The position numbers and the translations under genes were made by a program. DNA of 64,000 bases. Origin: Ureaplasma sp. ES3154-GEN (GTDB lineage Bacteria; Bacillota_I; Bacilli_A; Mycoplasmatales; Mycoplasmoidaceae). Position 1 is the first letter of the stretch. Each line of letters opens with the position of its first letter. The notes below the pieces were generated by a model that was not told where the DNA came from, did not search any database, and worked only from the letters and a program-made list of their open reading frames with translations. The stretch covers positions 1-64,000 of the forward strand of contig NZ_JAOXHM010000005.1 in assembly GCF_025780075.1 (NCBI RefSeq). The letters are read 5' to 3'. Shown one piece after another: positions 1 through 64,000 of the stretch.

Positions 1-3000
1 AAGTGTAAACTTAACCTTAACTTGGTTTCCGTTTCGTCCGCCATTAACATCCTCACTTGTAAAACTACTAATTGTCACCGGTTTTGTTGGTGTTGAAATA
101 ATTAGTTCAGGAGTATAAGTTATGTAATGTGAATTATCTAAAGTAACGTTTCTGCTTGTTGCTCAGTAAACACCTTTTAGTTTATATTTGCTATTACTCT
201 CTACCCCATTATTAGCGCTGAAACTAATCATATTTGTTGTTAATTGGTGCACATTGCTGTAAACAAAATTTGTTGTTTCGTGATCATTAGCATCTAGTTT
301 AACAAATTTTAATTTCACATATGTATTTGCTCATGAACCTATAATATTTGGAGCAGCATGAGCACCGGTGCTAAATCTCGCATTACCGATGAAATTATTT
401 ATAGCACTATTTCCTAATGATGCAGAATCAATTTGTAAAAAATTACCAAATTTGTTTTGTGTTGCATTTGAAATGTTAGAAACATGGAAAATATCATACT
501 TATTATCTCCCGTTTGGTTACCATATAAATATTCACCTACAAGTCGATGTGGTTTTCTTGTTAGTTTTATAGTTTCAATTGCATATTCCTGATTTAGATA
601 CATTAAACCATTACCATCACTTCGTTTATATGTTACTTCAATGTATTTCTGATTATTTGTATCTTTTCGCACAATTCCCATAATATTTTGAGCTTGTTCA
701 TTGCTTGAAATTTGTTTCATATAAACAGCAATTTGATCGGCATGATTAGGATCATTATCTTGTAGTGTTATTAAAACGTTATCTGGGTCATTAATATTGT
801 AACGAACTGTTAGGTAAGTGTTATTATTGTTAATAATGTGGTGATTTGAAACACTATGGAAGCTTGCGGTAATATGTGCAGGTAGCACAGTGAATTCAGA
901 TCCTACCCCATTAGCTATTTCCACATTCTGAGTTGTATTGTCCTTAGCTGGTTGGTCATATAATTCACCATCAAACCATACGAGTTTATCAAAAACATAT
1001 TCTTTGTTACCCGCAAAACTATTTGGACTTAATTCGAAACGAACGGTATTACCTGAACTTGGGACATCCCCTTGTTCAAACACAACTTTGTTGTTTGCGT
1101 TATTTTTTTCTCTATAAACCAATTTTAAGTGTTTATTGTTATATCTATTACCAGTTTTAGCAAGGGTAATTGTAACAGCTTGTTTAACACTTGGGTTAGC
1201 TTGTTTATCATAGTTAGGATATTGAACATTGATGTTAGTAATCCGTAAAGAGTCACTAGGGATTATTACATTTGTGTTGCTTGGTAAATTAACATTTAAA
1301 CCTGCAACTTCGTTAGTTTGTTTGCTTGTGCTTATACGGTTTAATGTGTATGTACTTCCCAAATCAAGATTAGTCATTGTGCCTGATAATTGGTTAGTTG
1401 TACTATTAAAGGTTAGCTCTACTGTATAGTCATGGTTCTCACCATTTTTTGTATAGTGTAATGAAACACGGTCGTTGTTTTTTAATGTATGGTGATCATT
1501 GTTAGTAACAGTTAAAACAATAGGTTGGTCATATTTGCTTGTTGTGCTATTGTAAACTGGTTGAACATTATTGTTAGAACGAGTAATACTGATTGGATCA
1601 GCATTAATTGTTATGTTTGCTTGGTTAGTTGCACTATTATGAAGTACAGTGGCATTAGTTACATTCCCCGTGTTAGTATCAACCACAAAACTATTGTTAT
1701 TTCCGTAGAAAATATTTACTAATTCATAAACACGGTTTGCTCTTGGGAATTTGGTATTTACAAAATTAAACGTGTGTGTTTGTGTTTGTAAATTAGGGTT
1801 TGTAATTTGGTTAGCATCACTAATAATGTATTTATAAGTTGTGCCTGTTGGCTCTTCTTTATATTTATAAACAACTTTTATGTATTTGTTATTCAATAAA
1901 CTACCTTGTTTTTGAATTCTAACAGCAACACTTGGTGTAGTTGTGTATCAGTTATATGTTGAATTTGTAACATTTACATTTGTAACTTTGTTATCAGCTG
2001 CGGGAATTATAAAGTTATTGTTACTATCATTTGGTATTGCAGCAAAAACAGGGTTTGCAAAATCAGCAGCTTTTTTATTTGTAGTTGTGATCGCTGCAAT
2101 TTTATATGTTGTCCCTAAATCTAAACCTGTTAAATTACCAGTAATTGTTTTTGTGCCATTATGTACAGAAACATTAAAGGTTGCTGTTTGCGGATCAGAA
2201 CCATCTTGCTTACTATAAGTGACACTAACTGTGTCGTTATTGCTTAATGAGTCATCAGAATCAGTTAATGTGTAACTTACGTTCGTCACATCAAATTTGT
2301 TTGATGTTTCATTGTATGTACTTGTTCCAGAACTATGACGGGTAAGAGTAATTGGGTTAGGAGCAATAACAATTGCTTGGTCAACTGTTGCTGGAGTAGC
2401 AACGAAGTGTGTATCATCTTCACCCACAGTATTATTAGTTGATCAGTAGAAACCTTTTAACTTATATTTGCGGTTGTTATGTAAATTTGTTGATGTGTTA
2501 AAACTTAAATTGTTTGCGCTTAGTTGTTTATTTTCACTATACACTACATCGTTTGATTCAGAACCATCGGTGTTTAAACGCACAAATTTTAATTTAGCGT
2601 GGATATTAGCATTCGCTCCAATGTTGTTTGTGAAAGCAACTGTTGTTGCAAAAGTTGGATTAACGCTTGCAGCCTGATTAGCCGGCACAGTGGCGCTATT
2701 AACTGCTAAATGGTTAGCAAATTTATCATCTCGGCTAACTGCAGCTGGTTTATCAAAGAAAACAAGCTTCTTAGCCTCATTGTCCTTATTAGTTGTTAAC
2801 ACATATGCGGGTTTTAGGTTAGCTGGTTTATTTACAAAACCAACTTCTGTAATTGCGTATTCTTTGTTTAACACTAAATTACTTAGATTGAAATCAAGCG
2901 TTTTAGTGCCGTTTGATGTACTTAAATTAGCTGTGTTGCTGGTAACTGGCGAATTTGCTGTTACATCACTGTATTTGTAAGTTAATTGGTTTACATCTGT

Positions 3001-6000
3001 TAATAAATTATCCGGATCAGATACACTATAACGAACCGTTAATGATGTTTGATTATTTGTTTGTAATGTGTTGTTTAGTGTACTTACATAAGTCAACACA
3101 ACTGGACGTGCAGCAACAGTAAATGTTCCTGGATTTTGTTCAGTAAATGAGTTTGGAACGGTCTGTGCGCTGCTAATTGCTGTATTATCATCAATTGTAT
3201 TTTCTGATCAAATAATCTTTTCTAATTTATAAATTTTATTTGTTTTTAGTTTATTTGAATCATTTGATGCTGATGTGTTTGCAGCCAATGTAAATGTTAA
3301 TGGGTTTGCCCCAACAACCTGTTCATTTGAAACGATTTTTTGCTGATCAGCTTCGTTTACATAAACAAGTCTTACTTTTTTATTATTGTAGAAAGTTCCT
3401 AGTGTTGTGAAATTAACCGTTACAGTTTGGTCTGTATAAACTGGTAAATCAGGATTTGCGACAGATATACTTGTTGCTGTAATTGTGTCGCGTGGAGTTT
3501 CGATGTTTGTTTTTGAACTTGCTGCAAAATTTAAAACAGGTGTAGTTAATTCTGCATTCGCTTTTTCTTTTGAAATACCAGTGAAATTATACGTTGTGCC
3601 TTGTTCTAATCCAACTAATTCACCACTTAGAACCCCGTCGTTATAAGTCAATTGAGCCGTTAATGTTTCACTTGAACCAGCTTTTTGATAACTTAAAGTT
3701 ACTGTTTGGTTGTTAACTAATGTATTGTCTGTGTTATTTGTCACATCAAACATTACCGCTTGTCTATAAGTACCATTATTATAAACAGGTGCAGGTGTGT
3801 CTTTTTGAGTTAATGTAATATTGTGGGCAGCGATATTAATATCTGCTCGTACACCAGCTTGTTTATCCATTAGAATTCCATTGGTAATTGCGCCAGTATT
3901 CTCATCCACATTAAAATCTGCATTATCACCATAATAAGCATCAACTAGTTCATATGTTCTGTTTCCAACTGTAAATTTATTCGCAGGGAAATTAAAGGTT
4001 AGAGATAGATTTTCCTGGTTAATTTGTGTTAATTGTGTCGCGTCACTAGTGATGTATTTATATTGCCCATCTGTATATGGTGTATCTTTGTATTTGTATA
4101 CAAGTTTGACATATTTATTGTCAAGCGTGTTGCCTTGTTTTTTCAGAGTTGCTGTTACCGTTAAACTTGCATTAGTGTTTGAATCAAAGTTTGCGCTTTG
4201 GACATTTACAGCTGTTAATTTATTAATAGGGCTAGGTATTACAAAAGGATTTTCAGGAACATCTGCAAATACAGGAGCTGCAAAGTTTGGTGCGTATGAG
4301 TCTTTAGCAACTGGAGTAATATCCGTTACTTTATATGTTGCCCCTAAATCTAAGCCAGTTAAGTTTAATGTTATTGTTTTTGTACCGTCTGAATTAACTG
4401 ACACAGAAGCGCTCAGCGTTTGGTTATCAGTAGTTCCTTCTTTAACATAACTAACAGTTACTTGGTCACCATTATTTAAACTATTGTCCGGATCAGTTAA
4501 TGTATAAACAACATTATTAATGTCGTATTTGTTCGTTTGTTCATTATACGTTTTTGTGCCATCACTACTACGTACAGTAACAATCGGAGTTGGTTTTGTA
4601 GTAAATGTTTTATCAACTTCTGCTAAACCATCTGCAATACTTAAGTTAACACGTTCACCTTCAGCAGCATCAGCTGTTGGTGCATAATAAGCCGATGTTA
4701 AAGTATATTTACGGTTTGCGTGTAAATCAGCTAAAGTACTTGTAATTTCTTCTGTTCCTTTTTGGTCATTTAATTGAACAGGCGTAGTTTTAATTTGAGC
4801 ACCTGCATTGTCCGTATAAACAAGAGTTAAGAATTTATTTTTTAGACCAGAACCATTTTTAACAACACTAAGATTTAATTCAACACTACTAGCGTTAGTT
4901 GCTCGATTGCTATCTAGATTAGCAACTGATAATCCGCTTAAATTACTTGTTAAAGTTTCTTGTTCGTCTTTTTTCTTTTGTTCCTCTTTTAAAGCATTAA
5001 TTTGTTCAGTTAATTCGTCCTTCACAGATTGTGGAACATTATTCGCGTTTGCAATTGCTGCTTCTGCTTGATTGATTGCTTCTTCTAAATCATCAGCAGA
5101 TGAATTTGTATCATTAGCAAGCGTCTGCGCAGCATTAACGTTAGTAACAGCTGCACGTAATTGTTCTAATGCACTCTTATCACTTGCTAATTTTTCCTTA
5201 ATTGCTATCGCTTCGGGTGAGTTGTTATCCGCAAGATTATTGTTTGCATTATCAATCGCAGCAATTTGTTGATTAATTTCATCAATAGTTGCAACTGGAT
5301 TCGTTTTACCAATTAAAGCAACAGCTTTTTTATCTTCAATATGACCTTGGGTAACTTTTAATAAATCATCCTTCTTTTTATTCAAAATGTTACTCAATGA
5401 TTGTGGAGAATCATTTAGATGCTTAGTTAAACCATTATCTGTTTCTTTGTTAATTTCGGCAATTGCAGCTTCTAATTCATCTTTAGATGTATTTGGATCA
5501 ATGATTTTTGCTTTCAAAGTGTTGTATTTATCATTAAACGCTTTTAAGCCTCTTAAATCATCAATCATCCCTGTTAATAATGGTTTAGTTGAATCACCTA
5601 AACCATTCTGATTAACATTGTTTTCTAAATTATTCTTAGCATCTTCTAATGCAGTAATATGGTTAGAAAGATCTGTGTTATTGTCTAGATTATCTTCTGT
5701 TAATGTGTTAACAAAGTTTCTTGCGTTTTCAAGAGCTTGTTTTGCTCGAATAACATTTTCAAGAGCCTGCTCGTTTTTTACAATCGCATCCTTAACAACT
5801 GGTGGTAAATCAATGCCATTATTTTTAGCATTAACTAACGCATTTTTTGCACTTGTTAGTGCGTCTGCTGTTGAATTAGCATCATTTGCAATTGTAACCG
5901 CATTTGCAAGCGCTTCTGCGGCTTCTTTGTATTGACGCAATTGTTTTTGATCTTCTAATAATTTTTCTTTGACACTGCTTAGCAACGGATTACTATTATT

Positions 6001-9000
6001 TGAATTAGCTTGTAAATTAGAAATTAATTGAGCCACTTTTTCTAGTTCTTGTTCAATTACATTCACAGGTTGTAAATTAGTTTGAGTAATAACATCCTGA
6101 GCATGTTTATGACCAACTGAACTGTCTTTTAATAAATCTAAAACATCCCGTTTAGCTTCAAGATCTCTAACTAGGTGTGAAGGAACTAATAACGGATTTT
6201 TTAAAGCGTTTAAATTATCTGTCAAGGCAGTAATTGCTGCTTGTGCATCTTGAAGTTTTTGATCTGTTGGTTCTGTTTCAAATGCTTGTGTTTTAGTTAA
6301 TGCATCCTCATATTTACCATTTGCTTCTTCAAGTTTAGTTAATTTTGTTAGTAAATCTTCTAGATCTTGGCGTGTTTCAGCACCAACGTCATCTTGTTCT
6401 AAAGCGGCTTTTGCAGCAGTGACTTTGTTCTTCGCATCTACAATCTGTTGTTTTGTTGGAATTTGATCATTTGCTCATAGAGCTTTAGTATCAGCAATTG
6501 TTTCTTTACCAGTTTTAACTTTTTCTAAATAATCAATTTTTGTTTTTCAAGCATCTAGATCCTTTTGTAAAAGAACATTAGCATTGTTATCTTTTTCATA
6601 CTCTGCTTTTAAAGGATTTAGTTTTTCCAATAAATCATCTGCTGTTTTAGTTGGGTTTTTAGCAATCGCTTTCGCATCTTCATAAAGTTCATGTAGTTTG
6701 TTAATAGCATCAAGTTTTCTTTCATCTTCTTTTAATGCATTTAATAATGTTGTTTTTAAAACTTCATCCTGAATTGAATCGATGGCTTGGATTCGTTCAC
6801 GTACGCGTGCTAAAAGATCAGCAGCCTGCGCAGTATCAGTTGGATCTGCTAAATACGTTTTAGCCTCATTATGGGTTACTTTTGCAAGTTGTAATGCATC
6901 CAATTGGTCTTTTAATGTTTCTAGACGCTCGCTAACTGTTTCTGGTACATTGGTATTAACAACTGTTGGAATTGTATTTGCATATGCATTTATTTTATTT
7001 GTGCTTTGATCCGGATTAGCATCTAGATCATTTAATGCTTCTATAGCCTCTTTGAATTTTGTATTTGATGTTTCAAGGGCTTCAAGTTGTTTTTTCGTTT
7101 TATTAAGAGCAGTTAATGTTGGTTCTTTATAAGGATTATCATTATCAACTGAATTAATAGCTGCTTGAACTTTTGTTTTTTCTGATGTAAATGGATTATC
7201 GGCAGTTGTAGTTAATGGGGTGTTGGCGATAACTGTTTGGGCCGCTTCATCAACAGCTTTTGCACTTGCAATATTTTTTAACTGTGCAAGTTTATTTGTA
7301 AATTCATTTCTTACTGGTTCTGATAATTGGTTACTGTTTGTTGTGAGTGCATTTTCAAAAGCATTAAGCTTGTCATTTAAAATAGCTGCTGATGTATTTG
7401 CATCTTCAGTACTTGTTACTGTTTCATCAAATTTATCAACTACTGTTTGCAATGCTTTTAATTTCTCTTTATCAGCATTTAATTGTTCTTTAATAACGCT
7501 TGTTAATTCAAGGTTATTTGCTGCATCTAGTGTAGGGATTAATGCGTCAATTGCAGCAATACGTTCAGCAACCTGGCCGCTTGTTGCGTGAGGTGTTTTG
7601 TTAATCACATTATTTGATTTAATGTGTTCTTCTTTTGCATCGCGAACCGTTGTTCAATCATTTTTTATTTTGTTTAAGTTAGCTAAATCAGCTTCATTAA
7701 CATCAGCTTCTTGTGCATCGATTATTGATGCAGCAAGTTTAGTAATTGCATCATTTGTATTTGCTAAGTCACTTGTTAAGGCAGTATTATCAGTTTTATT
7801 ATCAGGCAAATTTTTGACAGTGTTTAAATTATCATCACGAACTTTCAAGACATTAGCAATAGCTTGTAGTTTAGGGCGTAAAACTGTCAATTGTTCCTTG
7901 ATTGGTTGACCAATTAATGGATCGTTTAACAATGCTTCAACTGCCGGAGTGCTATTAGCAGCAGGTTTGCCGATTTGTTCATCAACCTTACTGATTGCTT
8001 CTACTAAATTGTCATATGTTGGTAACGGATTAGGAGCTAATAAATTGTTTGCATCTTCACTAACTTTTTTAGCAGCAACAACTTTAGCAACTTTGTCTTT
8101 AAAATTAGTTAGACCATTTATAATTTTCGGATCTAAATCATTTGCAGCTGCAATCGCGTTAGCAAATGTACCATTTAAACCTTCAGTTACTGTCGAGTTG
8201 TCAGCAATGTTATTTGCTGATACAACAGCACTATTCATTTTGTCTAATAAATCTTTATAAGTTGTTAGTTTTGTTCGATCTTGATCAAGTTTTGTTTTGA
8301 TAGCATCTGTGTGGTTATCATTAGCAATGCTATCTAAAACCGGTTGTAGAGTATCTAATCACTCATTAACTTTTGTTACAGATGAATTAAGAGTCGGATC
8401 TTGTTGCAAGATAGTAACTGCTTGCTTGTGTTTTTCATAAGCGTCTCGTAAACGTCTTAATACTTCAACTTCTTCTTTTAATTTAGCTAATACTGGTTCA
8501 CTTACGCCAGCATCACGAGCGTCTGCAAATTTATCCAATAAACCGTCAATTACTTGGTTTTTATTGTCTAATGAAACATTTTCACCTTGAACTGTTGCAC
8601 GTGCATTTTCAATTTCAGTATATAAAGTTTTAAGACCTTGTAATTTAGTAATTGTTGTTTGTAACTTGCTAGTAAATGCTGTTTTTAGCTCTTCATCCAG
8701 AGCGATACCATCGTTTGTCGAAACTGTTTCTTTGGCAGGGTTTAAAATAGCTAATTGCGCATCAATTTGCTCGTTTGTAATTAATGGGTTTGTGTTATCT
8801 GCTAAAACATTTGCATTTTTATTTTTAGTTTTTGCTATCTTGATTTCATCAAGACCTGCTTTTTTCTTGTCTCAAACCGCTTTAGTCAAATTAGTTAAAG
8901 CTTTGGAATTATCATCAGCAAAATTTGCAACTATCGCTTCATTTAATGCCTGAATCAAAGGAGTTAATTCGCTTGCATCCTGACTATCGTCTAACGCACT

Positions 9001-12000
9001 AGTTTGTGCAGCATTGTATTTCGCTCACAAGTCATTAAAAGCTGTTAGCTTTGTTTTTAAGTCATTTAAATTATTCTTAACTTGCGTTCTTTCATTTGGC
9101 AAAATTTTCTTGATTTCATGAATCTTATTTAATGCCTCATCAACCTTGTTGATTTCTCGAGTAATATCACGATTAGAAGCAATATTAGGGTTATTTTGTT
9201 CCAGTACTGCTTTCGCTTTTTTATAAACACGTTGTGCTTCAACTAATAAATTTAATTCAACCGTTTCTTTATCTAATGAATCGATAACTGGGCTTGGAAC
9301 ACCCAAATCATCAGCCGTTTTAATTAAAGTTTCCAGATTATCAACTGCAGTACCTTTTTCATCAAGGGTTTTAGTTTTATCTGCTACAATTTCTTTCACA
9401 TTTACTAGTGTAGCTTCGATTTCCTTAAGTTTTTCTAAACGTGCCAGTGTTTGTGTTAATTTTTCTTTAGTCGGTTCCCCCAAAATAGAAGAGTTTAAAT
9501 TAGTAATTTGTTGATTAACTTTTCCAATCTCAGTTTCTAATTCCGCAACTGTCGCTCGTGGATCAATCTTGGCAAGAACCTCATTAGCTTGCTCATCAAC
9601 AGATTTAGCTGTTTTAATTTTTTCTAATTCTTCTTTTTTGTTGTTTAACGCTTCTTTTAAAGTATCTGGTAAAGTTGTGCCAGCTAATAATGAAGTTGCT
9701 AGAGTATCAATTTTAGTTTGCAATTCATCGCTTGTTGAAGTTGGCGAATTAGCTACTGTTTGAGCTGTTTTTAAATTATCTAAGATTGTTTTTAATTTAG
9801 CTAGTTGATCCTTATCAGTAGTTAATTTATTACGAATATCATCATTCTTAATATCTGCATCTAATAGAGCAATTGTCGGATCAACTTCATCAAATAACGG
9901 ATCAAAATGATCAACTACCCGAGTGATAGTTTGTGGATTTTCAAGTTTCGCTGATGTATCTGTAATTAAATTAGTAATTCTCTTATGAAGATCATAAGCA
10001 TTATTTAAGTCTTTTAGCTCATCACGCGCTAGAACGAGTTTGTTAATAACCAGTTCAGTAATACCTGCATCACGAGCAGCGTCTATTTTTGAGGTTAACG
10101 CTTCAATTAACGCAGTATTTCCCGCCTTATCAGTAGTACCATTACGAATACTATTTTCTGCTGTGTTTCGCGCGTCAACAGCTTGTTTTAAAGCATCAAC
10201 TTTCGGAAGTAAACCATTAATTTTTTCCAATTGATTTAAACCAACAGAGTTGTTTGCTAATGCTGTTTGCTGTGCTTCTAAATCTGATTTAATAGTCCCT
10301 AAATCAGCTGCAGTTGCAACATTTGGTTCATTTAAACCAATTGCGTTTTCTGCAGTTTCAGTTTTTTGTTTTGCTGTATAAACCTTAGTTAATTCATCAT
10401 GTTTATTTGTTCAGTCTCTACGCTCTTCATCGGTTAACGTATCATCATTTGTATACGCTGCAACAAATGGATCAATTTTTTCTTTTAAAGATTCAGCTGT
10501 TGAATTTGCTTGTATAGCTACTTTTTTAGCAGCATCATATAACGATGAAATATTTGTGATTTTTTCAATCTTTTCTTTATCAGCAAGAAGTTTTGCTTTT
10601 AATTCAGTTGCTGTTGGATTGACCAAATCTGCTAAGCCATCAATTTCTGCTATTGCAGCATCAATTTCTGCTATTTTTGCAAGGAAAGTTGATTTTGACG
10701 GACGAGGATTGCTTGTTAATAATGGATTAACTGTATTGTGCACCTTACGTGCATTATCTAGTGCATCAAATGCGTTAGTTAAATTATCTAAATTATCTTT
10801 TTGAACTTGATATTGTCCAAATGATAAATTAAGTTTCAGTTTATTTAACACATCTTTTGCATCACTTAAGGCGTTGTTTAATTCTGTTATCTTCTCTAAT
10901 ATGTCAGCATCTGATTTAACCGGATCAGTTCCTTCATCTGGACGCGTTCCACTAGTTACTGCTTCTTTTGCGGCAGTAACTTTATCATTAATTTGTTTTA
11001 ATGATTCAAGAAGTTGTTTTGTTTTATCTAAAATCGCTTTGTTTTCTAAACCAACATTATCACTATTTAATGTTGTTTTTGCATTATCAATTTTAGTAAT
11101 TTCTGCTGTTAGTACATCATTTGTAGGAATAGGAACTGTTGTAGCAACAACTAAAGCTGCTTCATTGATTGTCTTTGCAGATTTAACAGTTTCTAAGTAA
11201 TTTTTCAGTGTATTATAATGTTGTTTCACATTATCGGGAATATGTGTTCCAGCAGCTATTTTTTCAGTTAAAGTATTAATCGCCTCTTGCAAAGTTTCAG
11301 CTTTGCTAATCGGGTCATTTGCTAATGCTAACCCCGCTTGATAGCTATCATAAATAGCCTCATATTCAGCAAGTTTAGCTAGATCAGCACGCAATTGTTC
11401 TTTAACTGTATCGTTAATACTATCAGTATCTAGTTTAGCAAGAGATGTTGTTAATTCATCTTTATATGTATTAATTTCATTTTTTGATAAAACGGGATTT
11501 ACATTTTCAAAATTTCGATTAAAATTATGATCAACTTTTTGCGCTTCTTTTAAGTTTTCGAAACGTTGTAAATTTATTTTTCAAGCATTAACAACATCTT
11601 CGTTAATTCCAGTTGCTTCAGCTGCAGTTATAGCGTTATTAAACGCAATAATATTTGCACTATCCTTGTCTTGTTTTGCCTCAAAACTTGAACCTTTGGG
11701 AATATTAGTGTTCAGCAAACCATTTTTTGCAACAGCAAGTGCGTCGTTCGTTTTCTTGTAAGCTTTAGTTTTATCAGTTGTTGAAACCAATTTATTTACT
11801 AATCAATCCTTTAACTCTGGATCTAAATCTAAATCTTCACTTGCACGTACTGTAGTTGTGTGTTGCTCCATATCTGTAATTGATGGAGGAACAACTGTCT
11901 CTTCAGTCACAAATGGGTTGTGTTGAACAATAATATTTGCTCCTGTTTTTTCTACATCCCGTGCATCACTTGCGATTTTTAACGCTTCTTTACGTTTGTT

Positions 12001-14094
12001 TCATTGGGCTATAACGTCTTGTGGTAAGTTACTTGTTTGGTTGGTAATTGCTGTAGCTAATGAATTAATTAATTGATCAGTATTTTCTTTATTAAATTCA
12101 TCTACCTGAATGCTTGCCTTCGCTGTATTATATTGATTTCAGAAATCAACAAGTTGATTTAATTGTGCCGCATCAGCCATTAATTTTTTTAATGAATCGG
12201 CCTGGTCTGGATTATCTTTGATTGCCTCGACAGCATTATTAACCTTGTCTAATAAATTATTTAAAACATCAAAAGGACTAATTGAATTATTGATTGCTTT
12301 TTGTGCATCATTATGCAATTGTTCAAGATCAACAAGAGAATTTAAAATCGCTAGACGTTTATCTAATGCTGTTTTGACATCTTCTGTGATTGCTAGTTTT
12401 TTAGCTGCATTAATTGCAGAAATATATTGTTCAATTTGAGCAAGTTTTTCCGTCTTAGTCAATGTTTTGTCTTGAACAACTGGTAGTAATTGATGGTAAA
12501 TGTTATCAGCATTAGCTAGTGCTGATAATTCGTTAATTGTTTCTTCTAATACACTAACATTCGAAGAACCAACATCTTGATTAGACAATAATTCTTTTGC
12601 TTTTTCTACTAATTGTTTTTGGTTTAAAAGATCATTTGCAGAGGCAAGAGGTTCATAAGCTTGAGCTGATATTTGAGCTAATTCATTCGCCTTTTTCGCT
12701 TTAACAACATTGTTAAATGTCTCAATTAAATCAGCATATTTCTTTTCAGTTAAAGCATCAAATTTATTTGCTAAATCATTAACTTCAGTTGCATAATCAT
12801 CAGTTAATGTTTCTAAATTTGTACTTAATGATGTAGGATCATCAGCTAATAAAAGAGCGTTTTTATATAATTCTTGAATTTTTTGAGCTTGATGAATTAA
12901 AGATAACTGATCAACTAAATCTTGTTTTCCCACTGTTTCATTTGTTAATTTTTCAACATATTGATCAGCAAGATTTACAATTGCCACTGACGCTTCCTTG
13001 TCTAATGGATTATCAATAATAGACTTTTTCGCACGCTCCACAATGTCATTGACAGGTGATACTAATTTATCTAATAATGCTTGTTTTAAAACTGGATTAT
13101 TGTTTTCAGCAGTTTCAGCAAACGCTTTATCTAATAATGTTTTTGCTTGTTTTGGATCATTATTTGTGTTTGCATCTAATACACTTTGCAGATTATCTAA
13201 ACGCTTAATATAATCTTGTTTACGGAATTTATTTTCTTCCGTTTCAATTGCCGTTCGTGCGGCATTGATTAATTCCTGCAACTCTGTATTTGGTTTCTTA
13301 TTGATAAAACCTTCTTCTGCTGCTTTAACCTTCTTATAAGCATCACTAATTTCAGGATACAACATTTCCTTCATTTTGTCTAAACGCTTATATAAGTTAC
13401 TATCTGGATCGTTTAAATCATTCACCGCTGTATAAGCATCTTTTAGTGTTTTAACTAACGCAGGATCTTTTGGATCTTTTTTGTATCCTTGCTCAACTGC
13501 CTCCACTAATTTTAATGCGTCATTGTACGCTTTAACATCTTCAAGAATATCGTTTAAATATTTCTTAGCAGCAGTGTACTTTTCATCACTCAATTCATCA
13601 ACTAAATCTTGTGCAAGATCAATTTTGTTCTTTAATGTTTTTGACGAAGCGCGATCGTTTTTTGTGTATTTTAATGCGGCCATAACTGCATCACGGGCAG
13701 CTAAATAATCACGGTTATCATCAATGATTTTCTGAAGAATATCGTTTTGATCAACTTTCATTTGTGATAACGGTAAATCAGCAACACTTTTAATTGCATC
13801 TGTTAATTGTTGATCAAAAACTTTTGGATTAATATTACCTTCATCAGATGTGATTTGAGCAATTAAAACATTTTTTAATGATTCAAATTCATTTAATTCT
13901 GTTTTTAGTTGGTCTAAATTTCCTTGATTATTGCTAATTTGATCTTTTAATTCAGCAATTTTCGCCATTACCTCTGGTAATGTTCAAAAATGTTTTCCTG
14001 TGTTTGTTTTACATTGAGTTACTGCAATAGTAGCCGTGATTGCGGCCGCACTAGCAAGTAACCCAGTAATAACAAGACCCTTTTTCTTTTTCAT
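1..14094 (-). CDS. Giant repetitive surface protein, 3' end beyond the window
   Basis: A single reading frame, with TGA as Trp, runs from the ATG at 14094 to the left edge without TAA or TAG: at least 4,698 residues, C-terminus unseen. Residues 1-28 are a Lys-rich start, a hydrophobic stretch and Cys28 in the context A-V-T-Q-C. This is a loose lipobox, since Gln at -1 is unusual, so a lipid anchor or an uncleaved membrane anchor are both possible. Residues about 40-3045 are helical repeats of about 70 residues that recur as variants of 'ANDxxSTADxLxxxI...PxxVKxxL' and 'PTxxELxxEIxKVDxxI'. From about 3050 onward come two alternating beta-domain types, one with 'LTDPDNSLxNxDxVTVSY...LTGLDLGTTYKV', the other with 'NKYVKLVYKYK...NRTYELVxxYYG'; they resemble the DUF1410-type repeats of Ureaplasma surface proteins. 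A weak AAAGAA ribosome site lies 9 bases before the ATG. Adhesin or variable antigen is inferred from form only. Confidence 0.85.
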
Positions 14095-14156
14095 CGTTTA
14101 ATTCTTTCAGATAAATGATATTATCATTAAATTTATATATTTTTAATTTTGTATTC

Positions 14157-14174
14157 TATATATATATATATATA
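14157..14174. repeat. (TA)9 dinucleotide tract upstream of the giant surface gene
   Basis: Nine uninterrupted TA units lie 62 bases before the start codon of the giant surface gene and touch the best -10 candidate. Such tracts can change length by slippage during replication. The position suits promoter or leader variation, but no variation can be seen from a single sequence. Confidence 0.8.
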
Positions 14175-14179
14175 TTATA
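14174..14179 (-). promoter_or_regulatory. Candidate -10 box of the giant surface gene
   Basis: TATAAT on the minus strand, 80 bases before the start codon at 14094 and directly next to the TA tract. No good -35 box is visible at the right distance. AT-rich DNA gives chance matches, so this is only a candidate. Confidence 0.4.
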
Positions 14180-14367
14180 TTGCGACTTTGATAAGTCATT
14201 AAACATTATATAAATATTTATAAAAAATAAATTACTTTATTATAACATTAAAAAATAAAGGCAACTATTATTATATTGGTTTTTCACTATTTTGCTGAAT
14301 TTTATCGGGTTCAAAAAATTTTAACTTTATACATAAATAGTGTAAAGTTAAAATCATATTTTTCCTT

Positions 14368-14390
14368 TTTTAGCATCTATAATGCTAAAA
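14368..14390 (-). terminator. Hairpin after purB, possible terminator
   Basis: A perfect 9-bp stem (TTTTAGCAT pairing with ATGCTAAAA) with a 5-base loop, about 36 bases past the purB stop. On the minus strand it is followed by A-rich rather than U-rich sequence, so it is not a classical terminator. It could still end the hpt-purA-purB transcript or stabilise its 3' end. The rest of the 14095-14425 gap is AT-rich DNA with the giant gene's promoter region and no gene. Confidence 0.4.
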
Positions 14391-14425
14391 TCGAACCACA
14401 ATTAATGTTTTAGTGTTTTTATTTT

Positions 14426-15850
14426 TTATAAATCAAACTCTTCGCTTGATACACTAGTGGGAATTTCACCAATATAGTTATAAATTTCTTGAATAAAGGA
14501 ACGAGTTTGTTCAGCACTAAAACCTGTGTACAAGCTTGGATCTAATGTTTTTTCTAAAACTTCTTTATCTAGATTTAGTTCCTTCTTTTTTAATAAATGC
14601 TCAATTAAGCGGTTTGGTTGTCCTTCGTGCTTGATAAAATAACTTTCACGCATACTTGCTTCACGAATAATTTCATGCACAACTTGACGATCTGCTCCGC
14701 CTTTAGTCGCTTGCATCATAATATTTTCGGTTAACATAAAAGGTAACTCATCATCAATATGCTTACGAATCATTTTTTCATACACTACACAATTATCAAT
14801 TACGTTAGCATAAATATTTAAAATTGCATCAATAGCTAAAAATGACTGAGGATAAGATAAACGTTTATTAGCTGAATCATCTAACGTTCGCTCAAATCAT
14901 TGAGTCGCTGATACTCATTGACCATTCTGTTCATTTGCCATTACAAATTTTGCAAGTGATGAAATTCGTTCACAACGCATTGGATTCCGTTTATAAGCCA
15001 TTGCAGATGAGCCGATTTGGTTTTTTGCAAACGGTTCTTCTAACTCTTTTAAATGTTGCAATAAGCGAAAATCATTAGTAAATTTATGGGCTGATGCAGC
15101 AATATTTGCTAGTAGTTGCAATACGATAGTATCTTGTTTACGATCATATGTTTGCCCACAAACACCAACAGATTTTTTAAAATCAAAATCTTGAGCAACT
15201 AGTTTATCAAGTTCAATAACTTTTGAATAATCATTCTCAAATAAATTGGCAAAACTTGCTTGTGTTCCAGTTGTTCCCTTAACACCACGAAACTCTAACG
15301 TAGCTAATAAATGATCAAGTTGTTTTAAATCCATAAACAAGGAATGAGCTCATAAGGTTGCACGTTTTCCAACAGTTGTCAGTTGTGCTGGTTGAAAATG
15401 CGTAAAACCAAGAGTGGGTAAATCCGCATACTTATTCGCAAATTTACACAATAGCAATAACACTTTTACAAGTTGTGAACGAATCAATTCTAATCCTTTT
15501 TTAATCTGAACTAAATTCGTATTATCTTGAACAAAAGCACTTGTAACCCCTAAATGGATAATTGCTCTTGCACTAGGTGCCTGGTCTCCAAAACAATGTA
15601 TATGTGCCATTACATCATGTTTGAATTGTTGTTCATACCGGTGGGCAAGAGCAAAATCAATATCGTCTACAACTTTTTCCATTGCATTTATTTGTTCATT
15701 GGTGATTAAATCTAAACCTAATCGTTGTTGATTTTTTGCTAAACTAACCCACAACAATCGTCAGGTTTTAAATTTAAAATCATCACTAAAAATATATGAC
15801 ATTTCTTTTGATGCATATCTTGTGTTTAAGGGGTTATTGTAATATTTCAT
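14426..15850 (-). CDS. purB: Adenylosuccinate lyase
   Basis: 474 residues, usual size. It splits adenylosuccinate to AMP and fumarate, and also acts on SAICAR where that pathway exists. The N-terminus has the typical '[13 protein letters not shown]' string, and the fumarase/aspartase-superfamily signature is seen as '[15 protein letters not shown]', whose flexible loop carries the catalytic serine. The start at 15850 is chosen because it adds the conserved N-terminus and lies 1 base after the purA stop, so the two genes are almost certainly co-translated. Several TGA codons are read as Trp. With purA and hpt it completes IMP-to-AMP conversion from salvaged bases. Confidence 0.95.
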
Positions 15851-15851
15851 A

Positions 15852-17673
<1,822 letters not shown>

Positions 17674-17707
17674 TTTAACCCCTATTTTCTGTTATCCTAA
17701 AATGTAT

Positions 17708-17713
17708 ATTATA
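17708..17713 (-). promoter_or_regulatory. -10 box of the hpt-purA-purB operon
   Basis: TATAAT on the minus strand, 35 bases before the hpt ATG. The -35 region is weak and falls inside an inverted repeat (17716-17740). Confidence 0.55.
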
Positions 17714-17715
17714 TG

Positions 17716-17740
17716 GCAAAACTGTTCTAATTAGTTTTGC
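17716..17740. promoter_or_regulatory. Inverted repeat between the divergent hpt and ferritin-like genes
   Basis: GCAAAACT, a 9-base spacer, then AGTTTTGC: a perfect 8-bp dyad in the shared upstream region of two divergent units, overlapping the -35 area of hpt. It could be an operator. It lacks a U-run and ends no known gene, so it is unlikely to be a terminator. Confidence 0.35.
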
Positions 17741-17763
17741 AAATTATCACATTTAATAATTAC

Positions 17764-17791
17764 TTATTAATTATTTGAGATATGTTAAAAT
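17764..17791 (+). promoter_or_regulatory. Promoter of the ferritin-like gene
   Basis: A -35-like TTATTA at 17764-17769, a 16-base spacer, and an extended -10 (TG-T-TAAAAT, hexamer 17786-17791). A strong AGAGGAG ribosome site precedes the ATG at 17827. Confidence 0.45.
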
Positions 17792-17826
17792 ATTATTGTT
17801 TTTAATATGGTAGAGGAGATGATAAT

Positions 17827-18318
17827 ATGTTAAAAACAAAAGAAGTTATTGGTGCTTTAAATCACCATTATAATGTAAATTTTAGTTTAGGTTTAGAATA
17901 TGCTCAATTGGCACATCTTGTGGAAACAAAATTCAAAATGCCATACGCTGGTAAATTTTTAAAAACTCTAAGTACAGATAAAACAGGGGTACATAAAGAT
18001 AAATTATTAACTTACTTTACAACAGCTGATATTCCTTTAACAAGTAATATCCAATACACTGCAAACAATAATGAATTTGACAATGCTTTAAGTGTTTTTG
18101 AAAAAGTACTTGCAAACGAACTAGCTGTACGTAAGGAACTAGCAGAGGCGGCAACAGCTGCTTTACAAGCACAAGATTATGAAACATTTGAATTTTTACA
18201 ATGATTCATTAAAGATGGTGTAAAAGATTATAGTGATGTACAAGCAGTCATTGATCTAATCACTGAGTCAAATAACACTGCGTTAGCTGACCACTTGATT
18301 AGTGAATTAGAAGAATAA
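17827..18318 (+). CDS. Ferritin-like protein with altered iron site
   Basis: 163 residues, the usual bacterial ferritin size, including the last 38 after one TGA (Trp) codon. The helix pattern and 'YETFEFLQWF' match bacterial non-haem ferritins (E. coli FtnA has 'YPTFNFLQWY'). By-eye alignment shows Tyr24 and His53 equivalents kept (Tyr25, His56). Ligands equivalent to Glu17, Glu50, Glu94 and Gln127 appear replaced by Asn, Thr, Leu and Gly. Ferroxidase activity is therefore doubtful. A storage, DNA-protecting or purely structural cage role is possible. It is monocistronic: its own promoter lies upstream and a strong terminator follows at 18342. Confidence 0.75.
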
Positions 18319-18341
18319 ACTAAAACATTATTATCTTTATG

Positions 18342-18372
18342 AAATAGGAGCGTTTATGCGCTTCTATTTTTT
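18342..18372 (+). terminator. Intrinsic terminator after the ferritin-like gene
   Basis: An 11-bp stem (AAATAGGAGCG with CGCTTCTATTT, one G-U pair), a 6-base loop and a T-run, 23 bases after the stop codon. Confidence 0.85.
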
Positions 18373-18385
18373 ATCACAATCTTTG

Positions 18386-18391
18386 TATAAT
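18386..18391 (+). promoter_or_regulatory. -10 box for tpiA-gpmI
   Basis: TATAAT 24 bases before the tpiA ATG, just downstream of the terminator. AAGGAGA at 18403 is the ribosome site. No clear -35 box is seen. Confidence 0.45.
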
Positions 18392-18415
18392 TAAATAAAT
18401 AATAAGGAGAAAAAA

Positions 18416-19162
18416 ATGAAATATTTTATTGCTAATTTTAAATTAAACACAAGTAATGAACTTCTAGATGAGTTTGCGAAACAATTAACCTATAAAAAAG
18501 AGCAGCAAACAAAAACAAAACTAATACTTGCAATTAATGATTTATATATTTTAAAAAACCAAGAACGATTTAATGCATTACAAATTCCCTTATATACCCA
18601 AAATGTATCAAACCAAATTAATGGCGCATATACTGGGCAAACTAGTGTTTTCCAACTAATTGAAAACAATATTCCAGGAACGTTGATTGGACATAGTGAA
18701 CAACGAGTATATAGTAGTCAAAATGAAATTGATCAAAAAACAAAACTTGCCTTAAAACAGGGATTACAGGTTGTTTTATGTGTAGGAGAATCTCTAGTTG
18801 TTTATGAACAAAAACAAAGTCTAGAATTTGTCATTAATCAAATTAAAGAAGTTGTCAATTATGCGAACTATAAAAATTTAATTATTGCTTATGAGCCTGT
18901 TTTTGCCATTGGAACAAACCAAATCGCTTCTAGCGAACACATTGATTATATGATTAAAGGAATTAAGGGTTATTTCTATAATTGCACTAATTTTCCGATA
19001 CCTGTTTTATACGGGGGAAGTGTCAAGGTTGATAACCTTGCAGATTTAATGAATAACAAAGCAATTGATGGTGTGCTTGTGGGAAGTGCAAGTCTAGATG
19101 TCAATAACGTTAATAATATGGTAGATATTTTAAGTAATATTGATGAGACAAATGATGCATAA
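18416..19162 (+). CDS. tpiA: Triosephosphate isomerase
   Basis: 248 residues, normal size. It interconverts dihydroxyacetone phosphate and glyceraldehyde 3-phosphate. The TIM-barrel landmarks are all there: 'NFKLN' with the active-site Lys, 'GHSEQR' with the catalytic His, 'AYEPVFAIGT' with the catalytic Glu, and 'VLYGGSV' in the phosphate-binding loop. It starts after a good AAGGAGA site and overlaps the start of gpmI, so the two glycolytic enzymes are co-translated. Confidence 0.96.
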   Translation: MKYFIANFKLNTSNELLDEFAKQLTYKKEQQTKTKLILAINDLYILKNQERFNALQIPLYTQNVSNQINGAYTGQTSVFQLIENNIPGTLIGHSEQRVYSSQNEIDQKTKLALKQGLQVVLCVGESLVVYEQKQSLEFVINQIKEVVNYANYKNLIIAYEPVFAIGTNQIASSEHIDYMIKGIKGYFYNCTNFPIPVLYGGSVKVDNLADLMNNKAIDGVLVGSASLDVNNVNNMVDILSNIDETNDA

Positions 19163-20627
19163 AAAAGTAGCATTAGTTATATTAGATGGCTATGGAATCG
19201 GAAAAAACGATGTTTCTAATGCCATTTATGCTGCAAAACCATTATTTATGGATTATTTGCGCAAAACATACCCATCTCTACCTATTCATGCATCAGGTTT
19301 ACAGGTGGGATTGAATAAAGATCAGTTCGGAAATTCTGAACATGGCCATATGTGCTTAGGTGCTGGACGAGTCATTTATAGTGATAATAATTTTATTACT
19401 AAACAGTTAAAACAAGATAATTTTCGTCATCCCTTACTAGATAAAATTAAAAGCGAAAAAATTCATTTAGTTGGAATTTATTCAAATGGTGAGGTCCACG
19501 GAAACTATCAACACATTTTAATGTTGGTTAAATATCTAAACAGTATCAAGAAAAAAGTTGTCTTGCATTTAATTGCTGATGGGCGAGATACTAAACCAAT
19601 TGTTTTAAACGAACACTTCGAGGAATTATTAGAATTAGTTGAAACTAATAACGTTATAATCAAATCGGTATCTGGACGTTATTTTGCAATGGATCGTGAT
19701 CAGCGGTGAGAGCGTGTTCAGCAGGCGTATAATGCAATGTTTGTTGATGAACAAATAAACGATTTACAAACCATTTTTGAAAAACAAAAAAGCGAAAACA
19801 TCAGTGATGAATTTATGACTCCCACATCCTTAACAAAAGATACGCTCGCCCCCGGTGATACAGTTATCATTACTAACTACCGCGCAGATCGAATTCTGCA
19901 ATTAATTCATTTGCTAACACCCCAAACAATGTTTAATTACACTAATCCTCATCATATTCCCAATTTGAATGTCATTAGCATTTCTGAACTTAAACAAACT
20001 AATCTCCCTTATTTGTTTTCCCAACCACAAATCACCCATACCCTTGATGATGTTTTTGTCCAACACCAAATTAAACAAGCAAGAATTGCAGAGACTGAAA
20101 AATACGCTCATGTGACCTATTTCTTTGACGCCCAAAGAAAAACAACTAACCCGTTCAAAGAAAACTTTCATCTTCCTTCCCCAAAGGTAGCATTTTATGA
20201 TCAAGCTCCTGCAATGAATGCTTCAGCGCTCACCGATACTTTAATCAATAATTTCAGTAACTTTGATATTTTTATCATTAATTATGCAAATGCAGATATG
20301 GTTGGTCATACGGGTAATTTTGATGCATCTATCAAAGCAATCCAAGCTCTAGACGACGAAATAAAGCGCTTGTTTGATTTTTTTGTTCAAAAAAAGAAAC
20401 AAACTTTAATGATAACCGCAGATCACGGAAACGCAGATTTGATGATTGAAAATAATCAAATCATTAAAAGTCACACCACAAATTTAGTAGATTTTATTAT
20501 CACTGATCAAAATGTAACGCTAAATCCTAATCCTAACTACTCAATTTGTCATGTTGCAGCAACATTACTTGATTATCTAAAACTTCCAATTCCTAATGTA
20601 ATGCTGCATTCAATGATTAAAAAATAA
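19152..20627 (+). CDS. gpmI: Cofactor-independent phosphoglycerate mutase
   Basis: About 491 residues (family near 510). It interconverts 3- and 2-phosphoglycerate with two metal ions. The N-terminal metal motif 'VILDGYGIGKND' and the phosphoserine region 'FGNSEHGHMCLGAG' are intact, as is the C-terminal metal motif 'TADHGNAD'. One TGA codon (19707) is read as Trp. The exact start is uncertain: ATG codons at 19143, 19152 and 19155 all overlap the tpiA end, and 19152 or 19155 give the family-like N-terminus. It has no independent promoter and depends on tpiA transcription and translation. Confidence 0.93.
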
Positions 20628-20684
20628 TATTAATATCGTACCAAAACTTTACACATAATTAATATATCTTTATTGCATTAACCC

Positions 20685-20713
20685 TTGAAAAAAATACTAA
20701 AAAATGCTATCAT
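20685..20713 (+). promoter_or_regulatory. Promoter of the membrane protein gene
   Basis: TTGAAA, a 17-base spacer, then TATCAT preceded by TG-C (extended -10). Spacing is ideal. It lies 27 bases before the ATG at 20740. Confidence 0.65.
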
Positions 20714-20739
20714 AACTAATTAGAAATATTGGTGAAAAT

Positions 20740-21627
20740 ATGAATAAATGAATTAAACATTACCAAGCATCAATTTATCTTCTTGTAATCTTTTCGTTGC
20801 TTGGGTTTTGTTATTTTTTTGTAGCGAGTATTAGCGTTCCAAATGAACTAAATTTTTTAGCCGACCAGGAACAAATAACACATAACGCTAGTTTTATGTA
20901 CAACCTAATTGTTGAACCTAAAAATTATCTTTTTGGTGTGAATCAAGCATTTACTGGTTATCTAGTTTTAAATGGACACGGAATCACAATGGTAGTTTTA
21001 CTAATTTTCGCTGTCCTTGCCTATATTTATTATTTAGCATTAACTATTAAATTGAAACTAATACGTCAAACATTAATTGTAGTTATTTTGGTGCAAATTT
21101 TTTATACAACAATGCTTTACTTGTTTATTATTGCAACCGTTCAACCACATATAATAACCAATGCAGCTAATGAATATTACAACTACCAACGCACAGTTGT
21201 TTTGAATGATACTAGTTTAACAGAAACTTTAAAGGTTAGTGCTTTAACTTCGTTTATTAGTCACTACCATTTACCAACCATTAACGATAATACAAGTATG
21301 CTAAATGCTATTAATAACACTACAATTAATAATGATTTTGCGTTCTATAACGGTTCATATGCATATTACAATGGATTTAGTCGTACACCCTTAATTTACT
21401 TTACTTATGTGTTAAGTGCGCTTGTCTTTATCACAATGTTTATTTTCTACTTGATCCAAATTGTCCAACTTATTAACTTACTACCCGAAACAGTTAAAAA
21501 AGTTAAAAAACCTAAAAAACAAAAACCTAATAGTTTAAACATTGATAAATCCAAAAAAAACAAAAAACAACTAATTGCAACTCCGGATGCAGACTTAGAA
21601 CGGATTTTTCAAGAACTTAATCTATAA
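20740..21627 (+). CDS. Uncharacterised four-span membrane protein
   Basis: 295 residues; I do not recognise a family. Four hydrophobic spans are seen at about residues 12-32, 80-102, 108-130 and 217-245. The Lys-rich N-terminus and tail suggest both ends are inside, leaving two outside loops: about 45 residues after span 1, and about 85 polar residues (Asn, Thr and Tyr rich) between spans 3 and 4. The last 50 residues are very Lys-rich, then acidic, and may contact nucleic acid or acidic partners. The ATG at 20740 has GGTGAAA before it and is preferred over later starts because it restores span 1 (codon 4 is TGA, Trp). It sits alone between gpmI and eno with its own promoter. Confidence 0.75.
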
Positions 21628-21689
21628 AAAATTATTTTAAAATACTTTACTTAACATTCTCATTTATAAAATCAAAGAAATAATTTCAA

Positions 21690-22997
21690 ATGTACATAAA
21701 AAATATCCTTGCCTACCAAATTCTTGATTCTCGTGGTTACCCCACAGTTGCTGTACGTTTACAAACGTCTGATCAAACTTTTGTTTATGCAAAAGTACCA
21801 TCTGGTGCTTCAACCGGAACACGTGAAGCTTTGGAATTACGTGATAATAATCCAAATTATTTTTTTAATAAGTCCGTTTTAAAAGCTATCAGCAACATTA
21901 ATCAGACTCTTGCACCCTTATTCATTAACAAACCTTTAAATGATTTCAAAAAACTTGATCAACTGCTTATCGATCAAGATAATGAACAAAAATCCATATT
22001 TGGCGCAAATGCAATTTTAGCATTAAGTATTGCTTTTCTTAAAGCTTCAGCATACGCAGCCCAAAAACCTCTTTATCAATATATTAAAGAGGATTTGCTA
22101 AATAACTTTGAACCATTTTATTATGCACCGATTCCGATGATGAATTTTATTAACGGTGGTGCCCATGCCGACAATAATCTAACTTTTCAAGAATTTATGA
22201 TTATGCCTGTAGGTGCCAATGATTTTGCTCATGCAGTACAAATGGGAGCTGAAATCTTTTATCAATTACACCAAATTTTAAAAAAGGATCAACTTGCAAC
22301 AACGAAGGGAGACGAAGGTGGATATGCTCCATCTTTATCAACCAATCAAGTTGCCCTTGATTACATTAGCAAAGCTATTACAAGTGCTAATTATACCCCA
22401 GTAAAAAACGAGAAAATAGAACCCTATACTGTTGGTATTGCATTAGATGTTGCAGGTTCTGAATTCTTTGATAATAATTCAAAGAAATATATCTTGAACA
22501 TAAACGACCAAAAAGTGTTTTATGATTCAGCAGAATTTACAAAATATTTATTAAATCTTGTTGAAGCATACCCTATTCTTTCAATCGAAGATCCTTTTGA
22601 TGAAAACGAATGAGTAGCATTTACTAATTTGACAAAAACTAAAAAAGTCCAAGTTGTGGGTGATGATTTGTACACAACAAATAAGGTTTATTTACAACGA
22701 GGAATTGATACCCAAGCAACTAGTGCAATTTTAATTAAGCCTAACCAAATTGGTTCTGTTTCTGAAACATTAGAAACCATTCAACTTGCTCAACAAAATA
22801 ATATCAAAGTTATTATTTCACACCGCTCAGGTGAAACAGAAGACGACTTCATTGCCGATTTAGCAATCGGTGTTGGTGCAGATATGATCAAAACCGGTTC
22901 TTTATCGCGAAGTGAACGAATTGCAAAATACAACCGCATTCTTGAAATTCAAACTGATCTAAAAAATAATTTAATTTATCAACCACACAAAAAATAA
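21690..22997 (+). CDS. eno: Enolase
   Basis: 435 residues, normal size. It dehydrates 2-phosphoglycerate to phosphoenolpyruvate. Landmarks: '[13 protein letters not shown]' at the start (Tyr replaces the usual Asn of GNP), '[18 protein letters not shown]', '[10 protein letters not shown]', the metal-binding '[10 protein letters not shown]', '[10 protein letters not shown]' and the C-terminal '[18 protein letters not shown]'. One TGA is read as Trp. No clear ribosome site precedes the ATG. The pyk gene follows after 21 bases, so the last two steps of glycolysis are one unit. Confidence 0.96.
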
Positions 22998-23018
22998 AAA
23001 CAAGGAAATACAACATAT

Positions 23019-24449
23019 ATGTTTACAAAGACTAGAATTATTGCTACTGTTGGCCCAGCAATTATTGGTGAAATTACTAATACTGAACGTTTTCATGATG
23101 AAAAATACCGTGAACAACGTCTAGCTGTTGAGCAAAAGTTTATTGATTTAATTCTAAACGGTGTCAATATTTTTCGAATGAATTTATCCCATAATAAAGT
23201 AGAGGATCACTTATTTGTAGCGGACTGAATCCGTGAAATTGCTAAACGTATTCGTATTAGTGTTCAAATTATATTCGACACCAAAGGACCAGAAATTCGT
23301 GTCGGTCAAATGGAGCCCAATACCGTAATTGAAACCAGCTCGGTTGTAATGATTCATACAAAAAAAGAAATCATCGGTAATGCAAAGGAGTTTTTCGTAA
23401 CTGATGTTACAAAGACTTATAGTATGGCTGATGATGTACGAGTTGGTTCACAAATTCTTGTTGATGATGGAAAATTAATATTTAAAGTCATCGATGTGAA
23501 TCGGGAAGATGGCATTATATATGCGGAAGCATACAATAAGCATGAATTAAAAACAAATAAGCGAATTAATTTACCGCAAACTAAATATTCTCTGCCTTTT
23601 CTAAGCGAAAAAGACAAAAAAGATATTAAATTAGCCATTGAAAACAATATCGATTTCCTTGCTTTATCTTTTGTTTCAAACGTTAGTCAATTACAACAAG
23701 TTTATGATTATATTAATTCTTTAAATTATCCTACAGGAATTAAATTAATTGCAAAAATCGAAAACCAAGAAGCAATTGATAATATCAATGATTTGATTAC
23801 TGAATTTGATGCCATTATGATTGCTCGGGGTGACTTGGGATTAGAAATTAATTACGCTCGTATTCCTTTCTATCAAGAAAAAATCATCAAATTGTGCCGT
23901 TTACAAAATAAACCCGTTATTGTTGCAACCCAAATGTTAGATTCATTAGAAAAAAATATTTTACCAACCCGTGCAGAAGTCAATGATGTTTACCAAGCAG
24001 TTAAAGCGCGTGCCAACGCGGTAATGTTGTCAGGGGAAACAGCAGCAGGAATCGATCCAGTAAATGCAGTCAAAGTAATGAATAAAATTATTTTTGAAAC
24101 TGAGAAAATATTTTTTAACCACAACATTATTCAAAAAGATATTTGTCACTTAGAAATCGAACGAAAATTAAAAAAACAAGTATTAGATTTTAGCTTATTA
24201 AAATCTAAGAAACCAAAATATTTATTGGTCAACACTTCTCAAACAAAGTCTGGAACAATTCAAGATATTGCTCAGCATGAATTTGGATTTACAACAATTT
24301 TCAATATCACTGACACTGTCAAAAGTAACTTAATTCTACGAGATGTAAATTTAATTTTTAACAGTGAAGCAATTCAAGATAAACACAAACTTGCGGATAT
24401 TCTGCAAGAACATATTGATGCTTTTGAGTTGCTTATCATAAATATATAA
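23019..24449 (+). CDS. pyk: Pyruvate kinase
   Basis: 476 residues, normal size. It makes ATP and pyruvate from ADP and phosphoenolpyruvate. Landmarks: 'TRIIATVGPA' at the N-terminus, 'NIFRMNLSHN' with the ADP-binding Arg, 'DTKGPEIR', the active-site 'MIARGDLGLEI' with the metal ligands, and 'VMLSGETAAGIDPV'. One TGA (23226) is read as Trp. An AAGGAAA ribosome site sits before the start. The C-terminal third is less conserved. No clear terminator follows it, and two TATAAT boxes upstream of rpoB begin shortly after. Confidence 0.95.
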
Positions 24450-24493
24450 TAATTTATCATTATTTATTTAATATATAGTATAATTTTATAGTA

Positions 24494-24524
24494 TTGTGTC
24501 TATTTAACATTTTTGTGTTATAAT
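24494..24524 (+). promoter_or_regulatory. Promoter of rpoB-rpoC
   Basis: An extended -10, TG-T-TATAAT (hexamer 24519-24524), with a weak TTGTGT about 19 bases upstream. A second TATAAT is at 24479-24484. AAGAGG is the ribosome site before the ATG at 24556. Confidence 0.6.
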
Positions 24525-24555
24525 AGACTTTTTCATTTTATAAAGAGGTTAGAGT

Positions 24556-27500
24556 ATGATTCAAAATTACCGAGAAAAACAAATCACAAGAAAGACAGTT
24601 CGTCGTGACTATTCAAAAACGAAGTTACAATTTGAAGGACCAAATTTACTTCAAGTCCAAGTCAACTCTTTTGCGCGTTTTATGGAAAAGGACCTACGTG
24701 AAGTTGTTGCAAACATCTTTCCTTTAAATTCGCCGCAAGGTCGTTATACACTAAAGTTCATTGATTTAAAAGTTAAAGAACCAAGTAAAGACGAAAAAAC
24801 TTGTCGAAATGAAGGAAAAACATATGAAACACCGGTTTATATCGACTTACAATTAATTGATAATGTTACCGGAGAAGTTAAAAAGGTTCAAAAAACAAAA
24901 AAACGCGATGAAGAAGGAATTTATTTAGGAGCAATTCCTAAAATGACCGAACAAGGAACCTTTATTATTAACGGAATTGAAAAATTTGTTATTTCACAAA
25001 TCGTACGTTCACCAGGGGTTTATGTTTTAAGTAAATCTGCTATTAAATTAAACGGTTCTCGCAAACGTTTATTTGAAGGTCGTATTTGTGAAATTTTCCC
25101 ATCTAAAGGGACATTGATGCTAGGATTTATTCCGAAAGATAAAAACTACATCCAAGTCGTTGCTCGGGACTCTTCAGGTGATAATGCAATTATTTTCTCA
25201 CTAACAACCATTCTAAAAGCTTTTGGTTTGACGACCAAAGAAATTTTAAATATCTATGATAGTGAACAAGAAATCTATGAATCATTAGGACAAGAAAAAT
25301 ATAACCCTGATGAAATCTTTGAAAGTACAATTGCCGATGAGATTATCAATAAAATGATGGTGGAAACAAATGAGTTTATCGAACGTAACGACCATAAATC
25401 AATTGAAGAATTACGAGAAGAATTAATCGGCAATAACACCGCTCTGATTGGAAAATTAAAAACTCTAGTGTTCGATTATATTGTTGCAAGCAATAAACTT
25501 GAAGATCTACTGCACGAAAATAATAACGAAGAGACACCAGCTTTTAAAAAAGCCAACAAAAAAATTTATGATGAAATTTCAATGTTGACAGAAGCAATTA
25601 TTTCTGAAAAAGCCGCAAAAGATGTTGTTGAAGCCTTAGCTATTAACATCAAAAACACTGAATACTTACGAGGTTTAGTTGAAAATCGCCAAATCTCTTA
25701 CCAATTAGCATTACAACACCATTTCTTTAATAAACGTCTATATGATATTTCTTCGGCAGGACGTTATAAATTCGAAAAGAAACTCTTCTTAACAGAACGT
25801 TTATTTATGCGTGTCGTTGCAGAAGATATCTTAACTAAAGATAATGAAGTTTTAATTCCTAAAAACACACTAATTACTAAAGAACACATCGAAATCATTA
25901 AAACAGCTGCCAAAGCAAACAATTTAAAATGAACAAAAAAAATTAACTTATTACCTAGTGCTCTTGATTCATCTTTAAAACAATATTTAGAATATGAAGC
26001 TGTTGATGTTTACAAGGACAATGATAAGCGAACAGAAACAACTAGAATCGTAGGTGTTGGTGTAAATAATAAGCTTGAAACATTAACTATTTCTGATTTA
26101 ATTGCTGTAGGAAGTTATATTTATAACTTAAACTATGACATTGGTGATTTTGATGAAGTAGATCACTTAGGTAATAAACGTCTAAAATTAATTCATGAAT
26201 TATTACGTGCTCGTGTAGCAACAAGTATGAGCCGAATTGAAAAATTCATCAACGAAAAATTAGCTATCTCTGATGGTTCAAATGTAAACATCACAAACTA
26301 TACGGATAATTCAAATCTTGATGATGATGATGAATTAAACGATGACGAAAAAGAATTAAGTGCGGAAGAAGAAAAAAAACGTGCAATTACGGTTAAGTCT
26401 ATCGTAAACACAAAACAATTCCAAACTTTAATTAAAGATTTCTTTAACTCGCACCAACTAATTCAATTTATCGATCAACAAAACCCACTTGCGGAATTAA
26501 CAAATAAACGACGGATTTCTGCGATGGGTCCAGGCGGGATTAGTCGGGAAGACCCAAACCTAGATATCCGGGATGTTCACCACTCGCACTACTCACGTAT
26601 TTGTCCAATTGAGACCCCAGAAGGGATGAATATTGGATTAATTATGTCATTAGCATCGCTTGCAAAAGTTGATGAAAACGGATTCATTGTTGCGCCTTAC
26701 TTTAAAGTAAATAATGGAGTAGTTACTAATGAACACGTTTATCTAACTGCACATGAGGATGATAATTTTATCATCTCTGAATCTGCGGTTGATTTAGATC
26801 AAAATAACAAAATTTTAAATGAACAAGTTGTATGTCGCTATCGTGGATCAACAGGTCTTTTCAGTCCGGACCAAGTAGACTTTATTGACATTGTTCCGCG
26901 TCAAGTAGTTTCCATTGCAGCATCTGCTATTCCATTTATTGAAAACGATGATGGGGCTCGTGCATTAATGGGATCAAATATGCAACGTCAATCAGTTCCA
27001 CTAATCAAACCCTATGCACCAATTGTGGGAACGGGAACAGAATATAATATTGCTCACGACTCAGGAATGGCTGTAATTTCTAAAACTGATGGGATCGTAA
27101 GTTATGTTGATGCTCAAAAAATTATTGTTACTGATGACAATGATAATGACCACACTTACGAATTAATTAAATACCGTAAATCAAACCAAGATACTTGCAA
27201 CAACCAAACACCAATTGTTTCTTTAAATCAAGAAGTTAGTGCTAATGAAACAATCGCCGATGGTCCCGCAATGCAAAATGCTGAATTAGCATTGGGACGT
27301 AATGTGTTAGTTGGATATACAACATGATCAGGATATAACTTCGAAGATGCCATTATCATCTCTGAACGCCTTGTTTCAATGGATGTATTTACATCAATTC
27401 ATATTGATGAATTAACTGTACAATGTGTGCGAACAAAAAACGGAGACGAAGAAATTACTCGAGATATGCCAAATGTATCTGACCATGCAAAACGTTTCTT

Positions 27501-28878
27501 AGATAAAGATGGAATCGTGTTTGTCGGTGCAGAAGTCCACGAAGGTGATGTACTGGTTGGAAAAACAACTCCACGAGGAAACATTGACATCAACCCAGAA
27601 GACAAATTATTACAAACTATTTTTGGTGACAAAGCTAAAAGTGTAAAAGATTCATCAATGAAAGTTAAACACGGTCAAGAAGGTATTGTAGCCGCTGTTA
27701 AACGGATTAAAGCTGATGAAACAAATAATAACGAATTGCCCGATGATGTTATTGAAATTATCAAAATTTACATTGTTCAAAAACGTAAAATTCAAGTTGG
27801 GGACAAAATGGCAGGACGACATGGTAATAAAGGTATTGTTTCTAAGGTTGTTCCTATCCAAGATATGCCATTCCTTGCTGATGGAACACCACTTGATATT
27901 ATGCTAAACCCATTAGGGGTGCCATCACGGATGAATATTGGACAAATTTTAGAATTGCACTTAGGTTATGCAGCAAGCGAAATTGGAAAAAAACAATTGA
28001 TTAATATTCCCTTAAACAACGAAGGGTATATTAAGTATGTTTCACTGTTTGGCTTAAATGACATTGTTGCCAAACGTTTATATAACAAAATCCAAACCTT
28101 GATTAAAAACCAAAATATTACGTCAGCTGAGCAAGTTGATGTTCTTGACCAATTAATCATTTTAAACTCTTTAGGTTTATCATATGATGACATTGCAATT
28201 AAAGTCGCAACACCAGTATTTGATGGTGTGAAAACAAACGATCTTGAAGATATTATGAATGAAGCTAACATCGACATCAAAGAAAAAAAAGGAAAACAAT
28301 TATTGTTTGATGGGCGTACCGGTGAAGCGTTCGATGGTTTAATCTCAATCGGTTTAACTTATATGTTAAAACTAGACCACATGGTTGATGATAAAATCCA
28401 CTCACGTTCAGTTGGTCCTTACTCAAAGATTACTCAACAGCCTTTAGGTGGAAAATCACAAAATGGGGGACAAAGATTCGGGGAAATGGAAGTATGAGCA
28501 CTAGAAGCTTATGGTGCAGCATATAACTTACTTGAAATCTTAACAATTAAATCTGATGATGTTCAAGGGCGTAACCAAGCTTATAATGCAATTATTAAAA
28601 ATCGCGAAATTTTATCAAGCGGAATGCCTGAGTCATTCAACTTACTAACTAAACAAATTCAAGGTCTAGCATTATGTATGTCTGTGGAAACTGAAGATGG
28701 AGAAATGGACATCAATGAATATACACTTAATGACTATAAACAAAAAGAAGAAGAGCTAGATCGTTTAGACGAAGAAGAACACAAACAAGAAGTGCGTCAA
28801 TTCACTTTAAAGCACTCATTTAACAACAATCATTACGATGATGACGATGATTTAGATTTATTGGATGAAAACTTTTAA
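24556..28878 (+). CDS. rpoB: RNA polymerase beta subunit
   Basis: 1,440 residues, about 100 longer than the E. coli protein. The core of the polymerase is intact: '[10 protein letters not shown]', '[14 protein letters not shown]', '[19 protein letters not shown]' and '[10 protein letters not shown]' are all conserved. The rifampicin pocket reads '[19 protein letters not shown]': Asn650 stands where E. coli has His526. Very acidic segments occur near residues 585-610 (Asp/Glu runs) and at the C-terminal end. Several TGA codons are read as Trp. The rpoC gene follows after 17 bases. Confidence 0.97.
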
Positions 28879-28895
28879 AATAGGAGATAACATAT

Positions 28896-32816
<3,921 letters not shown>

Positions 32817-32850
32817 TCAATATTGATACAGTAAAAATAAACTTTTATTG

Positions 32851-32856
32851 TATAAT
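32851..32856 (+). promoter_or_regulatory. -10 box of the lipoprotein gene after rpoC
   Basis: TATAAT 36 bases before the ATG at 32892. The nearest -35-like TTGATA (32823) is 22 bases away, which is too far, so the promoter would rely on the -10. AAGGAGA is the ribosome site. Confidence 0.45.
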
Positions 32857-32891
32857 ATAAAAACCTACACAAACAAGGAGAAAATATAACT

Positions 32892-34889
32892 ATGAAACGA
32901 AAAAGTAACAGAAAACTACTTGCTCTAACACTTGCTTCGGTAAGTATTGGAGCGGTGGTCATCGGGGTTGCTTCTGCTTGTGGTGTGGACAGAACAAATT
33001 TGGTTTTGCAAACCAATGAAACAACTGTTAAAAACAACAAATTATATGTACAAGTTTCTGTACCTTATGTTGATGAAAACACTTTAACACAAGTGCGTAA
33101 TACTACCTTTAATGTCGTTGTTAACTCTGTACCAACCGATAATCAAAAATTCAAAAATTATGGGAATCTACAATCAAAAGCATTACCTGAATCAATTAAA
33201 AAAGATGATTCTAAACAAAGTGTTAGTTTCTTAATTGAATTCCCGAAAATTAATGACAAATACAACACTATTACAAACGAAGTAGAAATTGTCATCAGCC
33301 CCCAAGACACATTTAAATTAATTACTTTAAAGACCAACAAGGACTTATACAAAATTCTTGATCTTGAAGCAAGTACAAATAAAATGAGTATTAATAAACT
33401 TGATACCTCACTAAATTTTAATGTGCAAAATGCAAATAATATTGGTATTGAAACAATCATTATGGATGTCAAAACAAAACAAAAGTACACATCCGAAAAA
33501 ACAAAGTTAGATAATGAGACAACATATGATGCAGTCTTTAAAAACTTCTTAATTGAAGGATTAAATAATGATCTAGACGAAAAACTAGAATTAACTGATT
33601 TGTTATTTTCAAATTTAGCACTGGCATCAGCCAAAAATGTTGAACAAAAAATCAACAATTCAACTCTTATTGATGATGTAAAAAGTCGCGCTATTTTATT
33701 AGTGAACTACATTAATAAGAAAGCATATGGTACAAATGAAAGTAAAATTTTAAAAGAATTCGCGGAAAATTTAGTTGAAACATATGACATTAAAAACAAT
33801 TTAGCTTTAGATAAACTTCTAATTAGCTTACTAGCTGAATTTATTGGTTATTATAACGCTGAAACTAAAATTCCATATGGTTACTTAACAACTAAATACA
33901 TTGATTTAGCTAAGGCAATTAACATTAACTATTTCAGTGGCGATGAAACAAAAACGAATGAACTAACAACTTTTAAAAATAATTTAATGACAGTAGCTAA
34001 TGAATTATTACCAACAAATTTATTGACCAGCATTAACCAACAAAATGGTAATGACTTTAAAGACCGTGTAATTAATTATGTTAATTCATTAAACGAAGGC
34101 CAACAAAATGAATTGTTAGTTTCATTATTTAAAAATCTGCTTGGCTATCAATGAACTTATCAATATGATTTCTATGTAATTCAAAAAACAAAAATCTATG
34201 ACAAACAATTGGTGTCATTAAAAATGACACTAGTAAATAACGCATTAGAAGAAATTAAAAATTTATTAACAAAAGAAATTACATTAACAGATCTAGAGAC
34301 GTTATTAACAAATAACGAACTAGCTTTATCGTTCACTCAATTAACAAACCTAAAAGACAAATTAATTGATTTAAAAACCCAATTAACAACATTCACTGAT
34401 GTAAATAACCCCAACGTTCAACTAGCTCAACAAAATCTAAAACAAACATATAATGCTTTATTAGAAACAATCCAAACGGATATCCAATTAGCAGATTTAA
34501 AAACAATGGGAATTGATTTAATCAACTTCTTTACTCGTAATTTATCTTCTAAGTACGAACGTTCAAGTGATGAACAAACAAGTTTAGAACAAATAGAAAA
34601 ATTAAAAGCATTACAAACAGATACAAACCCTAGTGTGCAAGTATTAAAAGATTTTATTAAACAAAATAAAGCTCAAGAAAAAATGAATGAATTAAATAGT
34701 TTAATTACTGAACTAAATAATAAAAAAACATCCGCAAATGATCTTTATTTAGTGAAAAGAGTCTACAATTTTGTAATGATGCAAATTTATAATGATCAAG
34801 ATCAATTAGACCCAACATTAAAGCAGTTTTTTAAATCAGCGAACGAAAAAAACCAATTCACGTTTGAGTACAATTTAAAAAATCGTTAA
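32892..34889 (+). CDS. Uncharacterised lipoprotein
   Basis: 665 residues, one TGA (34152) read as Trp. The signal peptide is clear: basic N-terminus, hydrophobic core and lipobox V-A-S-A-C with Cys30, so it should be lipid-anchored on the outer face. The rest is polar, Asn/Lys/Thr rich, first with beta-like segments (residues about 35-170), then mostly helical to the end. I recognise no enzyme motif. It has its own likely promoter after rpoC and ends in a strong terminator at 34898. A host-facing or scaffold role is possible but not shown. Confidence 0.8.
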
Positions 34890-34897
34890 TTATTTAC

Positions 34898-34927
34898 AAA
34901 AACAACGTTCAAAGACGTTGTTTTTTT
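34898..34927 (+). terminator. Intrinsic terminator after the lipoprotein gene
   Basis: An 11-bp stem (AAAAACAACGT with ACGTTGTTTTT), a 6-base loop and a T-run, right after the stop at 34889. Confidence 0.88.
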
Positions 34928-34929
34928 GT

Positions 34930-35340
34930 TGCGTAAAATATATAGGTTCATAGGTTAGTATTAATTCATAGCCCTACAAAACATCTTTTATTGTGAATAT
35001 TAATACATTATTTAATTTTAGAAAGTGTTCCTAAAAATATTTTTAATAGTTGCAAAGATACAATCATTTTTTGGAAATCAACTTAAAAAATCTAAAAAAC
35101 TCTAATGATAGTACAAAAATATATATTATTTAACTAATACAAGGTTATACAATTAGAAAACCATAATATAATGACACAGATTATTCCATCCGTATGAAAA
35201 TTATTCTATTTTTAGGAAACATGTTTTACATATATATAAAGAACATCGATGATGATTTTAATCATAAAGACATTTATTTCAAAATAAGTCATAAGCATAT
35301 AGGATAAAGTTTTTAATTGCCATAAGTTGCTATTTACAGA
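34930..35340. other. Gene-free, very AT-rich interval between converging units
   Basis: About 410 bases between the two terminators of convergent units. There is no open frame with a ribosome site; the longest plus-strand frame from an ATG here is about 37 codons (35194-35307) and looks random. I see no tRNA, repeat or strong structure. It may be a decayed gene. Confidence 0.5.
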
Positions 35341-35342
35341 TA

Positions 35343-35373
35343 AAAAACAGAGTACTTTTTGTACTCTGTTTTT
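35343..35373. terminator. Bidirectional terminator at the end of the gat operon
   Basis: A perfect 13-bp stem (AAAAACAGAGTAC with GTACTCTGTTTTT) with a 5-base loop, 28 bases past the gatB stop. Its A and T flanks make it work on both strands. Confidence 0.9.
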
Positions 35374-35401
35374 AAAATAATCATGTTTGTAATTGTTAAC
35401 A

Positions 35402-36832
35402 CTAACCCAATATCTTTTTCAAAACTTCGTAACTAACTACTGGGTTAGCTTGTGCTTTTGTCTCTTTCATCAGCATTCCCATTACAAATTTTTCGTAACG
35501 GTCCATCCGGTCAGCAAATTGTTCCTTTTTGTCACTACTGTTTGCAATAATGTTTTTTAATAATTTTTCTAAAACAACAGGATCACTAATTTGCTCGTAT
35601 CCTAATTCTTTCATTAAAACTTCAGGATCTTTTTTGGTTTGATAAATCGCTTCTAATAAACTCTTTGTTTGTTTACCGTTAACTTTATTTTGATCAAATA
35701 AAATTATTAACTTTGCAATCAAATCTCACAAATCATTTGGAACATCATTTAAAGATAAATTATCTTTTTTTATTAAGCCTAAAAATTCTAAACAAACTCA
35801 TTTATAAGTACTAACTGTTGATTTAGTTTGATCATTAACATAACTAAAAACCTGTCACAATAATGCATCACTCAATAAATTTTCAATAAATTCGGGACTT
35901 AATTGATCAGCAATTAAGTCATCACGCAAGTCGTTAATCATCTTTGGTTGTTTTTTATATAACTCCCTTAAATAATCATCTGATAACCTAACTGGCGCAA
36001 TGTTTGGTTCAGGAATATATTTATAATCAATTGCATCCCCTTTATCACGCATATAAACTGTAGATTGTGTTTGGTCATCATAGCGACGGGTTTGTTGGAC
36101 AACCGGTTGTTCAGACAACAATAAGGCAATTTGTCGATTTTTTTCAAATTCAATAGCTTTAATAACATTAGAAATAGAGTTGATATTTTTGATTTCCACC
36201 TTGTTATTAAAGTGTTTTTGACCAAATAACCGTACAGAAATATTAATGTCTGCACGCATAGATCCATCCTCCATTTTTGCATCAGAGATATTGTGAAATA
36301 AAAGAATTTTTCTTAGTTCTTCCAAATAAGCTGCAGCTTCATAGCTGCTTCGTATATCTGCTTCGGTTACGATTTCAATCAATGGTCAACCCGCACGGTT
36401 ATAATCTAATAAAACTTTTTGGTCAATATTAGTTTGTTTTGCAGTATCTTCTTCAAGATGAATTCGATTAATCCGAATTTTTTGCACTTGTTTTTGTTCA
36501 TTCTTAACTTCTAAATATCCCTGATAACCAATTGGGTGATATTGCTGAGTAATTTGAAAACCTTTTGGTAAATCTAAATAAAAATAGTGTTTTCGGTCAA
36601 ACGCAATAAATTCGTGATTCGTTTGCATATGTAATGCACGAGCCAAAAAAAGACCTTTGTGCACAGCCTGCATATTAACAGTGGGCATCGCCCCTACTAA
36701 TGCTAAATCAATTTCATTGATATTTGTATTTACTGCTGCATTATGATCCAATAATGCTGATGAAAACATCTTTGTATTTGTGTTTAATGCACAGTGGACT
36801 TCGATTCCAATAATAACTTCAAAATTACGCAT
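35402..36832 (-). CDS. gatB: Glutamyl-tRNA(Gln) amidotransferase subunit B
   Basis: 476 residues from the preferred start. GatB binds the mischarged Glu-tRNA(Gln) and carries the kinase site that activates the glutamyl group. 'VIIGIEVHCAL', 'KHYFYLDLPKGFQITQ', 'LEEDTAKQ', 'DYNRAGWPLIEIVTE' and 'YKYIPEPN' are family landmarks, and the C-terminal YqeY-like tail is present. The ATG at 36832 is preferred to the one at 36844: GGAGAA is 7 bases before it, and the protein then begins with the family-like 'MRNFEVIIG'. It overlaps gatA by 8 bases. TGA codons are Trp. Confidence 0.95.
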
Positions 36833-38258
36833 TGTGTTCTCCATTGTTTAATGAACTAATTTGGTGACCAATATTTAATAAAATATCATCATTATTATAT
36901 CCACTCATAATATTTAAACCAATATTTCCTTGATCATTGCTAATAAAAGGAATCGTTAACGATGGCAGACCCGCAAAGTTTGCTAATTGTAAAATATTAT
37001 CTAGTATAGGAGCGTTGTAAGTGTGATCTAATACATCTTGTACTTGTTCTGCATAATCATATGCACCTAGTGATAAAACAAAATCATATGATTCAAGAAT
37101 CTTATTAATTTCTGTAACTAATATATGACGCATTTGCATAGCTTTTAATAAGTACTCATTGAACTGATCGGGTGCTGATACATATGCACCAATTGCAAAC
37201 CGTTGCTTAATTTCACTACCTAAATAATTTGTTCGCACTTGTTTAATTAAATCTTCATAATTATGGTATTCAACATTGTGTTGACCAAATGTAATATTAG
37301 ATAAATTAGCATACGAACTCAACGCTTCGGTATATGAAATAATTTGGTAAACCGTATTTACTGTCTTGATCATTTCATAATCAAAATCGATTTCTCGTAC
37401 TGTGTATTCAAAACCAATTTGGTCAATTTTTTGTTTAAATAATTTTTTTAATTCTGGATTATGCAATTCCGCCAGTGAAGGTTTTAAAACCGCAATTGTA
37501 TAAATATCTCTTTTTTCCAAAAGTGATAAATAATTTTTATCTGCTTTAATGCTTGTGTTATCTTTTGGGTCATATGTAGCAATCGTATTCAAAACGACTG
37601 CAACATCTTGCACTGAACGCGCAAGGATGCCTACATGATCCATCGATGGTGCATATGGAAGGACGCCATAACGAGAAACTAATCCATAAGTTGGTTTATA
37701 ACCAACAATACCCATAATTGAAGCAGGACGACGAATTGAATCTCCTGTATCAGTTGCGATTGCAAATTGGACAACGCCTTGCTGAACTAGGACAGCTGAA
37801 CCACTTGACGAACCACCTGTTACTTGTAAAGGGTTCAAAGGGTTAACTACTTTATTATAACCTGAATATAATCCTGAACCACCTAAACCAAATTCATCTA
37901 AATTTGACTTATTTAATAATACTGCGTTTTCTGCTTGCAATAATTCCTGCACCGTCGCGTCATACATTGGAGTATAGTTTTGCAGAAATAATGAGCCACC
38001 AGTAGTTCTTAGCCCTTTCGTTGAAATATTATCCTTCAGCGAATAAATAATTCCAAATAAAGGGTTTTGTTTTTGTTCTGCAGGTAAAGCATCTAAGCGA
38101 GCGGCATCTAATAGTGCCTGTTCGTGATTATTAGTAATAACAGCATTGTATGCTGCTGTTTCTTTTTCTAAATTAATCGCTTCTTTTACTAATTGAACAA
38201 CACTTGTCTGCTCTTTAAGTAATGCTTCGTGAATTTCTAATATTGTTTTATTTTTCAT
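36825..38258 (-). CDS. gatA: Glutamyl-tRNA(Gln) amidotransferase subunit A
   Basis: 477 residues, normal size. GatA is the amidase that frees ammonia from glutamine for the GatB site. The Ser-cisSer-Lys triad is seen: Lys in 'YSLKDNIS', and the serines in 'VTGGSSSGSAVLV' and 'ATDTGDSIRRPA'. Note that 'DTGDSIRRP' has Asp where most members have Gly. The gene overlaps gatC by 11 bases and gatB by 8, giving tight coupling of the three subunits. With this enzyme the cell does not need a glutaminyl-tRNA synthetase. Confidence 0.96.
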   Translation of the reverse strand: MKNKTILEIHEALLKEQTSVVQLVKEAINLEKETAAYNAVITNNHEQALLDAARLDALPAEQKQNPLFGIIYSLKDNISTKGLRTTGGSLFLQNYTPMYDATVQELLQAENAVLLNKSNLDEFGLGGSGLYSGYNKVVNPLNPLQVTGGSSSGSAVLVQQGVVQFAIATDTGDSIRRPASIMGIVGYKPTYGLVSRYGVLPYAPSMDHVGILARSVQDVAVVLNTIATYDPKDNTSIKADKNYLSLLEKRDIYTIAVLKPSLAELHNPELKKLFKQKIDQIGFEYTVREIDFDYEMIKTVNTVYQIISYTEALSSYANLSNITFGQHNVEYHNYEDLIKQVRTNYLGSEIKQRFAIGAYVSAPDQFNEYLLKAMQMRHILVTEINKILESYDFVLSLGAYDYAEQVQDVLDHTYNAPILDNILQLANFAGLPSLTIPFISNDQGNIGLNIMSGYNNDDILLNIGHQISSLNNGEHNA

Positions 38259-38520
38259 TTTTTAAAACCCCATATTGATTGTGCACTTCAATGTAAGTAT
38301 TTAACGCCTCTTTATTGTTATAAACTAATTTATCATCACGAAACTTATTGGTTTGACTTGGTGCAATATAGACATGCCAAGGGGTATCTGGGGTAATAAA
38401 AGCATCAAAAGCACTAACAGCTACCTTTAAATTATTTATTTTTTTAACAATTACTTCATAATCGTGTTCACTTGCACTAAACATTGCTGCATCAATTGCT
38501 TGTTTAAACGAATCAGACAT
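38248..38520 (-). CDS. gatC: Glutamyl-tRNA(Gln) amidotransferase subunit C
   Basis: 90 residues, normal for this small subunit that wraps around and stabilises GatA-GatB. The C-terminal half 'DTPWHVY...NKFRDDKLVYN' matches the usual 'P..HV....N.LREDxV' pattern; the N-terminal helices are divergent. The call rests partly on its place: it overlaps gatA by 11 bases. AAGGAGA lies before the ATG. It is preceded by the ECF-type membrane gene after 17 bases. Confidence 0.85.
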   Translation of the reverse strand: MSDSFKQAIDAAMFSASEHDYEVIVKKINNLKVAVSAFDAFITPDTPWHVYIAPSQTNKFRDDKLVYNNKEALNTYIEVHNQYGVLKNEK

Positions 38521-38537
38521 AGATATTTCTCCTTTTT

Positions 38538-39575
38538 TTAGTCAATATAAACAGGAACTGTTTTATCCTCAATCGTATCATTTTCATAATCGTACTTAAT
38601 TAAAGGGACTACAATTTTAAAAATTGGGTAAATTAAGAACAAATTAAAGACAACCATTGGAATCAAGGAAATAGAACGAATTGATAATCATTGTGAATAT
38701 TTCAAACTTGATAATTCGGCATCAAATGATGGCAACATCATAACATTCACCACAGTTTCTGTTAAAATTACCGTCACAAACACAGGAGTAAAAATAATAA
38801 ACCAGTCTTGTTTACTTTTCTTTTTATGGTTTTTATAGCGTTTTTTCAGTAACATTTTTAATCCTAGAGCTAATCAAATGATTAAAATTGATAATCCAAA
38901 AAATACACCTATAATAATCAACATTCTGTCGGTTGTTAGTGATAAGTTTAATCCAAATAAATCGATTTTAAAACCTTCATTACCAGTGGCAAATTTTAAG
39001 AATAACAAAATCCCTGCGCCAATCACTAAAGTAGTTAATGAACTATAAATTGCAAAGACCATATCTTTTCGTTTGCTAGTTGTTAATACAATTCTGATTA
39101 AACCACCAATTAATCCGAACGCCATCGCCGCAATTAAATAACCATAGTGAAAAACACCTGCAGTTAAAGCTACTGATAATAAATCGGTCATTGCCCCAAT
39201 AAAAATTCCTAAAATTGGTCCAAACAATAAGCCACCAATCTTAATTAAAATCCCTTCTAATGTTACCCGAGTTCCAGGCCAAGCACGGAAAATAACCGAT
39301 GCCGTATTAGCAGATAAAACCGTTAGTAAGATAATAACCGCAACAGAAATCGAAATTACCATTGCGATATTACTAATCCCCTTTACCGATACTTTAGGAA
39401 TAATATAATATCGTTTTTGGTAACGAATTGAATAGTAAATTTTTTTAATAACTGTCACAAAAATAAACACAATCAGAAAGGCCAAAAAAATCAAGGAAAT
39501 TTTTCAACCAGCAATACCATTGTCCGTTGGATTTGTACTAGTTGCACTAGCTAAAACACTTTGTCAATTTCGCAT
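38538..39575 (-). CDS. Probable ECF transporter substrate-binding (S) membrane protein
   Basis: 345 residues, with an AAGGAGAGG ribosome site before the ATG at 39575. It has seven or more hydrophobic spans. The central part, 'TRVTLEGILIKIGGLLFGPILG' split over a span and followed by 'GAMTDLLSVAL', has the 'GxLFGPxxGxxxGxxxDL' pattern common to vitamin-specific S components (folate and riboflavin types). S components are usually near 180 residues, so this one carries extra N-terminal and C-terminal spans. The substrate is unknown and the energising ATPases are not in this window. Neighbours (ung upstream, gatC downstream) give no clue. Two TGA codons, one near each end, are read as Trp. Confidence 0.6.
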
Positions 39576-39600
39576 ATTCCTCTCCTTTGTCTTTTTAATT

Positions 39601-40245
39601 TTACCATTTAATAAACCCCTTCTTATGTTTTATTAGATATTCGTTAGCAGTTGAAAAGTGTTTTGTGCCTAAAAAAGAACGAAAAGCACTTAAAGGCGAA
39701 GGGTGTGATGATTGAATCACAAGGTTTTCTGTTTGATTAATAAAAGGCAAATATGCTTGGGCATTTTTTCCTCACAAAAGATAAACAACATGCTTCGTGT
39801 GCCGTAAAGCACCAAAAACATGCTGAATCAGTTCTTCATAACCTAATTGATTGTGTGACAAAGGCTCATTAGCATTAACACTTAAAATTGTGTTTAATAA
39901 TAAAACCTTCTGGTCAACTCAATCGGACAGATTGGTATTGGTACGAATAATTTGTAAATCGTTTGCAAGGGCTTTGAAAATATTAACCAATGAAGGAGGG
40001 GGAGGTAATTTTGAATTCACAACACTGAACGCCAATCCATGTGCATATCCCGGAGTATGATACGGATCTTGTCCTAGGATTACTACCCGCGTTTCATCAA
40101 TTGGAAAATCAGCAAAACACGCAAATAAATCTTGCTTTTTTGGATAAATAATCTTAGTTTTTGATCATTCATCTAAGGTTGCAATAATTTTTTGTAAGTA
40201 TGGCTTCTCTAATTCTTGCTTAATAAATGTTTTTCAAGATTTCAT
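39601..40245 (-). CDS. ung: Uracil-DNA glycosylase
   Basis: 214 residues, usual size. It removes uracil from DNA as the first step of base-excision repair. The catalytic water-activating motif '[18 protein letters not shown]' is intact, as is the C-terminal '[20 protein letters not shown]' with the catalytic His and the DNA-probing loop. TGA Trp codons break the frame, so it is missed under the standard code. The start at 40245 gives the family-like 'MKSWKTFI', and overlaps the end of the upstream lipoprotein gene by 37 bases. Confidence 0.95.
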
Positions 40246-41987
40246 TCGTTAGCGTAGTCAAACTCTTTATCAACTGGTGTAATGTTATTTAAATCAAGCA
40301 ATAATGCAATTTTTGATCTAATCAAATTAATCATTTGTTCATCAAATACCATTTCTGGTTTGATGTCTTTATCAATCAAACTATATCCTGCGACTTTAGC
40401 ATATTGAATTACGCCATTATTTCCATATATCGTTTTACTTGCCACCGCTTTTTTAATATATTCATTAAATAAAGCGGATTGAACAAAATTATCACGTTGT
40501 AAAGTGGCATTATTAAAATCAATCGCATATGGATAAACAGCATCTTGCCCACGATCATGTGGATAATATGCTAAATCATTGAATTTATCATCATCTGCTG
40601 TTGTTTTGGTGTTATTTGCCGTTAATGCTTTTTTAAGTTCAAAACCAGTTACATTGAAAGCATCTACTTTAACTAGTGAACCTGCGTAATATTGATTATA
40701 AACATTCGCTGCTTTTATTTCTTCTTCAGTTAAATCCCGTTTTAACATGGCTTTTCATTGCATTATTTTTTGTTGGGTTGCTTGATCGTTTAGTTTATTA
40801 CTTGTTAGAACGGATGGTCGGAAATTTAACACAATATCTGCTAACGGAATATTGTAAACCAAATTACTAATTTCTTTTTTGGGATATGTTTTTTTATTGG
40901 CTTCTGATAAACGGAAATTAATATTTTCTAAACCCTGTTTCAGCGCTTCATCATTAACTGGAAGAATGAAATTTCCACCAGTTTTACCTGATGAATCATA
41001 TCAAGCATACTGTAATTTTAAATTCTTAATTTTTATTAAAACATTGTTTTTTTCAGGATTAATTAGCAAATCATCACTAACCTTAGTGCCAAAACCAAAA
41101 GCATCTACATGACTTAAATCGCTTCCTTGATTTACTGGATAAATTTCGTAATCAAAATCCATATTGTATAAAGCTAATTTATAAGTATAACGACCTTCGC
41201 CAACGCCAGTTGCAAGTGCTACTAAAAATTCTTTAGCAACTTCATTATCTGTATTGTTATAGAAACCAAAAATTTTTGTTCCCATATCTAAGTTAATATA
41301 TTGTAGTAATTGATCTGTAAATGATGAGATGTAAGTATAAACACTATCAGTTACTAATAAATGGTTGTATAAGCTAGCTAGCTCATTAATTTTAGCTTGA
41401 TCCTTTTTGAAAAGTTCAACATTAAAACCTGTTGCTGTCTCTAAATTAGTTGGTAATAATGCGTTGGGGTCAGTAATATTTTTTTCTTCTCTAGTAGGAT
41501 AAGTTAGTTTGTTATAAACTAATCTTACTAGTTCGTTTCGAATCATTTCTGTATTAAATGGTTTCAAATATCCTGGTTTATCATAGTTACTTGCTGTTCA
41601 TACTTCTTGCTTTGCTAAAGTATTGGACACATCATTTTTTAATAAAAAACCATCTGCGTTAATTTCCTCATTTTTTGCATCATAACGTTTATTGTCTTTA
41701 TTATATGTATAATTTAAATCGCCAATTGCATAATATGCATTATTTAAAATTTGATTTTGGTTTCCAAAAACAAATTCATGTGTTGTTTTACGATTGTTGT
41801 CAATATTAACCTTAACGGCTACGTGGCCAAAATAATTGTTATTGGTTGTAGATTTTAAATTTACAAAGTTATAAGGGACGCCAGGTTTTGCCGTCGCCGA
41901 ACATGCGGATGCAATCATTGTGGTAGTCAAAAGTGTTAAACCAGTGATACTGGTCAGTCACAATTTACGTTTGGTAGTTTTTTTCAT
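40209..41987 (-). CDS. Uncharacterised lipoprotein
   Basis: 592 residues. The start at 41987 adds a full signal peptide: basic N-terminus, hydrophobic core and lipobox I-A-S-A-C with Cys29. AAGGAAA lies before it. The mature part is polar, with many Asn, Lys and Tyr, mixed helix and strand, and no motif I recognise. The last 12 residues follow a TGA (Trp) codon at 40242, so the gene runs to the TAG at 40209 and overlaps the ung start by 37 bases. It sits 18 bases behind dnaB, an unusual place for a surface protein; it is probably transcribed with dnaB and ung. Confidence 0.8.
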
Positions 41988-42005
41988 TTGTATATTTCCT
42001 TACCT

Positions 42006-43535
42006 TTATTTGTCATGAAATTTCCCAATATTTTTTTGGAAAACAATGTTTGTTTGACCAGTTGGGCCATCACGATTTTTTGCTAATAAAACGTGAGTTT
42101 CAATCATATTATTCCCATCATCATCTACATCAATGTTCGCTTCTTCACCTTTTTTAGAATTAAAATTAATTTGTTGATAACGATCATAATAAATAAAAAT
42201 TACACTATCTGCATCTTGTTCGATCGCACCTGATTCTTTTAAATCCGATAAAAGAGGTGGTTGCAAGCTTGGTTGTTGGGGTATTTGATTGTTATATGAT
42301 TTTTGTCATGGTGTTGTTTGTGGCTGAGCTGACGGCTTATTAGTTTCAGCAGCTCGGCTTAATTGAGCAACAGCTATAATCGGAATATTTAAATCTAGTG
42401 ATAAACGCTTTAATGTATTAGAAACTTTTGCAACTTGTTCTGCTCGTGACTGGTTGTTTTTACGTTCAGAGCTAATTAGTTGTAAATAATCAATAACAAC
42501 TAAGGCAATTTTTTTACGTTTATGTAAATCATAAATTTGTGATTCAATGCTGTTAATTGTGTTAATATTTTGGTCGCCAATTTGCAATGGATAATCCATT
42601 AATTTTTCCATTGCATGATCAATTATTTGATAATCTGCATTACTAATATTTTTAGAATAAAATTTACGCGGAATCATGTTGGTTTCCAAAGCGGCAAGTT
42701 TATCTAAAATCTGGCTCTTATTCATTTCTAAAGAAAAGAACAAAATGATTTTTTTCATTTTTTCATCAGTTTGTGATGCATTATATTCTTGGATTTTTGT
42801 GATATTGTTTTTAATTATATTTAAAGCAAAAGATGTTTTCCCCATCCCAGCCCGTGCGGCAAGCACAATTAACTGGCCTGGTTTAAAACCATTGGTCATC
42901 TTATCTAAATGTCGATAACCAGAAAAAATCGCATCCTGATTATGGCCTTTTTCCCGAACCAACATCATCTTTTCATAATAATTTTTAGTAATAGTTCGCA
43001 TGTCATCTATTTTTTCGGCATCTTGGTTTAGTAAAATAGTTCGAAAATCAGATAACCATTGATCATAACTATTTTTAGAATTGCTAATAGCAATATTGCT
43101 CTTAAGAATTTTAGACGCTAACAAATCTAATTCATCTTTAATATAAGCATTCTTAACAATTCGAATTGAAGTATGCACATAACTATAGTAATAGCTAATT
43201 TCATTAATTTGATTTAAATAAAGCAAAAATCTGTTTTGGTCATTTAAAAACTCTTTAGTTGTTCGTAGTTGATTTAATAGCGAAACATCATTAATTGCAT
43301 TCATATTATTATCTTCATTTAATGCTAAAATTTGCTCATAAAAAATTTGAGCAATTTTATTACGAAAATGAAAAGGTTGCAAGTTTGCTCTAATATCATC
43401 AACAGATTCATTTTGCTGTAAGCATGTTGCAATAATATGTTTTTCTGCAAAATCCAATTCATTGCGGTTTTGTTGAACAAGCTCATCTTGGTCATAATCG
43501 ACCCCTAAATCAGAGGGTATTTTTTTCAACGGCAT
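42006..43535 (-). CDS. dnaB: Replicative DNA helicase
   Basis: 509 residues, somewhat longer than the usual 440-470 owing to an N-terminal lead and loops. It unwinds DNA at the fork as a hexamer. The N-terminal primase-contact domain starts at 'AEKHIIATCLQQ'. The ATPase has Walker A 'AARAGMGKTSFALNI', Walker B 'ALVVIDYLQLISSE', and C-terminal 'SDLKESGAIEQDADSVIFIYYD' split by no stop. One TGA is read as Trp. The ATG overlaps the rplI stop by 1 base (TAATG). The rplI-dnaB pairing is common in bacteria. Confidence 0.95.
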
Positions 43536-43978
43536 TAATTAGCTGAACTAACGTTAACTTTAACCTCTGCAACAATATCTTTGTAAATAACAACTTGGAT
43601 TGTGTAAATCCCAATATCCAGATTGTGGGGATTTTTGATCATATGTTTTGTAATAGAATTGTTTGTTAAAGTGTTTAGTTTGTCTATAATTTGTTTATTT
43701 GTGATATGACCAAAAGTTTGTTCCTTATTTGTTTTTAAAGTAAAATTCAAAACCTCTTGTTCTAATTTTTTCTTAACAATTACTGCTTGCAAACGTTTTT
43801 CTTGTTCAATAGCATCTAATTTATCAAGATCATCAGCTAAGTGGTGTGAAGACGCGGGAGTATACAAAACTGCTTTCTTATTTTTAATTAGGAAATTTTT
43901 TGCATACCCGTCTGCAACTTCAACAACGTCATTTTTATTCCCTACCTTGGGAACATTAGTTAATAAAATAACTTTCAT
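43535..43978 (-). CDS. rplI: Ribosomal protein L9
   Basis: 147 residues, normal. L9 binds 23S rRNA and projects away from the large subunit. The N-terminal RNA-binding domain 'VILLTNVPKVGNKNDVVEVADGYAKNFLI' (seen in two halves around the conserved Gly-Tyr) is intact, followed by the long linker helix and a less conserved C-terminal domain. AAGAGGTG is the ribosome site. It lies after the terminator-like hairpin behind rpsR, so it may have its own promoter or be reached by readthrough. Confidence 0.94.
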   Translation of the reverse strand: MKVILLTNVPKVGNKNDVVEVADGYAKNFLIKNKKAVLYTPASSHHLADDLDKLDAIEQEKRLQAVIVKKKLEQEVLNFTLKTNKEQTFGHITNKQIIDKLNTLTNNSITKHMIKNPHNLDIGIYTIQVVIYKDIVAEVKVNVSSAN

Positions 43979-44007
43979 AATAACACCTCTTAATTTATAT
44001 TATAAAT

Positions 44008-44040
44008 AAAACGAAAACACCTTAGCGATATTTTCGTTTT
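44008..44040 (-). terminator. Hairpin after rpsR
   Basis: A 10-bp stem (AAAACGAAAA with TTTTCGTTTT), a 13-base loop, then TTTATTTATAA on the minus strand, 20 bases past the rpsR stop. It is A/T-rich and moderately strong, so partial readthrough into rplI-dnaB is likely. Confidence 0.55.
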
Positions 44041-44060
44041 GTTTGTTATTCGTAATATTT

Positions 44061-44297
44061 TTATTCTTTAACAAATGGTAATAAACCAACAAAACGAGCT
44101 CGTTTGATGGCATTAGCAACACGTCTTTGCATACGTGCTGAACATCCTGTTACCCGACGAGGTGAAATTTTGTTGTTATTGTTAATAAAACGTTGAAGTA
44201 ATTCAACATCCTTGTAATCAACATGTTCTACTCCTTTTGCAGATAGAACACAGATTTTTTTACGTGGACGGCGTTTAAAGTTATTAAAGTTAGCCAT
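44061..44297 (-). CDS. rpsR: Ribosomal protein S18
   Basis: 78 residues, normal. S18 binds S6 on the platform of the small subunit. The conserved run '[24 protein letters not shown]' is seen around 'ISPRR' and '[13 protein letters not shown]'. AGGAGAA lies before the ATG. It is third in the classical rpsF-ssb-rpsR operon. Confidence 0.96.
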
Positions 44298-44326
44298 ATT
44301 ATTCTCCTTTTTAAGATTTAAAAAAA

Positions 44327-44818
44327 TTATTTATTGTCAATTCAATCATATGAATCATCATCGTCTAAATCAGATACATCAAAGGTTGATGGATTTGAAT
44401 TAAAATTTGATGATTGATAAAATTGGTTCTTACTTGTAAACTGGTCATTTGACGAAAAGTCTGTTGATTCATTACCTTGATAAGTATTAAATGACGCATT
44501 GTTTTGACTACGCCGGATACTTCTAATATATTGAATCCTTACACTTAAGTCATATACCTTATCACCATTTTTATTGATATAACTACTTGATACAAGGGAA
44601 CCCTCAATTGTAACCATATCACCTTTGTGTAAATATTTTGTGATAAAGTCTGCTGGTTGATTTCACGCAATACACGGAATAAAATCTGTTTTATCGCTTG
44701 AAAAGCTTGTTGACGTCGCAACTGTTATACGAGTAAAATAATTACTACCAGAAGATGTTTGTGTAATTGGAAGTGGATCTTTCGCAAGATTTCCAACAAG
44801 AATTACTTTATTTATCAT
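44327..44818 (-). CDS. ssb: Single-stranded DNA-binding protein
   Basis: 163 residues. The OB fold begins with '[15 protein letters not shown]' and continues 'TRITVATS...[29 protein letters not shown]' across a TGA (Trp) codon. The tail is low-complexity (Ser, Asn, Phe, Gln). The C-terminus reads 'DDDSYDWIDNK' after a TGA read as Trp, rather than the usual acidic tip ending in Pro-Phe that binds partner proteins. AAGGAA precedes the ATG. It lies between rpsF and rpsR, as in most bacteria. Confidence 0.94.
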
Positions 44819-44860
44819 TGTTTTGTTCCTTGTATAATGTTATATTAAGCAAAAAGAAAA

Positions 44861-45325
44861 CTAGTTTTCTTCGTTGTTTGATTGATTACGTTGTGCTTCA
44901 CGTTCAGCCTTCATTGCTTTTCATGCGGCTTCACGTTCTGCAGCAAAACGCGCTTGTTCTGCTTGTTGTTTTTCAAAAACAACAGCTTTCTTTTCGTTAC
45001 GAAGAATTTTCTTCGGATTAATTGTCGCTTTATAACCGTAATCTTTTTCTAAGTTAATAATAATGTGACGTAAAACATTTTTATTGATCACAGCCAAACG
45101 ACGGAATTCATTAATTAAAGATGCATCTTCAGTTTCGAAGTTGTATACATAACGGTAGCAAACTTTAAGTTTTTTAATTTCATATGCTAAAGGTTGAACA
45201 CCTTCGTAGTTATTTTCTTCGATTTTTGTATCTTTTAATGTTGCTTTTAATTCGTTAGCAACCTTGTTAGCTTCGTTTTGATCTAAATCTCCACGAACAA
45301 CAAGCATAATTTCATATTTTGCCAT
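44861..45325 (-). CDS. rpsF: Ribosomal protein S6
   Basis: 154 residues. S6 pairs with S18 on the small subunit. The ferredoxin-like core 'YEIMLVVRGDLD', 'NNYEGVQPLAYEIKKL' and 'NKNVLRHIIINLEKDYG' is conserved. A basic and acidic charged tail of about 50 residues follows, extended by 20 residues past a TGA (Trp) codon at 44921 to the TAG at 44861. AAAGGAG lies before the ATG, and a 90-base leader with two hairpins precedes it. Confidence 0.95.
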
Positions 45326-45357
45326 AGTCTAATTACTCCTTTGGATATTTATAAATA

Positions 45358-45405
45358 GTTAATTTATCTAAATTAACAAGAGGGTTTATTTTTTGCAAAA
45401 TAAAC
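45358..45405 (-). promoter_or_regulatory. Two tandem hairpins in the rpsF leader
   Basis: Stem 1, transcribed first, is 9 bp with a 4-base loop (45384-45405). Stem 2 is 8 bp with a 4-base loop (45358-45377) and ends about 30 bases before the ATG. The likely -10 (TATAAT, 45412-45417 on the minus strand) lies just upstream, so both are in the mRNA. Autoregulatory leaders that bind the S6:S18 pair are known in other bacteria, but the typical CCG element is not obvious here. Confidence 0.45.
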
Positions 45406-45411
45406 TATTTA

Positions 45412-45417
45412 ATTATA
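45412..45417 (-). promoter_or_regulatory. -10 box of the rpsF-ssb-rpsR operon
   Basis: TATAAT on the minus strand, 87 bases before the rpsF ATG. No strong -35 box. Confidence 0.45.
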
Positions 45418-45470
45418 TCAAAAAGAACGACATAAAAAAAGGATAAATCGATAAAAGAGAAAGCAACAAA

Positions 45471-45505
45471 CAAAAACAAACATCTTTTTCAGATGTTTGT
45501 TTTTG
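45471..45505. terminator. Strong terminator after the 45510-47105 lipoprotein gene
   Basis: A perfect 15-bp stem (CAAAAACAAACATCT with AGATGTTTGTTTTTG), a 5-base loop, and a position just past the stop at 45510. Its A/T flanks would let it act on both strands. Confidence 0.88.
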
Positions 45506-45509
45506 TTTT

Positions 45510-47105
45510 TTATTTGGCGTTTTTAATTGTCTCTAAATCGATTGTTCACACATTTTTTGGTGTGTCAAGATCGTTGGTTGGTTCATAACGAGTTGCACTA
45601 TTGAACGCACGTGAAGTTTCAACGACTTTACTAAATACTTTTGCTTGGTCAGAAACTTCTCCACTCTTATCAGCAGCGTGAGCGTGTCTTCCACGAATAA
45701 TAATATTTACACCTAGTTTTTCGATTTCTGGTAAATTTTTCGTCGAGAAAACATTATCTCCAGTTAATTCTGTTACATTTTTTAAATATTTTTCTTTTCA
45801 ATCAATTAAATGCAATGCACCTTGATAAGTTTCATGTCCTGAAGTTGATAAGTTTGAAGATACTGTTAGATCTGGTTTTAAACTTAAAGCAAATAATTGG
45901 TCTAGAGACTGTGATGATGTTGCTCAAATTTTAATATCTGTGTTGTTTTCACGCATATATTTCTTAAACACACCTTTAGCATTGTCGTTTAGTTTATATT
46001 TTCCTTCTGATACCATAACTTTATCAGATTCATTATATAAACTCATAGGTGGAACTTCTTTTCAGATTTTCATTAATTCTGATTTTGATTTTAATGCATC
46101 AGCGGTTGTCTTGTCCATCCCAAATGCACGAGATAATTTATCCAAATTGTTTAATAATCCAATTAAACCGTAGTTAGAATATCAAGTATCAGACATTGGT
46201 GTGATGAAAAAGTTATTATCTCTATTCGCAGCTGTTTTTAATAATCGAGGTGCTGTAAAATCACTATATCCTGCAATAGTGTTTGCAAATGTTTCCATTT
46301 TTGCCGTATCACGAGTATAAGTTGTTCCAGATACAGTATACCCATCTTTGTAGCCTGCATCATATCACATATAAACAACTTTATCAGCAGTTTTCATGAA
46401 TGCTTGGTCAATTTTTTGAGGTAAAGAATTTCTAGCAGCAGCATCTGAACCTTCAGCAATTGTATCTCCATAAGAGAATCAAGGATCTAATAAATTAAAC
46501 GCTGATTCATTGCTTGTATTAGGAACTGGGAAATACATTCCCAAGCCTGGTAATTCTGCATTTGTTGGTTTTGCATATAGCAATGGGAAGGTTGAAGGTT
46601 GGAAGATTGCATAATTATTAGCTCATTCAGAGCTCAATGTAGTTAATCCATTCTCTCCCCCAAAGTTTACACCAACTAGAACAGTCGTTTTTGCATCACG
46701 CAAACCTTTTCAGAATGCTGAATCTGCATACATTTTAATATCTTTTTTTAATGCTGCAATTAATTTTTCTGCTTGTGCACTAAATGTTGCTGCATATTTA
46801 CCTTCTTTAATCAGCGGAGCAAAAGTAGTTGATTTTGATAGATCAATTGCTTCATCTAATTGTTTTGCAGTATTTCTTAATTGAGCAATCGGAGAATTTC
46901 ATCATGTGTTGTAAACACTTACAATTTCTCCTTCATCCTCCATTTGTTTATTTAATAAACGGTTAATGTACTTTGCATCAACTTGAACGTTAGATTGTTT
47001 GCTGTTAATTGCTGGTTTACAACTTGCAGCAATAGCACTAAATGTCGCAACAGCAGCTAGTGACCCAAAAGTACTTCATAAAATTTTTTTCGTTTTTTTA
47101 GTCAT
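45510..47105 (-). CDS. Uncharacterised lipoprotein, possible binding protein
   Basis: 531 residues from the ATG at 47105 (GAAAGGAA before it) to the TAA at 45510, open only with TGA as Trp (about ten such codons). The signal peptide ends in lipobox I-A-A-S-C, Cys29. The mature protein is globular and rich in Trp, Tyr and Asp, quite unlike the low-complexity lipoproteins nearby. Segments such as 'VVYMWYDAGYKDGY', 'NNFFITPMSDTWYS' and 'GVNIIIRGRHAHAAD' suggest a folded, two-lobed binding protein, perhaps for a metal complex or another solute. This is a guess from composition; I do not recognise the family. It is monocistronic. Confidence 0.75.
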
Positions 47106-47175
47106 AATATTCCTTTCGTTTCATTAATTATTCTAAAAAATTCGTATTAGACAGTTTCTGTAAAATACTGCTAAT

Positions 47176-47181
47176 ATTATA
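47176..47181 (-). promoter_or_regulatory. -10 box of the 531-residue lipoprotein gene
   Basis: TATAAT on the minus strand, 70 bases before the ATG at 47105. The -35 region is poor. The rest of 47106-47363 is AT-rich with no gene and no clear terminator for the P-ATPase. Confidence 0.45.
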
Positions 47182-47363
47182 GTTATTAAGCTATTTTTGT
47201 GCATATAAAATGTACTATTTTTTTGGAAAAAAATTCGTTTTTCAGCAAAAAAACTAATTTTTTCTGTCAAAAAGTTTAAAAATATGCTTTAGAACAATAA
47301 AACTAATTGCCAACAAATAAAACCAAATGTGGATCTCTAGATTTACTAACAGTTGCTTTTGAT

Positions 47364-49535
47364 TTAAACATAGCGATCAACTAATTTTGTTAACTGGTAT
47401 TTTTTAATCTCTTTTTTACTGACTAAGTGAATTTTTAAAATTCTAAACAACAAAGAGTTAGAAACCACAGCAATGTCTGATGTAGTCATAATTAAAATCG
47501 AAATAAATGGTGGGATAATTCCTAAAACAGCTAATGGTATAAACAAAATATTGTATGCAAATGCTCAAAACAAATTTGTTCATATAAAAAATTTTGTTTT
47601 TTTGGTAATCATAATTAATTTAAAAATATTAATAATGTCCGCATTTACTAAATTAATATCTGAAACTGCGTTAGCTGCTTGATTATGCACACCAATGGAA
47701 ATTGCAAGATCTGCCTGTTTTAAAGCGAGGAGGTCATTAATGCCATCACCCACATACATTACCACTTTATTTGTCTGTTGGATTTGACTAACAATGTTTG
47801 CTTTTTCTTCTGGCTTGACTTGTGAGTAATATGCATCAACACCTAATTCATCAGCAAGATATTTAACCGTCGCTTCGTTATCGCCACTAATAATATAAGT
47901 ACTGATTCCTCGTGCTTTTAATAAAGCAATTGAATCTTTAGCATCATCGCGAATTTGATCAGTAAAAACAATGATGCTAACAACTTGACGATTAATTGCT
48001 AAGTAAACAGTAGATATTAATTCACTTTTAATAACAGAATTTAATTCTGTTTCCCTAAACATTGAAAAATCATAATTATTAGTTTCTAAGTAATGACGAT
48101 TAGTTAATAAATATTCATTATTTTGATAATCGTGCGCAATAACCCCTACTCCCGATTGTTCTTTAATTTCTAATTCATTTGTTCCGATTGGAATATTGTT
48201 TTGTAAACAATATGATACATACGATTTGGCAAGTGGATGCAAAGACACACTTTCAAGTTGGTAAATTAAAGATAGGTAGTCCTTGTTGCCTAAAATTTTA
48301 TCCACTACTAAAACCCCAGTGGTCAAGGTTCCGGTTTTATCAAAAGCAACTGCATTAATCTTTTTAATTTTTTCAAAAACTTTCGCATTGTTAAAAACAA
48401 TACCATTTTTTGCCGCCTTCGCCGATCCAATTAAAACAGCAAGTGGAATAGCGATTCCAAAGGCGCAGGGACACGAAATAACAAGCACAGAAATCGCAAT
48501 ATGTACAGCTTTATTATAATCAACAACTATGCCTTCTAAACTAATATAATGTTTATCGACCATTAAATGACCAATGTTGTGGTTTTTGCTTAAAAAATAA
48601 ACATCTCAAGTTTGAATACTTGGAAATACAACCTGCAAGACAAAAGATAAAATAGACATTAAAATGATTAAGGGTGTAAACCATAACGCAATTTTATCAG
48701 CTAATTTTTGAATTTTTGGTTTAGTTTGTTCAATATTACTAATTCTTGTTAAGATTTTGTGAATTGTTGAGTCATTATAACGCTTTGTTATTCTAAAAAC
48801 AAAGGATTCACCTAAGTTAACCGAACCTCCGATTAAATCATGACCAGCAGATTTTAAAATTGGTCGTGCTTCACCAGTTAATGTCGACTCATCGACATCC
48901 GCAAACGCAGATATTAATTGTCCATCAAAAGGAATTACTTCCCCCTTGCGCACATAAACTAAATCGTTGACTTTTGCAGAAAATACTACTTTAGTTGTGT
49001 AATTTTTAGTTTTTTCATCATAAGCATTATACGTTTTAACTTCTAGGTTATTTAATTCCTCAATATCCTGGTTGGCTTTTAGTTTAATTCGAGCATTAAC
49101 CACATGACCAACGCTCATTGTTGCAATAATCATACAAGCAGTTTCGAAAAAACCCATTGTTAAGACATCATAGTGGATTTGATTGTTAATTGTTGCATAT
49201 AAAGAATAAATATATGCAACCAATGTTGAAATTACAACCAATAAATTTATCCCAATTTTCTTTCACTTAAAAACTTCAAAAAATGCATCCCGGTAAAACT
49301 GGTATCCAATTCCGAAAATCACAAAAGTACTAAGAACAAAAATCACTCAACTGTAAATTAAATACTGGTTGGGACTAAAAAGCGTATGTTTAGAGAACAT
49401 TATAACCATCTCTAAAACCATTAAGGGAATGCTAATGATTAGAGCAAGCAACACAACACTTAATTCTTTAACATATTGTTTTTTAACAAGAGACCATTTT
49501 TTTCATTTTAACGTTAATGAAGATAATATTCGCAT
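47364..49535 (-). CDS. copA: Copper-type P1B ATPase
   Basis: 723 residues. A heavy-metal pump of the membrane. In order: no N-terminal metal-binding domain, a basic start, two spans, 'STLTGEARPI' of the actuator domain, the metal channel 'ISCPCAFGIAIP' (CPC), the phosphorylation site 'AFDKTGTLTTG', the HP site 'SVSLHPLA', and 'YVGDGINDLLAL'. The last spans hold 'AYNILFIP' and 'MTTSDIAVVSNS', close to the Cu(I) class pattern but with Ser-Asp where Ser-Ser is common. So Cu(I) export is likely, another metal possible. Four TGA codons split the frame. The separate small metal-binding protein just upstream probably delivers the ion. Confidence 0.9.
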
Positions 49536-49544
49536 ATGCTATTG

Positions 49545-49769
49545 TTAGTAAATATATTCTTCAAGTATAATGTTATCAAAACCATTGGCTTTAATGTTTT
49601 GCAGAACATTTTCTCGTTTATTTGTTTGTTCGTCAAATTCAAAGGAAAACGTTTTATCCAAAAAGTTAATGTTCACATTTTCTACACTAATTTTATCTAA
49701 TACAGACCGTAGTGATGTAAGACAAGAACCGCAACGTAAATTTTGTGAAGTTAATTTAATGTATGTCAT
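49545..49769 (-). CDS. Small heavy-metal-binding (CopZ-like) protein
   Basis: 74 residues, the length of a CopZ/Atx1-type chaperone. The metal loop reads 'NLRCGSCLTSLRSVL', matching the Cys-x-x-Cys loop of the HMA fold (usually GMTCxxC), followed by 'VNINFLDKTFSFEF' and a final helix with 'NIKANGFD'. The ATG at 49769 is preferred over the one at 49787 because GAGGAA sits just before it and the shorter protein fits the family. The pump starts 9 bases downstream, so the two form one operon. Confidence 0.8.
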   Translation of the reverse strand: MTYIKLTSQNLRCGSCLTSLRSVLDKISVENVNINFLDKTFSFEFDEQTNKRENVLQNIKANGFDNIILEEYIY

Positions 49770-49803
49770 AAGATATTCCTCATTCATTAATTTTGTTGTT
49801 TAA

Positions 49804-49809
49804 ATTATA
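49804..49809 (-). promoter_or_regulatory. -10 box of the metal-pump operon
   Basis: TATAAT on the minus strand, 35 bases before the preferred start at 49769. No good -35 and no clear operator such as a CopY box were seen. The rest of 49810-49970 is AT-rich without a gene. Confidence 0.45.
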
Positions 49810-49972
49810 AAATAAATTGTCCCAAAAAATCTAATAACTATGCTTGTTTTGTTCCATTTTTTCTTTAATATAAACATTTTTATTCAATATAGTGTTATTT
49901 AAAAGATTTTTTATTATAAATAAGTTATAATTATTAGTTACTTTTTAGAAATAAAAAATTATTTTTAGAATA

Positions 49973-50007
49973 AAAAAGAGAGGTTGCAATATGAAACCTC
50001 TCTTTTT
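49973..50007 (-). terminator. Terminator of the ABC importer operon
   Basis: A 13-bp stem (AAAAAGAGAGGTT with AACCTCTCTTTTT) and 9-base loop. The stop codon of the last permease gene (50009) directly touches it. It can act on both strands. Confidence 0.88.
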
Positions 50008-50008
50008 G

Positions 50009-50974
50009 TTAACGTTTGGTTTTGTCAAACGGTTTCCCCACATTTTTGGGTGCAGTAGAATATTTTGCAAATGCAACCATTCCGATTAGAGTAATTGCAT
50101 ATGGAATTGTTTTGATCAAATGGGTATAGTGTTCGTTTTTCACTAGACCAGGAATAATGTTTTTAATACTTGCAAAGACAATTGACATTACAAGAATTAA
50201 AGGTATTTTTCAACCACCAGCGATTAAGATTGCAAGCGATAGGAAACCGATCCCATCTACTGAACCATAAAATCCAGTCCCTTTCTGATACATAAACAAT
50301 CCGCCAGCAACTCCTGCAATTACACTTGAAATCGAAATTGCAATTCATTGGTATTTATAAACATTAATCCCTTGGGCATCAGCCGCATTAGGATTTTCTC
50401 CAATTGCATATAAACGAAGTCCAAATGGTGTTTTTTTCATCATAAAATAAAACGCCATTACGATTAAAATAATTGCGATTAAAATAATTAAGCCACTGAA
50501 ATAAAACACCGGTTGGCCATTTGTATTTGTAATTTCCAAAAAACCACGATAATCACTGGTCAAACTTGTTTTTGCATTATTGGTAATCGCTTTAGCAATC
50601 GGATTGGAAACAAAAGTGGCAATCCCTGATGCAAGTAAGTTGATCGCAGTCCCTGCGATAATTTGATTCGTTTTTAATTTAATTGTTAAAAAACCAAATA
50701 ATAAACCCATAGGAATTGTCGCGATCCCTGCGACAATTAACGGTAAAATAAGGCTATATTCAAAGTTTTTTTGATCATTCAAGACCCCTGCACTGTTTTT
50801 CATACTAAATGCTACAATACTAAAAAATAGTGCTCCAAAAATCATTTGTCCGTTAATAGAAATATTAGCAATTCCTACACGTTCGCTAAAATAACCACTC
50901 AAGGCACCTAAAGCAAAAATCCCAATAAATAAGACAAGGGTTGTTAAGTTAAAATCAATTGCAGTATATGACAT
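50009..50974 (-). CDS. Nucleoside-type ABC importer permease, second subunit
   Basis: 321 residues, with about eight to ten spans, of the branched-chain/ribose permease superfamily (PF02653 type). 'ALGALSGYFSERVGIANISINGQM' near the start and 'GLRLYAIGENPNAADAQGINV' late in the protein are typical of the nucleoside importers (RnsD / NupQ type). Two TGA codons are read as Trp, which extends the protein past 50345. The ATG at 50974 overlaps the stop of the other permease by 1 base (TAATG). Confidence 0.88.
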
Positions 50975-53148
50975 TAGATAACAGCCCTTTCAATAATTTG
51001 TTGTTGATCTACATTCAATGCTTGTTCATATGAAGTTTGCAATCAAGTTAATAGTAGTTGATTTTGCTTGTTATCTAGTTTAATTTGTTTAATTTTATTT
51101 AAGCTAGTTTCATATGTTTGTTTAATTTTTTGAGTAGATGACAAACGCAGATGTTTGTGCATATATTTTTTTGCTTCTTGAATTGTTTTATCTTCTTGAT
51201 TCAATAACTCTTGATATGTATTGTAATTCTTCAAATAAATATTTCACACTTGTTTAAAGTGTGGATCTCGATTGCTCATTATATTTGCAATATGAACTCA
51301 TTGTTCATGAGTTATTTTCTGTTTATAAACAAGTAATTCGTAAACTCCCTTAACATCTTCATCCATTGCATTGATATAAATAGTTGGGTCAGTTTGTTCT
51401 TGCAACAATACTCAGTCATCATTGCTCATATTTTTTTGATTAATTAGTTTTTGGTATGTTGAATTTAAAAAAATATTTTTATAAGAGCTTCGGTTCTCTT
51501 CATTAATTAATCAATCAACACTTGGGTTTTTACGAAGATAAGCTAAATATTCATTGTAATCAAAACCAATTTTTTCAGCATATCGCTTAAGGTTTTGGAA
51601 AGCAAATTTTAATAAATTTTGTTGATCTAAGTAAATTTTATCTCTTAAATTACTTAGTTTTTTTGATTCTCTTAATGATAAACGGTGGTGAAAAATCTTA
51701 GCTTTGTGTAAAATTCTTTGTTCCGGAAAGAACACTTGATTCACTTTTTGAATTAACAGATGTTTACGCAATTGTTTATAGTTTTTTTCAACAGCATTAA
51801 CATATGCTAAATACTCTTGGTTATATAAAGCATTATAGTATTGATTAATTAATTGCTGTAAATATCGCACACGTTGTGGGTTATCTGTTTTTGTCGTATT
51901 AATACGAACTGCTTTTAGAGCATCCTTATGTGCTTTTTTTAGTCGAACATAAGTCCCATTATATGTAGAAATAATACTGTTCAATTCGTTTTCATAATGT
52001 TTATAGTCCTCAAGACCTTTTTTAGCATAAATCCATTTAAACATTAAATAGATTGGTGAAATTTTTTCAAATAAAACAAACATTGCTGCACCAATCATAA
52101 TGAATGAAATAATTAAACCGCTTACTTCTGAAGGGAATGACCCTCCTAAATAGTCAGCAGAAAATTGTAACATTCCAACAAGGAAAGAAATTGGAATAAC
52201 AGCAAGCGGGTGCACTAATGCAATTAACCCAATTGCAATACCATCAAATCCCTCATTAGGTAGGATGTCTACGTTTTCTTTAATCGCAATCGCTTGTCCT
52301 TGACTATTAGCAGTATATAAGACAAATCCTAAAATCCCCGCAATCATTCCAGAAATTGCAAATGTAGCAATTGCGATTGTTTTTGTCTTATAACCAGCAT
52401 AGCGCGAAGCTTCAAACGAGCGACCAACTGATAGAACTTTTTGACCAAAAACAGTAAACCGTAATAAAATGAAAACAATCACTGCAACTAAAACAAAAAT
52501 TCCTAGTGCAAATAAATAACCATATCCTGGTGCTAAACCATCTAAAGTGAAGTTTCACTGAATAGTGGCTGAACCTTGGGGAATAGAAGCGTTTTGAGCA
52601 TATAGTCCGTTATTTGATTTTAAAATTGTATATTTTGCAAGGAAATAAATCATTCAGTTTAGTAAAATTGATGACACTACTTCGTTAATTTTAAGAAAGA
52701 TTTTTAATATTCCAATAAAAACAGTAACTAAAGCACCTGCTGCTGCGGCAATAATGAACAACAAGATTTGCCCAACGACAATTGGAACATTAAGATGACT
52801 AATCTGCAAATGCCGGACGACAACAATCATAATTAGACCTGCAGCAAGCATCTGCCCAGAAATTCCGATATTAAATAAACCTGCTTTAAAAGCAAAAATA
52901 AATGAGAGAGCTGCAATCCCTGCAACCGCTACTTTATTTAAATAAATATCGTATGATCCAACTCATCTAGTAAATAATCGGTGGATAAAATCTTTAGGAT
53001 CGTATCCTAAAATACCGACAAAAATAGTAACTGCAATAATCGCGATAAAAATTGCAAAAATAGTTGATAAAGCTTTTTTGTAATTACTTTTCGCTGGCAA
53101 AGTAGAGAAAACCTTATGCCATGCGAGTTTGCGAGCGTATTTATGCAT
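50974..53148 (-). CDS. Nucleoside-type ABC importer permease with long C-terminal tail
   Basis: 724 residues. Residues about 25-365 are the membrane part of a PF02653-type permease, with 'SVGRSFEASRYAGYKTKTIAIATFAISGMIAG' (seen around 'ASRYAGY') and 'NEGFDGIAIGLIALVHPLAV', typical of RnsC / NupP. Relatives end here. This protein continues for about 355 hydrophilic, Lys, Gln, Tyr and Asn-rich residues predicted to be helical and cytoplasmic, to the TAA at 50974. No stop or frameshift divides the two parts. The start at 53148 is chosen because AGGTGAA lies before it and it overlaps the ATPase stop by 8 bases. TGA codons are Trp. Confidence 0.88.
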
Positions 53149-54703
53149 TGTGTTCACCTGCCATAAGTTCTCCAATTTTTTGTTTTGTCATTTCTGTTTT
53201 GTCTCCTAAACCAATGAAATGTCCATCATGAATAACTGCAATTGTGTCAGCAAGCGCAAGAATTTCATCTAATTCGTAAGATATCAATAAAACAGCATTA
53301 TTTTTTTGTTTTTCTAATAAAACTTGTTCGTGGATAAATTCAATAGCCCCTAAATCAAGTCCTCTTGTAGGTTGCACCATCATAATGAGATTATGCTCAC
53401 GTTGAATTTCTCGACCAACAATTAATTTTTGTTGATTTCCCCCACTTAATGCACGAGCTAAATTATCCCCAATTGTTGTTCCACGTACATCGTATTTGTT
53501 AATAATTTCAATTGCTTTTTCAACAATTTTGTTGCTATTGATGAATCCGGAATGGCTATAAGGTTTTTTGTTAATTTCTTGCAAAACCGTATTCATCATA
53601 ATTGAATCATCTAAAATTAAACCATGTTTGTGGCGATCTTCTGGGATATGAGATAAACCCTTTAGATAACGTTTAGCAATTGATTCTTTAGTTATATCAT
53701 TATTGTTTAAAATAATTTTAGCGCCAGGATTAGCGTTATTCAAGCCTGCGATAGTTAAAGCTAATTGGCTTTGTCCATTACCCTCTACACCAGCGATTGC
53801 AAAGACCTCACCAGCATGGACTTGAAAATTCAATGCTTTTGTCTGATCCTTGCTTGTTGGTTTTAACTGGCGATAAATGTCAAGATTGTGTACATCTAAA
53901 ATTACTGGTTTATCTGTTCTGTCATAAACTTGGTCGTTCTTAACAGCAACAAGTTTCCGACCAACCATTAATTCAGCCATTTCTGCAATACTTTTATCTT
54001 TAACTTCAAAACGATCAATAAATTGGCCGCGACGAATAATAGTTGCGCTATCTGCAACCTGTTTAATTTCATTGAATTTATGGGTAATAATAACGATTGT
54101 TTTTCCGTCTTTTTTGAAATCCAAAAGCATTTGTAAGAAAGATGCAATTTCATCCTCAGATAAAACCGCAGTTGGTTCATCAAAAATTAAAATATCGATA
54201 TCTTTATACAATAATTTTAAAATTTCTGTTTTTTGTTGTTGACCAACTGTTAAGTTGCTAATTTTCTTTTTCAGATCTAATTTTAATTTATATGATGAAA
54301 TAATACTAGTTAGTTTGCGAGCAATTTTTCGTCGAGGAATAACGTTTGTAATTGCTGCTTCTTCACTTCCTAAAATAATATTATCTAATACACTTAAAGT
54401 ATCAATCAGTTTAAAGTGCTGATGCACCATACCGATACCGTATTTACTTGCATCTTTAGCAGATGCGAAATTAATGGTTTCTCCATTAATTTTAATAGAA
54501 CCTGAATCCTGTTTGTAAATACCAAAAAGGATCGACATCAATGTTGATTTTCCTGCGCCATTTTCACCAATGATTGCATGAATTTCGTTCTTTTTTACAA
54601 ATAAATCAACATCTTTGTTTGCAACGATTTTACCATTTAAAAACGTTTTGGTAATTTTATGCATCTCAATTGCAAAAACGGTTTGGTTATTGTTGTTTTG
54701 CAT
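53141..54703 (-). CDS. Nucleoside-type ABC importer ATPase with two domains
   Basis: 520 residues, two fused nucleotide-binding domains as in sugar and nucleoside importers (MglA, RnsB / NupO). Domain 1 has Walker A 'GENGAGKSTLMSIL', a signature 'LTVGQQQKTEIL' and Walker B 'ILIFDEPTAVL'. Domain 2 has the usual degenerate P-loop 'GVEGNGQSQL', signature 'LSGGNQQKLIVG' and 'MMVQPTRGLDLGA'. It drives import through the two permeases that follow, and takes substrate from the lipoprotein gene 49 bases upstream. Confidence 0.93.
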   Translation of the reverse strand: MQNNNNQTVFAIEMHKITKTFLNGKIVANKDVDLFVKKNEIHAIIGENGAGKSTLMSILFGIYKQDSGSIKINGETINFASAKDASKYGIGMVHQHFKLIDTLSVLDNIILGSEEAAITNVIPRRKIARKLTSIISSYKLKLDLKKKISNLTVGQQQKTEILKLLYKDIDILIFDEPTAVLSEDEIASFLQMLLDFKKDGKTIVIITHKFNEIKQVADSATIIRRGQFIDRFEVKDKSIAEMAELMVGRKLVAVKNDQVYDRTDKPVILDVHNLDIYRQLKPTSKDQTKALNFQVHAGEVFAIAGVEGNGQSQLALTIAGLNNANPGAKIILNNNDITKESIAKRYLKGLSHIPEDRHKHGLILDDSIMMNTVLQEINKKPYSHSGFINSNKIVEKAIEIINKYDVRGTTIGDNLARALSGGNQQKLIVGREIQREHNLIMMVQPTRGLDLGAIEFIHEQVLLEKQKNNAVLLISYELDEILALADTIAVIHDGHFIGLGDKTEMTKQKIGELMAGEHNA

Positions 54704-54752
54704 ATTGTTGTCTCATTCTCCATAATTATAAGATAACTAATGTAGGAAAATA

Positions 54753-56192
54753 CTAGTTACCAGTTGGTTTGGGAATATTAATTCCTTTTGAACTATAAAA
54801 AGCTTTAAGTCCTTCATAGCTTGTTTGGTTAAATGATTGATCATCAATTCGTGATCCCGCATTTCCTAGTGCTAATTTAACAAGTTTTGCTTTTTCTTCA
54901 TCGGTATTTGCAGCATTTCATACTTCTGCAAATTTAATTGATGTTTTTTTGTTTCCACCAATTTTTAAAAAACTTGTTTCATTGTATTTATATTCCATTG
55001 TCTTATTGTTAGCACCAGTATAAGTATTGGTTGTTGTTAAATTATTAAATTCGTTTGAGTTTTTTAATTCATCAATTGCTGACGCATAGTCTGTTACTGC
55101 TTTGCCAGCTAATTTTAATGCATCAATTAAATATTGTTGACCAGGTGTTGATACTCCTACTAAGGGTTGGTTGTTAAAATAAGATTTTTCGTCAAAACCA
55201 ACTAATGAGTGTGTACCCAAACGGAATTGGTTATCTTCAGCTTTTGCAGTTAATGCAGTAGTTTTTATTGCTCCTTCGATTAATGCCTGCACTGCTAAAT
55301 CTAATCTTTTTGTGATCGAAAACAATATTGCTTTTCCGTTGTTAACACTAGTAAAATTTGTTGTTTTATTTAGCGCAGCGTTGTCTTCCTGTGGTACGTC
55401 AACCCCAATTACTAAAATTGGACGCGTTGTGTTTGTGGAAGCAGTATTTACAGCATCAATTGTTTGGGCACCTGATACCGGTAAAATTAAATCAGCACCA
55501 TCTGAAACTAAACTACTTAAAATTGTTGCAACTTTTCCTTCACCCGGTCCTCATGCACCACTTTCAAAAGATTCACCAGCTGTTGCTTGGTCAACCTCAA
55601 CCCAAGTTTTTGTCACATTTTTATCGTTTGCTTGTGGAACTTGTTTGTTTGCTAATAAAGTGTTAGCATACTTCACACCTTCTTGAAAACCTTTAATAAA
55701 ACTTAAAGTTGAAGCGTAGCCTTGCCCAACAAACCCACCTCATTTAAGAGTGTTTTTAGTTTTCATAAACGCAGCTTGGTTGGCGTTTAGGTAATAAGCG
55801 GCCGCAATTCCTGTAGCAAATCCACCGTGGTCTGTTCTAAATTCAACAGAAGCTACACGTTCTTGGTTTTTTTCACCCGTATATTTTGCGTCAATAAAAC
55901 CAACAACCGCGTTGTTTGCTAATCCGTCTTTTTGACCCATTGTTTGGTTTAAAGCATCAATAAAACTAAAACCGGTCGTGATCAAGAAGCGCCCACCATC
56001 ATCAATTAAAGATTTAAATGTTGCTGCAAAATCAGATGTATCTCCGCCTTGTGTCGCTCTAAAGAAACTATTTAATTCATATTTTGGTTTTTGTTTTGTA
56101 CAACTTACAGCAATTGCTGTGAGAGCCAAAAAACTAGTTATTATTCCTAAAAAACCAAAAAAGATTTTTTTCCTAAACTGGAATTTTTTCAT
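54753..56192 (-). CDS. BMP-family substrate-binding lipoprotein (copy 2)
   Basis: 479 residues. The signal peptide ends in lipobox I-A-V-S-C, Cys31. The body belongs to the basic membrane protein family (Med / BmpA / RnsA type) that binds nucleosides: 'GFVDAK/IDAKYTGEKN', 'ASVEFRTDHGGFATGIAAAYY' and 'WGGFVGQGYASTLSFIKGFQEGVKYA' are recognisable parts. TGA codons are Trp. It sits 49 bases before the ATPase and has an AGAAGGAAA ribosome site, so it is the binding subunit of this importer. Part of it is almost identical in DNA to the next gene upstream. Confidence 0.9.
55356..55860. repeat. Near-identical block shared by the two BMP genes (copy in 54753-56192)
   Basis: This interval matches 57236-57740 almost base for base at a fixed offset of 1,880, including silent positions, while the DNA on both sides is clearly diverged. 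Direct repeat, same orientation. Confidence 0.85.
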
Positions 56193-56252
56193 TACTTTTT
56201 CCTTCTAAAATCTAGTTATAAAATTGAATATAAAAAATTTATTCGAAATAAT

Positions 56253-56258
56253 ATTATA
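56253..56258 (-). promoter_or_regulatory. -10 box of the ABC importer operon
   Basis: TATAAT on the minus strand, 61 bases before the ATG at 56192, between the upstream terminator and the lipoprotein gene. No good -35 box. The interval 56193-56629 holds only this and the hairpin at 56486. Confidence 0.45.
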
Positions 56259-56485
56259 TAACAATAATATTCCACTTTTTAAAATAATGGATTGATGTTT
56301 TATGCATATTTTTTGGTACTAAAAATGAATGAAAAGTCAAGAAAAAATATTTTGAATAACTTTTTAAGAAATATAAAGATATTTAGGATAATTGGTAAGT
56401 TTTACTAATTCTATACTTATTTGCTTTTAAATAAGAAACTACTTTAATTAATTTATTTCTTAAATAAAAGAGTAAATATTAAGAT

Positions 56486-56523
56486 AAAGAGATGTGCAAC
56501 TTTATGTCGTTGCGCATCTCTTT
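56486..56523 (-). terminator. Terminator between the two BMP lipoprotein genes
   Basis: A 15-bp stem (AAAGAGATGTGCAAC with GTTGCGCATCTCTTT, one G-U pair) with an 8-base loop, about 107 bases past the stop at 56630. It separates the first lipoprotein from the importer operon. Confidence 0.75.
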
Positions 56524-56629
56524 ACAATTTGTATCATTAATAGAATACTATTAATTTTTATAATTGAAATTAAATTTTAGTTTGCAACTATTTAGCGTTT
56601 CAAAACTCTTACGTTAGTAAATAATAAAT

Positions 56630-58144
56630 TTAGTTACCAGTTGGTTTTGGAAGAATAATTCCGTTTGCTTTATAGAAAGCTCTAAGACCCTCATATGTTG
56701 TTTGGTTGAATGATTGATCATCAATTCTTGAACCAGCATCACCAAGAGCTAATTTAACAAGTTTTGCTTTTTCATCTTTGTTTGCAGCTGAATTTCACAC
56801 AGTAGCAAAAGCTGTTGATGAAGTTCTAGAAGATGAGTTGTCAAGGAAAGAAGTTTCATTGAAAGTGTATTCTTTTGAGACTTGATTAGCACCTGTATAT
56901 GTGCTAGTTGTTGCCAATTCGTTATATTGAGATGAGTTTTGAATTTCACGAATTGCAGAAACGTAATCAGTCACTGTTGATTTACCAGCTAATTTTAATG
57001 CATCAATTAAATATTGTTGCCCAGCTTTTGAAACACCAACAAGTGGTTGTCCGTTGTAATATGATTTTTCGTCAAAACCAACTAATGAGTGTGTTCCCAA
57101 ACGGAATTGGTTATCTTCAGCTTTTGCAGTCAATGCAGTAGTTTTTGTGGCATTATCAATTAAAGCTTGTGCAGCTAAATCTACACGTTTAGTAATTGAA
57201 AATAAAACAGATTTTCCACCATTAAGATCCGCAAAGTTTGTTGTTTTATTTAGCGCAGCGTTGTCTTCCTGTGGTACGTCAACCCCAATTACTAAAATTG
57301 GACGCGTTGTGTTTGTAGAAGCAGTATTTACAGCATCAATTGTTTGTCCACCAGCTACTGGTAGAATTAAATCAGCACCATCTGAAACTAAACTACTTAA
57401 AATTGTTGCAACTTTTCCTTCACCCGGTCCTCATGCACCGCTTTCAAAAGATTCACCAGCTGTTGCTTGGCCAACCTGAACTCAAGTTTTTGTCACATTT
57501 TTATCGTTTGCTTGTGGAACTTGTTTGTTTGCTAATAAAGTGTTAGCATACTTCACACCTTCTTGAAAACCTTTAATAAAACTTAAAGTTGAAGCGTAGC
57601 CTTGCCCAACAAACCCACCTCATTTAAGAGTGCTTTTAGTTTTCATAAACGCAGCTTGGTTGGCGTTTAGGTAATAAGCGGCCGCAATTCCTGTAGCAAA
57701 TCCACCGTGATCTGATCTAAATTCAACAGAAGCTACACGATCCTTGTTTGCTTCCCCATTATATTTAGAGTCAACAAAACCGACAACTGTGTTCTTTGCC
57801 AATCCCTCTTTTTTACCCATCGTTTCGCTTAATGGCCCAGTAAAACTAAAACCAGTCGTAATTAAATAACGTGCACCATCATCGATTAATGAGTTAAATG
57901 TTGCTTGGAAAGCAGCTGTGTCACTTCCGGCAGTTGCTCTATAAAATGTATTTAAAACATAAGGAGAAACTTCTGCTTGAGTGTTCCCTTTATCGTTATT
58001 TGTTTTGCCTGATTCTCCACCTTTTTTTGTATCATTTTTATCGTCTTTAGCACAACTAGCAGCAACTGCTGCAACTGCTAATAAAGCAGCAGAAGCGCCA
58101 AATAAGCCAAATAAAATTTTTTTGTTTAATTTTAATTTTTTCAT
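56630..58144 (-). CDS. BMP-family substrate-binding lipoprotein (copy 1)
   Basis: 504 residues. The signal peptide ends in lipobox V-A-A-S-C, Cys31, followed by a 25-residue Asp, Lys, Gly and Asn-rich linker absent from the other copy. The body is again the BMP nucleoside-binding type: 'ATFNSLIDDGARYLITTGFSF', 'GFVDSKYNGEAN' and 'ASVEFRSDHGGFATGIAAAYY' are seen. It has its own promoter and terminator, so it can be made without the importer. It may supply the same permease with another substrate, or a second route for the same one. TGA codons are Trp. Confidence 0.9.
57236..57740. repeat. Near-identical block shared by the two BMP genes (copy in 56630-58144)
   Basis: Matches 55356-55860. See that entry for offset and edges. 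The sharp fall in identity on both sides points to gene conversion rather than a recent whole-gene duplication. Confidence 0.85.
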
Positions 58145-58195
58145 TATATTTCCTTAATTAATTCAACATAAACGAGTATCAACCTACTCAAAAAT

Positions 58196-58225
58196 ATTAT
58201 ATTATAATTTTATTTGTATATACAA
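58196..58225 (-). promoter_or_regulatory. Promoter of BMP lipoprotein copy 1
   Basis: TTGTAT (58220-58225), an 18-base spacer and TATAAT (58196-58201) on the minus strand, 51 bases before the ATG at 58144. AAGGAAA is the ribosome site. Confidence 0.55.
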
Positions 58226-58244
58226 GATTATTAAAATAAAAGAT

Positions 58245-58278
58245 AAAAAAGAAGTCTTGTGTGCTTACACAAAACTTC
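58245..58278 (-). terminator. Terminator overlapping the tatD stop codon
   Basis: A 12-bp stem (GAAGTTTTGTGT with ACACAAGACTTC on the minus strand, one wobble pair) followed by TTTTTT. The TAA of tatD falls at the loop, so the last tatD codons form one arm of the stem. Confidence 0.85.
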
Positions 58279-59062
58279 TCAGTGCATTTTTCTTAAGAAT
58301 CGCAAACATTTCCTCTTCTGAAACATTTCTAATCTCTGCAATTTTCTTAGCAGTTTCAATGACATAATAAGGATAATTTGTTTTTCCACGATAGGGTGTA
58401 GGAGTTAAAAACGGGGCATCTGTCTCCACAAGAATACGGTCTAAATCAACAGCTCTAACGCATTCGTACAATTCTAGAATATTATTTTTTGGCGTTGCTT
58501 TAAAAGTAATTACACCCGGAAAAGAAACGTAATAACCTAGTTGGTTATAAATAGGAATGAATCGGTAAGCATCAGTAAAACAGTGAATAATTACTTTTTT
58601 AACTTGATATTTTTGTAGGATTTGAATCGCATCATCATGCGCATAACGAATATGCAAATTTAGTGTTAAATTATATTTTAAAGCTAGTTTAATTTGTTTA
58701 ATAAATCATTCTTTTTGATATTCTCGACTATATTCTAGTTCATGATAATAGTCTAGACCAACTTCCCCAACACACACAATTTGGTCATTATGGTTAATAA
58801 TTAATTGCTCAAGATAATCTAAATCTTCATCTTTTAAATCCTTTAAATCGGTCGGATGATAGCCAACCGATGCAACAATATGGTCATATTGCCGTGCTTG
58901 GAAAATTGCTAAATCACACATCTTACGATCACAGGATACAATATTAAAACCGACACCCTTCGCTAATGCTTGTTGAGCAATAGTGTGAAAATCCTCTTCT
59001 AATGGGGACATATTCGTGTGTGTATGAGTATCAATAATTTTAATTTGTTTTCAATTTTTCAT
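58265..59062 (-). CDS. tatD: TatD-family metal-dependent DNase
   Basis: 265 residues, normal size. A TIM-barrel nuclease linked to DNA repair and turnover. Metal ligands are seen: 'IDTHTHTNMSPL' near the start, Glu in 'CVGEVGLDYYHELEYSREYQKE', His in 'LHIRYAHDD' and 'VIHCFTD', and Asp in 'LVETDAPFLTPTPYRGKTN'. The start at 59062 is needed to include the first metal motif; codon 4 is TGA (Trp). It lies 2 bases behind mnmE and is the last gene of the operon. Confidence 0.93.
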
Positions 59063-59064
59063 AT

Positions 59065-60384
59065 TTATTTTCCTAAACAAAAATTCGCAAACAATTCATC
59101 TAAAAAATCGTATTCCTTGCTATCACCTAATAACTCTAAGAGTTTTAAATTACAAACTTCTAGATCAGCAATGATTAAATCGATTGTTGCATTATTTTGG
59201 ATTAAATTAAAAAGTACTCGATTAATAATTTCATACACTTGTTTTAACAATCCAATTTGCCGGTGAGAAGCAAGAACATTTAAATTAATATCCGTAAATT
59301 CATTAATTTTAAATTGTTCTTTAATTGTTTTAATTAGAGGATCGATTTCGTTGGCTTTAGCATTAATGTAAATATAATCTTTGTTAAATGATGATACTAA
59401 ATCTTTTTTGGTATGTACAACTAAATGCTTATGATCTTTAATCTGGTCATAAATTAAAGAATCAAGATTTTCGTTATCGATTAAATAGAGAATTAAATCG
59501 ACTTGGTCAATTAAGTTAATCGCTTTTTTGATTCCCATCCCTTCGATCACATCATTAGTTTCATGTATTCCTGCTGTGTCATATATTTTTAAACTAAACC
59601 CATCGATGTTAATAAAAGTTTCAATGACATCCCGTGTTGTTCCCGGAATATTTGAAACAATAGCTTTTTCTTCATTTGCTAAAGCATTCAATAATGTTGA
59701 CTTTCCAACATTTGGTTGACCAATAATTAAAACTTTAATCCCTTCATTAATTGGCATATAACGTTGCGAACGAGTTAATAATATATCAATTTGTTGATTA
59801 ATATCTTGCAAGGATTTAATCAAATCAGAATTTGAGATTTCGGGCACATCATCATATTCAGGATAATCAATATTAACTTGCATTTGACCAATTAATAAAA
59901 ACAATTGATTACGAATATTTTTGATATCGTCACTAACATAACCTCGTAACGCATTCATACTAGCGTTTACAACTAACTCATTTTTTGCATTTACTAAATT
60001 ATTAATAGCTTCAACCTTAGTTAAATCCATTTTATTATTCATTAATGCACGACGCGAGAATTCACCTCTTTGTGCGTATTCACAACCATATTTGATTAGT
60101 AATTCAATGATTAGGTTTGCAACAACTACTCCCCCATGACAATTAATTTCGATAACATCTTCGCCTGTAAAAGTGTTTGGCGCTTTAAAAGTATTAATCA
60201 GCACTTCGTCATATGTGCGATTATTATCCACAATAAAACGGTAGAAAATTCGGTGACTAACATCGGGAACTGGTTTATTTAAAACATTGTTGATGATTAA
60301 GAATGCTTTTGGTCCTGATATGCGAATCACATGAATTGCTGCATTTAAGTTTGCTGTTGCAAGAGCAACAATTGTTGAAAACAT
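59065..60384 (-). CDS. mnmE: tRNA modification GTPase MnmE
   Basis: 439 residues, normal size. With MnmG it modifies the wobble uridine of several tRNAs. The N-terminal folate-binding domain begins 'TIVALATANLNAAIHVIRISG', the helical domain carries 'RRALMNNKMDLTKVEAI', the G domain has 'GQPNVGKSTLLNAL', 'PGTTRDVIE', 'DTAGIHET' and 'HTKKD', and the C-terminus ends in Cys-Leu-Gly-Lys, the usual C-x-G-K tail. AAGGAG lies before the ATG. It sits within the lysS-to-tatD operon. Confidence 0.96.
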   Translation of the reverse strand: MFSTIVALATANLNAAIHVIRISGPKAFLIINNVLNKPVPDVSHRIFYRFIVDNNRTYDEVLINTFKAPNTFTGEDVIEINCHGGVVVANLIIELLIKYGCEYAQRGEFSRRALMNNKMDLTKVEAINNLVNAKNELVVNASMNALRGYVSDDIKNIRNQLFLLIGQMQVNIDYPEYDDVPEISNSDLIKSLQDINQQIDILLTRSQRYMPINEGIKVLIIGQPNVGKSTLLNALANEEKAIVSNIPGTTRDVIETFINIDGFSLKIYDTAGIHETNDVIEGMGIKKAINLIDQVDLILYLIDNENLDSLIYDQIKDHKHLVVHTKKDLVSSFNKDYIYINAKANEIDPLIKTIKEQFKINEFTDINLNVLASHRQIGLLKQVYEIINRVLFNLIQNNATIDLIIADLEVCNLKLLELLGDSKEYDFLDELFANFCLGK

Positions 60385-60393
60385 AAAAACTCC

Positions 60394-61122
60394 TTAATAA
60401 AATAAATGGCTAATTAAAATTAATAAACTGGTTTTATTAAAGTTTAAATTTTTAAATAAAGTCAATCATTCATATATGTCTGCTCGGTGTCTTTCTTCCC
60501 CGAAAACAAATAAGTATTTCAAAAAATAAAATAAAACTTCGTGCGTTTGTTTTTTAAACTCTTCCTTAAAAAAACCAAAATTAGTCGAATCTTTGATTTC
60601 TGTAAATCACTCAGCAAACATATCTAAATAATTATTATTTTTAAATTTTAAATAAAGTTCATAATCATTAAAAACCGCAAGTTCTTGTTCATTAGTTTTA
60701 TCATATTTTTGCGAATGCAAAAAGTGAATTTGGCAACGGCTACGAATAGTTGGCAGTACTGATCATAGCTGATTAGTAACTAAAAAACAAAAGGTATTTT
60801 CGGGCGGTTGTTCAATGAATTTTAATAGGGAATTTAAAACAAGTGTTGAAGTTTTATGAATATTTGTGATCACATAAAACTTATGTCCAATCGCTTCTAA
60901 TCCTTCATTTAGATAACGATTTTGTAGTTCTAGACTATCCTGCTTCTTCATACTAATACCATCGTAAACAATAAAGTCAGCATAATTATTGTTTTTTAAT
61001 TTGTCCTGATAAAAAGCAAAATCTTTGACCTGACTAGTAGTCCAAAGATCAAAGATCATCTGTTTTATGTAATTGAGATAGTCGGTATTTTGTTGGATTA
61101 CAATTAAAGAAGCGTGGTGCAT
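60394..61122 (-). CDS. holB: DNA polymerase III delta' subunit
   Basis: 242 residues, shorter than the usual 300 or so. Delta' is part of the clamp loader. The AAA-type middle 'GHKFYVITNIHKTSTLVLNSLLKFIEQPPENTFCFLVTNQL' is typical (seen around 'LLKFIEQPPENT'), followed by 'TIRSRCQIHFL'. As in other delta' proteins there is no complete Walker A. The C-terminal collar domain is shorter than average. It follows tmk after 9 bases, the order found in many Firmicutes and mollicutes. TGA codons are Trp. Confidence 0.85.
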
Positions 61123-61131
61123 AAAAAATTC

Positions 61132-61800
61132 CTAGTTTTGTAATATACGAAGTAAATGTTGGTATGTTGTTTGATAGACTGTGTCTAGTGATTGATTTGC
61201 ATCAATAACAATGCGTTCATAACGTGGTTGATAATATTCTTGAAAGGCTTTTTCATATTTTTGAATTAATGATTCATAAAAATCAATTTTCTGCTGATCA
61301 TAATAGTTTAATTCTCTACTTTTAGAAAGATCGGCATTAACGCGTTGCATTGCCGTTTGAACAGATACATCAAAATAAAAAATATAATCAATTGGAAGAT
61401 CCCGAATAGTTAAATTATTAACTTCATATACCGTTTGCATGCTAACTTCTTCGTTGCTTTGGTAAACCAATGAAGAATGTACATAACGATCACACATTAC
61501 GATTTTGTTTCTTAAAAGAGCTGGTTTAATAGTTTGTAAAATGTGTTCATTGCGACTAGCAGCATAAAAATAAGCTAATGTTAAATTATTAAAAAGTGAT
61601 AAGTTTTGTAAAGTAAACTTGCGAATGATTTCACTATTTAAATTATTAAATCCTCCCGGTTCACGGGTAAAAATAAAATGTGATGATCATTGTTTTTTAC
61701 TAAATTCTGCGGCAAGTTTGTTTAAAATAGTTGATTTACCAGCACCATCAATCCCTTCAAAAACAATGAATAATGGTTTGGAAAAAAGTTTTGGCTGCAT
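61132..61800 (-). CDS. tmk: Thymidylate kinase
   Basis: 222 residues, normal size. It phosphorylates dTMP to dTDP. The P-loop is 'FEGIDGAGKSTILNKL', then 'FTREPGG' and 'MCDRYVHSSLVYQ' of the dTMP site. The frame is broken by a TGA (Trp) codon, so the N-terminal half is seen only with code 4. The ATG at 61800 overlaps the upstream hydrolase stop by 1 base (TAATG). Confidence 0.95.

Positions 61801-64000: not shown

Follow-up and report, generated by a model that had tools for sequence, protein, structure and literature searches.

Introduction

The PF02608 family of nucleoside-binding lipoproteins includes PnrA/TmpC of T. pallidum (2fqw), BmpD of B. burgdorferi (6shu), PnrA of S. pneumoniae (6ya3) and P48 of M. 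agalactiae; in P48 the nucleoside pocket comprises D78, F81, N82, D166, F274, G299, D323 and K341 (PMC12892991). Among type-I binding proteins, a natural circular permutation has been described in TpMglB-2 (Tp0684), a glucose-binding lipoprotein called “Type Ic”, in which three N-lobe strands have been moved and a fourth hinge crossing has been made (PMC4990184). The authors of that study reasoned that strain from an N-terminal tether near ligand-binding residues is perhaps a disadvantage; in their view the protein may have adapted to anchoring by way of this topology (PMC4990184).

Here we describe two adjacent lipoprotein genes, A and B, in a stretch of 64,000 nucleotides of mollicute DNA (hereafter, the window). 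They resemble PnrA, BmpD and P48 in sequence family, predicted two-lobe fold, pocket residues, lipoprotein signal and an operon with one ATPase and two permeases, but differ from them in that the strand-helix unit carrying the DxxFN motif is C-terminal and the tether enters before strand 2. With TpMglB-2 they share a natural circular permutation in a lipid-tethered type-I binding protein with both termini in the same lobe, whereas the family differs (PnrA/Bmp rather than glucose-binding) and just the first strand-helix unit, of about 45 residues, has been moved. No report of circularly permuted PnrA/Bmp proteins or mycoplasma lipoproteins was found in the open-licence literature searched. The reading that we favour, with a probability of roughly 0.86, is that A and B are permuted lipoproteins of a nucleoside ABC importer, that the permutation arose once, and that the core of the two genes was later homogenised by gene conversion.

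Results

The locus and its transporter operon

The draft source genome (822,731 bases) consists of 11 contigs, of which contig 7 contains the window, and the DNA is of mollicute type, because long frames are open only when TGA is read as Trp. Gene A (54753–56192, minus strand, 479 aa) and gene B (56630–58144, minus strand, 504 aa) are open frames under table 4 and the sole two copies detected in the source genome. Both proteins match PF02608 (76.5 and 87.9 bits; cut-off 24.1), and both carry a mycoplasma lipoprotein signal (NF045726) above the NCBIfam cut-off. The two genes precede, on the same strand, the partner ABC ATPase (53141–54703, 520 aa, two nucleotide-binding domains, RbsA/B6-type ATPase models) and two permeases recognised from open frames and permease models, namely permease 1 (50974–53175, 733 aa in its longest frame, with a long C-terminal extension) and permease 2 (50009–51046, 345 aa in its longest frame); this lipoprotein-ATPase-permease order is kept in relatives. 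A and B are thus taken as tandem paralogues that would supply a nucleoside ABC importer of PnrA type with its substrate-binding lipoproteins.

Some further features of the window were observed. In permease 1, the permease models match residues 35–369 of 733, followed by about 350 charged, helix-like residues. The 437-bp gap between A and B contains a near-perfect, terminator-like hairpin of 16 bp (56485–56524), and therefore B and A may be transcribed separately. Another lipoprotein gene (45510–47105, minus strand, 531 aa) has the same Vmc-like signal and no other NCBIfam match. Finally, an open frame of 4699 codons (1–14097, minus strand), which extends past the window start, begins in a lipoprotein-like manner (signal, then Cys) and continues with long helical repeats and then repeated beta-type modules; judged by these features, it is predicted to be a giant surface protein.

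Order of the canonical segments in A and B

The hallmark D-x-SFNQ..yeG, which lies near the N-terminus of canonical proteins, here sits close to the C-terminus, at residue 451 (of 479) in A and residue 476 (of 504) in B. When the two proteins were compared with a profile for which the only input was canonical lipoproteins encoded in the corresponding operon of other bacteria, the parts tiled the profile almost exactly, but in swapped order. In A, residues 43–310 (55263–56066, minus strand) correspond to profile positions 73–291 and residues 428–472 (54777–54911, minus strand), which hold strand 1, DxxFN and helix 1, to positions 26–70; in B, residues 68–335 (57140–57943, minus strand) correspond to positions 73–292 and residues 453–496 (56657–56788, minus strand) to positions 26–69. 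The swapped order was found in all 23 full-length permuted proteins checked, against the forward order in canonical relatives. A and B do not follow the N-to-C order of PF02608, and are therefore permuted relatives rather than standard members of that family. The C-terminal part of each protein, as read from its sequence, is the relocated canonical N-terminal segment, a feature that a preliminary description of the locus, concerned with the similarity between the two genes, had missed.

Several comparisons agree with this reading. The Pfam Bmp match of B covers only model positions 46–154 of 301, while its last 60 residues alone match positions 10–39 with 15.7 bits (18.2 bits for A). Taken alone, the body of B reaches 66.1 bits; once the C-terminal 70 residues are moved to the front, the score is 84.8 bits, with a continuous match over positions 10–154. 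Against T. pallidum PnrA, residues 469–495 of B match residues 12–37 and residues 133–319 match residues 98–275, again in swapped order, as is also the case when a permuted-order profile is matched to S. pneumoniae PnrA. In an AlphaFold model of B, of moderate confidence (pLDDT 72.7, pTM 0.73), the moved segment forms a strand (463–467) and a helix (479–493); the input consisted of the window and related-locus sequences, and the model was aided by an alignment that places canonical N-terminal fragments on the C-terminus. In an earlier model, from a sparser alignment, the pLDDT was 64.6 and confidence in the moved loop was low. The best PDB matches of the model are BmpD and PnrA (TM 0.52–0.54 by target length; PnrA 0.54), in a Foldseek comparison, a method by which the permutation cannot be followed. 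The sequence order and this moderate-confidence model together place A and B among the circularly permuted type-I folds of the Type Ic kind, although the cut point differs from that of TpMglB-2, where the first three N-lobe strands have moved, against about 45 residues (profile 26–70) here.

Since the moved segment comprises no more than about 45 aa and each of its single matches is weak (6–27 bits), one might suppose that no permutation took place, the N-terminal unit having been lost and the C-terminal DxSFNQ being unrelated or independently gained. Against this, the segment completes the body profile exactly (26–70, then 73 onwards) in 23 of 23 proteins, it occurs in 15 genomes and in one clade, and the pocket residues of DxxFN are part of it, D476 being unchanged in each of the 19 proteins aligned; we regard loss and independent gain as improbable, and a circular permutation as the reading to retain.

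Distribution of the permuted order

Judged by eye from match coordinates, the order was permuted in 15 and canonical in 47 of the 95 family genomes examined, with no exception. Of the 15, ten make up the whole sample of the window's genus, four come from another genus and the last one bears the label of a third; in all 15 the matches are colinear across nearly the whole permuted profile, while in the other 47 the C-terminal part of the query matches upstream of the body. Among 296 genomes of the class, a colinear match was present only in the window's own genome. A related-locus search of genome contigs with protein B returned no loci, and the same search with the partner ATPase returned canonical relatives, which served as controls.

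In a tree of the body columns, which leaves out the moved segment, a single branch (bootstrap 88, SH-aLRT 96) separates 22 permuted proteins from the canonical proteins of mollicutes and Bacillota. A single change of order is recovered in 86% of the bootstrap trees, so that support for the clade is good but below maximal; a tree of the neighbouring ATPase was too weakly resolved to add much. The permutation most likely had one origin, in the ancestor of one mollicute clade. Two irregularities were seen among these genomes. The protein on G029:C81 (L048) is permuted and that on G011:C3 (L015) canonical, though the genomes are labelled as the same genus, a mismatch that may reflect transfer, hidden paralogy or contamination; and the contig ends of G003:C11 and G003:C35 probably hold the two parts of one more permuted Bmp copy.

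The near-identical block shared by A and B

The preliminary description had proposed that a block of about 500 bases, given as 55356–55860 and 57236–57740, was copied between the two genes, and these coordinates are right within 2 bases. The block lies at 55357–55858 in A and at 57237–57738 in B (both minus strand; offset 1880), with 14 mismatches over 502 nt (97.2% identity). By codon alignment, dS is 0.866 on the 5′ side, 0.079 inside the block (A residues 112–279) and 0.878 on the 3′ side, an 11-fold drop, while nucleotide identity is 74, 97 and 74% before, inside and after the block, and protein identity is 63% on the 5′ side, 96% in the block and 72% on the 3′ side. The edges are sharp at both ends. 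The even identity along the whole genes that would speak against copying was thus not seen, and the near-identity extends to silent sites as had been claimed. The divergence of the ends described earlier stands for the signal peptides and for the middle-to-late parts, whereas the last 55 or so residues, which contain a conserved motif, are similar again.

When identical and different silent codons were shuffled 20,000 times, the longest observed run of identical codons for the same amino acid (74) was never reached (shuffles: maximum 58, mean 20.7); with all sites considered, the longest identical stretch is 150 nt, against a shuffle maximum of 73. Gene conversion among tandem paralogues within a genome is a textbook process, and the A/B pair fits it with nothing unusual: the block has sharp edges, and its silent sites are homogenised between the neighbouring copies to an extent beyond chance. 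Gene conversion between tandem paralogues is well supported here, because an 11-fold fall of silent divergence with sharp edges cannot be produced by selection at the protein level. That the block was kept by such selection with no copying, as could be imagined from the core being generally the best-conserved part of the family, has to face the fall of dS from 0.87 to 0.08, the absence of such a block from other paralogue pairs of the family and the lack of any Rfam family match in the block, where an overlapping RNA constraint was looked for, and it can be given next to no weight. A misassembly, conceivable in a draft of 11 contigs, is hardly more credible, as 14 differences, some of them clustered, are preserved between copies lying both inside one 125.6-kb contig, and a similar pattern is found in an unrelated assembly (G034; see below).

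The copying left a structured pattern. Two divergent islands interrupt the block in gene A, one at residues 197–201 (55590–55602, minus strand; 3 mismatches in 12 nt) and one at residues 237–242 (55467–55484, minus strand; 6 mismatches in 18 nt), the latter adjoining the pocket glycine; they carry nine of the 14 mismatches, and block dS falls to 0.037 when they are left out. Downstream of the block, near-identity returns over a second, short tract of some 72 nt (96% identity; dS 0.12 over 24 codons), at 55197–55268 in gene A (residues 309–332, minus strand), with its partner at 57077–57148 in gene B (minus strand). Because of the two islands and this second tract, several overlapping conversions are the simplest reading, and probably the correct one. 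As to the direction of copying, no indication came from the GC content of block and flanks, whether overall or at third positions, and comparison of the islands with relatives gave mixed answers; the pair is known from one genome, the nearest homologues elsewhere among the genomes compared being at most 44% identical.

Mycoplasmas use recombination for variation, and A and B are both surface lipoproteins, so that a programme of antigenic variation could be imagined in which one of the genes serves as donor for the other. The exchange between A and B homogenises, however; the copied part is the conserved core and the variable ends are spared, and both genes are full-length, with no further copy or cassette found in the genome, all of which makes such a programme very unlikely, if somewhat less so than an assembly error. 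Conversion without a programmed role in variation remains our reading of the block.

Conversion in another genus of the family

A comparable case was found in G034, of another genus of the same family, in which three tandem copies have a homogenised core, with 704 nt identical across the three. Between copies 1 and 3 the 704 identical nt cover residues 120–354, against a longest shuffle run of 229, with a 5′ flank of 82–93% identity; the block starts at the homologue of residue 118 of A, a few codons from the start of the A/B block. Conversion of the core has therefore occurred at least twice, G034 being a separate instance whose block has almost the same 5′ edge. Such conversion is not universal, as no sharp block was found in the paralogue pairs of G009, G003, G005, G004, G001, G353, G396 and G401. 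The last three are of other genera of the family and have three (G353:C7, L190), two (G396:C3, L191) and two (G401:C2, L192) tandem canonical Bmp genes. Relative to conversion as generally known, the finding that the same core is converted in a second genus adds modestly.

Predicted nucleoside pocket and position of the block

By alignment, the counterparts in B of the eight P48 pocket residues are, in the order given above, D476, F479, N480, D125, W238, G265, D289 and K319, those of D166, F274 and G299 being a reading of the alignments. The pocket residues expected of PF02608 are thus present, with F274 replaced by W238, and nucleoside binding would be retained by A and B, to judge from these residues. 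Three of the eight (D476, F479 and N480, of DxxFN) are contributed by the moved segment. By an approximate mapping, the block spans from the VASVxF strand to just past the GVD motif, which corresponds to the long segment of the C-domain, so that, roughly, one lobe is common to A and B and most of their differences fall in the other. Among the predicted ligand residues of B, W238, G265 and D289 are inside the block, and D125, K319, D476, F479 and N480 outside.

It had also been suggested that the block keeps the contact with the transporter the same while the ends diverge for substrate or antigen. This purpose finds no support, because the block corresponds to about one lobe and predicted ligand residues stand on both sides of its limits; local high similarity may simply ease recombination there.

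Discussion

We propose the following history. The canonical opening strand-helix unit with DxxFN has become the last unit of the protein, and the lipidated N-terminal tether now lies directly before the second strand. The route was probably the fusion of tandem copies, which are common in the family, followed by trimming at both ends. Closure of the two lobes around a nucleoside has most probably been kept in both proteins. Much later than the permutation, homologous recombination between A and B would have homogenised a core of about 500 bp, corresponding to roughly one lobe, probably in more than one event and presumably by way of recombination machinery of the cell.

The rearrangement would shift the lipid anchor away from the ligand-contacting loop, and the new tether point may have been of benefit. 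The reasoning put forward for TpMglB-2 fits A and B because canonical PnrA carries its ligand loop after the first strand, a short way behind the lipid anchor, and we extend it to them as a hypothesis, by analogy. A broader proposal is that this is a second, independent permutation of a type-I binding lipoprotein, fixed in its clade because tethering beside the ligand loop is costly, in which tandem copies gave rise to the permutation through their fusion and continue to homogenise one lobe through recurrent conversion. We put this forward tentatively and consider it rather doubtful as a whole; if true, A and B together with TpMglB-2 would be convergent evidence that membrane anchoring drives the permutation of binding proteins.

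The clade-wide permutation of PnrA/Bmp proteins is the more valuable result, the conversion being ordinary, but well shown and recurring at the same core in another genus. There is also a warning in it, since profile searches truncate permuted proteins, the Pfam match spanning about 125 of the 504 residues of B. It is rare to find a natural circular permutation for which sister genera of one family have the canonical form, with both forms encoded in the same operon, and for which a single origin can be inferred; the clade of A and B is therefore a tractable case in which to ask how a permutation gets fixed and whether membrane tethering favours it.
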